A stretch of DNA of 64,000 nucleotides from Hyphomicrobiales bacterium (lineage in GTDB: Bacteria > Pseudomonadota > Alphaproteobacteria > Rhizobiales > Devosiaceae), in contig SEEL01000008.1 of NCBI GenBank assembly GCA_004144345.1, positions 1 to 64,000 on the forward strand, given 5' to 3'. Below the pieces are notes generated by a model, which ran no database searches, was not told the DNA's origin, and saw only the letters and a list, made by a program, of their open reading frames with translations. Positions 1 to 64,000 of the stretch are shown one piece after another. Numbering within the stretch: the first letter of the stretch is position 1; each line of letters opens with the position of its first letter. Position numbers and translations under genes: made by a program.

Positions 1-37
1 GTGATTGGGGTCGCCCCACCACCGCTGCGCGGTCCCC

Positions 38-58
38 CTCCCCCGTTGTACGGGGGAG
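38..58. repeat. Intergenic C5/G5 palindrome
   Basis: Two 9-base arms (CTCCCCCGT and ACGGGGGAG) flank a 3-base loop. A related palindrome with the same C5/G5 core lies at 31381-31398, and an imperfect relative at 42936-42959. This suggests a dispersed intergenic palindromic repeat family. The rest of the first 229 bases shows no convincing gene. Confidence 0.6.
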
Positions 59-229
59 GATATTCCTGACTGCGGGGCTGGGCTCTCGGCCGCCGCCTCC
101 TCCACCATCTTTGCTGGACCGGCGAGCTGACTGTCGGGTTTGGCACAGGCGTGAAAGAGCGGGGATCAGGGGTGGGATAGCGGGGAGGGGGTGGGTGGCG
201 TTAACGGTTGATTCACGGCTACACGGATG

Positions 230-265
230 TTGCTGGACGAGAACAAAAGACGAACATATAAGAAC
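230..265 (+). promoter_or_regulatory. LexA-type SOS box inside a putative promoter
   Basis: GAAC occurs at 241-244 and again at 252-255 with exactly seven bases between, matching the alphaproteobacterial LexA operator GAAC-N7-GAAC. A third GAAC lies at 262-265. A possible -35 (TTGCTG, 230-235) precedes the box and AT-rich -10-like sequence (about 255-262) overlaps its end, so bound LexA would block RNA polymerase. A 32-codon ORF starts 25 bases after the second half-site. The match is seen directly; regulation by LexA is inferred. Confidence 0.75.
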
Positions 266-289
266 ACAACGGCAACAACGGAGGTCGAG

Positions 290-388
290 ATGCTGACTTT
301 TCTGAAGGACGCGATGGCGATGGTTACCCTTGTAGGGTTCACGGCCGCGATGCTGACCTGGATGGATATGGCCAGCCGACTCGTGTGA
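290..388 (+). CDS. Small SOS-regulated membrane peptide (SidA-like by context)
   Basis: This is a 32-codon ORF with a GGAGG ribosome binding site at 280-284, five bases before ATG. The peptide begins MLTFLKDAM and is one hydrophobic segment (roughly residues 8-26) with a short polar tail ending SRLV, so it should sit in the inner membrane as a single-pass peptide. A LexA-type operator lies just upstream. Caulobacter SidA is a 29-residue SOS-induced membrane peptide that blocks division at FtsW/FtsN. This ORF has the same size, topology and control, but I do not claim sequence homology. The dnaE start is 59 bases downstream with no clear terminator between, so the two may be co-transcribed. 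Confidence 0.7.
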   Translation: MLTFLKDAMAMVTLVGFTAAMLTWMDMASRLV

Positions 389-447
389 CCTGTGGATTGA
401 ACCGGCGCTGTGTGGCCCCACATCGGGCGGCGGCGTAGGACCATCCC

Positions 448-3400
448 ATGACCAATTCTCCCGGCTTCATCCACCTGCATGTGCACTCGCAGTATTCGCT
501 GCTCGAAGGGGCGCTGAAGCTCGGAACGCTGATCGATCTGGCCAAGGCCGACAAGCAGCCGGCCTTGGGGATCGCCGACAGCAACAACCTCTTTGGCGCG
601 CTGGAATTTTCGGAGAAACTCGCCGGCAAGGGCATCCAGCCGCTGCTCGGGGTGGAGCTGGCGCTCGATTTCGAGCCGATCGGCGACCGCATCATGGAGC
701 GCAACCAGGATCGCGGGCAGTTCGGCAAATCGAGCGTGGTGCTGATTGCGGCCAATGAGACCGGCTATGGCAATCTGCAGCGGCTGGTGTCGAAGGCCTA
801 TCTCGATGGCGAGACGGGGCGCGCCGCGGCGCAGCTGCATTGGCTCGAGCCCGAGATCCTCGATGGCATGATGTGCCTGTCGGGTGGGCCGGAAGGCGCG
901 ATCGACCCCTATTATGCGGCGGGCCTAGACGGGCAGGCCGAGAACCGGCTCGAAACGCTAAGGCATCTGTTCGGCGACCGGCTTTATGTCGAATTGCAGC
1001 GCCATGGACGGCAGCAGGAAGCCGGCAATGAAGCCAAGCTGATCGACTATGCCTATCGCCGCGGCGTGCCGCTCATTGCGACGAACGAGCCCTATTTCGC
1101 AACCCGCGCCGATTATGAGGCGCATGATGCGCTGCTGGCGATCGCGGCCGGGTCGGTGGTGGCGCAGACCGAGCGGCGGAAGCTGACGCCGGAGCATTAT
1201 TTCAAGTCGCGCGACGAGATGCTGGCGCTGTTCAGCGATCTGCCGGAAGCGACGGACAACACCATCGAGATCGCGCAGCGCGTGTCGTACCGGCCGCGCA
1301 CCCGCGGGCCGATCCTGCCGCGCTTTGCGGCGTCGCCCGACCAGACGGCCGAAGAGGGCATGGCGGCGGAAGCCGAGCGGCTGCGCGTCGAGGCGCATGC
1401 CGGACTGAAACGGCGTTTTGAAATCTACGGGCGCGACGAGCGCTTTACCGTCGAGCAGTATGAAGAGCGGCTCAATTTCGAGCTCGGCATCATCATCCGG
1501 ATGCAATATCCGGGCTATTTCCTGATCGTGGCCGACTTCATCCAATGGGCCAAGGCGCAGGGCATTCCGGTGGGGCCGGGGCGCGGCTCGGGCGCCGGCT
1601 CGCTGGTGGCCTATGCGACGACGATCACCGATCTCGATCCGCTGCGCTACGACCTCTTGTTCGAGCGCTTCCTGAACCCGGATCGCGTGTCGATGCCGGA
1701 CTTCGATATCGACTTCTGCCAGGACCGGCGCGGCGAGGTGATCCGCTACGTCCAGCAGAAGTACGGCGACAACCAAGTGGCCCAGATCATCACCTTCGGA
1801 ACGCTGCAGGCCAAGGCCGTGGTGCGCGACGTGGGCCGCGTGCTGCAGATGCCGTATGGGCAGGTCGACCGCATTTCCAAGATGATCCCGGCGAATCCGG
1901 CCAATCCGGTGACGCTGGCGCAGGCGCTCGACATGGAGCCGGCGCTCAAGCAGATGCGCGACAGCGACGAGCAGGTGGCCGATCTGATTGCCACGGCGCA
2001 AAAGCTCGAAGGGCTTTACCGCCACGCCTCGACGCATGCCGCCGGTATCGTGATCGGCGAGCGGCCGCTGACCGAGCTGGTGCCGATGTACCGCGACCCG
2101 CGCTCGGACATGCCGGTGACGCAGTACTCGCTCAAATGGGTGGAGCCTGCCGGGCTCGTGAAGTTCGACTTCCTCGGGCTCAAGACGCTGACCGTCATCG
2201 ACAAGGCGGTCAAGATGATCAACCGCAACGGTACGGCGTTTGCCCTGTCGGACATGCCGATCGACGATGCCGAGACATTCCAGAAGCTGACCAAGGGCGA
2301 CGTGGTTGGCGTGTTCCAGGTGGAAAGCTCGGGCATGCGGCGGGCGCTGGTCGACATGCAGCCAGACCGGTTCGAGGACCTTATCGCGCTCGTCGCGCTC
2401 TATCGCCCGGGCCCGATGGCGAACATTCCCATCTACTGCGCACGTAAGAAGGGACTCGAGGAAACGGAGTATCTGCATCCGCTACTCGAACCGATCCTCG
2501 CCCCGACGTATGGCGTCATCACCTATCAGGAGCAGGTGCAGCAGATCGCCCGGGCGCTCGCCGGCTACACGCTCGCCGAAGCCGATCTGTTGCGCCGCGC
2601 CATGGGCAAGAAGATCAAGTCGGAGATGGATGCGCAGCGCGAGCGCTTCCTCAAGGGCGCCGAGGAGCAGCACGGCATCGCCAAGGGGCTGGCCAACACG
2701 ATCTTCGACGCCTGCGCCAAATTCGCGGAGTACGGTTTCAACAAATCGCACTCGGCGCCCTATGGCTTCATCACCTACCAGACGGCGTATCTGAAGGCGC
2801 ATTTCACGCAGGAATTCATTGCCGCGTCGATGACCTACGACATGGGCAATACCGACAAGCTCAACGAATTCCGCGAGGACGCCAAGAAGCACGGCATCGA
2901 GATCGTGCCGCCGTCGGTCAACACGTCGGATGATGTGTTCACGGCGCGCGACAACAAGATCTTCTACGCCATCGGCGCGATCAAGGGCGTGGGGCAGGCG
3001 GTGGCCGAGCACATCGTCGAGGCGCGCGGCGGCACGCCGTTCGCCGATCTCGCCGATTTCGCGACGCGGGTCGATCCGCGCGTCATCAACCGGCGGACGC
3101 TCGAAACGCTGGTCAATGCCGGGGCGCTCGATTGCCTCGCGCGGCGCGAGCAGGCGTTTACGGCGATCGACCAGATCATCGCCAGCGCGCAGCGGACCAA
3201 TGACAATGCCGCCAATGGCATCATGGACATGTTCGCCACCGACGCGCCCGAGCCGATCCGGCTGACGCAGAATTTCGAGCCGTGGGGGCTGGCGGAAAAG
3301 CTCGACCGCGAGCGTAACGCCATCGGCTTCCACATCTCGGCGCATCCGCTCGACGAATATACGAGCCTGTTCGGCGCGATGAGCATCTGGTCCTACGCGC

Positions 3401-3912
3401 AGCTCGAAGCCGAGGTGAAGGAGCGCGGCGGCAGCTCGCGCAAGCTCGCCGGCACGGTGGTGAGCCGGTCGGACCGGCGGACCAAGAAGGGCACGCCGAT
3501 GATGGTGGTGGCGCTGTCGGACCCCTCGGGCAGCTATGAAGTGATCGGCTTTTCCGAGGACGTGCAGAAATACGGCCCGATCCTCCAGCCGGGCGCCAAT
3601 GTGGTGATCGGCGTCGAGGGTGAGGAGCGCGAGGACAGCGTGAGCCTCCGCATCCAGTCAGCGCAATTGCTCGACGAGGCGTCGCGCAAGGTGGGCAAGA
3701 GCCTCGAGATCGAGACCGACGACGAAAAATGCCTCGGCGCCATCGTCCAGCAGCTGAAGCCGGGCGGCAACGGCCGGGTGCGCTTCATCGTGGCGCGCGA
3801 GCAGGGCCGGCGGCTCTACGAGATCGACATCGGCGCGACCTGGCAGGTGAGCCCGTCGCTGGCGGGGGCGATCAAGTCGTTCGACGGCGTGGTGGATGTG
3901 CGGCTGAGCTAG
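448..3912 (+). CDS. dnaE: DNA polymerase III subunit alpha
   Basis: This is the replicative polymerase catalytic subunit, 1154 residues, the usual length for DnaE1. An N-terminal PHP domain opens with the HLHVHS metal-binding motif. The polymerase core carries PDFDIDF (about 417-423) and KFDFLG (about 572-577), which hold the catalytic aspartates. Helix-hairpin-helix DNA-binding sequence lies near 857-900, a plausible clamp-binding element (IMDMF) near 925-929, and an OB fold from about 1000. AGGA precedes the ATG by eight bases. It follows the SOS-controlled micro-ORF, so read-through could make it partly damage-inducible; that is inference. The PHP histidines look intact, so the domain may retain metal binding. 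Confidence 0.97.
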   Translation: MTNSPGFIHLHVHSQYSLLEGALKLGTLIDLAKADKQPALGIADSNNLFGALEFSEKLAGKGIQPLLGVELALDFEPIGDRIMERNQDRGQFGKSSVVLIAANETGYGNLQRLVSKAYLDGETGRAAAQLHWLEPEILDGMMCLSGGPEGAIDPYYAAGLDGQAENRLETLRHLFGDRLYVELQRHGRQQEAGNEAKLIDYAYRRGVPLIATNEPYFATRADYEAHDALLAIAAGSVVAQTERRKLTPEHYFKSRDEMLALFSDLPEATDNTIEIAQRVSYRPRTRGPILPRFAASPDQTAEEGMAAEAERLRVEAHAGLKRRFEIYGRDERFTVEQYEERLNFELGIIIRMQYPGYFLIVADFIQWAKAQGIPVGPGRGSGAGSLVAYATTITDLDPLRYDLLFERFLNPDRVSMPDFDIDFCQDRRGEVIRYVQQKYGDNQVAQIITFGTLQAKAVVRDVGRVLQMPYGQVDRISKMIPANPANPVTLAQALDMEPALKQMRDSDEQVADLIATAQKLEGLYRHASTHAAGIVIGERPLTELVPMYRDPRSDMPVTQYSLKWVEPAGLVKFDFLGLKTLTVIDKAVKMINRNGTAFALSDMPIDDAETFQKLTKGDVVGVFQVESSGMRRALVDMQPDRFEDLIALVALYRPGPMANIPIYCARKKGLEETEYLHPLLEPILAPTYGVITYQEQVQQIARALAGYTLAEADLLRRAMGKKIKSEMDAQRERFLKGAEEQHGIAKGLANTIFDACAKFAEYGFNKSHSAPYGFITYQTAYLKAHFTQEFIAASMTYDMGNTDKLNEFREDAKKHGIEIVPPSVNTSDDVFTARDNKIFYAIGAIKGVGQAVAEHIVEARGGTPFADLADFATRVDPRVINRRTLETLVNAGALDCLARREQAFTAIDQIIASAQRTNDNAANGIMDMFATDAPEPIRLTQNFEPWGLAEKLDRERNAIGFHISAHPLDEYTSLFGAMSIWSYAQLEAEVKERGGSSRKLAGTVVSRSDRRTKKGTPMMVVALSDPSGSYEVIGFSEDVQKYGPILQPGANVVIGVEGEEREDSVSLRIQSAQLLDEASRKVGKSLEIETDDEKCLGAIVQQLKPGGNGRVRFIVAREQGRRLYEIDIGATWQVSPSLAGAIKSFDGVVDVRLS

Positions 3913-3914
3913 GG

Positions 3915-4415
3915 CTACTGGCCGCTGACGTAGTTGCGGTTGACCCAGCCCTCATAGCCATCGGCGCGGATTTTCTGCCAATTGCCCACGGCATAGGGCA
4001 GGAAGGCGATGTCGCACTGGTCCGGCGCGAGCTCGGTCTCGATGGCGGACACCGATGAGGGCCAGCGGCGGAGGTTGAGGACGTCGTCATCGTCGACGCC
4101 ATCGACGCAATAGAGCGCGGGCGACACCATCGAGATGTAGCGGCCGTTGACCCAGCCGGCGAAATGGCCGTCCTCGACGGGATACCAGCTGCCGATTGCG
4201 TCGCCGGTCACGACGATGCCGCAGGCGCCGTAGCGCAGGCGGGTTTCGATGCCGCCGCTGGACGAGGGCTCGTCGCGGACGTTCAGGCGGTCCCAGGACG
4301 GGATGTTGACGACGCAATGCTCCTCGCCCTCGACGACCAGAGTGTCGGCGGCGCGGGCGGGCAGGGCGGCGAAGAGGGTTGCGGCGGCGCAGGCGGCCAG
4401 AGCGATGCGGAACAT
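3915..4415 (-). CDS. Secreted SH3-domain-like protein
   Basis: The 166-residue product starts at the ATG preceded by GGGAG. Its first ~22 residues (MFRIALAACAAATL...ARA) form a signal peptide. The mature part has two repeats of a bacterial SH3-like pattern: LNVRDEPS...WYPVEDGHFAGWVNGRYIS, then LRRWPSS...WQKIRADGYEGWVNRNYVS. The repeats are cysteine-containing, suggesting periplasmic disulfides. Such domains often bind cell wall. It converges on dnaE with only two bases between the stop codons. The precise function is unknown. Confidence 0.85.
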   Translation of the reverse strand: MFRIALAACAAATLFAALPARAADTLVVEGEEHCVVNIPSWDRLNVRDEPSSSGGIETRLRYGACGIVVTGDAIGSWYPVEDGHFAGWVNGRYISMVSPALYCVDGVDDDDVLNLRRWPSSVSAIETELAPDQCDIAFLPYAVGNWQKIRADGYEGWVNRNYVSGQ

Positions 4416-4485
4416 GGGCGATCTCCCGTTTGTTGGCAGGAGGTTGCGCGGGCCGGCTTGAACCGGGGGTGAATGGGGCAGGAGA

Positions 4486-4771
4486 CTACTCGAAGGCTTC
4501 CGGCCAGTCCCGTGCGGTGTGGACGACAGCGAGGATTTCAACCCGCGAGGGTGACTCGGTAGACAATGATGTAGGGCAGGTCAGCGAGAACGAGTTCCCG
4601 CGTTCCCCGGGCTCGACCGGTGCGGCCGATAAAGGGGATTCAGCGAGAAGCTGAGGACGCGCGAAGAGGTCGTGCACCAGACGGTGAGCGGCGAGGGGGG
4701 CTTTCTACCGCGACATAGTCCTGAATGGCATCGAGGTCTGATAACGCCGAGCGCGTCCAGACAACGAACAT
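4486..4771 (-). pseudogene. Frameshifted ParE-family toxin
   Basis: Read as it stands, the ORF starting MFVVWTRSALSDLDAI stops early. Three single-base corrections rebuild a ParE/RelE-superfamily toxin of about 95 residues. They are one fewer base in the six-base run at 4695-4700, one more in the run at 4634-4637, and one fewer at 4542-4544. Recovered segments include VHDLFARPQLLAESP, LPYIIVYRV and ILAVVHTARDWP, all typical of the family. The start overlaps the antitoxin stop (TGATG), as in intact operons. All three lesions fall in G/C homopolymers, so it is either a real decayed toxin or a set of sequencing errors. Confidence 0.75.
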
Positions 4772-5007
4772 CAGCTTGGGCGGTATTTGTTGAGGATAGC
4801 CTCAATCTCGCGTTCGGAGGCGAACTGACCCTGCTCGGCCTCCGCGAGGCCACTGGCAACGCGCTCAAGAAAGCGCTCCTGCCAGGCGAGGGAACGGCCA
4901 TGCTCAAGCGCGTCGGCGATGATCTGGGCGGGCGTCAGGCTTGACCGCGCGGCGATAGCCTCGACGCGGGCGCGCAGATTGTCGGGGAGGTCCATCTGGT
5001 CGCTCAT
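4771..5007 (-). CDS. ParD/CopG-like antitoxin
   Basis: The 78-residue protein begins MSDQMDLPDNLRARVEAIAA. It resembles antitoxins that pair with ParE-type toxins: a DNA-binding N-terminal half (SSLTPAQIIADALEHG) and an acidic helical C-terminus (SEREIEAILNKYRPS) that would wrap the toxin. It lies immediately upstream of and overlaps the broken toxin gene. If the toxin really is inactive, this is an orphan antitoxin, possibly kept to neutralise related toxins elsewhere or simply not yet lost. The family call rests on operon context and the C-terminal pattern. Confidence 0.7.
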   Translation of the reverse strand: MSDQMDLPDNLRARVEAIAARSSLTPAQIIADALEHGRSLAWQERFLERVASGLAEAEQGQFASEREIEAILNKYRPS

Positions 5008-5065
5008 GGGCAGACTATGCCAGCTTTAGCGGACCAAGTGAACGAAAACCGAACGTCGTGCCGCC

Positions 5066-5094
5066 TTGCGCTTTTTGGGCGATTCCCCTATATG
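5066..5094 (+). promoter_or_regulatory. Putative rpsB promoter
   Basis: TTGCGC (5066-5071) and TATATG (5089-5094) are separated by 17 bases, a good sigma-70-type arrangement. Transcription would start near 5101, giving a leader of about 117 bases before rpsB that contains the folded element at 5131-5190. Confidence 0.55.
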
Positions 5095-5130
5095 CGCGGC
5101 GCGCCCAGCCTTTCCCGGGCGTAATTCACA

Positions 5131-5190
5131 TGTGGAGCCGGCCCTTTCGAGGTCCCTCCGGTGGCGGTTTCGACCGCTAGCCGCTCCACA
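5131..5190 (+). promoter_or_regulatory. Structured 5' leader of rpsB-tsf (candidate S2 autoregulatory element)
   Basis: An 8-base closing stem (TGTGGAGC at 5131-5138 with GCTCCACA at 5183-5190) encloses two hairpins, both capped by TTCG. The first is 5140-5155 (six pairs with one mismatch). The second is 5164-5177 (GCGGT/ACCGC). Together they form a three-way junction 27 bases upstream of the rpsB start. Ribosomal protein S2 is known to repress its own operon in other proteobacteria through leader RNA. That this fold binds S2 is inference. Confidence 0.55.
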
Positions 5191-5217
5191 GAGGCAAAAC
5201 CGGTAAAGGAGCCTTTT

Positions 5218-5979
5218 ATGGCATTGCCCGACTTTTCCATGCGTCAGCTGCTCGAAGCAGGCGTTCACTTCGGCCACCAGTCGCACCGCTGGAACCCGAA
5301 GATGGAACGCTACATTTTCGGCGTGCGCAACGACATCCACATCCTCGACCTCGGCCAGACCGTGCCGCTGCTGCAGCGCGCGCTGCAGCTCGTGTCGGAC
5401 ACCGTGGCCGATGGCGGCCGCGTGCTGTTCGTGGGCACCAAGCGCCAGGCGGCGCCGGTGGTGGCCCAGGCCGCTCGTGAATCGGCCCAGTATTTCGTCA
5501 ATTCGCGTTGGCTCGGCGGCACGCTGACCAACTGGCAGACGATCTCGCAGTCGATCGCCCGCCTGCGCGTGCTCGAAGGCCAGCTGGCCGACGGCGCCGA
5601 AGGCCTGACCAAGAAGGAGCGCCTGCTCCTCGACCGTGAGCGTGAGCGTCTCGACCGCGACCTCGGCGGCATCAAGGACATGGGCAATCTGCCCAACCTG
5701 CTGTTCGTGATCGACACGAACAAGGAAGCCAATGCCATCAAGGAAGCCCGCCGGCTGAACATCCCGGTGATCGCGATCATCGACTCGAACTCCGATCCCG
5801 ACACCGTCGACTACCCGGTCCCGGGCAATGACGACGCGGCCCGTGCGCTCGAGCTGTATGCCAACCTCGTGTCCCGCGCGGCCATCGACGGCATCGCCCG
5901 TTCGTCGGCCGGCCGTGGCGCCGATCTCGGTGCGTCCGCCGAGGCGCCGACCGAAGACGCGATCCAGGCAGCCGAGTAA
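5218..5979 (+). CDS. rpsB: Small ribosomal subunit protein S2 (uS2)
   Basis: S2 binds the 30S subunit late in assembly and helps recruit S1. The ATG at 5218 is chosen because it follows AAAGGAG and gives the family N-terminus ([21 protein letters not shown]-type). A longer reading from 5161 would run through the leader RNA. At 253 residues it has the normal length. It contains [18 protein letters not shown] and the FVIDTNKE segment, followed by an acidic alanine-rich tail. It begins the conserved rpsB-tsf-pyrH-frr block. Confidence 0.97.
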
Positions 5980-6019
5980 CCGGCTGCCGTCACGGCATTT
6001 TCATTTTCAATCGATAGGC

Positions 6020-6043
6020 GCGGCCCGGTTCACTCCGGGTCGC
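6020..6043 (+). promoter_or_regulatory. Intercistronic hairpin between rpsB and tsf
   Basis: The arms GCGGCCCGG (6020-6028) and CCGGGTCGC (6035-6043) form a nine-pair stem with one G-U and a six-base loop. It ends just before the tsf ribosome binding site (GAAAGGTG). No U-run follows, so it may be an RNA-stability or attenuation element rather than a full terminator. Confidence 0.5.
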
Positions 6044-6059
6044 ATGAAAGGTGATCGAA

Positions 6060-6995
6060 ATGGCAGTCACTGCACAGCAGGTCAAAGAGCTCCGCGACGC
6101 TACCGGCGTGGGGATGATGGATTGCAAGAAGGCGCTGGAAGAGACCGGCGGCGACATGGAAGCGGCGATCGACTGGCTGCGTACGCGCGGTCTCGCCAAG
6201 GCCGCCAAGAAGGCCGGCCGCGTCGCGGCTGAGGGCCTCGTCGGCGTGTCGCTGGACGGCACCAAGGGCGCCATCGTCGAAGTGAATTCCGAGACCGACT
6301 TCGTGGCCCGTAACGAACAGTTCCAGGGCATCGTGGGTAACGTTGCCAAGCTGGCCGGCGAAGCCGCCGGCAACATCGAAAAGCTCGCCGAGATGCCGTT
6401 CCCCGGCACCGGCCGTTCGGTGGCCGCCGAGCTGACCGATGCCATCGCCAAGATCGGCGAGAACATGAACCTCCGCCGTTCGGCGGTGATCGAAGTCAAG
6501 GACGGCCTGATTGGCTCGTATGTCCACAACACGGTGAAGCCGGGTCTGGGCAAGCTGGGCGTGATCGTCGGCCTCGAGTCGACCGGCGACAAGGCCGTGC
6601 TGGCCGGCCTCGGCAAGCAGCTCGCGATGCACATCGCCAACACCAACCCGCTCAGCGTGTCGCCCGACGACATCGACCCGGCGGTGGTGGCCAAGGAGCG
6701 CGAGATCTTCACCGAGCAGGCCAAGGAATCGGGCAAGCCGGCGGAAGTCATCGCCAAGATGGTCGAAGGCCGCGTGCGCAAGTTCTACGAAGAGTCGACG
6801 CTGCTGGCGCAGACCTTCGTGATCGACGGCGAAAGCAAGGTGCAGGCCATTGTCGACGCCGCCGCCAAGGAAGCCGGCGCGCCGATCAAGGTGACCAGCT
6901 TCGTGCGCTATGCGCTGGGCGAGGGCATCGAGAAGGCCGAGACCGACTTCGCCGCCGAAGTCGCCGCCACTTCAGGCGTGCCGCAGTCCGCATAA
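6060..6995 (+). CDS. tsf: Elongation factor Ts
   Basis: EF-Ts recycles EF-Tu by catalysing GDP/GTP exchange. The ATG at 6060 ([16 protein letters not shown]) fits the family start; an in-frame GTG nine bases upstream is less likely. Its 311 residues show the N-terminal UBA-like domain ([10 protein letters not shown]...[15 protein letters not shown]) and the conserved core motif [12 protein letters not shown] near residues 80-90. It is co-directional with rpsB, 80 bases downstream, with an intervening hairpin that could tune its level relative to S2. Confidence 0.97.
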
Positions 6996-7016
6996 GCTGC
7001 ATAAGAGATAAATTCA

Positions 7017-7045
7017 TCGGGCGGGCTGGTAACAGGCCCGCCCGA
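7017..7045 (+). terminator. Strong hairpin after tsf
   Basis: A perfect ten-base stem (TCGGGCGGGC at 7017-7026, GCCCGCCCGA at 7036-7045) with a nine-base loop lies 21 bases after the tsf stop. There is no U-tract, so it may be a weak terminator, or a barrier that lowers pyrH-frr expression below that of rpsB-tsf. Confidence 0.5.
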
Positions 7046-7108
7046 ATGTCATCTAAACTGCCGTCGCCACGCGGGATTCGCCCGCGGCATGTCCGGTGAG
7101 AGGCGCTG

Positions 7109-7834
7109 ATGGCCAAGCTTCCCTACAAGCGCATCCTACTGAAGGTTTCCGGCGAAGTGCTCGCCGGCGACCAATCGTTCGGCATCGAGCCGCAATTCCT
7201 CAACGCCATGGCCGAGCAGATCGTCGCCGCCTCCAAGGCCGGCGCGCAGATCGCCATCGTGATCGGGGCCGGCAACATCTTCCGCGGCATGGCCGTGGCC
7301 GCCGAGGGCACCGACCGGGTGACGGCGGACCTCATGGGCATGCTCGGCACGGTGATCAATTCGCTGGCGCTGTCGAATGCGATCAGCCGGGGCGGGGTGA
7401 AGTCGAAGGTGTTTTCGGCTCTCACCATGCCCTCGGTCGCCGACAGCTTTACCGCCCGCGCCGCCAAGGCCGCGCTCGACGAAGGCTTCGTGGTGGTCTG
7501 CGCCGGCGGCACCGGCAATCCATTCTTCACGACGGACACCGCGGCAGCGCTCAAGGCGATCGAACTCGATTGCGACGTGCTGCTCAAGGGCACGAAAGTG
7601 GACGGGGTCTATGACCAGGACCCCAAAAAGAACCCGAAGGCCAAGCGCTATGAAACCGTCAGCTATGACGAAGTCATTGCCCGTAACCTCAAGGTCATGG
7701 ACACGGCGGCCTTCGCTCTTGCGCGCGACAATGGCCTGCCGATACTGGTCTATGCACTGGACGATAAGGAAGGGCTGATGGGAGTGCTGAGCGGCAAGAC
7801 GCGCTCAACCTTCGTCGGCACCGAAAAGAAGTAG
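7109..7834 (+). CDS. pyrH: UMP kinase
   Basis: PyrH phosphorylates UMP to UDP with ATP, feeding RNA, DNA and sugar-nucleotide synthesis. The 241-residue product is an amino-acid-kinase-fold protein. It shows [10 protein letters not shown] (Lys/Gly phosphate loop), GAGNIFRG, the nucleotide site [16 protein letters not shown], and [10 protein letters not shown]. The length is typical. It is separated from tsf by a strong hairpin and followed eight bases later by frr, so pyrH and frr are likely co-transcribed. UMP kinase is usually hexameric and regulated by GTP and UTP; that is family knowledge. Confidence 0.97.
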
Positions 7835-7842
7835 GAGTTATC

Positions 7843-8409
7843 ATGGCCGCCCCCCCGACTTTCTCGATCGATGAGCTCAAGGAGCGCATGCAGAAGTCGA
7901 TCACCTCGCTGCGCGACGAACTGCAGGGCCTGCGTACGGGCCGCGCCAGCGCGAGCCTGCTCGAGCCGGTGATGGTGGAAGCCTACGGGTCGCGCATGCC
8001 GCTCAACCAGGTGGCGACCGTGACGGTGCCGGAAGCCCGGCTGCTGTCGGTCTCGGTGTGGGACCGCACGATGGCGCCCGCCGTCGACAAGGCGATCCGC
8101 AATTCCGGCCTCGGCCTCAACCCCTCGACCGAGGGCGCGACGATCCGCGTGCCGCTGCCCGAACTCAACGAAGAGCGCCGCCGCGAGTTGACCAAGGTTG
8201 CGCACAATTATGCCGAGCAGGCGCGCGTCGCCATCCGCCACATCCGGCGCGACGGCATGGACCTGCTCAAGAAGTTGGAAAAGGACGGCCATATCAGCCA
8301 GGACGATAGCCGGGGCAAGTCGGACCTCGTGCAGAAGGCCACCGACGCGGCGATCACCGATGTCGATCAGATTGTTGCCGCTAAGGAACAGGAAATTATG
8401 CAGGTTTAA
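7843..8409 (+). CDS. frr: Ribosome recycling factor
   Basis: With EF-G, RRF splits post-termination ribosomes. The 188-residue product is of normal size and holds the family segments [34 protein letters not shown], and in the helical domain [30 protein letters not shown] lies eight bases before the ATG. It is placed between pyrH and uppS on the same strand. Confidence 0.97.
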
Positions 8410-8445
8410 CCTGCGACCGATCATTTGAGGCCCGGAGGGCCATTG

Positions 8446-9207
8446 ATGTCCACTGAACCCGCCACCCAGCAGCGCGTCGCCCTGCGGCCCGACCTGCGGA
8501 TTCCGGCGCATGTCGGGGTCATCATGGATGGCAATGGCCGCTGGGCCCAGGCGCGCGGCAAGCCGCGCAGCGAAGGCCATGTAGCGGGCGTCAAGGCGCT
8601 GCGGGCGCTGGTCGAAAGCTGCATCAATTACGGCATCGGACACCTGACGGTGTTCAGCTTCTCGTCGGAGAACTGGACCCGGCCGAAGGACGAAATCAGC
8701 TTTATTTTCGGGCTGTTGCGTCGGTTCGTGGCGTCCGATCTCGAAAAGCTGCACCGCAACAATGTGCGGGTGAAGATCATCGGCTCGCGCGACGGGCTGG
8801 ACGAGTCGCTGCGCCGGTTGATCGCCGAAGTGGAAGCCACGACCGCGATGAATACGGGCCTCAAGCTGCAGGTGGCCTTCAACTATGGCGGCAAGGCCGA
8901 GATCACCGAGGCTGTGCAGCGCGTGGCGTCGCTGGTGGCGGCGGGCCGGCTGAAGCCTGAGGACATCACCGAGGAAACGATCAGCCGGGCGCTCTACACC
9001 GCCGGGCTGCCCGACCCCGACATCATCATCCGGACCAGCGGCGAGCAGCGCTTCTCGAATTTCCTGCTGTGGCAGAGCGCCTATGCGGAACTGGTCTTCG
9101 TCGACGAGAACTGGCCCGATTTCAACGACGCGGCCTTCCTGAGGGTGCTTGAGGACTATTCCGGCCGCGACCGCCGCTACGGGGGCGTCGAGGCGCAGCG
9201 ACGGTGA
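8446..9207 (+). CDS. uppS: Isoprenyl transferase (undecaprenyl diphosphate synthase)
   Basis: This cis-prenyltransferase makes the C55 lipid carrier for peptidoglycan and O-antigen. The ATG at 8446 follows CGGAGGG and gives 253 residues; an upstream GTG-type reading from 8425 lacks support. The catalytic Asp lies in VIMDGNGRWA (about D28). Other family motifs are SFSSENWTRP, FNYGG, and DIIIRTSGEQRFSNFLLWQSAYAEL-type sequence near the C-terminus. Its stop overlaps the cdsA start, so the two are translationally coupled. Confidence 0.96.
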   Translation: MSTEPATQQRVALRPDLRIPAHVGVIMDGNGRWAQARGKPRSEGHVAGVKALRALVESCINYGIGHLTVFSFSSENWTRPKDEISFIFGLLRRFVASDLEKLHRNNVRVKIIGSRDGLDESLRRLIAEVEATTAMNTGLKLQVAFNYGGKAEITEAVQRVASLVAAGRLKPEDITEETISRALYTAGLPDPDIIIRTSGEQRFSNFLLWQSAYAELVFVDENWPDFNDAAFLRVLEDYSGRDRRYGGVEAQRR

Positions 9208-10055
9208 GTTCGACCGGTCCTTCAGGCTCCGCTCCGCCGCGCGCATCCTGGACCGATCTCGGTCCGCGCCTGATATCGGCGGCGGTGCTGATCGCCATTA
9301 TCGCCGTCGGCCTCCATTTCGGCGGCTATGTCTGGGCCGGGCTCGCGGCGGTGGTGTTCGGCATCACCTATCGCGAGTGGGAGCAGATGGTGACGCTCAA
9401 GCCATTGGCGCCGCTCGGCATGGCGCTGATTGCGCTGCTGGCCATCGGCACCCTGGCATTCCCGGCATTCGGACCGTCGGCGCTGCTCGTGGCGGCGCTG
9501 ATCGCCATCGGCATCTCGCTGTTCGGCGACCGGCCGGTAATCGTCTGGCGCGTCGGCGGGGTGGTGTATTTCGCCATCACCATCATCGCCGTGCTGGCCA
9601 TGCGGGGCAACGAGCCGGCCGGCATCATCGCCGGCTGGTATCTGGGCGTGGTCATCGCCAGCAACGATACGGGCGCCTATTTCGTCGGCCGGGTGGTCGG
9701 CGGCACCAAGCTGGCGCCGATGATTTCGCCGGCCAAGACGGTGTCGGGTGCGGTCGGCGGCTGGCTGATCGGGACGGTAGCGGGCACGATCTTCTGGATG
9801 ATCTTCACACCGTCGCCCTGGTGGCTGGGGCTGATCTTTTCGGCCGTGCTGGGACTGACAGGGCAGGCGGGCGACCTCACCGAGAGCGCCATCAAGCGGC
9901 TGTTCCGCATCAAGGATTCGGGCGACATCATCCCCGGCCATGGCGGCTTCATGGACCGGCTCGACAGCGTGACGGCGGGCGTGATCTTGGTGTTCGTGAT
10001 CGGCGCGCTGCATGGCGGCATCGACCATGTCGCAACGGGTTTTCTCTATTGGTGA
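9204..10055 (+). CDS. cdsA: Phosphatidate cytidylyltransferase
   Basis: CdsA makes CDP-diacylglycerol, the precursor of all major phospholipids. The GTG start overlaps the uppS stop by four bases (GTGA). The 283-residue protein is an inner-membrane protein with about eight hydrophobic segments. It carries the CDS signature near the C-terminus: SPAKTVSG, then KRLFRIKDSGDIIPGHGGFMD. In many alphaproteobacteria dxr follows; here the next gene is rseP only 30 bases on. Confidence 0.95.
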   Translation: MSSTGPSGSAPPRASWTDLGPRLISAAVLIAIIAVGLHFGGYVWAGLAAVVFGITYREWEQMVTLKPLAPLGMALIALLAIGTLAFPAFGPSALLVAALIAIGISLFGDRPVIVWRVGGVVYFAITIIAVLAMRGNEPAGIIAGWYLGVVIASNDTGAYFVGRVVGGTKLAPMISPAKTVSGAVGGWLIGTVAGTIFWMIFTPSPWWLGLIFSAVLGLTGQAGDLTESAIKRLFRIKDSGDIIPGHGGFMDRLDSVTAGVILVFVIGALHGGIDHVATGFLYW

Positions 10056-10085
10056 CGGGCACTTTGAGGTCATGACGATGCCCGG

Positions 10086-11285
10086 GTGGCGTCCAACTGT
10101 GACCGCAATCGCCGCCTAGTCAGGCTCACGCAAACGGAGCGTCGAAAACTGTCCTTCCTCAGCCTGCCGATCCTCTACGCCATCCCTGCCTTCATCGCGG
10201 TCCTGACGCTGATCGTGTTCGTGCATGAGATGGGGCATTATCTCGTGGCGCGCTGGAATGGCGTGGCGATCCACACTTTCTCGATCGGCTTCGGGCCGGA
10301 GCTTATCGGCTTCAACGACCGGCACGGCACCCGCTGGCGCCTGTCGGCCATTCCGCTGGGCGGCTATGTGCGCTTCGTTGGCGACATGAACGCGGCGTCG
10401 ATGCCGGACCCCGAGGCGGCGGCGGAATATCCGCCGGAGATGCAGGACCGGCTGTTCGTCAACAAGAACGTCTGGCAGCGGATCGCCGTGGTGGCGGCCG
10501 GGCCGGTCGCCAATGTGCTGCTGACCTTCGTCATCCTCTACGCGCTGCTGCTGGGCTACGGCCGGTACACGATTCCGCCGGTCATCGGCGACGTGGTGAG
10601 CGGCGGCATCGCCGCGGAAGCCGGGCTGCTGCCGGGCGACACGGTTGTCTCCGTTGACGGTTTTGGCGTCTCGAGCTTTTCGGACTTCCAGCGGCTGATC
10701 GCGACGGCGCCGGGCCGGCAGGTGACCGTGGTCATCGCCCGGGCGGCCGAACAGCAGACGCTGCTGATGATCCCGGCGATCGCCGAGGAGACCGACAATT
10801 TCGGCAACAGGCACCGGGTCGGCCGCATCGGCGTGAGCCGGAGCGTCGAGCAGAGCGATTTGACCCTCTACCGGCCCAATCCGGTCGAGGCGGTTGGCAT
10901 GACGGCGCAGGAGATTCGCTTCATCGTCGACCGGACGGTGGCGTTCCTGGGCGATTTCTTCGTCGGCCGGGGGGATGTCGAGCAGCTCGGCGGACCGGTC
11001 AAGGTGGCGAAGGTCTCGGGCGAGGTGGCGACGATGGGCATCATCGCGCTGATCAACCTCGCGGCGCTGCTGTCGCTCAATATCGGCATCTTCAATCTGC
11101 TGCCGATCCCGGTGCTCGATGGCGGGCACCTCGTCTACTATCTGATCGAGGCCGCCAGAGGCCGGCCATTGAGCCAAAAGGCGCAGGAAATCGGCTTCCG
11201 CGTGGGGTTCGCCATCGTCGGGACGCTGATGATCTTCACGCTGGTGAACGATACCCTGCTGTCGATACTCCGGCACGCTTCGTAA
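10086..11285 (+). CDS. rseP: Site-2 intramembrane zinc protease
   Basis: RseP-type proteases cut transmembrane anti-sigma factors and remnant signal peptides. The zinc motif HEMGH lies at about 47-51 in the first membrane helix, and LDGGHL near 351-356 supplies the third ligand. A single PDZ domain (about 160-240, containing AGLLPGDTVVSVDG) sits between. The 399-residue length includes a polar N-terminus of about 22 residues, because GTG at 10086 is the only usable in-frame start; that start is uncertain. It lies between cdsA and bamA, the usual place. Confidence 0.95.
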   Translation: MASNCDRNRRLVRLTQTERRKLSFLSLPILYAIPAFIAVLTLIVFVHEMGHYLVARWNGVAIHTFSIGFGPELIGFNDRHGTRWRLSAIPLGGYVRFVGDMNAASMPDPEAAAEYPPEMQDRLFVNKNVWQRIAVVAAGPVANVLLTFVILYALLLGYGRYTIPPVIGDVVSGGIAAEAGLLPGDTVVSVDGFGVSSFSDFQRLIATAPGRQVTVVIARAAEQQTLLMIPAIAEETDNFGNRHRVGRIGVSRSVEQSDLTLYRPNPVEAVGMTAQEIRFIVDRTVAFLGDFFVGRGDVEQLGGPVKVAKVSGEVATMGIIALINLAALLSLNIGIFNLLPIPVLDGGHLVYYLIEAARGRPLSQKAQEIGFRVGFAIVGTLMIFTLVNDTLLSILRHAS

Positions 11286-11469
11286 GTACTTGTTAACCTT
11301 GGTTTTCAGGGTGTTGCAGGAATGCACGGGGACCAAGCTTTCGCTAACGCAAAGGGGCGTTGCGGCTTGCCCTTGGTTAAAAAACCAGTAAATGCTTCGA
11401 CTGGAGTTAGCTGGGGGCAGCTGTAACAGGCGATTCCCCCGGCCTTTCGTCTGAGAGGCATACAGAATC

Positions 11470-13617
11470 ATGATCGATCCCACCAAGCTCGTGCGTAGTG
11501 CGGCCATGGCACTCGCGCTGATGTTCTTGGCGCCACTGACAGGTGTCGGCGGTGCAGTGCTGGGGGTCGGTGCTGCCCAGGCGCAGACCGCGCCGCTCGT
11601 TGCATCCGTGCTGTTCGAGGGCAATCAGCGCTTCTCGGACGCCAATCTGGTGGCGATGATCGACACGCAGGATCGCGGAACGGTCGACGAAGCCGGTCTC
11701 GCGCGTGACGTGCAGTCGATCCGGCAGGCCTATCAGGACGTCGGTTATTCCGACGTGCAGGTCACCACCCGGCTCGAGCCGGTGGCCGACGGCCGCGTGC
11801 GGGTGATCTTCGTGGTCGTTGAAGGCAATCGCGCGGGCATCGCGGCGATCAACTTCACCGGCAACAACAATATCGGTGCGTGGAACCTCAAATCGGTCAT
11901 CCGCACCAAGGAAACGGGCTGGCTGAGCTGGCTGCTGCGCGACGACAACTACACGCAGGCCCAGCTCGATATCGATCGCGAGCTGATCCGCCAATACTAT
12001 TCCAATCATGGCTATCCGGATGCGCAGGTGACGTCGGCGGTTGCCGAGTACAATGCCGAGCGCAACGGCTACTTCATCAGCTTCACCGTGGTGGAAGGCG
12101 AGCGATACGCCTTTGGCGATATCGGGGTCGAAACCTCGATTGCCGGGCTCGACGCCAACAATCTCACCGGCTCGATCCGCACTCGCAAGGGCGACCGCTT
12201 CTCGGCCAACGACCTGGCGCGTTCGGCGCAGGACATGGCGGTGGAAGCCACCAATCTAGGCTACCCGTTCGCCGATGTGCGTCCGCGCATCGTCCGCGAT
12301 CCGGGCACCGGCTCGTTCTCGGTGACCTACCTCGTCGACGAAGGCCAGCGGCTCTATGTCGAGCGCATCAACATCACGGGCAATGAAAAGACCCGCGATT
12401 TCGTGATCCGCCGCGAGCTGCCGTTCTCCGAAGGCGACCCGTTCAACCGCGCGCTGGTCACCCAGGGCAAGGGCAACATCGAAAGCCTCGGCTTCTTCTC
12501 GGTGGTGGCGATCAATGCCGAGCAGGGCAGTTCCGCTGACAAGGTCGTGCTGAACATCGCCGTGACCGAGCAGTCGACGGGCGACTACGGCGTCACCGCC
12601 GGCTACGATTCGCAGGCGGGTATCCTCGGCGAACTGTCGCTGACCGAGCGCAATTTCCTCGGTCGTGGCCAGTTCCTGCGCGCCTCGATCGGTGCCAGCC
12701 AGGGTGGCAAGTCGATCGACTTCTCGTTCACCGAGCCCTATTTCATGGGTCTCAAGATGTCGGCAGGCTTTGACGTCTACCACCGCATCACCGACGAGAA
12801 CGCCACCAACGTCTACGGCACCACGTCGACCGGCGCGCAGATGCGCTTCGGCCTGCCGGTGACGCGTGACCTCCAGGCTCAGGTGTTCTTCGGCGGCGAC
12901 CGTACGGTCGTGACCGATACCGTGCTTGGCGGCTCGACGGAGATTCTTTCGGCCGGCACCTACGACAAGGGCTGGGTCGGCTATAGCCTGAACTATGACG
13001 GCACCGACGACCGGAAGCGCCCGACCGAAGGTTTCGCGGCTTCGCTGACGCAGACCTACGTTGGCCTCGGCTACAACTTCATCAAGACGGAAGCCAAGGC
13101 GCGCTACTTCATGCCGCTCAACTCCGATCTCGGGCTGGTTGGCAGCGTGAAGGTGCAGGGCGGTATCATCAACAATTTCGGCGGCACGGCCGTGAACTCG
13201 CTGGAGAACTTCACCTACGGCAATACGCTGGTGCGCGGCTTCGTGCAGCGCGGCATCGGGCCCAAGACCAGCCTCGGCGAGATCGTGGGCTACACTGCCT
13301 ATGCGGGCGCCTCGGCTGAAATGACCTTCCCGATCCCGGGTCTGCCGGAAAGCTACGGCCTGTCTGGTGCGCTGTTCGCGGATGCGGCGGTCGTGAGCGG
13401 CGTGGGTGAGCTCGGTACCGGTACCCTCGATGGCGCCTCGACGGCCAACCCGCTCAAGAGCTCGGTCGGTGCGTCGGTGATCTGGGACTCGCCGTTCGGT
13501 CCGCTGCGTGGCGACATGGCCTGGATTCTCAGCCAGTCGACGACGGACAGCACGACGAAGGTCTGCTCGTCGGTCTACTGCCCGGCCTTCGCGCTGACGC
13601 TGCAGACCTTGCTCTGA
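11470..13617 (+). CDS. bamA: Outer membrane protein assembly factor
   Basis: BamA is the central Omp85 component that folds beta-barrels into the outer membrane. The 715-residue precursor has a signal peptide ending near AQAQ (about residue 39). Next come five POTRA-like repeats (first VASVLFEGNQRFSD, last VERINITGNEKTRDFVIRRELPFSEGDPF) and a C-terminal barrel of about 380 residues. The barrel has the lid-lock region VRGF, and the chain ends in an aromatic/hydrophobic residue pattern. It is somewhat shorter than many homologues. The 184-base gap upstream should hold its promoter; I could not pick one confidently. A strong terminator follows. Confidence 0.95.
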   Translation: MIDPTKLVRSAAMALALMFLAPLTGVGGAVLGVGAAQAQTAPLVASVLFEGNQRFSDANLVAMIDTQDRGTVDEAGLARDVQSIRQAYQDVGYSDVQVTTRLEPVADGRVRVIFVVVEGNRAGIAAINFTGNNNIGAWNLKSVIRTKETGWLSWLLRDDNYTQAQLDIDRELIRQYYSNHGYPDAQVTSAVAEYNAERNGYFISFTVVEGERYAFGDIGVETSIAGLDANNLTGSIRTRKGDRFSANDLARSAQDMAVEATNLGYPFADVRPRIVRDPGTGSFSVTYLVDEGQRLYVERINITGNEKTRDFVIRRELPFSEGDPFNRALVTQGKGNIESLGFFSVVAINAEQGSSADKVVLNIAVTEQSTGDYGVTAGYDSQAGILGELSLTERNFLGRGQFLRASIGASQGGKSIDFSFTEPYFMGLKMSAGFDVYHRITDENATNVYGTTSTGAQMRFGLPVTRDLQAQVFFGGDRTVVTDTVLGGSTEILSAGTYDKGWVGYSLNYDGTDDRKRPTEGFAASLTQTYVGLGYNFIKTEAKARYFMPLNSDLGLVGSVKVQGGIINNFGGTAVNSLENFTYGNTLVRGFVQRGIGPKTSLGEIVGYTAYAGASAEMTFPIPGLPESYGLSGALFADAAVVSGVGELGTGTLDGASTANPLKSSVGASVIWDSPFGPLRGDMAWILSQSTTDSTTKVCSSVYCPAFALTLQTLL

Positions 13618-13640
13618 TAAAGAGGGCGTGAAACAGTTTA

Positions 13641-13673
13641 AGGGCCGCGGGGCCTAGCGCCGCGGCCCTTTTT
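13641..13673 (+). terminator. Rho-independent terminator after bamA
   Basis: The arms AGGGCCGCGG (13641-13650) and CCGCGGCCCT (13660-13669) form a ten-base perfect stem, followed by a T-run to 13673. It lies 24 bases after the bamA stop and only 12 bases before the lpxD start. Confidence 0.85.
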
Positions 13674-13685
13674 CATTGCAGAACG

Positions 13686-14714
13686 ATGGTCGATACACGT
13701 TTCCACCAGTTTTCCGGGTCGGTGCCGCTCAGCCAGTTGCTCGAGGCGCTGCAGCTTGCCAGCGAGTTCGAGGGCAGCGGGCCCGTCATCGAGGGCGTCG
13801 AGGAACTGCATCTGGCGGGGCCGGGGCATGTCGCCCTCGCGGCACAGGCCCAGTATCGCGATGCGCTGCGGGCGACGGGTGCGGGTGCCGTGATCGTCGG
13901 CAAGGATTTGCGCGGCGAGGTGCCCGCGGGCGCCATCGCGATCGTCGTCGATAATCCGCATCTCGCCTTTGTTGGCCTCTTGGAGCGGCTCTATCCTCAG
14001 GACACGCGCGGGACGCTGAACGCCTTCGGCATCGACGCGCGCGCGCCCTTCGTCGAGGCCGATGTGCGCATCGGGCCCGGGGTGGTGATCGGGCCGGACG
14101 TCGAGATCGGGCGGGGCTCGGTGATCGGGCCGAACACAGTCATCGGGGCCGGGGTCACGATCGGCCGCAATGCGGTCATCGGCTCCAATTGCAGCATCGA
14201 ATGCGCCTATCTGGGAAATAATGTCGTGCTGCATGCCGGGGCGCGGATCGGCTCGGAGGGGTTTGGCTGGCTGGACCATGGCCGCTCGAACCGCAAGATT
14301 CCGCAACTTGGGCGGGTGATCGTCCAGGACCGGGTCGAAATCGGCGCCAACAGCACGATCGACCGGGGGGCGCTGGGCGATACGGTGATCGGCGAGGGCA
14401 CCAAGATCGATAATCTGGTGCAGATCGGGCACAATTGCCGGATCGGGCGCAATTGCCTGATCGCAGGAATGACCGGACTTGCCGGCTCGACCATTGTCGA
14501 GGATTCGGTGATGATTGGCGGGGCGGCCAGCCTCACCGGCCACCTGACCGTGGGGGCGGGCTCGATCATTCTTGCTCGTACGGTCGTGACGAAGGATGTT
14601 AAGCGAGGGGGACGCGTCGGTGGTTATCCGGCGCAGGACGTACATGCGTGGCGCCGGGAGACCGCCACGCTCCGGTTGTTGAGCAAAGGGAAGAAGAGTG
14701 GACGCGAAAACTGA
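13686..14714 (+). CDS. lpxD: UDP-3-O-acylglucosamine N-acyltransferase
   Basis: LpxD adds the N-linked hydroxyacyl chain in the third step of lipid A synthesis. The 342-residue protein has a uridine-binding N-terminal domain and a long left-handed hexapeptide beta-helix (repeats such as [14 protein letters not shown] from about 125). The catalytic His is in VQIGHNC, about residue 249. The ATG sits just after the bamA terminator and shows no recognisable ribosome binding site. Its end overlaps fabZ by 17 bases. Confidence 0.96.
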
Positions 14715-15183
14715 TCCGAGCCTGGGCGAGAGCAAGGAACTGACGTCGATCGATATCGACCGGATTCTCACGCTGCTGCCGCATCGCTATCCGTTCCTGA
14801 TGATCGACAAGATCATCAATGTGGACAGTGACGACGCCGCCGTCGGCATCAAGAACGTGTCGTTCAACGAGCCGATCTTTCAGGGCCATTTTCCCGGCAA
14901 CCCGGTGTTCCCGGGGGTGCTGATCATCGAGGGCATGGCGCAGACGGCCGGGGCGATCGCGATCGCGGCCGACCAGACCTCCGGGCGGCACGTCGTCTAC
15001 ATGGTGACGGTCGACAAGTGCAAATTCCGCAAGCCGGCCCGGCCGGGCGATGTGATCGAGTACCACATCCGCAAGATCCGGCGCCGTAGCGCCATGGGCT
15101 GGTACGAGGCCAGGGCCATGGTCGGCACGACGCTGATCGCCGAGGCCGAAGTCGGCGCAATGGTGATGGTCGAAGGCGCGTAA
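14698..15183 (+). CDS. fabZ: 3-hydroxyacyl-ACP dehydratase
   Basis: FabZ dehydrates 3-hydroxyacyl-ACP in fatty acid elongation and competes with LpxA/LpxD for the same acyl-ACP pool. The 161-residue hot-dog-fold protein starts at a GTG inside the lpxD end. The catalytic pair is His in FQGHFPG (about H64) and Glu in LIIEGMAQ (about E78), with the standard spacing of 14. Its stop overlaps the lpxA start (TAATG). Confidence 0.96.
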
Positions 15184-15989
15184 TGCCCCACAACATTCAT
15201 CCGACGGCCATCGTCGAGGACGGCGCGGTGCTTGGCGCCGATGTCGTCGTTGGACCGTTCTGCGTCGTCGGCAGCGACGTGAAGCTGGGCGACGGCGTGC
15301 AACTGATCTCGCATGCTGTCGTGACCGGGCGCACGACGCTGGGCGCGCGCTCCACGGTGTTCCCGTTCGCTTCGATCGGGCACCGGCCGCAGGACCTCAA
15401 ATATGCCGGCGAGCCGTCGACGCTGGAGATCGGCGAGAACACGACGATCCGCGAGCATGTGACGATCAACCCCGGCACGGCTGGCGGCGGTATGATCACC
15501 AAGATCGGCGACAATTGCCTGATCATGATCGGCGTCCATATCGGGCATGACTGCATCGTCGGCAACCATGTCGTCATGTCGAACAATGTGACCTTCGCCG
15601 GCCATTGCCGCATCGACGACTACGTCGTGATGAGCGGCTATTCGGGCGCGACGCAGTTCGTCCATATCGGGGCGCACGCCTTTGTGGGCGGCCTGACCAA
15701 GGTCGAAAAGCACCTCATTCCCTATGGCGCGGCGGTCGGCAATCCGGCCGAACTGTCGGGGCTCAACCTTGTGGGCCTCAAGCGCCGCGGCTTCGACCGC
15801 GAAGCGATCCATAACCTCCGCACGGCTTACCGGATGATCTTTGCCAGCGAGGGGACGCTGCGTGAACGGGTGGACGACGCCGCGGCAATCTTCCCCAAGG
15901 ACGAACTGGTGCAGGACGTGGTCGCCTTCATCGTCAACGCCAAGGACAGCCCGCTGACGCTGCCGCGGAACGGGCACGGCGACGCCTGA
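15183..15989 (+). CDS. lpxA: UDP-N-acetylglucosamine O-acyltransferase
   Basis: LpxA catalyses the first, reversible step of lipid A synthesis. The 268-residue protein is a trimeric hexapeptide beta-helix enzyme followed by an alpha-helical C-terminal domain. The catalytic His lies in GVHIGHDC (about H122). Family sequence IGHRPQDLKY is present. It is translationally coupled to fabZ and shares its last base with the lpxI start. Confidence 0.96.
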   Translation: MPHNIHPTAIVEDGAVLGADVVVGPFCVVGSDVKLGDGVQLISHAVVTGRTTLGARSTVFPFASIGHRPQDLKYAGEPSTLEIGENTTIREHVTINPGTAGGGMITKIGDNCLIMIGVHIGHDCIVGNHVVMSNNVTFAGHCRIDDYVVMSGYSGATQFVHIGAHAFVGGLTKVEKHLIPYGAAVGNPAELSGLNLVGLKRRGFDREAIHNLRTAYRMIFASEGTLRERVDDAAAIFPKDELVQDVVAFIVNAKDSPLTLPRNGHGDA

Positions 15990-16804
15990 TGGCGCGGCGG
16001 CTGACCCTCGTTGCGGGGGCAGGCGATCTCGTCCCCCACCTGGCAGCGGCAATCGCGCGCAGCGGCGATCCCGTGCAAATCCTCGACCTCGCGGGGCGGG
16101 CGCCGACGCTCGGCCCGCATGCAATTCCCGTGTCGCTCGATGACCCCGCGGGGCTGGTTCGGGCTGTAACATCGTTCCGGACGTCGCATATCGTGCTGGC
16201 GGGTGGAGTGCATCTCTCCGATACCCACAGGGAAGGGCTGGCGGCGGCGCTGGGCCTGCCCGACAAGATTGCCGGCAGCCTTGGCGACATCGGGCTCGCG
16301 ACGATGGTCATGGCCTTTGCGGCCAGGCACCGCGTCCGGCTGGTCGGCGCCCATCACGTCGCGCCCGAACTGGTGGCCCCCGAGGGCCATATCGCCGGTC
16401 CTGTTGTCGACGCCAGCGCCTTCGCGGCTGGTGCATTGAAGGCCGCCAGAGCGGTCGGCACGCTTGATCTGGGGCAGGCGATCGTCATGGCCGGCAAGCG
16501 GGCGATCGCGGCAGAGGATGCCGGCGGCACGGATGCGCTGCTGGCGCGGGTCGCGGTGCTGCGCGAGGAGGGGCGGACCGGCAATGGCCAATATCCGCTG
16601 ATCCTCGCCAAGGCGCGCAAGCCCAAGCAGCCGGACTATGTCGATCTGCCGGCGATCGGGCCGGAGACGGTGATCAATGCCGCTGCGGCGGGGATTTCGA
16701 TCATCGTGGTCGAGGCGCGGACGACGCTGGTGATCGAGCGGGCGCGGCTCGAGGCCGAAGCGGCGGTCCGTGGGATCAGTGTCATCGGGCTGCGTCATGG
16801 CTGA
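15989..16804 (+). CDS. lpxI: UDP-2,3-diacylglucosamine diphosphatase, LpxI type
   Basis: LpxI hydrolyses UDP-diacylglucosamine to lipid X and UMP. It replaces the unrelated LpxH in alphaproteobacteria. The 271-residue length and motifs fit: N-terminal LVAGAGDLVPHLA, the IVLAGGVH region, then the C-terminal catalytic region with VDLPAIGPETV and a final hydrophobic strand. It lies in the expected slot between lpxA and lpxB, overlapping the lpxB start by eight bases. Confidence 0.94.
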   Translation: MARRLTLVAGAGDLVPHLAAAIARSGDPVQILDLAGRAPTLGPHAIPVSLDDPAGLVRAVTSFRTSHIVLAGGVHLSDTHREGLAAALGLPDKIAGSLGDIGLATMVMAFAARHRVRLVGAHHVAPELVAPEGHIAGPVVDASAFAAGALKAARAVGTLDLGQAIVMAGKRAIAAEDAGGTDALLARVAVLREEGRTGNGQYPLILAKARKPKQPDYVDLPAIGPETVINAAAAGISIIVVEARTTLVIERARLEAEAAVRGISVIGLRHG

Positions 16805-17942
16805 GGCACTGCGGCTGTTCATCCTCGCGGGCGAGCCGTCGGGCGACCGGATCGGCGCCGACATCGTCAAGCGGTTGCGGGTCGAGCGGCGCGTGACCGT
16901 CACGGGCGTGGGCGGCGCCGAGCTGATGGGCGAGGGGCTGAAGCCGCTGTTCCCGATGACCGACCTGTCGGTCATGGGCGTAACCGATGTGCTGAAGCGG
17001 CTGCCGCTGCTGTTGTGGCGGGCACGGCAGACGGCACGGGCCGTCCTCGCCGAGCAGCCGGACCTCGTGGTGTTCATCGACTCGCAGGTGTTCTGCGAGA
17101 CGGTGGCCAAGCAATTGCGCAAGGCGGGCTATCAGGGCGAGATCCTGCTCTATGTGGCGCCGAGCGTGTGGGCCTGGAAGCCGGAACGGGCGCCGCTCCT
17201 CAAGCCGCTCTATAATGAGATTCTAGCCGTGCTGCCGTTTGAGCCGGCGGTGATGAAAAAGCTCGACGGGCCGCCGACGAGCTATGTCGGGCATCCGGCG
17301 CTCGGGCATACGAACTTCCGTGCAACACAGCCGGAGCGCGGCCCCGTGCTGCTGCTGCCGGGCAGCCGGACGGGTGAATTGCGGCGGCATCTGCCGCTGA
17401 TGCGCAAGGTGGCGGGGGCGCTGCGCGATCATCCAAGGGTGACAGGCTTCGTGCTGCCGACGCCCAAGCATGTCGAGCAGCAGGTGCTCGAAACCGTGAT
17501 GACGTGGAAGACGCCGGTGTTCGTGACCTCGGCGGGCGATGCCAAGCGTAAAGCGTTCGCGGAGTCGATCGTGGCGGCGGCGGTGAGCGGTACGGTGACA
17601 CTGGAGCTGGCGCTGACGGGCGTGCCGATGGTGATCACCTATGTCGGCGATCGCGGCCAGATCTCCCGCTGGCGCAAGCACAAGCCGCGCTTCATCGGCC
17701 TGCCCAACATCCTGTTCGGCAATGATCTGGTGCCCGAATATGTGGGGCCGGCGGCGCAGCCCGAGCCATTCATCGCCGATCTGAAGCTGCTACTGGACGA
17801 ACCGGACGAGATGGAGCGGCAGCGTTCAGGCTTTGCGCGGGTCCGCGCCGGAATGGAAAAAGGGGCGCCGGAGGCGCCCCTGGTCGATGCCGTCGAACGG
17901 GTGCTGGCGCACGCGCCTCAGCGTTCGGAGATCGGCACGTAA
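16797..17942 (+). CDS. lpxB: Lipid A disaccharide synthase
   Basis: LpxB joins lipid X to UDP-diacylglucosamine. I use the ATG at 16797 ([17 protein letters not shown]), overlapping the end of lpxI, rather than an in-frame start inside lpxI. The 381 residues form a GT-B fold glycosyltransferase (family GT19) with [23 protein letters not shown] and [14 protein letters not shown]. Near its 3' end the DNA also encodes a minus-strand terminator (17857-17880). The last 25 bases overlap the end of the convergent gltA gene. Confidence 0.95.
17857..17880 (-). terminator. gltA terminator embedded in lpxB
   Basis: On the minus strand an 8-base stem (GGGGCGCC/GGCGCCCC) with a three-base loop is followed by five U. 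It lies 37 bases past the gltA stop codon and wholly inside the lpxB coding sequence, where it encodes roughly KGAPEAP. No U-run follows on the plus strand. Confidence 0.75.
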
Positions 17943-19207
17943 TCGCGGGCCACGGCGCCGTGGTAGAGTTGGCGCGGGCGGCCGATCTTCTTCTGCGGGT
18001 CGCCGATCATTTCCTTCCACTGCGCGATCCAGCCCGAGGTGCGGCTGAGCGCGAAGATGGCGGTGAACATCGAGGTGGGGAAGCCGATCGCCTCGAGGAT
18101 GATGCCCGAGTAGAAATCGACGTTGGGATAGAGCTTGCGCGAGATGAAATATTCATCGGTGAGCGCGATGTGCTCGAGCTGCTGCGCCACCTGCAGGAGC
18201 GGGTTGTCCTCGACGCCGAGCAGGGCCAGCACTTCCTTGGCGGTCTGCTGCATCACCGTGGCGCGCGGATCGTAGTTCTTGTAGACGCGATGGCCAAAGC
18301 CCATCAGGCGGATGCCGCTCGACTTATCCTTCACCTTGGCAATGAAGTCCGGGATGTTGTCCGGCGTGCCGATCTGCTTGAGCATGTTGAGCGCCGCCTC
18401 ATTGGCGCCGCCATGGGCCGGGCCCCAGAGGCAGGCTACGCCGGCGGCGATGCAGGCGAAGGGGTTGGCGTCGGACGAGCCAGCGAGACGCACGGTCGAG
18501 GTCGATGCGTTCTGCTCGTGATCGGCGTGAAGGGTGAAGATCAGATCCATCGCGCGGGCAATGGTGGGGTTGATCTTGTATTCCTCGGCCGGGACCGAGA
18601 AGCACATGTTGAGGAAGTTGCTGGCGTAGTCGAGATCGTTGCGGGGATACACGAAGGGCTGGCCCACCGAGTATTTGTAGGCCATCGCGACGATGGTCGG
18701 GATCTTGGCGATGAGGCGGATCGAGGCGATCTCGCGCTGCATCGGGTCGGTGATGTCGGTCGAGTCGTGGTAGAAGGCGGCCATGGCGCCGACGACGCCG
18801 CAGACCACCGCCATCGGATGCGCGTCACGGCGGAAGCCGCGATAGAGGAAGTGCATCTGCTCGTGCAGCATCGTGTGCGTGGTGACGCGATGCTTGAAAT
18901 CGGCCATCTGCGCCTTGTCGGGCAGATTGCCGTAGAGCAGCAGGAAGCAGACCTCGAGGTAGTTCGACTTGTCGGCCAGCTGGTCGATGGGATAGCCGCG
19001 ATACATCAGCTCGCCCTTGTCGCCATCGATGTAGGTGATGGTGCTGTCGGTGGCGGCCGTCGAGGTGAAGCCGGGGTCGTAAGTGAACATCCCGGTCTTG
19101 GCGTAGAGCGTTCGGATATCGACCACGTCGGGACCGACGCTGCCGGACAGCACCGGAAACTCGTAGGTCTCGTCACCAATGGTGAGTTTCGCGGTCGTAT
19201 CTGACAT
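17918..19207 (-). CDS. gltA: Citrate synthase
   Basis: This enzyme condenses acetyl-CoA and oxaloacetate at the entry to the TCA cycle. The ATG at 19207 follows AGGAGAG and gives a 429-residue type II (hexameric, NADH-regulated class) enzyme. The catalytic His/His/Asp are in [23 protein letters not shown] and NVDFYSGI. The conserved [10 protein letters not shown] segment is present. Its 3' end overlaps lpxB tail-to-tail by 25 bases. The 145 bases between gltX and gltA should include its promoter. Confidence 0.97.
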
Positions 19208-19352
19208 GGGGTGCTCTCCTTGGGGACCGTCGGCGTACCGAAGAGCACGCGAAGCGGCCAGAAACATGGGCGGATGCTGTGACAATTGGCCTAGCTTATT
19301 TGCCCCATCACTGCAACAGATGGGTGAACAAAGCTGACCTATTTGGCGGTCG

Positions 19353-20771
19353 TCAGGCTCCTGAATGATCGCCGATACGGGCCAGGGTTTCGTCCCGGCC
19401 GATCAGTACCATGACTTCAAAAACACCCGGTGACACGGTGCGGCCGGTGAGGGCGACGCGGAGCGGCTGGGCCACCTTGCCGAGCTTCAGGCCACGGCTT
19501 TCGGCGAAGGCACGGATAGCGGCGTCGATGGCGGGGACCGACCAGTCGTTGATGGCAGCGAGCACGTCGCGGGCGCCGGTGAGAATGGATTTGCCGTCGG
19601 CGTTGATGTGGTCGGCAGCGGCGGGATCGATGGCGATGGGACGGACGGCGTAGATGAACTGGGCGAGGTCGATCAGTTCGAGCACCGTCTTGGCGCGCGG
19701 CTGCAGCTCGGGCAGGGCGGCGAGCACGGTGTCCTTGTTGGCGACGAGACCCCCATGGTCGGTCTCGCGGCCGACTTCGAGCGCGGTATCGACCATCACC
19801 TTGTAGAGATAGTCGGGCTTGGCCTCGCGGATGTAATGGCCATTGACGTTCTCGAGCTTGACGAAATCGAAGCGCGCGGCGCCCTTGTTGAGGCCTTCGA
19901 GCGAGAACCAGTCGATCATCTGCTGGACCGAGAACAACTCGTCATCGCCATGCGACCAGCCGAGGCGGGCGAGATAGTTGATCATGGCCTCGGGCAGATA
20001 GCCCAGCTGGCGGTAGGCGCCGACGCCCAGCGCGCCGTGGCGCTTGCTGAGCTTGGCGCCGTCGGGGCCATGGATCAGCGGGATATGCGCCATCTCCGGC
20101 ACTTCCCAGCCCATGCCGTTGTAAATGATGATCTGGCGGGCGGCGTTGGTCAGGTGATCGTCGCCGCGGATGATGTGGGTGACGCCCATGTCATGGTCAT
20201 CGACCACCACGGCAAGCATGTAGGTGGGCGTGCCGTCGGAGCGCAGGATGATGAAATCGTCGAGGTTCTCGGTCTTGAACACGACCTTGCCCTGCACATG
20301 ATCGTCGACGACGATCTCGCCAGACAGCGGGGCCTTGATGCGGATCACAGGGGCGACGCCGGCAGGGGCCTCGGACGGGTCGCGGTCGCGCCACATGCCG
20401 TTGTAGCGCGGCGGCTTGCCGGAGGCGCGGGCGTCCTCGCGCATGGTCGCGAGCTCTTCGGGCGAACAATAGCAGTAGTAGGCCTGGCCACGGGCCAGCA
20501 GCTCGTTGGCGACTTCGGCGTGGCGGGCGGCGCGGCCGAACTGCAGCGTCGGCTCGCCATCCCAGGTCAGCCCGAGCCAGTTGAGGCCTTCATAGATGGC
20601 CTGGACGGCGTCCTCGGTGGAGCGCTCGCGGTCGGTATCCTCGATGCGCAGGAGGAATTTGCCGCCGGTGTTGCGCGAATAGGCCCAGGAAAACAGCGCC
20701 GTACGGGCGCTGCCGATGTGCAGGTAACCGGTGGGCGAGGGGGCGAAGCGGGTGACGACGGGCTTGGACAT
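19353..20771 (-). CDS. gltX: Glutamate-tRNA ligase
   Basis: This class I synthetase charges tRNA-Glu. Because GatCAB is encoded in the same window, the organism probably uses a nondiscriminating GluRS to make Glu-tRNA-Gln as well; that is inference. The 472 residues include the HIGH-type motif ([13 protein letters not shown]) and the KMSKS-type motif (KLSKRHG). IEDTDRERS and the anticodon-binding helical C-terminus are normal. It is transcribed divergently from comEC. Confidence 0.95.
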
Positions 20772-20842
20772 TGGGACCTTGGAGTTGCAGGCGGCCCCCG
20801 TGTAGCATGGTCGATGGGGATCGCAAGGGCGCGGGGGGCTCG

Positions 20843-22966
20843 ATGGTTGAGACCCTTGAAACCGGGCGGCTTGCCGCCGGGAATGCCGCGCGGCCGGAGG
20901 GGGCCGCGGCAGCGTGGACGAGGGCCAGCGAGCGGGACAGGCGGCGCGGGCTGGCGGGGAGCCTGATTGTTGCGCTCGACGAGCGCCGCTTGTCCATCCT
21001 TTTGCCGTTCGGGCTGATTTTGGGCCTGATCCTCTCGATCCAGCTGCCGAGCGAGCCCAATCCGGCCGCGCTGGGCGTCGGGGCAGTGTCGCTCGCGGTG
21101 GCGGGGCTGCTTGCGCTGCGCTCGCTGACCTGCCTGCGGGTGGTGGCGCTGCTGGCGTCGGTCTGGGCGGGGCTCTGCCTGTTGCCGCTGCATGGCGCGC
21201 TGTGGGGCACCGCCATGCTGGAGCGGCCGGCCTATGGCGAGTATCGCGCGCGGGTGGACGAGATCCTCTCGGAGACGGCGGCGCAGAAGCGGGTGATCCT
21301 CTCCGAGATCGCGCCGCTGGGGACGGCGCGGGCGCTGCCGATCCGGCGCGGGCGGGTGGTGATCGAGGCGGGGCCCGATCTGTCGCCGGGCGATGTGATC
21401 AGCGGGCCGTTCCGCTTCGCGCCGGTGCCCGGACCGGTCTATCCGGGCGGCTTCGACACGCAGTTCCACGCCTATTTCGACGGGATCGGCGCCTATGGGA
21501 ATGCGACGCGGCCACCGGTCATCGTCAGTACCGGGAGCGAGACGGCGCCGGCGCATGTGATCGATGCGGTGCGGCGCGGGATTTCGGCGCGCGTCGACGC
21601 CGAGCTGCCGCAGCCTTCGGCGGGAATTGCGCGGGCGATCATCAATGGCGACCAGAGTGCGGTGACCGACGAGGCGCGCGAGGTGATGGCGACGGCCGGG
21701 ATCGCGCATGTGCTGTCGGTGTCGGGGCTGCATCTGACGATCGTCGCGGGCGGGGTGTTCGGGGTGCTGCGGCTGCTGCTGGCGGGGATCGAGCCGGTGG
21801 CGGCGCGGGTGCCGGTGAAGCGGGTGGCAGCGGTGGCCGGGATCGCGGCGGCGGTGCTCTATTTCGCGATTTCGGGCGGCAATGTCGCGGCGTTCCGTTC
21901 GACGCTGATGATCCTTTTGGTGTTCGGCGCGGTGCTGTTCGGGCGGCGGGCGCTGACGATGCGCAATGTGGCGATCGCGGCCCTCGTGGTGATCGCGACG
22001 GACCCGGCGAGCGTCTTCCGGCCGAGCTTTCAGTTGAGCTTTGCGGCGGTGGTGGCGCTGGTCGGGGCGTATGAGAATCTGCGCAGCGAGAGGCTCAAGG
22101 ACGCCAATCTGCTGGCGCATGCCTGGGCCTATGGCAAGGGCGTGGTGATCACGAGCCTCGTGGCGGGCGGGGCGACGGTGCTGTTCTCGATCTATCATTT
22201 CCAGCAGACCTCGCCGCTGGGGGTGGTGGGCAATCTGCTGAGCCTGCCGCTGGTCGGGTTTGTGATGATGCCGGCTGCGGCGTTGGCAGTGCTGCTGATG
22301 CCGCTGGGGCTGGAGTGGCCGTTCCTCGCCGCGATGGGCTGGTCGATTGACCGCATGCTGGAGATGGCGGCAATCGTCGCCGCCTGGTCGGAGCATTTGC
22401 GGGCGAGCCCGCTGCTGACGCCGTGGGCGCTGGTGATCGGGCTCGGGGCGCTGGCGTGGTTCGCGTTCTTCCGCGACCGGTGGCGCCTGCTGGCCCCGGC
22501 TCTCGCTGTGCCGCTGGTGGTGCTGCTGGCGGTGGACCAGCCGCCCGATGTGCTGATCGCCGATACGACGCAGGCGATGGTGGTGCGGGGACCGACGGGG
22601 CTGGAGCTGGCCGATGGCAAGGCCGAGAGCTTTGCGCTCAATGTCTGGCGCGAGACGTACGCGTCGCCGATCGACATTGCGGCGGAGCAGGGCTGCGACA
22701 GCCTGGCCTGCGTGGGGACGAGCAGCGCGGGGTTCCGCTACGCGATTGTCGCCAATGCCGGGGCGTTCGCGGAAGAGTGCGGGGCGGTGGAGCTGGTGGT
22801 GACGCGGCTCCGCGCGCCGTCCTATTGCGCCGCGGCGGCGGTGGTCGATGCCGATGATCTTGCCGCGCGTGGGGTGCACTGGCTGAAGTGGAACGCCAGT
22901 ACACAGAAGTTCGAAATCCGGCCGGCCATCGGCGAACTCAACCGGCCGTGGCGGCTCACGCCCTGA
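20843..22966 (+). CDS. comEC: ComEC/Rec2-family inner membrane protein
   Basis: ComEC channels carry single-stranded DNA across the inner membrane during natural transformation. The protein has an N-terminal DUF4131-like region, then the Competence domain with the [10 protein letters not shown] motif and about eight membrane helices. The C-terminal 180 residues lack the HxHxDH metal site of the beta-lactamase-like domain found in full-length ComEC. Alphaproteobacterial homologues often have this divergent tail. The start is uncertain: in-frame ATGs lie at 20807 and 20843, and I prefer the latter, giving 707 residues. The end overlaps the next gene's stop by 11 bases. Confidence 0.85.
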
Positions 22967-23834
22967 ACAGATTCTCCGGCTGCCCGGGGACGTCTACATC
23001 GATGGCGAAGACGCCGCCGGCGCCCGGTTCGATCGCCAGCTGCTCGGCGCTCAGATTGGCGCGCGACGAGGTGATGTACATCGTCTTCAGATCCTTGCCG
23101 CCGAAAGCGGGGCAGGTGGGGCGGCTGGCCTCGGTCTTGACGATGCGGTCGACGCGGCCATCGGGGGCGAAGCGGATGACGCAGGAGCCGTCCCAGCGGG
23201 CGTTCCAGACAAAGCCTTCGGCATCGACGACGGCACCATCGGGATGGCCGGGATGGCCCTTGCCGACGAATTCGCGCCATTCGCCGCGCGGCAGACCGGT
23301 TTCCGGGTCGGTTTCGACCGTGCGGATGATGCCGGTGCTGGTGTCGGTATAGTAGGCGCGGCGGCCATCGGGCGAAAAGCAGGTGGCGTTCGGGATGTGC
23401 TGGTCGTCGAGGAGCTTGGTCACCTGGCCGGCGCGGACCTGGTAGAGCTTGCCCGAGGCATTGCTGCCCGCATCCTTGAGGTCCATCGTGCCGATCCACA
23501 GCCCGCCCGCCGGATTGACGCGGCCGTCATTGGTGCGGGTGGTGGTGTTTTCGGGGTCGAGCGGCGTGATGATTTCGCGCGTGTCGGTCGAAATCTGCAA
23601 CTTGTAGATGCCCTGGATGGCGGCGATGGCAAGGTTGTCGGCGTCGATGACGCCGGCAGCGCTGACCGTTGCATCGAAGGTGAAGCGGTCGACCATGATG
23701 CCGCCCGCGGTGGCCGAGAACAGCGTTTTATTGAGGATATCGAACCAGAACAGGCGTTCCTGCAGCGGGTGCCAGAACGGCCCCTCGCCCAGTTCGCAGC
23801 GGCTGTCGATGAATAGCTCGGCTTTGTCGCTCAT
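22956..23834 (-). CDS. SMP-30/gluconolactonase-family sugar lactonase
   Basis: The 292-residue six-bladed beta-propeller belongs to the SMP-30/regucalcin lactonases. Family motifs are CELGEGPFWHP (metal-binding Glu), TNDGRVNPAGGLWIGTM, PNATCFSPDG and HPDGAVVDAEGFVW. It is the third gene of an operon with 2-keto-3-deoxygalactonate aldolase and kinase genes, overlapping the aldolase by four bases. The likely substrate is therefore a galactono- or related aldonolactone. That substrate is inferred from context. Confidence 0.85.
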   Translation of the reverse strand: MSDKAELFIDSRCELGEGPFWHPLQERLFWFDILNKTLFSATAGGIMVDRFTFDATVSAAGVIDADNLAIAAIQGIYKLQISTDTREIITPLDPENTTTRTNDGRVNPAGGLWIGTMDLKDAGSNASGKLYQVRAGQVTKLLDDQHIPNATCFSPDGRRAYYTDTSTGIIRTVETDPETGLPRGEWREFVGKGHPGHPDGAVVDAEGFVWNARWDGSCVIRFAPDGRVDRIVKTEASRPTCPAFGGKDLKTMYITSSRANLSAEQLAIEPGAGGVFAIDVDVPGQPENLFRA

Positions 23835-24445
23835 CTGTCCTGTCCCTCGTCATAGGCGGCGACCGCGGCGCGGGCTCGCCGCTCGATCTCGCCCAGATCC
23901 ATGCCCGGCTTGAAGATATAGCTGCCAAGGCCGAAACCCGCACAGCCCGCTTCGAAATATTCCCTGAAATTATCAGGGCTTGCGCCGCCCACGGCATAGA
24001 GCGGCAAGTCCTTAGGAAGCACGGCTTTCATCGCCTTGATGCCCTTGGGCCCGAGCACTTCGGCGGGGAAGAATTTGAGCCCGGTGGCGCCGGCGCGGAT
24101 GGCGCGGAAGGCGTCGGTGGGTGTGAAGACGCCGGGATAGGAGGCCATGCCGAGCGCGCAGGTGCGGCGGATGACATCCTCATTGGTGTCGGGCGAGACG
24201 ACGAAGCTGCCGCCCGCTGCGTGGGTAGTCTCGACGTCCTCGACCGTCAGCGCGGTGCCGCAGCCGATCTCGGCGCGGCCGGCGAGGGCCTTGGCGGCGG
24301 CAGCGATGGACTTGGCCGCTTCGGGCGAATTGAACGGCACTTCGATCATGGTGATGCCGGCGTCGCAGAGCGTCCGGCAGACATTGATGGCCTCGGGCGG
24401 CGTCAGGCCGCGGAGGATGGCGATGATCTGGCGGTGCTGGTTCAT
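23831..24445 (-). CDS. dgoA: 2-dehydro-3-deoxy-6-phosphogalactonate aldolase
   Basis: This aldolase cleaves KDPGal to pyruvate and glyceraldehyde-3-phosphate, the last step of the De Ley-Doudoroff galactose pathway. The 204-residue TIM barrel is of the KDPG/KDPGal aldolase family. It shows IAILRGLTP, the catalytic Glu in MIEVPFNSPEA and the Schiff-base Lys in GLKFFPAE. It overlaps both neighbours by four bases. The start/end coupling with dgoK favours the galactonate over the gluconate version. Confidence 0.9.
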   Translation of the reverse strand: MNQHRQIIAILRGLTPPEAINVCRTLCDAGITMIEVPFNSPEAAKSIAAAAKALAGRAEIGCGTALTVEDVETTHAAGGSFVVSPDTNEDVIRRTCALGMASYPGVFTPTDAFRAIRAGATGLKFFPAEVLGPKGIKAMKAVLPKDLPLYAVGGASPDNFREYFEAGCAGFGLGSYIFKPGMDLGEIERRARAAVAAYDEGQDR

Positions 24446-25344
24446 GCCTGCGCCCTTGCGAGTTTCAGACCGGCGAGCGTGGCGGCGGCCGCATCAATGG
24501 GTTCGCCGGCAAGGCCGATGGATTTGAGCGCGGCGCCATAGAGCTGGCCGAAGCGGGCCGAGCCGATGAGCGGTACCGGGGCGGTGCCGAGCCAGTCGCG
24601 ATGGCCGCCGATTTCGGCGCCGACGAGGAGGCCGGAGAGATAGCCCGAGCACCAGCCCGGGCCCTTGCCCGAGAGGAGGGCGGCGGCGCGGGTGCGGAAG
24701 AAGAGCCCGGTGACGCGCTCGGGATGCTCGAGCCCGGCGACGATACCTTCGGCGATGCCGCGCTCGGTCTCGGCCGGTTCGATCTCACCGGCAAAGGAAT
24801 GGCGGAGTACGGAGTGGGTGGAGAGGATTTCGTAGAGTTCGCCGGTCATGGCGGTGACGAACCGCGTGACGCGGCCGCCCCGGATTTCGACCCATTTCGA
24901 ATGGGTGCCGGGGAGGATGACGGTGCCCTCGAAGCCGGGCCGCAAGGCGAGGAGGCCGAGGAGCTGGGTTTCCTCGCCGCGCATCACATCTTCGCCGCCG
25001 ACGCGCTGGCAGACGCCCGGGAGGATGCGCACGTCGAGATCGCCAGCCGCCGGGCGCACGGCGCCCTGGGTGATGGCGGTGAGGTCGGCGGGGGTATCGA
25101 GATAGGGGGCTTCGAGCCAGCCCTGGCGGGCGCCGGCCATGCCGCAGACGATCACCTTGCCGCTCGCCGGGGTGTTGTCGCCGATGAGGGAGGCGAGGAT
25201 TTCGGGGTAATCGGCGCGGGCGATCTTGCCCATCCCCTTGTCGGAGCTGGCGGCAAACGTCTCGCTGCCATCGGCGGCGATGCCCCAGGCGCGCACATTG
25301 GATGTGCCCCAGTCGATGGCGACCCAGTCGGTAGTCGAACGCAC
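24442..25344 (-). CDS. dgoK: 2-dehydro-3-deoxygalactonokinase
   Basis: DgoK phosphorylates 2-keto-3-deoxygalactonate before aldol cleavage. The 300-residue product fits the family: AIDWGTSNVRAWG (actin-like phosphate 1 loop), GMAGARQGWLEAPY, GEETQLLGLLA and LPGTHSKWVE. I place the start at GTG 25344, six bases after GGGAG; a TTG six bases earlier is too close to that site. It is the first gene of a three-gene operon. A dgoD dehydratase is not present here and must be elsewhere, or the pathway is fed another way. Confidence 0.9.
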   Translation of the reverse strand: MRSTTDWVAIDWGTSNVRAWGIAADGSETFAASSDKGMGKIARADYPEILASLIGDNTPASGKVIVCGMAGARQGWLEAPYLDTPADLTAITQGAVRPAAGDLDVRILPGVCQRVGGEDVMRGEETQLLGLLALRPGFEGTVILPGTHSKWVEIRGGRVTRFVTAMTGELYEILSTHSVLRHSFAGEIEPAETERGIAEGIVAGLEHPERVTGLFFRTRAAALLSGKGPGWCSGYLSGLLVGAEIGGHRDWLGTAPVPLIGSARFGQLYGAALKSIGLAGEPIDAAAATLAGLKLARAQA

Positions 25345-25464
25345 CCGCAACTCCCTGATTCAGCGGCGCGACCGTAGTCCAAGAGGGCCGCAAGGGGGAG
25401 AGCGTTTGCGCGAAAATTCGCCCATGCGAGCGCGTCGAGGCGAACAATTAGTGGGGCTGAAAAC

Positions 25465-25490
25465 AAAAAAGCCCCGCGTTGGCGGGGCTT
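25465..25490 (-). terminator. Rho-independent terminator after rpmG
   Basis: On the minus strand a nine-base stem (AAGCCCCGC with GCGGGGCTT) and four-base loop is followed by six U. It lies 27 bases past the rpmG stop and separates rpmG from the dgo operon. Confidence 0.85.
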
Positions 25491-25516
25491 TCGGGAAGTC
25501 GGCTTGTGGGCCGATC

Positions 25517-25684
25517 TTACTTGATCTTGGCTTCCTTGAACTCGACATGCTTGCGCACGACGGGGTCGTACTTCTTGAAGCTGAGCTTTTCGGTCTGCGT
25601 GCGCGAGTTCTTCTCGGTCACGTAGTAGAAGCCGGTGTCGGCGGTGGACACGAGCTTGATCTTGATCGAGGCGGCTTTTGCCAT
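25517..25684 (-). CDS. rpmG: Large ribosomal subunit protein L33 (bL33)
   Basis: This 55-residue ribosomal protein begins [13 protein letters not shown] and contains GFYYVTEKN and [15 protein letters not shown], the standard L33 pattern. It has no cysteines, so it is the zinc-independent form usual in proteobacteria. AAGGAC lies upstream. It has its own promoter and terminator and is therefore monocistronic. Confidence 0.96.
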
Positions 25685-25738
25685 GGTAGAGTCCTTGGGA
25701 AGAGGCCGCCCGGGGGCAGGGCCCTGAAATTTGCGCGC

Positions 25739-25766
25739 AACCTACGGATTTAGGCCCGGATGTCAA
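25739..25766 (-). promoter_or_regulatory. Putative rpmG promoter
   Basis: On the minus strand a perfect TTGACA (25766-25761) and TAGGTT (25744-25739) are 16 bases apart. Transcription would begin near 25732, giving a leader of about 48 bases. Confidence 0.6.
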
Positions 25767-25782
25767 GCCGAGCCGGAATCCC

Positions 25783-26217
25783 TCAGGGATATGAGGGAAG
25801 TCCGGGGTCCCGGCGGCTGGCCGCATCGAATCCGAACATGCGGTTGGCCCATTGCATGCCGACCACGGCGCCCTTGATGGAGGGCAGGCTGATCAGCGGC
25901 AGGATGACCGACGCCGGCACCATGGTGACCATGTAGATCCACGGCGCCACATCGTCATAGGCGAGTTCGAGATGCAGCATCACGCCGACGATGACGTGGC
26001 CCACGATGATGATCGAGATGTAGGGCGGGAAGTCGTCGGCGCGGTGGTGGAACAGCTCTTCGCCGCACACCTCGCACTGGTCGGCGACCTTGAGGAAGCT
26101 CTTGAACATGTGCCCCTTGCCGCAATGCGGGCAGCGCAGCTTCATGCCGTTCCAGACGGCTTTTCCGAGCGAACGGGGCGGTTTGGTATCACTGACAGTG
26201 TTGACGGTGACGGGCAT
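25783..26217 (-). CDS. DUF983 membrane protein
   Basis: This 144-residue protein has two CxxC pairs in the N-terminal part (LRCPHCGKGHMF and QCEVCGEELF), a likely zinc ribbon. Two membrane helices follow (about 68-90 and 94-118). It belongs to the DUF983 family, widespread in alphaproteobacteria and of unknown function. AGGAG precedes the start. It begins three bases after rnr stops, so it is likely in the rnr operon. Confidence 0.88.
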   Translation of the reverse strand: MPVTVNTVSDTKPPRSLGKAVWNGMKLRCPHCGKGHMFKSFLKVADQCEVCGEELFHHRADDFPPYISIIIVGHVIVGVMLHLELAYDDVAPWIYMVTMVPASVILPLISLPSIKGAVVGMQWANRMFGFDAASRRDPGLPSYP

Positions 26218-26219
26218 GC

Positions 26220-28493
26220 CTATCTCCTGCGGCCTTTCGGTCCGTAGGTCCGAGATGGGCGTTTTCCGCCGCGTTTCACAGATGACGGTTTGACGCGGAC
26301 GCCCTCGGACAGCAGCTCGAAGCGCAGCGCGCCGGCTACCGGGGCGGCCTCCAGCAGCCGGACCTTGACGTTGTCGCCGATGCGGAACATCTCGCCGGTG
26401 CGGTCGCCGACCATCGCCTGCATCTCCTCGACGAAACGGTAGTAGTCCTGGCCCAGCGTCGAGGCGGGGATGAAGCCGTCGGCGCCGGTGTCGAGCAGGC
26501 GAACGAACAGGCCCGAGCGGGTGACGCCGGCGACCCGGCCCATGAATTCGGCGCCGATCTTGGTGGCGAGGAACTGCGCCAGCAGGCGGTCGGAGGTTTC
26601 GCGCTCGGCGATCATGGCGCGGCGTTCGGTGGACGAGATGTGCTGGCCGATGGCCGGCAGTTTCGAGATCTCGCCATCGGTCAGCCCGTCCGGCCCGAAA
26701 TCGAGCGCCGCGATCAGCGCGCGGTGCACGATGAGGTCGGCATAGCGGCGGATGGGCGAGGTGAAGTGGGCGTAGCGGTCGAGATTGAGGCCGAAATGGC
26801 CGTAATTCTCATGCGCGTACTCGGCCTGTGCCTGGGAACGCAGCACCATCTCGGACACCTGCTGGATCTTGTTGTCCTGCCGGGCCTTGGCCAGCACGCG
26901 GTTGAAATCAACCGGGCGCACGGCCTCGGACTTGCCAAAACCCAGATCGAGCGAGGTGAGGAATTCGCGCAGCGCGTCGAGCTTTTCGCGGCTCGGCGTA
27001 TCGTGGACGCGGTAGAGCAGGGCGGTCTTGCGCTTTTCGAGCGTTTCGGCCGCCGCCACATTGGCCGCGATCATCATCTCCTCGATGAGCCGCATGGTTT
27101 CGAGCCGCTCGGGCACGCGGACATCGGCGACCATGCCGTTGCCGTCGAGGATGATCTTCCGCTCGGGCAGATCGAGGTCGAGCGGGCCGCGCTTGTCGCG
27201 GGCCCTGACCATGGCCTGATAGGCGCGCCAGAGCGGCAGCAGGATCGGTTCGAGCAGCGGGCCGGTCTGGTCGTCGGGCTTGCCGTCGATGGCCGCCTGC
27301 GCCTGCTGGTAGCTGAGCTTGGCGGCGGAGCGGAAGACGACGCGGTGGAAGCTGTGGCGCTGCTTGCGGCCCTCTGAGTCGAACACCATTCTGACGGCGA
27401 TCGAGGGGCGGTTGACGCCTTCCTTGAGCGAGCAGAGGTCGTTGGAGATGCGCTCGGGCAGCATCGGCACGACGCGGTCGGGGAAATAGACCGAATTGCC
27501 GCGCAGGTAGGCTTCACGGTCGAGGGCACTGCCCGGTGTCACATAGGCCGCGACATCGGCGATGGCGACGGTGACGATGTGGCCGCCGGGATTGGCGGCG
27601 TCGGTATCGGGCTCGGCGTGGACGGCGTCGTCATGGTCCTTGGCGTCGGGCGGATCGATAGTGATGAGCGGGATGTGGCGCCAGTCCTCGCGGCCCTTGA
27701 GCGACACCTCGCCGGCCTCCTCGGCTTCCTTCAGCACGGAAGCGGGGAAGCGGTAGGGGATTTCGAGATTGTGGATGGCGATCATCGAGATCGCCCCCTC
27801 GGACTTCGGATTGCCGATGACCGAGACGACCTTGGCCTTCTGGATCATCAGCCGGCCGGCGGTGCGGATGGTGACTTCGACGAGGTCGCCGTCGCGCGCT
27901 TCGCCCAGATCGCCGGCGTCGATGCGCATTTCCTTGACCTTGCGGTCGACCGGAATGAGCCGGGCGCCGTCCTGGTCGAGGCGCACGATGCCGATCTGGC
28001 CGCGGCGCGGCTTGTCGAGGATCTTCATCGGCTTGGCGGTATAGACCGGGACCGGTTCGTCGCCGGCATCGATGCGGGCGAGGATGCGGTCGCCGGGCGC
28101 CGGCACGACACGCGAATCCTTGGGCTGGAGCACGCGGACGCGCGGCTTTTCGCCCTCGGCTTCGTCCCAGATGGCGGGGAAGGCGTGGAGATTGTCGGGG
28201 TCGGCGTCAGCCGGAATGTCGAGCGTCGTCACCTGCGGCAGCGTCGCCGTGCGGCGCAGCTGCTTCCTGGTACGCGCGATGAATCCCTCGCCTTCCATCT
28301 CCTTGAGCAGGAGCTTGAAGGGCGTCTTCATGTCGCCGTGGATGCCGAAATATTTGTAGAGGTCCCGCTTGCCGTCGAGGTCGGGATGGTCGGCCATCGC
28401 CTTGAGGATGTCCTCGCGGGCGGGCAGCGCACCGATATGGTACTGCCGGGGCGCCTTCAGCTTGGTGGTCTTGGGTTTTGGCGTCTTCGCCAT
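26220..28493 (-). CDS. rnr: Ribonuclease R
   Basis: RNase R is a processive 3'-to-5' exoribonuclease of the RNB family that degrades structured RNA. The 757 residues contain an N-terminal helix-turn-helix-like region, cold-shock domains and the catalytic RNB domain with Asp residues in DPPDAKDHDDAVHAE. A C-terminal S1 domain (GRVAGVTRSGLFVRLLDTGADGF) follows, then a short basic tail rich in Lys and Arg. It follows topA across a palindromic repeat at 28522-28606. Confidence 0.96.
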   Translation of the reverse strand: MAKTPKPKTTKLKAPRQYHIGALPAREDILKAMADHPDLDGKRDLYKYFGIHGDMKTPFKLLLKEMEGEGFIARTRKQLRRTATLPQVTTLDIPADADPDNLHAFPAIWDEAEGEKPRVRVLQPKDSRVVPAPGDRILARIDAGDEPVPVYTAKPMKILDKPRRGQIGIVRLDQDGARLIPVDRKVKEMRIDAGDLGEARDGDLVEVTIRTAGRLMIQKAKVVSVIGNPKSEGAISMIAIHNLEIPYRFPASVLKEAEEAGEVSLKGREDWRHIPLITIDPPDAKDHDDAVHAEPDTDAANPGGHIVTVAIADVAAYVTPGSALDREAYLRGNSVYFPDRVVPMLPERISNDLCSLKEGVNRPSIAVRMVFDSEGRKQRHSFHRVVFRSAAKLSYQQAQAAIDGKPDDQTGPLLEPILLPLWRAYQAMVRARDKRGPLDLDLPERKIILDGNGMVADVRVPERLETMRLIEEMMIAANVAAAETLEKRKTALLYRVHDTPSREKLDALREFLTSLDLGFGKSEAVRPVDFNRVLAKARQDNKIQQVSEMVLRSQAQAEYAHENYGHFGLNLDRYAHFTSPIRRYADLIVHRALIAALDFGPDGLTDGEISKLPAIGQHISSTERRAMIAERETSDRLLAQFLATKIGAEFMGRVAGVTRSGLFVRLLDTGADGFIPASTLGQDYYRFVEEMQAMVGDRTGEMFRIGDNVKVRLLEAAPVAGALRFELLSEGVRVKPSSVKRGGKRPSRTYGPKGRRR

Positions 28494-28521
28494 TTGTATC
28501 TTTCGTCGTGTTGAGCCACGA

Positions 28522-28606
28522 CGTCATTCCCGCGCTGGCGGGAATCCAGGGTCACACACCCGGGCCGGCGAGCGGGCCCTGGATCCCCGCTCTCGCGGGG
28601 ATGACG
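28522..28606. repeat. Composite intergenic palindrome between topA and rnr
   Basis: The outer ends CGTCATTCCCGC and GCGGGGATGACG mirror each other with one mismatch. Each end also forms its own hairpin (CCCGC/GCGGG and CCCCGC/GCGGGG). Inside, CCAGGG and CCCTGG form a second inverted pair. The design resembles intergenic palindromic units repeated through many proteobacterial genomes; copy number here is unknown. Confidence 0.7.
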
Positions 28607-28628
28607 CAGTGGGTGGTGGGACCTTGGA

Positions 28629-31292
28629 TCAGGCCTCCACCTTCGTTGCTTTCTTCGCAGCGGCCTTTTTGGCCGGCGCTTTCTTGGCGGCTGCCTTTTT
28701 GGCAGGCGCCTTCTTTGCCGCAGGTTTTGCGGTCGCCTTCTTGGCTGCCGCTTTCTTGGCCGGGGCCTTCTTGGCGGCGGCCTTGCGGGCTGGTTTCTTG
28801 CCGCCGCCCTTGGCGGCGCGTTCGGCGAGCAGTTCGAGCGCCTGTTCGAGCGTCACGTCCGCCGGCGCGGTGGTCTTGGGCAGCGTCGCGTTGACCTTGC
28901 CCTGATTCACATAGGGGCCATAGCGACCGTCGCGCACCGAGATCACGCCCTCGGCATGCTCGAAGGTCTTGATCGCCGCCACGGGGGTGGCGCCGCGTCC
29001 GAACCGGCCACCGCCGGCGGCCTTCTGGGCGAGGAGATCGACGGCGCGGTTGAGCCCGACCGTGAACACCTCCTCCACATCCGGGAGGTTGGCATATTTG
29101 CCGTCATGCAGGATGAACGGGCCGTAGCGGCCAATTCCCGCGCTGATCGGATTCCCCGTTTCCGGGTGAAGTCCGACCGCGCGGGGCAGCGCCAGCAACT
29201 GCAGCGCCTTCTCCAGCGTCAGGGAGTCGGGAGACCAACCTTTTGGCAGGGAAGAGCGCTTCGGCTCGTCGCCGTCGCCGAGTTGCACATATGGGCCGAA
29301 ACGACCGGACTTCAAGAGCACGTTGAGACCCGATTCCGGGTCGGTGCCGAGGATGCCATCGCCGGGCGCCGCGCTGTCGGCGCCGCCGGTCGCGGCGTCG
29401 CTCAGCTGCATGGTGTATTTGCACTCGGGATAGTTCGAGCAGCCGATGAAGGCGCCGAATTTGCCGAGTTTCAGCGACAGCTGGCCCTCGCCGCAATTGG
29501 GACAGCGGCGCGGATCGGAACCATCGGCCTTGGCCGGGAAGATGTGATCCTTGAGCGATTCGTTGAGCGCATCGAGGACTTCCGAGACGCGGAGATCCTT
29601 GATCTCGTCGGTCTGCTTGGTGAAGTCGTTCCAGAAGTCGCGCAGAACGTCCTTCCAGCGCAACTGGCCGGCGGAGATGTCGTCGAGCTTTTCCTCAAGG
29701 CCGGCGGTGAAGCCGTATTCGACGAGCTTCTTGAAGAAGTTCTCGAGGAAGGCCGTGACGATGCGGCCGCGGTCCTCGGGGACGATGGCGCGCTTTTCGA
29801 GCCGGATGTAGCTGCGGTCCTGCAGCACCGAGACGGTCGCCGCATAGGTCGAGGGACGGCCGATGCCGATCTCTTCCATCTTCTTGATGAGGCTGGCTTC
29901 GGTGTAGCGCGGCGGCGGCTGGGTGAAATGCTGTTCGATCAGCGCGGCCTCGAGCTTGGGCGTATCGCCCACGGCGAGCGGCGGCAGTTCGCGATCGTCA
30001 TCGTCCTGGTCGTCGCTGTCACGGTCTTCCTTGGCGGCTACGCCATAGACGGCGAGGAAGCCGGCGAAGGTGACGACCGAGCCGACGGCGCGGAGGTTGA
30101 TGTCACGGCCGGGGGCGTTGACGGCGATATCGGCGGTGGTGCGCGCGATCTCGGCCGGGCGCATCTGGCTGGCGAGGGTGCGGCGCCAGATCAGGCCGTA
30201 GAGCTTTTTCTGGTCGACGTCGGTGACGGTATCGGGGTGGCGATACATGTCGGTGGGGCGGATGGCTTCGTGCGCTTCCTGCGCGTTCTTGGCCTTGTTC
30301 TGGTAGACGCGCGGGGTCGAGGGCAGGTAGGCGGTGCCAAATTCCTTCTCGATGGCGCCGCGGGCGGCCTGGACCGCTTCGGGCGCCATGTCGATGCCGT
30401 CGGTTCGCATATAGGTGATGACGCCGTCCTCGTAGAGGCGCTGGGCGAGCTGCATGGTGCGGCTGGGCGAGAAGCCGAGGCGCGAGCTGGCATCCTGCTG
30501 CAGCGACGAGGTGGTGAAGGGAGCGTAGGGATTGCGCTTGGTCGGCTTCTTGTCGACCGACTTCACTTCAAAGCGGCCGGCCTCGATGGCGGCCTTGAGC
30601 TTCTGGGCGTCGTCGCCATTGCTGATGGCGAGCTTGTCGGTGACCTTGCCGTCGACCGAATAGAGGCGGGCGTCGAAGCTCTTGCCCTTTTCGAGCAGCT
30701 TGGCGTCGACCGACCAGTATTCGACCGGCTTGAACTTCTCGATCTCGGATTCGCGGTCGCAGACGAGGCGCAGCGTTACCGACTGCACGCGGCCGGCCGA
30801 GCGCGAGCCCGGTAGCTTGCGCCAGAGGATCGGCGAGAGGGTGAAGCCGACGAGATAATCGAGGGCGCGGCGGGCGAGATAAGCATCGACCAGCGGGATG
30901 TCGATATCGCGCGGATGCAGCATCGCCTCGGTGATGGCGGATTTGGTGATCGCGTTGAAGACGACGCGGCTGACCGGCTTGTCCTTGACCAGCTTCTTCT
31001 GCCTGAGCACGTCGAGCACGTGCCAGGAGATGGCCTCGCCTTCGCGATCAGGGTCGGTTGCGAGGATCAGCTCGTCCGCATCCTTGAGGGCGTTGCCGAT
31101 GTCGGCGAGGCGCTTCTTTGATGCCGTGTCGACTTCCCACGACATGGAGAAGTCATCATCGGGCAGCACCGAGCCGTCCTTGGCGGGCAGGTCGCGCACA
31201 TGGCCATAGCTGGCGAGGACCTCATAGTCCTTGCCCAGATACTTATTGATGGTCTTTGCCTTGGCCGGGCTCTCGACGACGACCAGTTTCAT
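28629..31292 (-). CDS. topA: DNA topoisomerase I
   Basis: This type IA topoisomerase relaxes negative supercoils. I use the ATG at 31292 ([15 protein letters not shown]) over a TTG two codons earlier, giving 887 residues. TOPRIM acidic residues are in [10 protein letters not shown] and the active-site Tyr in [10 protein letters not shown]. One C4 zinc finger remains (CPNCGEG...GCSNYPEC), followed by zinc-less topoisomerase repeats ([31 protein letters not shown]). The last 56 residues are almost only Lys, Ala and Pro in [10 protein letters not shown]-type repeats, like histone H1 tails. Confidence 0.97.
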
Positions 31293-31380
31293 AAACAACG
31301 CTTTCGGAGGGTCGGTAAACGCGGCGCAAAATGGTGAAGGGGACCGGCCCTGTCAACCTAGGCGGAGGCGGGCAGTTTCC

Positions 31381-31398
31381 CTCCCCCTAAAGGGGGAG
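31381..31398. repeat. Intergenic C5/G5 palindrome
   Basis: CTCCCCCT and AGGGGGAG are perfect 8-base arms around two bases. It lies between dprA and topA and shares its core with the element at 38-58. Confidence 0.6.
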
Positions 31399-31409
31399 AA
31401 AGAAATGCA

Positions 31410-32534
31410 TCAGGGACGGAGCGCCACCAGCTGGCCGCTCGACCATTCGATGCGGGCCGCCAGATCGAGCTCGAGCAGCAGCATCTGGATGGCGCTGACA
31501 CTGAGTCCGGTGGCGCCGATCAGCGCGTCGACCGGCGTGGGCGTGAGGCTCATGGCTTCGAGGAGGCGGGCGCGATCGTCGGTGGTCGGATCGGGGTCGG
31601 CAAAGCTCTCGCCGGGCTCGGGCTGCCAGTCGGGTTCGAGCAGCGACTGCCGCGCCGGATCTGCGGTGGCGAGCGACTCAAGGATGTCGGCGGCAGAGGT
31701 GACGAGCCTGGCGCCCTGCTGGATGAGATGATTGCCGCCTTCGGCGCGCGGATCGAGCGGCGAGCCGGGCACGGCGAAGACGTCGCGGTTCTGTTCGAGG
31801 GCGAGGCGCGCGGTGATCAGCGAGCCGGAGCGTTTCGCCGCTTCGACCACGACGACGCCGAGCGAGAGGCCGGAGACGAGGCGGTTGCGGCGCGGGAAAT
31901 CCTGCGCCCGGGGCTGCCAGCCGAGTGGCATTTCGGTCACCAGCATGCCGCCGGCCTCGACGATCGAGCGGGCCAGCGGGATGTTCTCGTCGGGATAGAT
32001 GCAGTCCATGCCGCCGGCGAGGACGGCGACGGTGCCGCCTGTGAGCGAGGCCCTGTGGGCGGCGGCGTCGATGCCGCGGGCGAGGCCGGAGACGACGGTA
32101 TAGCCGTGTTCGCCGAGGTCGGTGGCCAGCATTTGCGTCATCCGCTGGCCGGCAGCGGAGGCGTTGCGGGCGCCGACGATGGCGACGGTGCGGTGGAGGT
32201 CGAGCCGCTCGCCGCCGATCACCGAGAGCAGCGGTGGCGCGCCGGAGATGTGCGTGAGGAGCGGCGGGTAGTCGGGCTCGCAGGAAGCGATCAGCCGGCC
32301 GCCGAGCTTTTCGAGCGCGGCGATCTCGTCCTCGGCTTCGCTGATCGACGGGATGCGCGCGCCGACCCCGATACGGCCGGCAAGGCTGGGCAACGCCGCA
32401 ATGGCCGCGTCGGCCGAGCCGTTCCGGTTGAGAAGCTGGCGGAAGGTCTGCGGGCCGACATTGGCCGTGCGGATGAGCCTCAGCCAGGATACTCGCTGCG
32501 ACGGACCAAGTGAGGTGCCCGTCGCCCGCGCCAT
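31410..32534 (-). CDS. dprA: DNA processing protein A
   Basis: DprA binds incoming single-stranded DNA and loads RecA. The ATG at 32534 overlaps the plsY stop (TGATG) and gives 374 residues. The Rossmann-fold core shows VAIVGARNASAAG, VVSGLARGIDAAAHR, LAGGMDCIYP and RRNRLVSGLS. A C-terminal winged-helix domain (DALIGATGLSVSAIQ) follows. Together with comEC it leaves open DNA uptake, but pilus and ComEA/ComF genes are not in this window. Confidence 0.94.
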   Translation of the reverse strand: MARATGTSLGPSQRVSWLRLIRTANVGPQTFRQLLNRNGSADAAIAALPSLAGRIGVGARIPSISEAEDEIAALEKLGGRLIASCEPDYPPLLTHISGAPPLLSVIGGERLDLHRTVAIVGARNASAAGQRMTQMLATDLGEHGYTVVSGLARGIDAAAHRASLTGGTVAVLAGGMDCIYPDENIPLARSIVEAGGMLVTEMPLGWQPRAQDFPRRNRLVSGLSLGVVVVEAAKRSGSLITARLALEQNRDVFAVPGSPLDPRAEGGNHLIQQGARLVTSAADILESLATADPARQSLLEPDWQPEPGESFADPDPTTDDRARLLEAMSLTPTPVDALIGATGLSVSAIQMLLLELDLAARIEWSSGQLVALRP

Positions 32535-33181
32535 CAGCTTGGCTCGGCCTTCTTGCCGATCTTGGGCTCGGTGCCTGACATCAGCCGCGCAATGTTGGAG
32601 CTGTGCCGGATGATGAGCAGCAGCGACAGCACCGCCACCGTCATGGCGAAGACCACGCCTTCGGGCGCCCAGCCCATCAAGAAGGCGACATAGGCGAAGA
32701 CGGGCGCCGTTACCGCCGCGGTGATGGCCGAGAGCGAGGAGATGCGCTGGGCGAAGGCGATGACCAGCCAGACGGCGCAGAAAATGAGGCCGACGGGCCA
32801 GGCGAGGCCGAACAACACGCCGATGAGCGTGGCGACGCCCTTGCCGCCCTTGAAGCCGAGCCAGACGGGGTAGCAATGGCCGATGAAGGCGGCGACGCCC
32901 GCGACATAGGTCGCGAACAGCGTTACCTGCGGATCGGCGGGAAAGATGGAGGGCAGGACAAGGCGCGCCAGCAAGACGGCGGCGAGGCCCTTCAGCGCGT
33001 CGAGCAGCAGGGTGGCGGCGGCAAGGCCGCGATTGCCGGTACGCAGCACATTGGTAGCGCCGATGCTGCCCGAGCCGATCTTGCGCACGTCACCGAGGCC
33101 GGCGGCGCGGGTCAGCAGCAGGCCGAACGGTACCGACCCCAGCAAATAGCCGGCGATTGCCGCAATGGCGTAGTTGATCAT
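32534..33181 (-). CDS. plsY: Glycerol-3-phosphate acyltransferase
   Basis: PlsY acylates glycerol-3-phosphate from acyl-phosphate, the first committed phospholipid step. The ATG at 33181 gives 215 residues, with five membrane segments. The three family motifs are GSIGATN (with preceding KIGSG), [18 protein letters not shown] (glycine-rich phosphate loop) and RHSSNIARL. It overlaps pyrC-like by four bases and dprA by one. Confidence 0.95.
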
Positions 33182-34485
33182 GCCGAAAACTCCCCGGCGG
33201 CAGCATGGCTGAACACGCGGCGGCCCGCAACGAAAGTGTGCATCACGGCGCCCTGCATGCGGGCGCCCTCGAAGGCGGTGTTGCGCGAGCGCGAGACGAT
33301 GTCGGCTTCGGCGACGACCCAAGGGAAATCGAGGTCGAGCAGGATGAAATCGGCCGGAGCGCCGGCGGCGAGGCGGCCGGAGTTCAGTCCAAGGATTTCG
33401 GCGGGACGCAGCGTCAGGGCGCGGAGGATCGTCAGCAGCGGCACATCGCCGGAATGGACGAGGCGGAGGGCGGCCGCCAGCAGCGTTTCGAGACCGATGG
33501 CGCCATCGGCGGCCTCTGCGAAGGGCTGGCGCTTCACTTCGGTGTCCTGCGGATCGTGCGCCGAGTGGATGGTGTCGATGGTGCCGGATTTCAGCCCCTC
33601 GATCATTGCCTGGCGGTCGTCTTCGGAACGGAGCGGCGGCGACAGCTTGAAAAAGGAGCGGTAGGGCGCGACGTCGTTCTCGTTGAGGGCGAGATTGTTG
33701 ATCGAAATGCCGGCCGAGATGGTGCCGCGCTGGCGGGCGGCGGCGACCAGTTCGACCGAGCCCGATGTCGAAATCTGCGCGGCGTGATAGCGGGCGCCGG
33801 TGAGCGCCGCGAGCTGCAGATCGCGGGCAAGCGGGATGGTTTCGGCCTCGGCGGGGATGCCCTTGAGGCCGAAGACGGTCGCGAGCGTGCCCTCGTTCAT
33901 TACGCCTTCGCCGATCAGCGATTTTTCGGCGACGTGATGGACGATGGGCAGGTCGAAATTGGCGGCGTAGCTCATGGCGGCGCGCAGCAAAGCGGCCGAC
34001 TGGATGGAATTGCGGCCATCGGCGAGGCAGACGGCACCGGCCTCCTTGAGGAGGCCGAATTCGGTGATTTCCTCGCCGCGCAGACCCCGGGTGATGGCGG
34101 CGGCGGGGAGGACATTGACCTTGGCCGTGGCGGCGGCGCGGCGGATGATGAAATCGACGATGGCGCCATCGTCCACGGCGGGCGTGGTGTCGGGCATCAA
34201 CACGAAGCTGGTGACGCCGCCAGCAGCTGCGGCTTCGCCGGCGGTGGCGAGGGTTTCGCGGTATTCGTGTCCGGGCTCGCCCGTGAAGACGCGCATGTCG
34301 ATGAGGCCGGGGGCGACGATGAGCCCCCTGGCATCGACCAGGGTGGCGCCTTCCGGCGCGCCCTGCGGCGCGCCTTCGGAGACGCCCGCTATCTTGCCGT
34401 CGGCGACGAGGAGGGCACCGCGCTTGTCGGTGTTCGTCGCCGGATCGACGATTCTTGCGTTGCTTATGACGATCGGGGCGCTCAT
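33178..34485 (-). CDS. Dihydroorotase-like protein lacking zinc ligands
   Basis: The 435-residue amidohydrolase-fold protein is coupled to pyrB by a four-base overlap. Active class I dihydroorotases have DMHVHLREPG; here the segment reads [10 protein letters not shown], so both metal-binding histidines of HxH are gone. The later DHAPH motif is SAHDPQ, losing the catalytic Asp. One metal-type His remains in PIVHHVAE. In Pseudomonas an inactive dihydroorotase homologue (PyrC') is needed as a structural partner of PyrB. A similar role here is inference. A functional PyrC is expected elsewhere in the genome. Confidence 0.85.
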
Positions 34486-35444
34486 GCGGTCACCTCGCGG
34501 TCGGCGAGCAGGGCATCGAGCACGGCCATGCGGACGGCGACCCCCATTTCGACCTGTTGGTTGATGACGGAGCGCGGGCCATCGGCGATGGCCGGGTCGA
34601 TCTCGACGCCGCGGTTCATCGGGCCGGGATGCATGACGATGGCGTCGGGCTTGGCGAGCGCCAGCTTTTCGGCATCGAGGCCGTAGAAGCGGTAATATTC
34701 GCGGATCGAGGGGATGAGCTTGCCGGCGGCGCGCTCATGTTGGAGCCGCAGCATCATCACCACATCGGCGCCCTTGAGGCCCTCGCGCATGTCGGTGAAG
34801 ACTTCCGTCGCCATCGCCTCGATGCCGCGCGGCAGCAGGGTTTTGGGGGCGATGACGCGGGTGCGGGCCTGCATGGCGCCCAGCAGCAGCAGATTGGAGC
34901 GGGCGACGCGCGAATTGGCGATGTCGCCGCAGATGGCGACCGTGAGGCCCGCGAGACTGCCCTTGTGCTGGCGGATCGTCAGCGCATCGAGCAGCGCCTG
35001 GGTCGGGTGCTCATGGGCGCCGTCGCCGGCGTTGATGACCGCACAGCCGACCTTCTGGCTCAGCAGTTCGACCGCGCCGGCCGCACCATGGCGGACGATG
35101 ATGACGTCCGGCTGCATGGCGTTGAGCGTGGCGGCGGTATCGATCAGCGTCTCCCCCTTGGTCACCGACGAGGTCTTCACCGACATGTTGGTGACCTGCG
35201 CGCCGAGGCGCTTGCCGGCGATCTCGAAACTCGACTGGGTGCGGGTGGAGGGCTCGAAGAAGAGGTTGATCTGCGTCTTGCCCGAAAGGGTCGGCAGCGT
35301 CTTGCGGGGCTGGCGGGAGATCGGGATCATCGCCTCGGCCCGGTCGATCAGGTCGAGAATTTCGTACTGATTGAGCTGGGAAATACCGAGGAGATTCCGG
35401 TGGGGAAAAGGCCGCCTGGTGCCGGTTTCTGTCGGACTGCTCAT
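34482..35444 (-). CDS. pyrB: Aspartate carbamoyltransferase catalytic subunit
   Basis: PyrB makes carbamoyl-aspartate. The ATG at 35444 (after GGACGGAG) gives 320 residues. The carbamoyl-phosphate site is [22 protein letters not shown] and [11 protein letters not shown] are standard. No pyrI regulatory subunit is adjacent. The following dihydroorotase-like gene points to the PyrB/PyrC' dodecamer class. Confidence 0.96.
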
Positions 35445-35504
35445 GCTGCTCCGTCCTTGATGCGGCCGGGGTCTAGCCCAGCCTTTCCGATGGGGCAAGC
35501 CGGG

Positions 35505-35963
35505 TCAGGGGTTTATCCTTAGCCGGTCGAGAAAACCCTGGAGGATGTAGGAGGCGGCGAGCTTGTCGACGACCTCGGCCCGCTTGTCGCGACGGGTGTC
35601 GGCCTCGATCAGCATGCGGGTGACCGCGGAGGTGGACAGCCGCTCGTCCCAGAACAGGATGGCGAGCGGGGTTTTCTGGCTCAGATTGCGCGCAAAAGTG
35701 CGGGTCGACTGGGCACGGGGCCCCTCGGAACCGTCCATGTTGAGCGGGAGGCCGAGGACCAGGGCGACGGCGGCGTTTTCGTTGATGAGCTCAAGCAGGC
35801 GGACGGCATCGGCGGTGAATTTGGTACGCTGGATGGTTTCGAGCGGCGTCGCCGAATAGCGCATGCCGTCCGACACGGCCACGCCGATGGTTTTCGTGCC
35901 GAGGTCGAGGCCGAGCAGCTTGCCGGTGGGGGGGAGGCCTGCGATGGAAAGAGCGTCGGACAT
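35505..35963 (-). CDS. ruvX: Putative pre-16S rRNA nuclease (YqgF/RuvX)
   Basis: YqgF proteins are RNase H-fold nucleases implicated in maturing the 5' end of 16S rRNA. The 152-residue product begins with a short extension, then LLGLDLGTKTIGVAVSD with the catalytic Asp. GLPLNMDGSEGPRA and the DERLSTSAV motif are typical. It ends 61 bases upstream of pyrB on the same strand and diverges from the gene at 36006. Confidence 0.93.
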   Translation of the reverse strand: MSDALSIAGLPPTGKLLGLDLGTKTIGVAVSDGMRYSATPLETIQRTKFTADAVRLLELINENAAVALVLGLPLNMDGSEGPRAQSTRTFARNLSQKTPLAILFWDERLSTSAVTRMLIEADTRRDKRAEVVDKLAASYILQGFLDRLRINP

Positions 35964-36005
35964 GGCGGTTCGGTAGCGGTCCACGGGCGCTGAGGCAAGG
36001 AATCG

Positions 36006-36533
36006 ATGAAACTCACCTGGTTCGGGGGCACGACGCTGCGGGCCTATGTCGGCGGCGAGATCGTGGTGATCGACCCGGATGGGGCGCCGGAGGGGATTGA
36101 TCGGGCGGAATTGCTGGCGGGGGCGGATCGGGCGGTTGCGCTGCGGGGCGATGCCACGGTGCCGCTGGTCGATCCCGCGGGCTGGCGGCCGAAGACGGTG
36201 CGGCCGCTGGACGAGGCGGGGCCGGTCGAGATCGTGCGGATCGGGCCATCGGCGCTGCTCGTGGCGGGAATTGGCGAGTCGCCGCTGGTGGTGCTGGGGG
36301 CGGATGCGCCGCCGCGTTTCGGGCGTTGGGCGGATGGCGCGGTGATCGTGTTGGCGTCGGGTGGCGACGCACTCGTGGCAGAAGCTACGGTGCTGCTCGA
36401 TTTGGCGCGACCTCGGCTGCTTGCGCTGGCCGTGGACGAGCAGACGCTGGATCTGTCGGTGGCGGCCTTGTCGGAGCATCTCGACGGCGCCGGGCTGGTC
36501 TCGCTTGAGCCGGGGCTTGCGCTGGAAGTTTGA
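36006..36533 (+). CDS. Reduced metallo-beta-lactamase-fold-like protein without metal motif
   Basis: The first 25 residues (MKLTWFGGTTLRAYVGGEIVVIDP) match the opening strands of UlaG/YtnP-like metal-dependent hydrolases, which usually read WFGHAxF. Here the His is Gly. At 175 residues it is shorter than the usual ~230, and no HxHxDH is present. It also lacks cysteines and has few other histidines, so it should not bind zinc in the usual way. A metal-dependent hydrolase gene often occupies this slot before gatC in related bacteria. I infer a degenerate paralogue or a repurposed scaffold. Confidence 0.6.
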   Translation: MKLTWFGGTTLRAYVGGEIVVIDPDGAPEGIDRAELLAGADRAVALRGDATVPLVDPAGWRPKTVRPLDEAGPVEIVRIGPSALLVAGIGESPLVVLGADAPPRFGRWADGAVIVLASGGDALVAEATVLLDLARPRLLALAVDEQTLDLSVAALSEHLDGAGLVSLEPGLALEV

Positions 36534-36567
36534 GCGCGGCTAGAACCGGGCCAACAGGAGAATTCGC

Positions 36568-36855
36568 ATGTCCGTCGACGCCGCAACCGTCAAGCGCATC
36601 GGCCGTCTCGCCCGCATCCGGGTCGAGGCGGAAGAGGTCGAGAAGTATCAGGGCGAGATCAACGCCATCCTCGGCTTTGTCGAGCAGCTGGACGAGGTCA
36701 ATGTCGACGGCGTCGAGCCGATGACCTCGGTGACGCCGATGCAGTTGCGCCGCCGCGACGACAATGTGACCGATGGCGGCTATCCCGAGAAGGTCGTGGC
36801 CAACGCGCCGCTGACCGAGGACAATTTCTTCATGGTCCCCAAGGTGATCGAGTAA
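36568..36855 (+). CDS. gatC: Asp/Glu-tRNA amidotransferase subunit C
   Basis: GatC is the small chaperone-like subunit of GatCAB, which converts Glu-tRNA-Gln and Asp-tRNA-Asn to amidated forms. The 95 residues start [17 protein letters not shown] and end with the typical [21 protein letters not shown] precedes the start. An acetyltransferase gene separates it from gatA. Confidence 0.95.
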
Positions 36856-36857
36856 AA

Positions 36858-37340
36858 ATGCCGGTTGCCGTCGCCATCGAGACGCCGTTGCAGGACGATG
36901 TGCGCGAACTGGTGGCGCTGCTGAACGAGCATCTGCTGCCGCTCTCGCCGGTCGAGTTCCAGTGGAAGATGACCGTCGACCAGATGGCGGGACCGGATAC
37001 CACGGTGTTCGTGGCGCGCGACGAAAATGGCCGGGCCATCGGCATGGGCGCGCTGAAGATCGCCGCGGACGGGCTGGCCGAGGTCAAGCGCATGTTCACG
37101 CGGCCGGAAGTTCGGGGCCAGCGGGTCGGCTCGGCGCTGCTCGAGGCGATCGAGGGGCTGGCGCGGATGCGGGGGATCAAGACGCTGCTGCTCGAAACCG
37201 GCACCGGGCCGGGCTTTGCCGGCGCCTTCCGGCTCTACGAAAACAGCGGATTTACCGTGCGCGGGGCGTTTTTCGACTACCCCGAGAGCGAGTGGTCGCG
37301 GTTTTACGAGAAGCCGCTGGGCCAGCCGGCTGTCGCGTAA
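36858..37340 (+). CDS. GNAT-family N-acetyltransferase
   Basis: The 160-residue protein has the GNAT acetyl-CoA loop EVRGQRVGSALLEAIE and the C-terminal GFAGAFRLYENSGFTVRGAF. It begins two bases after gatC. The substrate is unknown. Its location inside the gatC-gatA interval suggests co-transcription with the amidotransferase. Confidence 0.88.
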   Translation: MPVAVAIETPLQDDVRELVALLNEHLLPLSPVEFQWKMTVDQMAGPDTTVFVARDENGRAIGMGALKIAADGLAEVKRMFTRPEVRGQRVGSALLEAIEGLARMRGIKTLLLETGTGPGFAGAFRLYENSGFTVRGAFFDYPESEWSRFYEKPLGQPAVA

Positions 37341-37359
37341 TGTTGCGATAATCGCAACA
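37341..37359. promoter_or_regulatory. Perfect 19-base palindrome before gatA
   Basis: TGTTGCGAT and ATCGCAACA are perfect nine-base arms around a single A. It begins right after the GNAT stop, 45 bases before the gatA start. The one-base centre favours a protein-binding site over an RNA hairpin. I do not recognise the regulator. Confidence 0.5.
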
Positions 37360-37403
37360 GCCCGGTAGGACAGGCCAGACGCTTCTCATACCGAGCCGAG
37401 ACT

Positions 37404-38888
37404 TTGACCGACCTGACCAAGCTGACCCTTGCCGCCGCCCGCAAAGGGTTGGACGACAAGAGCTTTTCCGCCACCGAACTGACCGGCGCCTATTTGCAGG
37501 CGATCGACGCAGCCAATCCCAAGCTCAACGCCTATGTGGCGGTGACCCCGGAGCAGGCGCTCGACATGGCGAAAGCCTCGGATGCCAATCTCGCGGCCGG
37601 GCAGGGCGGACCGCTCGAAGGCATTCCGCTCGGCATCAAGGATCTGTTCGCGACCAAGGGCGTCCATACGCAGGCGGCGAGCCACATCCTCGACGGCTTC
37701 AAGCCGGAATATGAGTCGACGGTGACGTCGAACCTCTGGCGCGATGGCGCGGTCATGCTGGGCAAGCTCAACATGGACGAATTCGCCATGGGGTCGTCCA
37801 ACGAGACCTCGTATTACGGCCCGGTCATCAATCCGTGGCGCTCCGAGGGTTCGAATGCGCAGCTAGTGCCGGGCGGCTCGTCCGGCGGTTCGGCTTCCGC
37901 GGTGAGCGCCTGGCTCTGCGCGGCGGCGACGGCCACCGATACCGGCGGCTCGATCCGCCAGCCGGCAGCCTTCACCGGCACTGTGGGCATCAAGCCGACC
38001 TATGGCCGCTGCTCGCGCTGGGGCGTGGTGGCGTTCGCTTCCTCGCTCGACCAGGCCGGTCCGATCGCCCGGACGGTCGAGGATGCGGCGATCATGCTGC
38101 GCTCGATGTCGGGATTCGATGCCAAGGATTCGACCAGCGTCGATCTCGCCGTGCCGGATTTCGCGGCGGCGGTGGCGCGCGGCGTCAAGGGCCTCACCAT
38201 CGGCATTCCGCGCGAATACCGCATGGACGGCATGCCGGCCGAGATCGAGGCGCTGTGGCAGCAGGGCATCGAGTGGCTGAAGGCCGAGGGCGCGACCATC
38301 CGCGACATCTCGCTGCCGCACACCAAATACGCTTTGCCGGCCTATTACATCGTGGCCCCGGCCGAAGCCTCGTCCAACCTCGCGCGCTATGACGGCGTGA
38401 AATACGGGCTCCGGGTGACCGGCAAGGACATCACCGACATGTACGAACTGACCCGCGCCAAGGGGTTTGGCGCGGAAGTCCGGCGCCGCCTGATGATCGG
38501 CACCTATGTGCTGAGCGCCGGCTATTACGACGCGTATTATGTGCGGGCGCAAAAGGTCCGGACGCTGATCAAGCGCGATTTCGAACTGGCCTTTGCTGAT
38601 GGCGTCGACGCCATCCTGACCCCGGCAACGCCGTCGGCTGCGTTCGGCGTGGGCGACGAGGACATGAATGCCGATCCGGTGAAGATGTACCTCAATGACG
38701 TGTTCACGGTGACAGTGAACATGGCGGGCCTGCCGGGTATCGCCGTGCCGGCCGGCAAGGATGCGTCAGGCCTGCCGCTCGGCCTCCAGCTCATTGGAAA
38801 ACCGTTCGACGAAGAGACGCTGTTCGCCGCCGGACGGGTGATCGAGCGCGCCGCGGGCATGGATTTCACGCCCGCCAAATGGTGGTAG
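37404..38888 (+). CDS. gatA: Asp/Glu-tRNA amidotransferase subunit A
   Basis: GatA is the glutaminase of GatCAB. The 494-residue amidase-signature protein has the catalytic Lys in [10 protein letters not shown] (about K79), the cis-Ser and nucleophile Ser in the [11 protein letters not shown] and [12 protein letters not shown] motifs, and normal length. Translation starts at TTG (MTDLTKLTL); no better ATG exists nearby. This unusual start and the palindrome upstream suggest restrained expression. Confidence 0.96.
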
Positions 38889-38890
38889 CC

Positions 38891-39208
38891 ATGGCGGACG
38901 ATATCTTTTCGACCGCCGACTGGCGGGACGTTCCCAAGGATATGTCGAAGCCGCTCCAGGCGCTGTGGTGGATCCGCAAGGGCGAGTTCCGCGTCGGCGC
39001 CGAGTGGGAAGAGGCGCATGTCATCGTCCAGGCGATGGAAGGCGTGGCCGAATTCGACTGGGTGCACGCGCTGCTGCACTGGATCGAAGCCGACATGGGC
39101 AATGCCGATTATTGGTACCGCCGCGCCGGCAAGAAGCGCTCGGCCCCGAGCGTGAAAGCGGAATGGGAAGTGATGGCCCAGACGCTGAGCGGCGTGACCA
39201 AGCACTAG
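38891..39208 (+). CDS. Conserved hypothetical protein
   Basis: The 105-residue protein begins MADDIFSTADWRDVPKDM and is rich in Trp, His and Glu. It includes WEEAHVIVQAMEGVAEFDWVHALLHWIEADMGNADYWYRRAGK-type sequence with possible metal-binding Glu and His residues. It starts two bases after gatA, so it is probably co-translated. No function can be assigned. Confidence 0.8.
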   Translation: MADDIFSTADWRDVPKDMSKPLQALWWIRKGEFRVGAEWEEAHVIVQAMEGVAEFDWVHALLHWIEADMGNADYWYRRAGKKRSAPSVKAEWEVMAQTLSGVTKH

Positions 39209-39217
39209 AGCGCCTGA

Positions 39218-39805
39218 CTAGGTCGGGGTAGTGCCGTCCTCGCCGCCAATCACTGCCCTGACCTCGGCGACCGTTGCGAGCAGCGGCATGATGAGGTCCG
39301 CATACTGCACGCGCCAAGCCTCTGCCTGCTCCGCCGTGGGCGGTTCCGCCCAGGCCAGGAGTTCCTGCAGGAGAGTATTTCTCGCCGTGGCGAGCCCCTT
39401 CAGCTTGTCGAGGTGAGGCTGCAACTCGCTGTCGATGCTGGGCTGGCTGACAATGAGTGAAGTGATGGCCGCGATGACCAGATCGTGAGTGAGGTTGGCA
39501 TAGTCCTTTAACGCGGCCCAGCGCGCCGGCGTGGGATTCTTGATGTAAGACCGCATCTCCGGTTCGAAGAACGCGTAGTTGGAAGTTCCCAGCGTGTAAT
39601 ATTGCGTGAGGACGTAGTCGATGTTGCGCTGGGCAACCGCGAGACGTTCGCCGGCATCCTTGATGAAGATGCACTCGACTTTGACGTCGCCGTTCACGTC
39701 CTCGATGACTGGACTGCAATCGCCAAAGGTCACTTGCGCCAATATGGGAGGCGGCACCGTCGCCAGCGCGACCAAGACGAAGACAATGGCCGCTCGAGTC
39801 CTCAC
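39218..39805 (-). CDS. Secreted hypothetical protein with GDxSPVI motif
   Basis: The 195-residue product starts at a GTG that overlaps the stop of its upstream neighbour (GTGA). A signal peptide (about 1-24) ends at ILAQ. The mature protein begins at once with VTFGDCSPVIEDVNGDVKV, the same pattern found at the C-terminus of the neighbouring membrane protein. The rest (about 45-185) is mainly helical, with NIDYVLTQYYTLGTS and PHLDKLKGLA. I do not recognise a family. By eye the block is less GC-rich than its surroundings, consistent with an accessory insertion. Confidence 0.7.
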   Translation of the reverse strand: MRTRAAIVFVLVALATVPPPILAQVTFGDCSPVIEDVNGDVKVECIFIKDAGERLAVAQRNIDYVLTQYYTLGTSNYAFFEPEMRSYIKNPTPARWAALKDYANLTHDLVIAAITSLIVSQPSIDSELQPHLDKLKGLATARNTLLQELLAWAEPPTAEQAEAWRVQYADLIMPLLATVAEVRAVIGGEDGTTPT

Positions 39806-40209
39806 TGGCTGACACTTTGCGATACGGTCACGTCGCCATCGACACCGCTGATGACCGGGGAGCCGTCGCCGAAGGTCACACCGCCCCCGCCAATAATGTA
39901 GACGATCGCGACCACGGCAAGGAGCAAGGCAATGGCGCCGACCGTGAGGGCCATCTGCAATTGCCGTTTCGCGTGGAGGTCCAACTCCTTCTGGGCAAGT
40001 TGGAACTGCTGGTCCTGGGTGAGGCTGTCCGCGTTGATGTGATAACGACGAAGGACGAGGTTGAGCGCCTTGAGCTTGGTGGGCGAGTTCGCGCCTTTGA
40101 GCAGATCCGAGCTTTGTTTGAGTTGCGAGCGGTAGGCCAGAAGGCCGATCGCAGCGACGAATGCCAGCAGGCTGAAAATGCCCGTAATCAACGGGATGGT
40201 CTGGAACAT
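39802..40209 (-). CDS. Two-helix membrane protein with GDxSPVI tail
   Basis: This 135-residue protein starts at the ATG preceded by a G-rich site. A first hydrophobic helix (about 5-27) is followed by a charged helical stretch (about 28-87). A second helix (about 88-111) leads to a short tail VTFGDGSPVISGVDGDVTV that mirrors the mature N-terminus of the downstream secreted protein. The two genes overlap by four bases and form one operon. The shared tail suggests the two products interact, or carry a common beta-type recognition element. Function unknown. Confidence 0.75.
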   Translation of the reverse strand: MFQTIPLITGIFSLLAFVAAIGLLAYRSQLKQSSDLLKGANSPTKLKALNLVLRRYHINADSLTQDQQFQLAQKELDLHAKRQLQMALTVGAIALLLAVVAIVYIIGGGGVTFGDGSPVISGVDGDVTVSQSVSQ

Positions 40210-40311
40210 AGCGCCCCCGAAGTATTCGCAAAGTAATCGCAATTCTACCGCCTCGACTGACTAATGAATAGTGGCGTCGAGGGTCGGTGGATAAAGCAGC
40301 TTCGCTGTCGG

Positions 40312-40941
40312 CTAGTCGAGGACCGCGCGCTTCACTGCATCGTAGTCGTCGAACAGGAAGTCCGGATGGGCGGCGGCCAATGCCTTGCGGGAATTGTAGC
40401 CGAAGGTGATGGAGCCGGCGCTGAGGCCCGCTTTGCGGGCGGCGTCGATGTCGCGGATTTCGTCGCCGATGCCGATGGTTCGGGCCGGGGACTGGCGCAG
40501 GGTGCGCAGCACGCTTTTGAACTTTTCGGCCTTGCCCCAGAGCGAGGAGCCGCAGGCGTAGTGGTCGACGATATCGGCGGCGGGGCCGAGGACGTGGCGG
40601 ACGTTGTTTTCGGTGTTGGAGCTGACCAGCGCCAGCTTCACGCCCGCCTCATGCAGCGCGAACAGCGTCTCCGACGCGCCCGGGAATAGCGGGATGTCGT
40701 GGATGCCCTCGGCGAAGAGGTTGCGCATATAGACCGAGATTGCCGGGAGCTTCAGCATCGGTACGCGCAGATGGTTGAGCGCCTCGCGGCTCGAAAGTTC
40801 GCGCAGCGACTCGATCTCGTCGGGCTGGACCCGGTTGAGGCCGAAATGCTCGCTGGTCTGGTCGAGCGAGGCAATGAACCACGGAAAGCTGTCGGCCAGC
40901 GTGCCGTCGAAATCGAAAATGGCGAGCGAATAGTTGGGCAT
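40312..40941 (-). CDS. HAD-family phosphatase (Gph-like)
   Basis: The 209-residue protein has the four HAD motifs: FDFDGTLADS (nucleophile D9 and D11), LVSSN, a Lys in WGKAEKF and GIGDEIRDIDAA. The alpha-helical cap between motifs I and II is the subclass I type seen in phosphoglycolate phosphatases. The exact substrate is unknown. It stands apart from its neighbours, with a possible promoter in the 42-base gap after the transglutaminase. Confidence 0.88.
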   Translation of the reverse strand: MPNYSLAIFDFDGTLADSFPWFIASLDQTSEHFGLNRVQPDEIESLRELSSREALNHLRVPMLKLPAISVYMRNLFAEGIHDIPLFPGASETLFALHEAGVKLALVSSNTENNVRHVLGPAADIVDHYACGSSLWGKAEKFKSVLRTLRQSPARTIGIGDEIRDIDAARKAGLSAGSITFGYNSRKALAAAHPDFLFDDYDAVKRAVLD

Positions 40942-40983
40942 GGGGCGCGTGTGTGACGCGCGGACGGCCGAAAATCAACCGCG

Positions 40984-41901
40984 TCAGCCGTAGAAAGCGA
41001 CGCTGGCGCCCTGATGGGTGGCGCCGGACTGCTCCGTGAGCTTGCTGACGAGGACGTCGACTTCCATGCCGAGATAGTAGGCGCGGTCGCCACGGAAGCT
41101 GCCGCTCAGGGGTTTGGCGTGGCGCGGGTCGCGGGCGACGCCGACGCGGATCAGGTCGCGATTGCCGATGATGCCATTGGTCGGATCGAACTCGACCCAG
41201 CCGGCGCCGGGCAGGAAAATCTGCACCCAGGCATGGGTGGCGCCACCGCCCCGGATGCGGCCTTCGTCGCGGGCCGGGACATAGATGTAGCCGGTGACGA
41301 AACGCGCTGCGAAGCCGAGCACGCGGGCCGCTTCCATCATCAGCAGGGTGAAGTCGCGACAGGTGCCGCGGCGGCGCTCAAGGGTGAGGGCGGGCGGCTG
41401 CGTGCCGGGATCGGTGCGGCGGCTGTAGCTGCAGGTTTCGCGCACCGCCTGGGTCAGCGTCAGCAGCAGCTTGGCCGTATCGGCGACGCCGCCATAGGGC
41501 ACGAGCCGCTTCGCCCAGGCCTCGACATCGGGGTCGGGGTAGTGGATCCGGCGGTAGGGCTCGATGTCGGTGAGGGTGTCGGCATCGTACTCGAACGGCC
41601 AGCTGCGCGCCTCGTCGTCGGTAGAAAAGCGCGGGCCGGTCTGGGGCGTGTGCTCGAGCGTGATGTCGCTCTCGAAGGTCAGTTCATGGGCGCGTTCGTC
41701 GAAGGTGACGAGGGCGATCTGGTTGGAAAAGACGTCGTGGATCCAGGTGATCTCGGCCGGTTCCGGCGAGATCTGCCGCTCGGCGAGGATCAGCCGCTGC
41801 TCCTGGCTGTCGCGCGGCCGGAACAGCCAGCGGTGATCGCCGAAGCCGACCGGCTCGCTGTAGCGATACGTGGTGCGGTGGTGGACCTTGAGGATGCTCA
41901 T
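40984..41901 (-). CDS. Transglutaminase-like protein (N-terminal plus core domains)
   Basis: The ATG at 41901 gives 305 residues. The first ~110 form a bacterial transglutaminase N-terminal beta domain (HHRTTYRYSEPVGFGDHRWLFRPR). The papain-like core has Cys in RRGTCRDFTLLMM, His in THAWVQIFLPG and Asp in WVEFDPTNG. Such proteins are often cytosolic peptidases or crosslinking enzymes of unknown substrate. It diverges from a second transglutaminase gene 89 bases away. Confidence 0.88.
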   Translation of the reverse strand: MSILKVHHRTTYRYSEPVGFGDHRWLFRPRDSQEQRLILAERQISPEPAEITWIHDVFSNQIALVTFDERAHELTFESDITLEHTPQTGPRFSTDDEARSWPFEYDADTLTDIEPYRRIHYPDPDVEAWAKRLVPYGGVADTAKLLLTLTQAVRETCSYSRRTDPGTQPPALTLERRRGTCRDFTLLMMEAARVLGFAARFVTGYIYVPARDEGRIRGGGATHAWVQIFLPGAGWVEFDPTNGIIGNRDLIRVGVARDPRHAKPLSGSFRGDRAYYLGMEVDVLVSKLTEQSGATHQGASVAFYG

Positions 41902-41990
41902 GGCGAGCAGAACGAGCGTGCCGGACACGGGTTGCAGGCGGAACTTTCGGCCCGGCCAGGGGTTTGGCGGCATTCCCACGGGGCTGCGCC

Positions 41991-42824
41991 ATGAAATTTT
42001 CACTGGGTTCGGAGCTGATCTACACGGCCGAACGCGAGACCACGCTGATCCTCAATATCGAGGCACAGCACATGCAGGCGGGCCAAAAGGTGCTGCGCGA
42101 ACGCTTTGCGATCAACCCAGACCTTCGCTCGGAGCCGCATGAAATCCCGGAGACGCTCAACCGCTACCGGCGGCTGGTGCTGCAGCCGGGGCGCTACACC
42201 ATCCGCTATGAGGCGGAAGTCGCGACCGATCCGGTGCTGACGCATCCGGGGCAGGTCGACGAGGTGCCGGTAGCCGAATTGCCTCTTGGGGTGATGAGCC
42301 ATCTGTTTCCGTCGCGCTATTGCGAGTCGGACCAATTGGCGCGCTTTGCCTGGCGGCGCTTCGGCGATGCACCGGCGGGACACCAGCGGGTTGACGCCAT
42401 CTGCGACTGGATCCACGACAATGTCGACTATCTCGAAGGCAGCAGCGACGGCAGCACGTCGGCCTATGACACGTTCACGACCCGCGCCGGGGTGTGCCGC
42501 GATTTCGCGCATCTGGGGATCACATTCTGCCGGGCGCTGGGGATACCGGCGCGCTTCGTGTCGGCTTATGGCTGGAAGCTTGAGCCGCAGGACTTTCACG
42601 CGGTGTTCGAGGCGTATCTCTCGGGCCGCTGGTATCTGTTCGACCCGACGCGCCTGTCGCCGCCCGATGGCGTGATCCGCATCGGCGTCGGGCGGGACGC
42701 GGCCGATACGGCCTTCGCGACGTGGTTCGGGCAGATGCAGAGCGAGCCCAAGAGCGTGTGGGTGGAGGCGGTCGCGGAAGCGACGGCAGCGCCCGAGCAG
42801 GCGGTGAGCCTGTCCGCGACCTGA
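41991..42824 (+). CDS. Transglutaminase-like protein, shorter form
   Basis: The 277-residue protein from the ATG at 41991 has the same core order: Cys in RAGVCRDFAHLG, His in DFHAVFEAYL and Asp in YLFDPTRL. The N-terminal region is a different beta domain from that of the divergent partner. It is a putative transglutaminase/protease. The pair shares a 89-base intergenic region, so they may be regulated together. Confidence 0.87.
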   Translation: MKFSLGSELIYTAERETTLILNIEAQHMQAGQKVLRERFAINPDLRSEPHEIPETLNRYRRLVLQPGRYTIRYEAEVATDPVLTHPGQVDEVPVAELPLGVMSHLFPSRYCESDQLARFAWRRFGDAPAGHQRVDAICDWIHDNVDYLEGSSDGSTSAYDTFTTRAGVCRDFAHLGITFCRALGIPARFVSAYGWKLEPQDFHAVFEAYLSGRWYLFDPTRLSPPDGVIRIGVGRDAADTAFATWFGQMQSEPKSVWVEAVAEATAAPEQAVSLSAT

Positions 42825-42935
42825 GCAATTTGGGGAAAGTGGTGGGCCCCGCAGCCCGATTGGGATTTTTCTGCGAGGCCCACAATAGTTTAACTTGGGT
42901 GAAGCGGGAGGGTTCCCGGCCTCAGCGCAAGGTAC

Positions 42936-42959
42936 CCCTCGCCCGCAGGCGGGAGAGGG
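42936..42959. repeat. Imperfect GC-rich inverted repeat
   Basis: CCCTCGCCCG on one side and CGGGAGAGGG on the other can pair with one bulge. It sits between two converging genes. The related palindromes at 38-58 and 31381-31398 suggest a dispersed family. A weak terminator is the alternative reading. Confidence 0.45.
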
Positions 42960-42981
42960 AAGTTCGTGCCGAACTGCCCGC

Positions 42982-43266
42982 TCAGCGATTGTCGAACTCG
43001 CTGCGGACCAGTTCGAGGCCGCGCCGCGTGATGCGGTAGGGCTGGCTGTCCTGCGATGCGATCGCCTTCTTACGCTGCAGTTTCTTGAACAGGTGCAAGT
43101 CGATGATCGGCAGCCGCCAGCCGTCGCGGTTATAGAGTTCGAGGGCGTGGATGCGGCCCTTGATGTTCTTGAGCGGCGTGATGTTGCCGCCCTGCGCGAG
43201 CACATGCAGCACGCGCTGTTCGTCTCTGGAAATGTCCAATTGGTGGTGACCCGGGAAATGCGCCAT
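42982..43266 (-). CDS. YjhX-family (UPF0386) protein
   Basis: The 94-residue product matches the UPF0386 pattern: ISRDEQRVLHVLAQGG, then GRIHALELYNRDGW, HLFKKLQRKKAI, QPYRITRRGLELVR and final DNR. E. coli YjhX is described as a toxin paired with the YjhQ acetyltransferase. No YjhQ-like gene lies next to this one, so it is either an orphan toxin or has another role. The start is uncertain; a TTG ten codons in would give the shorter N-terminus typical of the family. Confidence 0.85.
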   Translation of the reverse strand: MAHFPGHHQLDISRDEQRVLHVLAQGGNITPLKNIKGRIHALELYNRDGWRLPIIDLHLFKKLQRKKAIASQDSQPYRITRRGLELVRSEFDNR

Positions 43267-43471
43267 GGCGCAAACACGCGAGGTCCCGTCCGCATCGCGC
43301 TGGACGGCACCTTGTTCCCAATCGACCTCGTTCGGCGGCAGCGCTCAGGCTACCGGGCGGACGAGGCCCTAGCAGGTCTCCACAATGCTAGACATGTTTC
43401 GTACTCCGGGCGGCCGCACTAAGGCGCGGCCGCTGAATAGAGGCTGAATAGCCCCGAACGCCCCGCGCCGT

Positions 43472-43897
43472 CTAGCCGGGGGGCAGGCTGTCGGGCATCG
43501 GCTCACCGAGGCCGCCGGGCAGCGACTTGATGTACTGGTAGAGCGAGCGCGACTCGACGTCGGTGAAGGCGTGGACGTTGAACCACGGCATCGGCGGCGC
43601 CGTCTCAAAAGTGTCTGAGAACAGCAGCCAGTCGTCCTCGCTCATGTTGGCGAGCGTCAGCCGGAGGTTCTTGGCGAAGGTTTTGCCCCACGGCCCCTCG
43701 AAGCCGGCCGGATTGCCGGCGAGCGAGACATTCGGGTCGACCTTGCCGCCGCTCTCATTGTAGCCGACCGTGTGGCAATCATGGCAGCCGCCGATGACGG
43801 CAAGATGCTCGCCGAAGGCCACCGACACTTCCTGTGCCCCCGCGGTCCCGAACGACAGCGCGAGGCCCGCGGCAGCGAGCCCGACAAGTTTGATCAT
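43472..43897 (-). CDS. Small c-type cytochrome
   Basis: The ATG at 43897 opens a 21-residue signal peptide (MIKLVGLAAAGLALSFGTAGA). The 120-residue mature part has one haem motif CHDCH and a Met-containing C-terminal half (PPMPWFNVHAFTDVESRSLYQYIKSL) that can supply the sixth ligand. It resembles the monohaem subunits of alcohol or aldehyde dehydrogenase complexes, or free periplasmic electron carriers. No dehydrogenase gene is adjacent, so its partner is unknown. Confidence 0.85.
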   Translation of the reverse strand: MIKLVGLAAAGLALSFGTAGAQEVSVAFGEHLAVIGGCHDCHTVGYNESGGKVDPNVSLAGNPAGFEGPWGKTFAKNLRLTLANMSEDDWLLFSDTFETAPPMPWFNVHAFTDVESRSLYQYIKSLPGGLGEPMPDSLPPG

Positions 43898-44048
43898 GAT
43901 GCTTTCCCTTCCCATCAGGCTCTGGGCCTGTTGCGATGAGCCTAGGCCATTAGCCGCAACACAAACAAGGCGGCATGCGGTTGAAATCGTGGGCCGGGAC
44001 GTGCAAACCAGCAGGAGATTTCCATTTCCCGCCTGTTGCGAGCACCAA

Positions 44049-44357
44049 GTGAACAAACCCCCCGCCGATTGCACGAGCAAGGAAGATGTCCGGACCGAAC
44101 TGGACCGGATCGACCTGGCGCTGCTGACGCTGTTTGCGGAGCGGCACCGCTATGTGACGCGCATGGCAGAGATCAAGACCGATCCGCACGAAGCCTATGA
44201 TCCGGCGCGCATCTCGGCGATCCTCAGCAAGCAGCGCAAACGGGCCGATGAACTGGGTCTCGACGAGGATCAGGCCGAGTTGATCTGGAAGACGCTTATC
44301 GACTGGAACGTGAACTACGAAAAGGGCATTATCGTCGCTCGTCGCGGCACGAAGTAA
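44049..44357 (+). CDS. Chorismate mutase, AroQ type
   Basis: A GTG start at 44049 gives 102 residues. The helical AroQ fold pattern is clear: ELDRIDLALLTLFAERHRYVTRMAEIKTD, with Arg/Lys residues for substrate carboxylates, and a C-terminal WKTLIDWNVNYEKG helix. The reaction is chorismate to prephenate, feeding Phe and Tyr. It is a monofunctional version. It lies eight bases before a GNAT gene that overlaps gatB, so these may be one operon. Confidence 0.85.
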   Translation: MNKPPADCTSKEDVRTELDRIDLALLTLFAERHRYVTRMAEIKTDPHEAYDPARISAILSKQRKRADELGLDEDQAELIWKTLIDWNVNYEKGIIVARRGTK

Positions 44358-44365
44358 TCCCTTTC

Positions 44366-44884
44366 ATGGCACTCAACACGCTAATCCGCCGAGCTTTTCC
44401 CAGCGAGATCGAGACGCTGGCGGACATTGCGTTCGTCGCCTGGGAGCGCGATCTGCTGCCGTTCCTGTCGGGGGCGGCCGCGTCGCGGCACGCCGAGCAG
44501 GAGCGCCTGCTCGCGGCGGTGCGCGATGGGCTCGACCGGATCATCGTCGCCGAAGTGAACGGGGTGGCGGTGGGCTGGTGCCAGCGGGCGCGGGGCAGGG
44601 CCTATGTCCCGTTCCTGTTCGTGACGCCGCTGCTGCAGAATAATGGCGTCGGCTCGGCACTGCTCAGGCGCATCGAATCCATGCTTGAGCTCGAAGGCGC
44701 CGACCGCATTCAACTCGATACGCTCGCCGACAATGTGCGGGCGGTGAATTTCTACCAGCACCAGGGCTACCAGATACTGGCCCTCAAATCGGAAGGCCGC
44801 CCGGGCCACGAGACGCAGATGAGCGTGAGGCTCGAAAAGCGGCTCGACCCCTGGACTGGCCCCATCGACGACATCGGACAATAA
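44366..44884 (+). CDS. GNAT-family N-acetyltransferase
   Basis: The 172-residue protein carries the GNAT acetyl-CoA loop [14 protein letters not shown] and motif B ([17 protein letters not shown]). The substrate is unknown. Its last base is the first base of the gatB start (TAATG), so translation is coupled. A second, unrelated-looking GNAT gene sits next to gatC. Confidence 0.88.
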
Positions 44885-46383
44885 TGACCCTCATCGACAC
44901 GCGTACCCCGAACCCCAAGAGCTTCATCAAGGGCCAGACCGGCGATTGGGAAGTAATCATCGGCATGGAAGTGCATGCCCAGGTGACGTCGGAGAGCAAG
45001 CTGTTCAGCGGCTCCTCGACCGAGTTCGGCCGGCCGGCCAATTCCAATGTCAGCTTCGTCGATGCGGCGATGCCCGGCATGCTGCCCACCATCAACGAGG
45101 AATGCGTCCGCCAGGCGGTACGCACGGGGCTCGGGCTGAAGGCGGCGATCAACAAGCGGTCGATCTTCGACCGCAAGAACTATTTTTATCCGGATTTGCC
45201 GCAAGGTTACCAGATCAGCCAGTTCAAGGACCCCATTGTCGGCGAGGGCAAGGTGCTGCTCGATATGCCGGAGGGGCAGATCGAGATCGGTATCGAGCGC
45301 CTGCATCTCGAGCAGGACGCCGGCAAGTCGATCCACGACCAGCATCCAAACATGAGCTTTGTCGATCTCAACCGCTCGGGCGTGGCGCTGATGGAGATCG
45401 TCTCCAAGCCCGACCTCCGCTCCTCGGAAGAGGCCAAGGAGTATTTGAGCAAGCTGCGCGCCATCCTGCGCTATCTCGGCACCTGCGACGGCAATATGGA
45501 ACAGGGTTCCATGCGCGCCGACGTTAACGTTTCGGTAAGGAAGCCGGGCGGCGAGTTCGGTACGCGCTGCGAAATCAAGAACGTCAATTCAATCCGCTTC
45601 GCCGGCCAGGCGATCGAGTATGAAGCGCGCCGCCAGATCGACATTCTGGAGGATGGCGGGAAGATCGACCAGGAGACGCGCCTGTTCGACCCGAAGCTGG
45701 GCGAGACGCGTTCGATGCGTTCCAAGGAAGAAGCGCATGACTATCGCTACTTTCCCGATCCGGACCTGCTGCCGCTCGAATTCGATGATGCCTTCATTGC
45801 GGCGTTGGCCGAACACCTGCCGGAACTGCCGGACGAAAAGATGGCCCGCTTCATCCGCGACTATGGCGTGACGCCCTATGATGCGATGGTGCTGACACTC
45901 GAGCGCGAGAGCGCCGACTACTACGAGGCGGCCGTGGCGCATGGCGGCAAGAAGCGCGACGGCAAGGCGGTGGCGAACTGGGTGATGGGCGACATTTCGG
46001 CCTATGCCAACAGCGTCGGGCTCTCAATGTATGAGACGCACATCACGCCGGCGCAGGTCGCGGGCATTGTCGATCTCGTCGCCGACAGCACGATCTCGGG
46101 CAAGATTGCCAAGGATCTGCTGCAGATCATCATCACCGACGACAAGAGCGGCGACCCGGCGGCCATCGTCGAAGCGCGCGGCATGAAGCAGGTGACCGAC
46201 ATCGGCGCCATCGAGAAGGTGGTGGACGAGATCATCGCCGCCAATCCGGATCAGGTGGCCAAGGTGCTGGCGAAGCCGACGCTGATCGGCTGGTTCGTCG
46301 GCCAGGCGATGAAGGCCTCGGGCGGCAAGGCCAACCCGCAGGCGCTCAACGAGATCCTGAAAAAGAAACTCGGGCTCGAATAA
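44884..46383 (+). CDS. gatB: Asp/Glu-tRNA amidotransferase subunit B
   Basis: GatB is the kinase and transamidase subunit. The 499-residue protein opens with a short leader, then [18 protein letters not shown], the signature [10 protein letters not shown] and the zinc-associated region [10 protein letters not shown] and [17 protein letters not shown]. The C-terminal YqeY-like tail domain is intact ([10 protein letters not shown]...[17 protein letters not shown]). It lies about 6 kb from gatA, with an insert of accessory genes between. Confidence 0.97.
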
Positions 46384-46904
46384 TGGCGACCAAGACAACC
46401 CCGGCGTCGCCGACCGAAGCCCGTCCGAAGTCGAAGGCTTTCGCGGTGGCCGGCGCCTTCGTGCGCGCCATCATCATCCTGCCGGTGGTGGCCACGATGG
46501 CTGCCGCCCTCGCGCTGATGGTGTGGGGCACGATCGACACCTGGAACTTCATCCAGCATCTGTTGGTGCCGGGCGAGCACCCGCTGAGCCGGGACGCGGC
46601 GCTGCTGCATGCGATCGAGATCGTCGATCTGTTCCTGCTGGCAACGGTTGTGCAGGTGGTATCGCTTGGCCTCTACCAGCTCTATTTCCGGCAGGACCTC
46701 GAACTGCCCAACTGGCTGAGGATCAACGATCTCGACGACCTCAAGTCAAAGCTTGTGGGCGTCTCGATCACCGTGCTTGCCGTGTTCTTTCTGGGCAAGG
46801 CGATCACCTGGAGCGGCGGGATCGACATTCTCTATCTCGGCGGCGCCGGGGCACTGGTGATCGTCGCGCTGACCTATTTCCTCAGCAAGATCGATAAGCA
46901 CTAG
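46383..46904 (+). CDS. YqhA-family (UPF0114) membrane protein
   Basis: The 173-residue protein has four hydrophobic segments (about 28-48, 79-99, 124-143, 148-168) and the family motif EIVDLFLLATVVQVVSLGLYQLYF. Its start overlaps the gatB stop (TAATG). Its function is unknown; homologues are inner-membrane proteins in many bacteria. The end overlaps the next convergent gene's stop by four bases. Confidence 0.85.
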   Translation: MATKTTPASPTEARPKSKAFAVAGAFVRAIIILPVVATMAAALALMVWGTIDTWNFIQHLLVPGEHPLSRDAALLHAIEIVDLFLLATVVQVVSLGLYQLYFRQDLELPNWLRINDLDDLKSKLVGVSITVLAVFFLGKAITWSGGIDILYLGGAGALVIVALTYFLSKIDKH

Positions 46905-47110
46905 CGACGGCGCCGTTCGCCGCGGTCCTTCTCCTCCGCCGGCGGACGGTTGCCGCTGTGCGGATGGACGCCATTGCCCTCGTCGAACTGGTCTGGCAGG
47001 GGCGTGTCGCGGCCCGGATCGGCGGGTGAGGAACCCGGCGGCAAGATCGGGTGCGAAATCGGAAACGGCGTGAACGGCTTTTCGGCCGGAATATGCGGGT
47101 CGCGGGACAT
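46901..47110 (-). CDS. Small proline-rich hypothetical protein
   Basis: A 69-residue ORF starting at the ATG preceded by GGGAG. The product is rich in Pro, Asp and Arg (PFPISHPILPPGSS, PDQFDEGNGVHPHSG, final ERRRR) and looks intrinsically disordered. It overlaps the yqhA end tail-to-tail. Coding status is supported mainly by the ribosome binding site and the aminoacid pattern. Confidence 0.55.
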   Translation of the reverse strand: MSRDPHIPAEKPFTPFPISHPILPPGSSPADPGRDTPLPDQFDEGNGVHPHSGNRPPAEEKDRGERRRR

Positions 47111-47275
47111 GGCGAGGCTCCCTTTCGGGAGTGCAACGGACCGGCCGGGGCGGGGTTCCGCGATTTCTTCCCGACAGTATCGCCAATCATGGGAAGCAGT
47201 ATTGGTGGATACGTTCTGCCTAGTCGCGCGCGGCAAAATTACCTAGACATTAACGAAATTGCAGCTGTACTGCTG

Positions 47276-47291
47276 GTCGAGTGGACTCGAC
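47276..47291. promoter_or_regulatory. Inverted repeat upstream of the methyltransferase gene
   Basis: GTCGAG and CTCGAC flank four bases. It lies in the 246-base gap between two divergent genes, 65 bases before the next start, which otherwise shows no gene. It may be an operator. Confidence 0.35.
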
Positions 47292-47356
47292 TTGCTGGCG
47301 GCACTGAACGAGATACTTAAATGAATATGGGGTTTTTGGCCCGAAGGGATTAGCTC

Positions 47357-48031
47357 GTGGTGGATGATGAGCCCAAGAAGTCAAAGCCATCGGTTCGCAA
47401 GCGCGCCGAAGCGATCAAGAACTTTCGCTGCAAGAATTTGATCGCGGTCATCGAAGACCCGAACGACATCAAGAATATCGGAACGGTTATCCGGAACGTC
47501 AACGCGCTCGGCGTCGAGAAGGTTTATGTGGTCGATCCACGCAACACCCTGCCCGACGACTGGCAGGAGATGCGCGGCCGGCCGTCGCTGTTCAATACCT
47601 CCGTTTCGGCCGTCAAATGGACGTTCGTGCGACGCTTCGACAGTACTGAGGCCTGCCTCTCGTATCTGGAAAGCAAGGGTTTCGCCTCAGTCGTCACCTC
47701 GCCGCATGTGAAGGGAAAGACCAGCATCTTCCTCCATGAGGGAGACTACACGCGCCATACCAAGCTCGCCGTTTGGTTCGGCAATGAGAGCCGTGGCATC
47801 AGCCCGCTGGCGGTCGAACGCAGCGAGATGTGTGTGGCCATTCCGATGTTCGGCATGATCGAGAGCCTCAATCTCGGGACCAGTTCGGGCATCGTGCTTT
47901 ACGAGATCGCCAGGCAGCGGCGCGAGTATCAAAGCAAGTACCGCTACCGCAAGCATAAGGGCGAGCGCGCCACGCCCTTGCCGACCGTAATGGCACCGGA
48001 AGGTGTTGCTCCTGAGGATGCCGGGCAGTGA
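47357..48031 (+). CDS. TrmH/SpoU-family RNA methyltransferase
   Basis: The 224-residue SPOUT-fold protein likely methylates a 2'-hydroxyl in tRNA or rRNA using S-adenosylmethionine. The family motifs are motif 1 DPNDIKNIGTVIRNVNALGV, motif 2 AVWFGNESRGI and motif 3 IPMFGMIESLNLGTSSGIVLYEIARQR. A lysine-rich N-terminus and C-terminal KYRYRKHKGE tail could add RNA contacts. The start is GTG with AAGGGA upstream; a second GTG follows directly. Confidence 0.92.
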   Translation: MVDDEPKKSKPSVRKRAEAIKNFRCKNLIAVIEDPNDIKNIGTVIRNVNALGVEKVYVVDPRNTLPDDWQEMRGRPSLFNTSVSAVKWTFVRRFDSTEACLSYLESKGFASVVTSPHVKGKTSIFLHEGDYTRHTKLAVWFGNESRGISPLAVERSEMCVAIPMFGMIESLNLGTSSGIVLYEIARQRREYQSKYRYRKHKGERATPLPTVMAPEGVAPEDAGQ

Positions 48032-48064
48032 AGGCGTCTGGTCTTCTCTAGGGGAGACGCGCCG

Positions 48065-48643
48065 CTATTTCTTGCCCACCGCCAGTTCGGCCCGGATGGC
48101 CGGGTCGTCGTCGAGGAAGGACGGCTCGACCGTCGCGCCGACGGCGTCGAAATAGCGGCTCATAAAGCTGCGGAAGGACGCGGCGAGGGCGATGTCGGCG
48201 ATGTTGATGTCGGTGAAGCCGTGGGCGCGCAGCGCCGCGATATCGGCTTCGGTGATCTTGCTCGCATCGATGGCGATCTGCTCGGCATAGGCGAGCATGG
48301 CGACGTCCTTCGGCTCCAGCCCGGCATTGCGGAAGTCACGCTGGATGGCGAGCACCTTGTCGCGACCGAGGGCCTTCGACAGCGTGTAGAAATAGACGTG
48401 GCTGCAATAGCTTGACGGGATGTGCTTGGCGGCGATCAGCGTGATGAGCCGGAAGTTGATGAGGCCGAGCGAGCAGCCGTCGCGCATCTGGTGCAGCAGA
48501 TGCTCGATGGGCAGGATCATGTCGGGACGGGCCGACCAGCAGCTGGTCGCCTCCATCACCCGGCCCATGGCGGCGATCTCCGCCTGATACATGCCGGCGA
48601 GCTCGCCGGTGGCTTCCGCCGGGCTGATGGTCTTCAAGTACAT
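48065..48643 (-). CDS. AhpD-like / carboxymuconolactone-decarboxylase-fold protein
   Basis: The 192-residue all-helical protein resembles the AhpD-like peroxidase superfamily, with LINFRLITLIAAKHIPSSYCSHVYFYTLSKALG. Typical members carry CxxC followed by His. Here only a single Cys plus His remain (YCSHVY), so a redox-disulfide mechanism is doubtful. Substrate unknown. Confidence 0.8.
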   Translation of the reverse strand: MYLKTISPAEATGELAGMYQAEIAAMGRVMEATSCWSARPDMILPIEHLLHQMRDGCSLGLINFRLITLIAAKHIPSSYCSHVYFYTLSKALGRDKVLAIQRDFRNAGLEPKDVAMLAYAEQIAIDASKITEADIAALRAHGFTDINIADIALAASFRSFMSRYFDAVGATVEPSFLDDDPAIRAELAVGKK

Positions 48644-48713
48644 GGCCGATCCCTCCGTATCCCCGAAGCTGCACCGACCTGCCTGAACGCCGATTGAACC
48701 GTCCGCCCGCCGG

Positions 48714-49604
48714 CTAGGCCGGCTTTGGCATGAAGCGCTTCACCAGCCTGCCGTCGATGAAGACCAGCCCGAGGAAGATCACGACTATGCCCGCGATGTG
48801 GATGAGCTGGAAGCGCTCATGGAGGACCAGCACGCCAAGCAGGATCGCCGAGATCGGGGTGATGAAGGTGTTGAGCGACAGATTCGTCGCGCCGACCTTG
48901 GGCAGCAGCCAGTAGACCAGCAGGAAGCTGAAGCTGGTCGAGAAGATGCCGATGCCGAACAGCGACAGCCAGGTTTCGGTGCGGGTGATGACCGGCACGC
49001 CGGAAAAGAGCAGGGCGACCGGAATGGCGACCAGAGCCGCGGCGGTGAGCGACAGGGAGGCGATGGTGGGCGAGTCGATGTCCTTGAAGCGGCGCGCGTA
49101 ATTGAGGGTGAGCGCGTAGCAGAGCGTTGCCGCGAGGGCGGCCAACAGGCCGATTACCTGCGCCGAAGCCCCGTCGCCGAAGGCCGGCGAGGCAAGGATG
49201 ATGGCGCCGATGAAGCCGATGATCACGCCGATGGATTTGTTCCAGGTGGCCTTCTCGCCGCCCGGCCAGAGCTGGCTGACGATGACCGTGGTCATCGGCG
49301 TCATGCCGTTGATGACCCCGACAATGCCGCTGGCGACGGTCTGCTCGGCAAACGGGAACAGCGCGAAGGGGATGGCGTAGTTCAGCATGCCGAGGACGAT
49401 CAGCTGGGGATAGAGCCGCCAGTCGGTGGGCAGCTTCTTGCGCAGGGCAAAAAAGAACACCCAGCAGATGGCGGCGCCGATGGTGACGCGGCCGGCCGAG
49501 ACCCAGAGCGGGCTGATTTCGCGGATCAGCACCGCGTTGAACAGGAACGAACAACCCCAGACGGCGCCCAGCGAAATGATGAGCGCCCAGTAGCGTAGCG
49601 GCAT
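48714..49604 (-). CDS. EamA-family (DMT superfamily) transporter
   Basis: The ATG at 49604 follows GGAGG and gives 296 residues. Ten hydrophobic segments form two EamA repeats (first ending near PAFGDG, second near LVFIDGRL). The family exports metabolites or drugs; substrate unknown. Charged residues cluster in the cytoplasmic loop ARRFKDIDS. Confidence 0.9.
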   Translation of the reverse strand: MPLRYWALIISLGAVWGCSFLFNAVLIREISPLWVSAGRVTIGAAICWVFFFALRKKLPTDWRLYPQLIVLGMLNYAIPFALFPFAEQTVASGIVGVINGMTPMTTVIVSQLWPGGEKATWNKSIGVIIGFIGAIILASPAFGDGASAQVIGLLAALAATLCYALTLNYARRFKDIDSPTIASLSLTAAALVAIPVALLFSGVPVITRTETWLSLFGIGIFSTSFSFLLVYWLLPKVGATNLSLNTFITPISAILLGVLVLHERFQLIHIAGIVVIFLGLVFIDGRLVKRFMPKPA

Positions 49605-49707
49605 GAAGGCCTCCGAAAGCGCGCACGCTATGCCGCGGGGGGAGTCGGGTCGAACCGATTTTGACGATGGCACCGATCAAATCGAGTGATGGCGCCGGGG
49701 TCGGGTT

Positions 49708-49722
49708 GAATGCAATGCATTC
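49708..49722. promoter_or_regulatory. Perfect 15-base palindrome before the GGDEF-EAL gene
   Basis: GAATGC and GCATTC flank three bases. It lies 54 bases before the GGDEF-EAL start in the 171-base gap between divergent genes. It is a candidate operator. Confidence 0.45.
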
Positions 49723-49775
49723 TTTATCCGGCCAATACAGAATTCTTGCGCGGTTTGTCTGTTCTTTAACTGCCG

Positions 49776-51794
49776 ATGGGCACGGTGCCGCTAGTTGAAT
49801 ATCCCATTGTTTTAATTGCGTATCGAGTTGCTGCCTTGATCAGCCAGCCCAGCCGACTGTCTGGACTGCTCCGTCGCGTGGGCGGGGCCTATTTCAACGA
49901 GCCCGAATTGCTCGTGGCGCGCGCCTATGCGCTGCAGAGCCACATCCCGGTCATGTACGCGATCGTGCTGATCTGCAGCGGCGCAATGGTCGCGACGTTC
50001 TGGGGCGAAGCGCCCGACGTCATGGTCATCTACCTGCCGCTGTTGCTGGCAGCGGTGTGCGTCTGGCGCACGACACGGTGGTGGCGGAGCCGCGATTTCG
50101 AGATCACGCCCTTCATGGCGGCGCGGATGATGCGCATGACGGTGCTTTTCGCCGTTGTGCTCGGCTGCAGCTTCGCGGCCTGGGGCATTGCGCTGAGCAA
50201 CTACGGCGGGCCGCAGGAACGTGCCTACGTGACGTTCTTTCTGTCGCTGACGCCGATCGGCTGCCTGTTCTGCCTGATGCATCTGCGGCTCGCGGCCTAC
50301 GCGCTTGCCCTGACGGTGCTGCTGCCGACGCTGGTTTATCTACACTTCACCGACCAGCACGTGCTGCTGCTCAATCTGCTGCTGGTCGAGGCGGTGATGA
50401 TTGCTATCCTGATCCGCAATTCGGTGCAGTTCGACGAACTGGTCCGCTCGCGCCTTGATGCGCGCCAGCGGGAGGAAACGGCGCGCGAATTGTCGGAGGT
50501 GAACGGCCGGCTTGCCAATATGGATGCGCTGACCGAGCTGCCCAATCGCCGGCATTTCCTGGCGCTGCTGAAGGAGCGGCTGGGGGCGCGCAAGCCGGGA
50601 CATGAACTGATCGTCGGGATCGTCGATCTGGACGGCTTCAAGTCGATCAATGACGTGTTCGGCCATGCCATCGGCGACCAGGTGCTCAAGGATGTGGGAA
50701 CCCGGCTGAGCCAGTTGGTGAGGCCGGGAACGATTGTGGCGCGGCTGGGCGGCGACGAGTTCGGCCTCGTCATGCCGTCGGGCACGCGCACCGAAGATCT
50801 AGACGCCAGCGCCGCCGCCATCGTCGGGGCGCTGCAGCAGCCGTTCCGCTACGCCAATGCCGTGGCGCGGCTGTCGGGTTCGGTGGGCTTTGCTGAATCG
50901 CGCCATGACGACACGGCCGAGATGAACCTCGCGCGCGCCGACTACGCCGCCTATGCCGCCAAGGGCAAAACGCGCGGCAGCGCCGTGCGCTTCTCGGACG
51001 AGCACGCCCACCGCATCGCCATCGAGCGGCGGCTCGAGGCGGCGCTGATGGCGGCCGATCTTGCCACGGAGCTCGAAGCCGTGTTCCAGCCCATCGTCGA
51101 CGTGCGCAGCGGCGAGCGCATCGGCTATGAGGCCCTGGCGCGCTGGCGCAGCCCGACGCTCGGCCAGGTGTCGCCCGCCGACTTCATCCCGATCGCCGAA
51201 CGGCTCGGCCTCGTGCCGATCATCACCCGCGCCATGGTGGTGAAGGCCCAGGCCATGCTGCACGACGTGCCGGCGCCGCTCCGTATCGCGGTCAACCTGT
51301 CGGTGCTCGATCTGGCGTCGATCGACGCGATGCAATTGCTGTCGCAGACGCTGGCGGCCTCGCCCGTAAAGCCCTGCCGGCTCGATTTCGAGATCACCGA
51401 GACAGCGGTGATGCGCGACATGGGCGAGGCGACGGAGGCCCTGCTGATGCTGCTGGCGCATGGCGCGCGGATTTCGCTCGACGATTTCGGCACCGGCCAT
51501 TCGAGTCTCAGCCGGGTGCAATTGCTGCCGCTGAACCGCATCAAGGTCGACCGGGCCTTCGTCGCGACCATCGAGAGCGACCGGGCCAGCCAGGCGATCG
51601 TCAAGACGACCGTCGATCTCTGCCACAATCTCGGTCTCGACTGCGTCATCGAAGGCGTCGAAACCCAGGGCCAGCTCAACGCCCTGATGGGGCTCGGCGC
51701 CCGACTGTTCCAGGGCTTTTACTTCGGTAAACCGCTCGGCGCCGGCGACGTGACCGCCTATCACCGCGCGGCGGCAGCGCGCCGGCTGGCGTAG
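49776..51794 (+). CDS. Membrane-anchored GGDEF-EAL protein
   Basis: The 672-residue protein has a N-terminal region with about six membrane helices (about 50-225). A coiled region follows, then GGDEF (residues 325-329 read exactly GGDEF), an EAL domain with the EAL motif at 452-454, and DDFGTGHSS. Both domains therefore look catalytically possible: diguanylate cyclase and c-di-GMP phosphodiesterase. The RxxD inhibitory site before GGDEF is absent (RPGT), so feedback inhibition is probably lost. No clear ribosome binding site precedes the ATG. Confidence 0.93.
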   Translation: MGTVPLVEYPIVLIAYRVAALISQPSRLSGLLRRVGGAYFNEPELLVARAYALQSHIPVMYAIVLICSGAMVATFWGEAPDVMVIYLPLLLAAVCVWRTTRWWRSRDFEITPFMAARMMRMTVLFAVVLGCSFAAWGIALSNYGGPQERAYVTFFLSLTPIGCLFCLMHLRLAAYALALTVLLPTLVYLHFTDQHVLLLNLLLVEAVMIAILIRNSVQFDELVRSRLDARQREETARELSEVNGRLANMDALTELPNRRHFLALLKERLGARKPGHELIVGIVDLDGFKSINDVFGHAIGDQVLKDVGTRLSQLVRPGTIVARLGGDEFGLVMPSGTRTEDLDASAAAIVGALQQPFRYANAVARLSGSVGFAESRHDDTAEMNLARADYAAYAAKGKTRGSAVRFSDEHAHRIAIERRLEAALMAADLATELEAVFQPIVDVRSGERIGYEALARWRSPTLGQVSPADFIPIAERLGLVPIITRAMVVKAQAMLHDVPAPLRIAVNLSVLDLASIDAMQLLSQTLAASPVKPCRLDFEITETAVMRDMGEATEALLMLLAHGARISLDDFGTGHSSLSRVQLLPLNRIKVDRAFVATIESDRASQAIVKTTVDLCHNLGLDCVIEGVETQGQLNALMGLGARLFQGFYFGKPLGAGDVTAYHRAAAARRLA

Positions 51795-51802
51795 AACGCG
51801 GC

Positions 51803-51821
51803 ACTAGACGGACCGTCTAGT
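51803..51821. promoter_or_regulatory. Perfect 19-base palindrome between convergent genes
   Basis: ACTAGACGG and CCGTCTAGT are nine-base arms around one A. It spans the stop codon of the glycosyltransferase gene. There is no U-run on either strand, so it may be a protein site or a bidirectional transcription brake. Confidence 0.4.
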
Positions 51822-53025
51822 CGCTCCAGCCGATGTCGCGCATCTGCCTGACCCAGACCTCGTCCTCAATATGGCGCTGTGGCCGGTAGCGGCGGCGGCC
51901 ACGGATGCGGTCGTACTTCCAATTGTTGGTGATGCCACGGAAGTGGCGGAAGGTGATCTCGGGGACGTAGGTGGCCTCGAAGGCGCCGATGAAGCGGTGA
52001 ATGCCGAGCTGCACGTCATCGGGCACGCGCGCCGGGACACACGTCCATTTGTTGAGATAGGGCGCTTCGCCGTCGAGGCGGTAGCGAAAGTCGCGATGCC
52101 GCCGGCCGCTCCAATGCAGACCACGGCGGACGGGTGTGATCCATTGGCCGGGATAGAGCAGGGCGCCCGAGGGTGAGCGCGCCAAGTGATCGAACAAGGT
52201 GCCGCCGCTCGCGGCGACGATGAGTTCGTCGATGTCGGCGTTCACCATAGCGGCGGCGCGCATGAGGAAACGGCGGCGCGCATGTTCCCACATCACCGGC
52301 TGCGCGAAACTGCTGTCCCAGAAGCGGCCGTCGGGCAGGCCGTCCGGTCCATATTTGTAGGGCCACGGCACGACGACCGCGGCGGCTAGGCCAGGCACGT
52401 GGCGAATGCGTTCGAGGAGGTCGGCTGGGGAATAGCTCTGCGAGCCATTGTCATAGATCAGCGCGGCGTCGACGCCGTGCACGCGAGTGTGGAATTCCAG
52501 CCAGTCGACGATCCAGTCGAGCCGGTTGTCCTTCGAAATGGTGAGGAGCACGCGACGGCCGTCGAAGACGTCGAGCTGAGCCGGCTGTACCGGGGCTTCG
52601 AGGCGTCCCACGCCGGCGCCAGCCTCGAGCGACAGCACCTTGCCGCTGCCCGGAAAGCTGCTGCGCTCCACATTGAGCAGCAGGTCGGACTCCCGCGATA
52701 CCGGCTGGCCGTCGAGCGATGCGCTGACGGAGTCGACCAGTTCGGCCAGATTGCGGAGCGGCGGGCCGACAGCGACGACGCGGCCATCGAGCTGGAAGAC
52801 GTCGTAGAACAGGGACGTGTCGTCGAACCGGCGCGCGTAGTCAGTGTCCTGATGCTCCAAGGGACGCGGCCGGCTGCGCCGGATCGACGGGTGGCGTGGC
52901 AGCTCGAGCCCGGAAATCCCGGCGACGAAGTAGTTGCCGGTCTGTGGCAGAGGCGGGCGGATGGCGGCACGAAGGCGGTGGCCGAGGAAACGGCCACGAT
53001 AAGCAAGCGCGCGGAGGGCGGACAT
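51817..53025 (-). CDS. GT92-like glycosyltransferase
   Basis: The 402-residue protein resembles the glycosyltransferase-2-like/GT92 group: LLTISKDNRLDWIVDWLEFHTRVHGVD, then YDNGS and a DxD-type metal motif in NADIDELIV. C-terminal basic residues (RIRGRRRYRPQRH) follow. The acceptor is unknown. Its start overlaps the purN stop (TGATG), placing it in the purine operon. Confidence 0.8.
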   Translation of the reverse strand: MSALRALAYRGRFLGHRLRAAIRPPLPQTGNYFVAGISGLELPRHPSIRRSRPRPLEHQDTDYARRFDDTSLFYDVFQLDGRVVAVGPPLRNLAELVDSVSASLDGQPVSRESDLLLNVERSSFPGSGKVLSLEAGAGVGRLEAPVQPAQLDVFDGRRVLLTISKDNRLDWIVDWLEFHTRVHGVDAALIYDNGSQSYSPADLLERIRHVPGLAAAVVVPWPYKYGPDGLPDGRFWDSSFAQPVMWEHARRRFLMRAAAMVNADIDELIVAASGGTLFDHLARSPSGALLYPGQWITPVRRGLHWSGRRHRDFRYRLDGEAPYLNKWTCVPARVPDDVQLGIHRFIGAFEATYVPEITFRHFRGITNNWKYDRIRGRRRYRPQRHIEDEVWVRQMRDIGWSD

Positions 53026-53612
53026 CAGGAAGCGAAGCGGACTTCGCCCCGCGCCAGCATGGCGAGGGCCGCGGGGTAGAGTTTGTGCTCTTCGACGAGG
53101 ACGCGGGCGGCAAGGGAGTCGGAAGTGTCGCCGGGGAGGACAGGGACACGGGCCTGGGCGATCAGCGGGCCTTCGTCCATGCCGGGCGTGACGAAATGTA
53201 CGGTGCAGCCATGTTCCGCCACACCCGCAGCGAGGGCCTGTTCGTGGGTGTGGAGGCCCTTATGTAGCGGCAGCAGCGAGGGGTGGATGTTGATCAGCTT
53301 GCCGGCCCAGCGATTGCAGAAATCGGCGCTGAGGAGGCGCATGAATCCGGCGAGGCAGATGATGTCGGGCTGCCAGGCGTCGAGGGCAGCGTTCATCGCG
53401 GCCTCGAAGGATGGCTTGTCGGGGTAGGCCTTGTGGGACAGGGCGGCGGTCGCAATGCCATCCACCGCGGCGACGGCGAGACCCGCGGCGTCAGGATTGT
53501 TCGAGAAGATGCCGACGATTTCGGCCGGATAGTCGGGCGCCCGGGCGGCGGCGATCAGCGCGCTCATGTTCGAGCCGCGACCTGAGATGAGGATCGCGAC
53601 GCGCTTTTTCAC
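53025..53612 (-). CDS. purN: Phosphoribosylglycinamide formyltransferase
   Basis: PurN transfers a formyl group from 10-formyl-THF to GAR. The 195-residue product starts at GTG overlapping the purM stop (GTGA). It shows [22 protein letters not shown] and the catalytic Asn/His/Asp region [12 protein letters not shown] and [13 protein letters not shown]. Normal length. Confidence 0.95.
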
Positions 53613-54685
53613 AGCGCCAGCTTGCCTTCGAAGGTTACCGGCTCGGCGCCAGCCTCGGTGATGCGGCCGATGATGGCGGGCTTTTCGCCCTGCTCGTAGA
53701 GATGGGCGACCAGGGTTTCGGCCTCACTGGGGTCGACCACGCAGATCATGCCGACGCCGCAATTGAAGGTGCGCAGCATCTCGCGTTCGCTCATGCCGCC
53801 GACGCGGGCGAGCCAGCCGAAGACCTTCGGCACGCTGACGGCGTTGAGGTCGATATGGGCCGAGACGTTCTCGGGCAGAACGCGCGGGATATTGTCGATG
53901 AAGCCGCCGCCGGTGATGTGGGCCAGGGCCTTGAGGCCGATGCCCGCCTTCATGGCTGAGAGAAGCGGCTTCACATAGATTCGCGTGGGGGTGAGCAGGG
54001 CGCCCGACAGGGTGCGGCTCTCGTCCCAGGGGGCGGGCAGATACCAGTCGACGCCCGAGATCTCGACGATCTTCCGGACCAGCGAATAGCCGTTGGAATG
54101 GACGCCCGAGGAGGCGATGGCGACGATGGCGTCGCCCGCCTTGACGTCGGGGCGGGGCAGCAGGGTGCCGCGCTCGGCGGCGCCGACGGCAAAGCCGGCC
54201 AGGTCGTAGTCGTGGCCGTGATACATGCCCGGCATTTCGGCCGTTTCGCCCCCGATCAGGGCGCAGCCGGCGATCCGGCAGCCCTCGGCAATGCCTTCGA
54301 CGATGGCCGTGGCGACCGCGACGTCGAGCTTGCCGGTGGCGAAATAGTCGAGGAAGAACAGCGGCTCGGCGCCCTGGACGACGATGTCGTTGACGCACAT
54401 GGCGACGAGGTCGATGCCGATGGTCGAATGCGCGCCGGTATCGATGGCGATCTTCAGCTTGGTGCCGACGCCATCATTGGCGGCGACCAGCACCGGGTCG
54501 ATGAAGCCTGCGGCCTTGAGGTCGAACAGGCCGCCAAATCCGCCGATTTCACCGTCGGCACCGGGGCGGCGGGTCGACCGGACGGCCGGCTTGATGGCGT
54601 CCACAAGTGCGTTTCCGGCGTCGATGTCGACGCCCGCATGCTTGTAGCTAAGCCCATTTGATGGCAGGTTCGATGCGTCGGACAT
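53609..54685 (-). CDS. purM: Phosphoribosylformylglycinamidine cyclo-ligase
   Basis: PurM closes the imidazole ring of purines using ATP. The ATG at 54685 gives 358 residues with the family segments [43 protein letters not shown] and [12 protein letters not shown]. It is upstream of purN in a three-gene unit that also includes a glycosyltransferase. It diverges from the transporter gene. Confidence 0.96.
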
Positions 54686-54769
54686 AGGCGCTTTCGCCGG
54701 CTCGGGGAGGGGTCGGAACAGACGCGCTGATAGCCGCTTGACTAGGGCGACGCAAGGGTACGTGCGGGC

Positions 54770-55963
54770 ATGACACTGAGAACTCAGGTGCTGATCTGGG
54801 TCGGCTTCACCGTCGTTGTGGTTTTCGCCCTTTGGCTGTTCCGCCCGATCCTGCTGCCCTTCGTGGTCGGTATCGCCCTCGCATACATTCTCAATCCACT
54901 GGTCAATCTGGTCGAACGGCTGCGCATCGGGCGCGGCTGGGCGACGGCGATTGTGCTGCTGGGGGTGATCGGCGCGATCATCGGCGTGTTCTTCATCGTG
55001 GCGCCGCTGATCATCTCGCAGATTGGCGGCCTGGCGCTCCGCCTGCCGGGCTATTTCGGTGAGCTGAACGAACTGGTGCGCACAATGGTGCCGCAACTGA
55101 CCGAGTGGCTAGGGCCGGAACGGACAAACCAGCTGCAGTCGAGCCTCGCGCAGTTCCTCGGCACCGGCGTGGAGTTCATCGGCAACCTCACGGCGCAGGT
55201 GCTGCAGAGCGGCATTACCGTGTTCGGCGCCCTCGCCTTCGTCATCCTGACGCCGGTCGTCGCCTTCTACCTGCTGCTCGACTGGGAAGGCATGGTGAAG
55301 GGCATCGACGATCTGCTGCCGCGCGAGCATCGGCGGGAAGTCCGCACGGTGATCGACCAGATCGACCGCTCGATGGCCGGCGTGTTTCGCGGCCAGGGCT
55401 CGGTGATCCTGGTGCTGACAATCTATTACACGACGGCACTGACGCTGACGGGCCTCAATTTCGGGCTCGTCATCGGCCTCATCACCGGGCTGTTCAGCTT
55501 CGTGCCGTTCTTCGGCTTCCTCACCGGCTTTACCCTGTCGATGGGTATTGCGCTGGTGCAGTTCTCGCCGAACTGGTGGTTCGTCGTGATCGTGTTCCTC
55601 GTCTACATGGTCGGCCAGTTCCTCGAAGGGAACGTGCTCTATCCCAAGCTCGTCGGGCAGAGCATCAACATCAACCCGGTGTGGCTGATGTTCGCGTTGT
55701 TCGCCTTCGGCCTGCTGTTCGGCTTTGTCGGCCTGATCCTCGCGGTGCCGCTTGCGGCGATCACCGCGACGCTGACCCGCTATGCCGTCAAGCGCTACAA
55801 GGAGAGCGCGCTCTACAATGGCGAGCGGCCGACCCGGCTGGCGGCCGCCGACGGGATTGAGCCCGAAGTCGAGCTGGCCATGGCTGCGGCAGCGCCCGCA
55901 TCGCCGGCTAGCGACACTGCGCCGGCATCGCGCCGCCGCAAGAGATTGACGCCCGAAAAATGA
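54770..55963 (+). CDS. PerM/AI-2E-family transporter
   Basis: The 397-residue protein has about seven to eight membrane segments and the family motif [14 protein letters not shown]. Such proteins are annotated as permeases, including some AI-2 exporters; the substrate here is unknown. The C-terminal tail is rich in Ala and Pro. It overlaps hdaA by four bases, the order seen in many alphaproteobacteria. Confidence 0.88.
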
Positions 55964-56676
55964 GCCCGGTCAGCCATGGCGGACAGTTGCCCTTCGACTA
56001 TGGGCATGAGCCGTCGCATCTTGAGGATGATTTCATCGAGGGCGACGGCAACCGGCTGGCGCTTGCCCATATCAGGGCATTTCCGGACTGGGCCGGACCG
56101 CTGACGCTGATCGAGGGGCCGGCAAAATCCGGCAAGTCGCATCTGAGCCGGATCTGGGCGGAGCGGGCCGGGGCGCATGTCGCGGCACCGGACGAACTGG
56201 AAGAGCTGTCACGGCAGGGCGGTACCCGCCCCTTGGTGGTCGAGGACGTAGAGCGGAGCGGATTTGACGAGGACGCGTTGTTCCACCTGCTTAACCAAGC
56301 CATGCGGGATAGCCGTCCGGTGTTGATGACCAGCCGCGAACCGGTTGCAAACTGGCCCTTCGAGACAGATGATCTGAAGTCGCGGGCGCGTCTCGCGGCG
56401 TGGTTCACGATGTCGCTGAGCGACGACATCCAATTGTCACAGATGTTCGTGAAGCTCTTCGGCGATCGGCAGGTGAGCGTCGATCCGAAGATCATCCAGT
56501 ATCTGGTGGCCCGGATGGAGCGCTCGCCCGAAGAGGCGGTTGCGCTGGTCGATCTCGTGGACCGGATCGCGCTGAGCCGCGGGACGGCGATAACCCGTTC
56601 GGTAGCCGCTGCGGCGCTGGCCGAGCGCGGTGTCGATCAGCTGGAATTCGACCTGGAAGGCGATGACGATGAATGA
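55960..56676 (+). CDS. hdaA: DnaA regulatory inactivator (HdaA)
   Basis: HdaA helps the sliding clamp trigger ATP hydrolysis on DnaA after initiation. The 238-residue protein has the clamp-binding motif GQLPFDY at the N-terminus and an AAA+ core with a P-loop variant ([11 protein letters not shown]) and sensor regions. The length fits Hda homologues. It lies between a transporter and ppk. Confidence 0.9.
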
Positions 56677-58840
56677 GATGGCCGAAATCCTGCCCGACGA
56701 GGCCGCGACGCCCGATGTCGAGGCGCTGAAGTCGAGCCCGGCGCGTTTCGTCAACCGCGAGGTCAGCTGGCTGCAGTTTAACATGCGGGTGCTGGAGGAA
56801 GCGGGCAACAAGAACCACCCGCTGCTCGAGCGCATGCGGTTCGTTTCGATCTCGGCCAACAATCTCGACGAATTCTTCATGGTGCGGGTCGCCGGCCTGA
56901 AGGGGCAGTTGCGCGCCGGTCTCCAGAAGCAGAGCGCCGACGGGCTGACGCCGGCCGAGCAACTCGACGAGATCGCGACGCTCGCCCAACATTTGCAGCT
57001 CGAGCAGCAGGACCATTGGCAGACGCTGCGCGAAGAATTGTTCGCCAAGGACGTGGTGATCCACGAAGCCGATGATTTGACGCAGGACCAGATCCGCTAT
57101 CTGCAGCGGCTGTTCCGCGAGGAAATCTTCCCGGTGCTGACGCCGATCGCCGTCGATCCGGCGCACCCGTTCCCGTTCATTCCCAATCTCGGCTTCACGC
57201 TGGCGTTCGAGTTGGTGCGGCCGGGCTCGGCGCAGACGCTCACGGCGCTGGTGCGCGTGCCGTCCAATCTCGACCGCTTCATCACGTTGCCATCGGGACT
57301 GGTGGCAGATGGCAGGGTCGAGGTTGTGACCATCGACACGCTGATCAACCTGTTCCTGCACAAGATGTTCCCCGGCTATGAAGTGGCGGGTTCCGGCGCC
57401 TTCCGCATCATCCGCGACAGCGAAATCGAAATCGACGACGAGGCGGCCGACCTCGTGGTCGAGTTCGAACTGGCCCTGCGCCAACGCCGGCGCGGCCAGG
57501 TGATCCGGCTCGAGATCGAGAAAAAGATGCCGCGGGCACTGCGGCGCCAGATCTCGGAGCGGCTGGGCGCCACGGCCGCCGACACGTTCGAGGTGGAAGG
57601 CTTTCTCGGCCTCGCCGACGCCAGCAAGATCTGCGAGATCGACCGGCCGGATTTGAAGTTCCAGCCCTATATTCCGCGCTATCCCGAGCGGGTGCGCGAC
57701 TATAATGGCGATCTGTTCGCGGCCATCAGGGCCAAGGATCTGCTCGTCCATCATCCGTTCGAATCGTTCGACGTGGTGGCACAGTTCCTGATGCAGGCGG
57801 CGCGCGACCCCGATGTGGTAGCGATCAAGCAGACGCTCTACCGCACGTCGCGCGACAGCCCGATCGTCAAGGCGCTGGTGATTGCGGCCGAGGCGGGCAA
57901 GTCGGTGACGGCGCTGGTCGAGCTCAAGGCGCGGTTCGACGAAGAGGCCAATATCCGCTGGGCGCGCGACCTCGAACGGGCCGGCGCGCAGGTGGTGTTC
58001 GGCTTCATCGAGCTCAAGACGCACGCCAAGATGAGCCAGGTGGTGCGGCGCGAGGGCGGCAAGCTGGTCAGCTATTGCCACCTCGGCACTGGCAATTATC
58101 ACCCCATCACCGCCAAGATTTATACCGACCTCAGCTATTTCACGACCGACCCGTCGATCACCCGCGACGTGGCCCGCGTGTTCAACTTCATCACGGGCTA
58201 TGCGCGGCCGACCGAACTCGAGGCGATTGCGGTTTCGCCGGTAAACCTCCGCTCGACGCTGCTTGAGCACATCGCCAGGGAAGTGGGGTTCGCCGAGCGC
58301 GGCCAACCGGCCAACATCTGGCTCAAGATGAACGCGCTGGTCGATCCGGAGATCATCGACGCGCTCTATGGCGCCAGCCAGAAGGGCGTGAAGATCGAGC
58401 TGATTGTGCGCGGTATCTGCTGCCTGAGGCCCGGAATTCCGGGCTTTTCCGACAATATCCGGGTCAAATCGGTGGTCGGGCGCTTCCTCGAGCATTCGCG
58501 CATCTATTGCTTCGGGCAGGGCGAGCCGATGCCCTCGCGCAAGGCCAAGGTCTACATGTCATCGGCCGACATCATGCAGCGCAACCTCGACTGGCGCGTG
58601 GAGGTGATGGTTCCCATCCTGAACAAGACCGTGCATAAGCAGATCCTCGACCGCATGCTCGTGGCGTATCTCAAGGACAACCAGCAGAGCTGGGAGGTTC
58701 TCCCCGACGGCAGTTCGCATCGGCAGCCGCTGGCGGAGGGAGAAGAACCCTACAGCGCGCATAACTACTTCATGACCAATGCGAGCCTGAGTGGTCGCGG
58801 CAGCGCTCTACCGCGCGACAACGAAGAGAGTGACGATTGA
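56669..58840 (+). CDS. ppk: Polyphosphate kinase 1
   Basis: PPK1 polymerises ATP phosphates into polyphosphate. ATG at 56669 overlaps the hdaA end, with GGAAGG eight bases upstream; in-frame ATGs at 56663 and 56678 are possible. The 723-residue protein has the catalytic His in KTHAKMSQV, the [11 protein letters not shown] segment and the second His in [10 protein letters not shown]. Normal four-domain length. Confidence 0.96.
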
Positions 58841-60378
58841 ACCAACTCTGGGGTCTCGAGTCGGACCCGACGGCGCAGGGACGCATTCAGGGTGCGCGGC
58901 CCGTGGCCGTGCTCGACATCGGCTCGAACTCGGTGCGTCTGGTCGTCTATGAGCGGCTCGCCCGTTCGCTCACGCCGCTCTACAACGAAAAATCCTCCTG
59001 CGCGCTGGGCCGCGGACTCGCCCAGACCGGGCGGCTGGCCTACGAGAATGTCGACCGGGCGCTGACGGCGATCCAGCGCTTCGCGCTGGTGGCGCGGCTG
59101 ATGAAGGCCGGTGAGGTACACATCCTTGCGACGTCCGCCGTCCGCGATGCCTCCAATTCCAAGGCGTTCGTGGATGCCGTCGAGGCGACGATGGGGGCTA
59201 GCGTGCAGGTGCTGAGCGGCGAGGCCGAGGCGCATTTCGCGGCGCTTGGCGTGGTGGCCGGCATTCCCAATTTTACCGGCATCGTCGGCGACCTCGGCGG
59301 CGGCAGCCTCGAACTGTCGTCGATCACCGCCGGCCATGACGCGGTGGGCGAGACCCACGAACTCGGCGTCATCCGCATGCAGGACGATTCCGGCAAATCG
59401 GTCGCCAAGGCGCGCGAACTGGCGCGGCAGCGGGTTGCCACATCGGCGCTGCTCGACCGCAAGGCCGGCGGCCAGTTCTGCGCCATTGGCGGTACGTGGC
59501 GGACGCTGGCGAAGATCCACCAGGTGCTGCGCGACTATCCGCTGCATATGGTGCAGCACTACACGGCCGCGGCGAGCGACATCATCAAGATGTGCGACGA
59601 GATCGTCGAAGCGGCGGTGGCGGGCAAGCCTTACGAGGGTGCCGAACACGCCAGTTCGTCACGCCGGGACCTCGCCCCGTTCGGTGCTGCGGTGCTGAGC
59701 GAAGTGCTGCGGGCAGGCAAGTTCGAGACGGTGATGTTCTCGGCCCTGGGCGTGCGTGAAGGCTATCTCTACAGCCTGCTGCCGGCAGAGGAGCAGGCTG
59801 TCGACCCGCTACTGCAGGGCGCCGAGGAAGTCTCAATCCTGCGCTCGCGATCGCCGGCCCATGCGGGCGATCTGATTGATTTCACCGGCCAGTTCCTGAA
59901 CGCCATCCACGTCAAGGAAAACGAAGAGGAGGAGCGGCTGCGCAAGGTCGCCTGCTACCTCTCCGATATCGGCTGGCGGGGCCATCCGGACTATCGCGGC
60001 GAGCAGAGCGTCAACATGGTCACCTATGGCTCGCTGGCGGGCGTTGATCATCCGGGCCGGGCGTTTCTCGCCGAGTCCCTGGCGGTCCGCTACATGGGCC
60101 TCAAGCACAAATCCATGAGCCAGCAATTGATCGAGCTGGCGGGGCCGGCCTCGAACATGAAGGCAAGGCTGCTGGGCGCGATTTTCCGCGTCGCCTATCC
60201 GATGTCGGCAGCAATGCCCGGCGTCCTGCCCCGCACCAGCTTCTCTCTCGAGGGCAACCGGCTGAGGCTGCATCTGCCGACCGAACTTGCGTTCCTGGCC
60301 GGCGAGCATCTGCAGGGGCGCCTTGACCAACTGGCCAGCGTCGCGGGCATCAAGAGCTCGGAAATCGTGGCGGCCTAA
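58837..60378 (+). CDS. ppx: Exopolyphosphatase (Ppx/GppA family)
   Basis: This enzyme removes terminal phosphate from polyphosphate (and possibly pppGpp). The TTG start overlaps the ppk stop (TTGA); no ATG gives a better family N-terminus. The 513 residues show the actin-like motifs [11 protein letters not shown] and [12 protein letters not shown], and a C-terminal HD-like helical region ([13 protein letters not shown]). Ppk and Ppx are likely made together. Confidence 0.93.
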
Positions 60379-60394
60379 CTGCCCGCCCTCAGTT

Positions 60395-61549
60395 TTAGTT
60401 TTCGATCTGTATTTCGATGACGCCCTTGCGGGTGGCGGCGAGGCCGATCTTGCCGTGCTTGATGGCCAGGGCTTTTTCGCCGAACAGCTTGCGGCGCCAG
60501 CCGCGCAGCGCCGGCACGTCGGCGTCGTCATCGAGCACAAGGGCGTCGATTTCGTCTGACGTGGCGAGGATGCGGGCGGCAACGCCATGCTCTTCGCTGA
60601 CGGCCTTGAGGAGGACGCGGACGAGATCGCCCACAGCACCTTTTGGCGAGGGACCGCGGTAGCGCTCGGGCGCCGGCGGCAACTCGTTCTTGGGCAGTTC
60701 CTCGACCTGCTTGATCAGCGCGATGAGCTCCTGCGCGGCGGAGGAGCGGCCATAGCCGCGCTGCACGGCCCGCAGCTTGTCGAAGGCCTCGGGCGCCTGC
60801 GGGCGCTGCATGGCGAGTTCGATCAGCGCATCGTCCTTGAGCACGCGGCTACGGGGCTGGTCGGTGTCCTGCGCGCGGCGCTCGCGCCAGGCGGCGATGA
60901 CTTTCAGCGCAGCCAGATCGCGCGGGCGGCTGAGCTTGGTCTTGAACCGCTCCCAGGCGTTTTCGGGCTTCACGACATAGGTGTCGATGGAGCGCAGGAC
61001 GCTGAGTTCGTCCTCGACCCAGTCCCAGCGATTGGTGTCGGTGACCTGCTGGCGCAGCTTCACATAGATGTCGCGCAGATGCGTGACGTCGGCGAGGGCG
61101 TAGAGCCGCTGCTTTTCGGTGAGCGGCCGGTGCGACCAGTCGGTGAAGCGCGAAGATTTGTCGAGATCGACGCCGGTGACCGAGCGCACGAGATTGTCGT
61201 AGCTGACACTGTCGCCGAAGCCGCAGACAGAGGCGGCGATCTGGGTATCGAAGATGTTCTGCGGCACGACGCCGGAGAGCTTGACGAAGATCTCGATATC
61301 CTGCCGGGCGGCATGGAATACTTTGACGACCTTCTTGTTGGCCAGCAGTTCGAAAAACGGCTGGAGGCTCAGCCCGTCGGCGAGCGGATCGACGAGGATC
61401 GCTTCATCCGGGGTGGCGGCCTGCAACAGGCAGAGTTTCGGCCAATAGGTGGTTTCGCGCAGGAATTCGGTGTCGACGGTGACGAATTCGAATTGGGTGG
61501 CGCGCGCGCAGAAGGCGGCAAGCGCGTCGGTCGTGGTAATCAGCTCCAT
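60395..61549 (-). CDS. rnd: Ribonuclease D
   Basis: RNase D trims tRNA 3' ends. The 384-residue DEDD exonuclease has DxE in TVDTEFLRE, Asp in FHAARQDIEIF and the YxxxD motif in YALADVTHLRD. A HRDC domain (about 200-290) follows. Normal length. It is convergent with ppx and divergent from aspS. Confidence 0.94.
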   Translation of the reverse strand: MELITTTDALAAFCARATQFEFVTVDTEFLRETTYWPKLCLLQAATPDEAILVDPLADGLSLQPFFELLANKKVVKVFHAARQDIEIFVKLSGVVPQNIFDTQIAASVCGFGDSVSYDNLVRSVTGVDLDKSSRFTDWSHRPLTEKQRLYALADVTHLRDIYVKLRQQVTDTNRWDWVEDELSVLRSIDTYVVKPENAWERFKTKLSRPRDLAALKVIAAWRERRAQDTDQPRSRVLKDDALIELAMQRPQAPEAFDKLRAVQRGYGRSSAAQELIALIKQVEELPKNELPPAPERYRGPSPKGAVGDLVRVLLKAVSEEHGVAARILATSDEIDALVLDDDADVPALRGWRRKLFGEKALAIKHGKIGLAATRKGVIEIQIEN

Positions 61550-61750
61550 TGGTCCAGTCTTCGCGTGTTTAGGCGCCCCGGGACACCAGGGCTAGAAGTG
61601 CCGCTCATATCAGGGGTTTGCGCGCCGCTCCAGCGCCGAATAAGACAAGGTTACCCGTGGGATGGGCCGGAATCTTGACAATCCGGGCCTCGCATGCGCT
61701 TGTCCGGCGCCATTTTGGCCGACTCCAACCCTGCAACGAGAACCCAAAAA

Positions 61751-63535
61751 ATGCACGTTTACCGCTCCCACACCTGTGCCGCTCTGACTACGGCGGACGT
61801 GGGCAATAATGTGCGGCTTTCGGGCTGGGTGCATCGTGTCCGCGACCATGGCGGCCTGCTGTTCATCGATCTGCGCGACCATTACGGCCAGACGCAGCTG
61901 GTGATCGATCCGGATTCGTCGGCCTTCAAGCTGGCCGAGACCGTGCGCTCGGAATGGGTGATCCGCGTCGACGGCGAGGTGAAGGCCCGTACGCCCGAGA
62001 CGGTGAACGCCAAGCAGCCGACCGGCGCGGTGGAAGTGTTCATCCGCGAGATGACGGTGCTGGGCGAGGCCAAGGAACTGCCGCTGCCGGTGTTCGGCGA
62101 GCCCGATTATCCGGAAGAGCTGCGGCTCAAGTATCGTTTCCTCGACCTCCGCCGCGAGACGCTGCACGCCAACATCGTCAAGCGCACCAAGATCATCGCC
62201 GCGATGCGCCAGAAGATGAACGGCGCCGGCTTTGCCGAATACTCGACGCCGATCCTGACGGCCTCGTCGCCGGAAGGCGCACGCGACTTCCTCGTGCCGA
62301 GCCGTATCCATCCGGGCACTTTCTTCGCGCTGCCGCAGGCACCGCAGCAGTACAAGCAGCTGCTGATGGTGGCGGGCTTCGACCGCTATTTCCAGATCGC
62401 GCCGTGCTTCCGTGACGAAGATCCGCGCCTCGACCGCCTGCCGGGCGAGTTCTACCAGCTCGACCTCGAGATGAGCTTCGTCACGCAGGAAGACATCTGG
62501 GGTACGGTGGAGCCGGTGATGATCTCGATCTTCGAGGAATTCGCGGACGGCAAGCCGGTGACCAAGGAATGGCCGCGCATCCCGTACGACACGGCGATCC
62601 GCAAATATGGTTCGGACAAGCCGGACCTGCGCAACCCGATCGAGATGCAGGCCGTGACGGCGCATTTCGCCGGTTCGGGCTTCAAGGTGTTCGCGGGCCA
62701 GATCGCCAGCGACGAGAAGACCGAGGTCTGGGCGATTCCCGCCAAGACCGGCGGCAGCCGCGCCTTCTGCGACCGCATGAATGGCTGGGCGCAGTCGGAG
62801 GGCCAGCCGGGCCTCGCGTATATCTTCTGGCGCACCGAGAACGGCGCGCTCGAAGGCGCGGGGCCGGTGGCCAAGAACATCGGACCGGAGCGCACCGAGG
62901 CGATCCGCCAGCAGTTGGGTCTCGGCGAGGGTGATGCCGTGTTCTTCGTGCTCGGCCGTCCCGAAAAAATGTACAAGTTCGCTGGCCAGGCGCGCACCAA
63001 GGTGGGCACCGAGCTCAACCTCGTCGATACCGAGCGCTTCGAGCTCTGCTGGATCGTCGACTTCCCGTTCTACGAGTGGAGCGAGGAAGAAAAGCGCGTC
63101 GACTTCGCCCACAACCCGTTCTCGATGCCGCAGGGCGGCCGCGAGGCGCTGGAGTCGCAGGATCCGCTGACCATCAAGGCGTACCAGTACGACGCAGTCT
63201 GCAACGGTTTTGAGATCGCCTCAGGCTCGATCCGTAACCAGGAGCCGGAGACGATGGTGAAAGCCTTCGAACTCACCGGCAAGTCGCGGGCCGAGGTCGA
63301 AGAGCAGTTCGGTGGCCTTTACCGGGCGTTCCAGTACGGCGCTCCGCCGCATGGTGGCGCTGCCTTTGGTATCGACCGCGTGGTGATGCTGCTGTGTGGC
63401 GCGGAGAACCTCCGCGAGATCACGCTGTTCCCGATGAACCAGCAGGCGCAGGACCTGCTGATGGGCGCGCCAAGCGCTGCCTCGGCCAAGCAGCTGCGCG
63501 AACTGCACCTGCGCCTGAACGTCCAGGAAAAATGA
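61751..63535 (+). CDS. aspS: Aspartate-tRNA ligase
   Basis: The 594-residue class II synthetase starts at 61751 (MHVYRSHTC). It shows the anticodon-binding N-terminus ([19 protein letters not shown]), motif 2 region ([24 protein letters not shown]) and motif 3 [16 protein letters not shown] insertion is present. With GatCAB here it may also be nondiscriminating (Asp-tRNA-Asn); that is inference. A TTGACA at 61675-61680 is a possible -35 element but no good -10 follows. Confidence 0.95.
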
Positions 63536-63541
63536 AACGTG

Positions 63542-63568
63542 TCCGCTACGTCAGGTTGTCGTAGCGGA
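63542..63568 (+). terminator. Hairpin after aspS
   Basis: TCCGCTACG (63542-63550) and CGTAGCGGA (63560-63568) form a nine-base perfect stem with a nine-base loop, seven bases past the aspS stop. No U-run follows, so termination strength is uncertain. Confidence 0.5.
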
Positions 63569-63620
63569 GATCGACCACAGCTCCGAGCACCGGCAGGGTC
63601 TGATCCATGCGCTTGAGCGC

Positions 63621-63929
63621 ATGGCGGGCCGGGGCCGGTTGAGCGACGGGGATGCGGCTCGCGCCAGGGCCGCCTTCGCCTTGTTCAACAAGCACCTGCC
63701 GGTACCGGACCGCCTCTCGCGCAGCGCCAAGGCCCATCCGCAGGGGGTGGCCCTGAGTTGGTTCAAGGACCACGCGGTCGAGCCCATTGCGCAGATGCGC
63801 AACATCGCGTCGATCCTGGAGGCGTACGGTACCAGTACCGAAATGATCTGGACCGAGCGGCCGGGATACATCGTGTACGAAGGTGCGTTCCAGATTGCCG
63901 CCGAGCCCTTCGCGGATACGCCGACTTAG
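63621..63929 (+). CDS. Conserved hypothetical protein
   Basis: The 102-residue protein contains FALFNKHLPVPDRLS, ALSWFKDHA and a C-terminal RPGYIVYEGAFQIAAEPF segment, which looks conserved. The frame stays open back to aspS, so the start may lie upstream, but the hairpin at 63542-63568 argues for a start after it. No function can be assigned. Confidence 0.65.
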   Translation: MAGRGRLSDGDAARARAAFALFNKHLPVPDRLSRSAKAHPQGVALSWFKDHAVEPIAQMRNIASILEAYGTSTEMIWTERPGYIVYEGAFQIAAEPFADTPT

Positions 63930-63935
63930 GTGGGT

Positions 63936-63953
63936 GGTTAACGAACATTAACC
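63936..63953. promoter_or_regulatory. TTAA-type inverted repeat
   Basis: GGTTAA and TTAACC flank six bases. Two TTAA half-sites resemble a CtrA site, but CtrA sites usually have seven bases between. The window ends 47 bases later with no further gene visible. Confidence 0.3.
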
Positions 63954-64000
63954 ATCGCTTAAGGCCCGGCCGATAACCCTAGTGCAATCTGGGGGAGTCG

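Follow-up and report, generated by a model that had tools for sequence, protein, structure and literature searches.

The window analysed here is the whole stretch of 64,000 nucleotides, and its start is the first base of its contig. Close to this end, on the plus strand, an ORF of 32 codons (290-388; ATG at 290, stop at 386-388) encodes MLTFLKDAMAMVTLVGFTAAMLTWMDMASRLV, a predicted single-helix membrane peptide that we place, as a probable homologue, in the SidA family. A GGAGG ribosome-binding site (280-284), of which GGAG is kept in the alignment of the window's own family, the Devosiaceae, lies 5 nt 5' of the ATG, and a gap of 59 nt (389-447) separates the stop codon from the start of the downstream neighbour, dnaE (448-3912, plus strand), which encodes the replicative DNA polymerase III alpha subunit (TIGR00594, 1153.6 bits). 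Upstream of the ORF, and likewise on the plus strand, a -35-like element, TGGACG (234-239), is followed after 17 nt by a -10-like element, TATAAG (257-262); both were read by eye and together they have 9 of 12 consensus bases. The 17-nt spacer is filled by an exact LexA-type operator of the form GAAC-N7-GAAC (GAACAAAAGACGAAC, 241-255, plus strand). A third GAAC (262-265, plus strand), 10 bp after the second, is a possible extra half-site, and in the own-family alignment it is conserved at a threshold of 70%. The promoter scan returned no promoter-like site at 234-262, an omission explained by its demand that the second hexamer end in T.

The longest in-frame version of the peptide ORF starts at 227 and has 53 codons; the ATG at 290 is favoured because of the ribosome-binding site, the position of the promoter and the conservation. 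On the 53-codon frame, which ends with the peptide, the Kyte-Doolittle maximum mean is 1.7 over 17 residues, and from hydropathy the peptide is predicted to form a single inner-membrane helix, as is expected of SidA, to which its 32 residues also bring it close in size (~29 residues). Coordinates, hydropathy and conservation all agree with the preliminary description of this DNA, which had pointed to a 32-codon, single-helix ORF with a GGAGG site before dnaE. The window peptide has no match in Pfam or NCBIfam. Among 24 relatives searched, three have a weak match to YmiC (best E 0.0046) and one has a weak match to DUF7186 (E 0.043), so that annotation is likely to miss the peptide.

The LexA-type operator and its promoter

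By itself, the box is weak evidence, because the four exact GAAC-N7-GAAC matches observed in the 64-kb window, with 1.5 expected, are not significant (7 of 100 shuffles reach 4). The own-family alignment of upstream sequences reads T.GAC..GAAC.......GAAC.TA.AAGAAC...GGAG, in which T.GAC is nearly invariant and the box is followed by a conserved TA.AAG block. TNGAC ends 2-7 nt 5' of the box in 56 of the 77 loci that combine a box with an ORF, compared with ~6.5 expected over all 212 regions.

One gene of this genome scores over the family cut-off for lexA; it lies on the same contig as the window, and in its promoter the operator motif is present in both orientations, with one copy of each (GAACATAGGCAGAAC and GTTCAGCCTTTGTTC). 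The recA promoter of this genome has a one-mismatch box behind TTGAC (by eye), with no exact box in the fetched recA locus. The consensus given for Caulobacter LexA is GTTCN7GTTC (PMC4211646; also in a review table, PMC9578287). With a box that overlaps the promoter and occupies its spacer, that is conserved in the family, and that recurs as a putative operator at the genome's own lexA, the LexA-type control suggested in the preliminary description appears well founded, and the promoter is probably LexA-controlled, as is expected of a SidA gene. Separately, we observed that the GAAC repeats of Sinorhizobium meliloti are set at an 11-bp step, whereas the third GAAC of the own family follows after 10 bp; both arrangements appear to be tandem or overlapping LexA sites.

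Conservation in the Devosiaceae

When 61 genomes were searched with the peptide, 37 gave a match at E<=10 (own family, 34/37). Three weak order-level matches from this search were not considered credible. With respect to the own-family misses, G027 does have the ORF upstream of dnaE (locus L063), and no start of dnaE is present in the assemblies of G004 and G025. The regions upstream of own-family dnaE genes were then scored for a short hydrophobic ORF within 120 nt after a sense-strand box, the window being counted once and two loci (L015 and L018) being omitted since their dnaE lies outside the fetched sequence. An exact box with such an ORF is present in 30 of 33 regions, and all 33 have the pair when one mismatch is allowed; the reverse strands of the same 33 regions, used as a control, gave 0 exact cases and 3 with one mismatch. 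One of the exact 30, L029, owes its exact match to a second box; the copy in its promoter spacer has one mismatch.

Six columns are invariant in 24 own-family peptides (K6, D7, A10, F17, W24 and D26). Across 18 sequences of the genus, the in-frame mean pS is 0.44 and the mean pN 0.16, i.e. a pN/pS of 0.36, whereas the two alternative frames of the same sequences give values of 1.06 and 2.08; judged by these substitution patterns, the ORF is under codon-level selection. The preliminary description had proposed to look for the same box and ORF in related genomes and had tied its case to conservation of the peptide in close relatives. Both are borne out: the box, the ORF and the conserved peptide recur in 33/33 own-family regions, 30 of them with an exact box.

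The Caulobacteraceae ORF and its relation to SidA

The Caulobacter loci were reached with an LpxI chain, which we take to be from Caulobacter, as query, with a 100% match in C. vibrioides; for 25 of the 80 LpxI loci, dnaE was located in the corresponding genome, and 25 named Caulobacteraceae were examined. The families of G048 and G249 had been considered as candidates for the Caulobacteraceae and were set aside: one comprises 8 genomes, and in the other 13 of 60 gave matches at E<=1, most of them noise. In C. vibrioides DSM 9893, a box is followed by a 29-codon membrane ORF directly before dnaE, and a similar ORF precedes dnaE in all 25 Caulobacteraceae, with alignment lengths of 29-30 residues (21 peptides for the 25 loci). 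An exact box is present in 16 of the 25 regions, and the other 9 have a one-mismatch box only. The box-plus-ORF test with one mismatch allowed is passed by 24 of the 25; the remaining region (L231) has two exact boxes and an ORF that fails the hydrophobicity filter.

By locus number, we take dnaE to be the neighbour of sidA. On the grounds of its length, operator, hydrophobicity and SOS logic, the 29-codon ORF of C. vibrioides is very likely SidA, and it is taken as SidA in the comparisons that follow. Published SidA is described as a 29-aa, SOS-induced inner-membrane peptide that acts on FtsW (PMC4211646), and its gene is given as CCNA_02004 (PMC10769358). A correction of its annotated start has been reported (PMC4117421), which fits with the longer in-frame ORF seen here. 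The window peptide and the C. vibrioides ORF are alike as membrane peptides of ~30 residues with a LexA-type direct-repeat operator and a position directly upstream of dnaE, and they have in common the core motif [KR][DE]xxA(x6)F. They differ in length (29 residues in SidA, 32 in the window peptide), in taxonomic family and in the C-terminal half, which is built around FVWMM in C. vibrioides but around LTWMD in the window peptide.

Profile-profile comparison of the own-family and Caulobacteraceae peptides gave a P value of 2.4e-6 and a probability of 88.9 over 19 columns. In HMM searches of fragments, in which the window is present twice (as L001 and L090), the top 23 hits of the own-family HMM among 572 fragments are 23 of the 25 Caulobacteraceae ORFs (E 0.004 to 3.3), and the top 21 hits of the Caulobacteraceae HMM among 881 fragments are own-family ORFs (best E 0.0024). 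The latter HMM recovered 25 of the 33 own-family ORFs in all; at E<=10, 8 of the 33 were missed and the window's own ORF was absent. When the own-family HMM was run on 3978 fragments from the regions of other families, the first 18 hits were on the forward strand (best E 6.9e-5) and the first reverse-strand hit had an E value of 1.

Compared pairwise, the window and C. vibrioides peptides score above every one of 1000 shuffles; the remaining single comparisons are weaker, with p values of 0.015 for a genus relative versus C. vibrioides, 0.16 for the window versus S. meliloti and 0.45 for C. vibrioides versus S. meliloti. These results, with their weak E values and with the C. vibrioides ORF standing for SidA, suggest that the window peptide is probably homologous to SidA. 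The comparison with SidA in the preliminary description, made on size and topology, can thus be extended to a probable homology with shared gene order.

The rest of the Alphaproteobacteria

The class was recognised as the Alphaproteobacteria through G123, a genome labelled as belonging to it, in which dnaE has the coordinates found in named Brevundimonas halotolerans. Among the named dnaE genes of the plasmid collection, that of Sinorhizobium is nearest to the window's (54.9%), so that the window probably comes from the Hyphomicrobiales. A class-wide search with the own-family profile alone gave, beyond the own genome, best hits near noise (E 0.01 and weaker). Some of these weak hits lie upstream of dnaE, and dnaE was therefore located first and the DNA upstream of it then read. 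The class-wide dnaE set comprises the stronger matches among those listed, with weaker or unlisted dnaE hits left out, and two of the 100 fetched regions (L274 and L277) are short at contig ends. An exact sense-strand box with a hydrophobic ORF is present in 13 of 25 regions from the same order and in 19 of 128 from elsewhere in the class; with one mismatch allowed, these counts become 14 of 25 and 21 of 128. The corresponding reverse-strand controls gave 0 and 0 for the exact box and 1 and 0 with one mismatch. If boxes of either orientation are counted, with the window again present twice, 13/25 and 20/128 regions qualify, compared with 3/25 and 3/128 in the reverse-complement controls. The shuffle expectation for a box with an ORF is 0 to 0.3 regions per group. 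The short motif is present in 7 of the 13 same-order loci and in 6 of the 20 from the rest of the class (either-orientation count), so some of the box-ORF loci may be unrelated.

In S. meliloti, a 28-codon ORF (MADFVRDLAAFASMSLFIVSISVIALGL) lies behind two overlapping boxes before dnaE, and Shinella has a similar ORF behind one box; none was found upstream of dnaE in Methylobacterium bullatum. Ribo-seq and proteogenomics of S. meliloti have placed sORF25, in the 5'-UTR of dnaE1, among novel sORFs for which uORF roles are suggested (PMC10117765). Judged by position, i.e. behind the GAAC boxes before dnaE, the 28-codon ORF is possibly sORF25. The published description of sORF25 differs from ours in that it is named as a possible uORF, the main text of that article being without SOS, LexA or SidA (PMC10117765).

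Discussion

Read from its DNA, the locus has an operator, the geometry of a promoter, a codon-selected ORF of membrane-helix composition, and a gene order and sequence similarity that it shares with Caulobacter. We consider it likely that it encodes a SidA-family SOS division inhibitor, repressed by LexA and directed at septal FtsW/FtsI/FtsN. In the scheme that we propose, the steps that we infer are LexA binding, damage induction, translation here, membrane insertion, the FtsW target and division arrest. LexA dimers on 241-255 would occlude the DNA that separates the -35 element from the -10 element and keep the promoter shut; on DNA damage, RecA would trigger self-cleavage of LexA, the loss of which would allow a short transcript, provided with a strong ribosome site, to be made and, from it, the 32-residue inner-membrane peptide. 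As with SidA, the most likely target would be the late-acting proteins of septal wall synthesis (FtsW/FtsI/FtsN), which the peptide would reach within the membrane, and constriction would be delayed until LexA accumulates again. A further division inhibitor, DidA of C. crescentus, is described as a small single-helix protein acting on the FtsW/I/N complex (PMC4211646); the window peptide resembles it as a small single-helix peptide, whereas DidA has 71 residues, is SOS-independent and DriD-induced, and binds FtsN.

Other readings of the locus were weighed against a SidA-family inhibitor. That a chance ORF stands beside a chance box would fit with the box by itself not being significant in the window, but this explanation is already contradicted by the 33/33 family regions, by the shuffle expectation and by codon-level selection, and we give it practically no weight. 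It could also be that the peptide is an SOS-induced membrane peptide with another target, which, in the manner of TisB or DinQ, would harm the membrane and slow growth instead of binding FtsW. TisB of Escherichia coli is a small SOS-controlled single-helix peptide, and DinQ, also from E. coli, is described as an SOS-regulated, toxic, single transmembrane peptide (PMC3567139), and the window peptide is of the same size class and probably under the same type of control. TisB and DinQ, which we set apart by description, come from other taxa and have another proposed action, however, and both the sequence similarity and the gene order of the window peptide match the Caulobacter ORF taken as SidA; in addition, the six invariant columns (K, D, A, F, W and D) exceed what a hydrophobic stretch would need. 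We regard a peptide of this type as unlikely.

The position before dnaE raises the alternative that the ORF is an upstream ORF, or encodes a leader peptide, the translation of which tunes dnaE expression. The order of peptide gene and dnaE is kept in most own-family loci and in 25/25 Caulobacteraceae loci, including that of C. vibrioides, a scan of 389-447 found no terminator-like site between the peptide gene and dnaE, and a uORF role has been raised by the authors who described sORF25 in the 5'-UTR of S. meliloti dnaE1 (PMC10117765), all of which is consistent with such a role. Selection, however, acts on the amino-acid sequence of the membrane peptide, and the one own-family exception to the upstream-of-dnaE position, G031, keeps the peptide gene with a one-mismatch box 327 kb from dnaE, adjoining lolD and folD (genes named by eye), with neither box nor peptide in the 900 bp upstream of its dnaE. 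In two other genomes (loci L027 and L063), ~470 and ~490 bp separate the peptide gene from dnaE. Because of the separation in G031 and these long gaps, a leader-peptide role is disfavoured, to the point that we consider it very improbable, and coupling to dnaE would be secondary at most; the same loci speak against the suggestion of the preliminary description that the placement couples division arrest to dnaE expression. For a SidA-family inhibitor, read-through into dnaE is possible, but is probably not the point of the arrangement.

The gap between the two genes gives a hint of a separate dnaE promoter, in that TTGGC-N17-19-YAVRAN, a pattern chosen post hoc from the alignment, occurs in the gap of 13 of 33 relatives compared with 0.045 expected from shuffles, in a count for which the gap of L063 was cut wrongly; the pattern is absent from the window gap (389-447). 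In 27 of 33 relatives, a TGTG..A-like sequence, which resembles a DnaA box, was also observed no more than 60 nt from the stop codon of the peptide gene. The gap motifs possibly represent a dnaE promoter or DnaA control, with the proviso that the pattern is post hoc.

On a wider scale, we lean towards the view that much of the Alphaproteobacteria (the Devosiaceae, Caulobacteraceae, Rhizobiaceae and other families) inherited a LexA-driven SidA checkpoint beside dnaE from a common ancestor, that it has been missed by annotation owing to its size (~26-36 codons), and that it may be how division is generally inhibited in the SOS response of this class, some copies having moved, operator-less, to phage-like surroundings, where they could serve a mobile element. 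If so, one family, defined by operator, position and a short motif, would represent a damage checkpoint in many alphaproteobacterial families, and the function of an unexplained small ORF of S. meliloti would become testable. A literature search, mostly at the level of titles and the beginnings of abstracts and with the original SidA and older LexA-regulon papers outside it, found no SidA relatives outside Caulobacter. The window peptide is of a kind already described; what is new is how widely it occurs across the class, for which an earlier report is possible.

Two second SidA-like peptides or stretches were observed next to matches to phage families, one (L357, contig C23 of G005, ~39128-39232) beside phrog_249 and the other (L358, contig C11 of G034, ~18288-18377) beside phrog_6186 and phrog_26364, both of unknown function. 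No exact LexA box was found in the fetched 3.2-3.5 kb of either locus, and searches of phage and plasmid records with the peptides found no match; the two are possibly mobile-element copies.

The window also contains other exact GAAC-N7-GAAC boxes. A second one (5040-5054) lies ~33 bp ahead of the start codon of a 78-codon minus-strand ORF (4771-5007) with no Pfam match, which is followed by a 43-codon ORF (4640-4771) with a weak, below-cut-off match to ParE toxins; the stretch from 4640 to 5054, near rpsB, may be what is left, under SOS control, of a toxin-antitoxin pair. A further exact box (48685-48699) lies ~42 bp upstream of a minus-strand ORF of 192 codons (48065-48643), which had no Pfam match and is possibly a further SOS gene.
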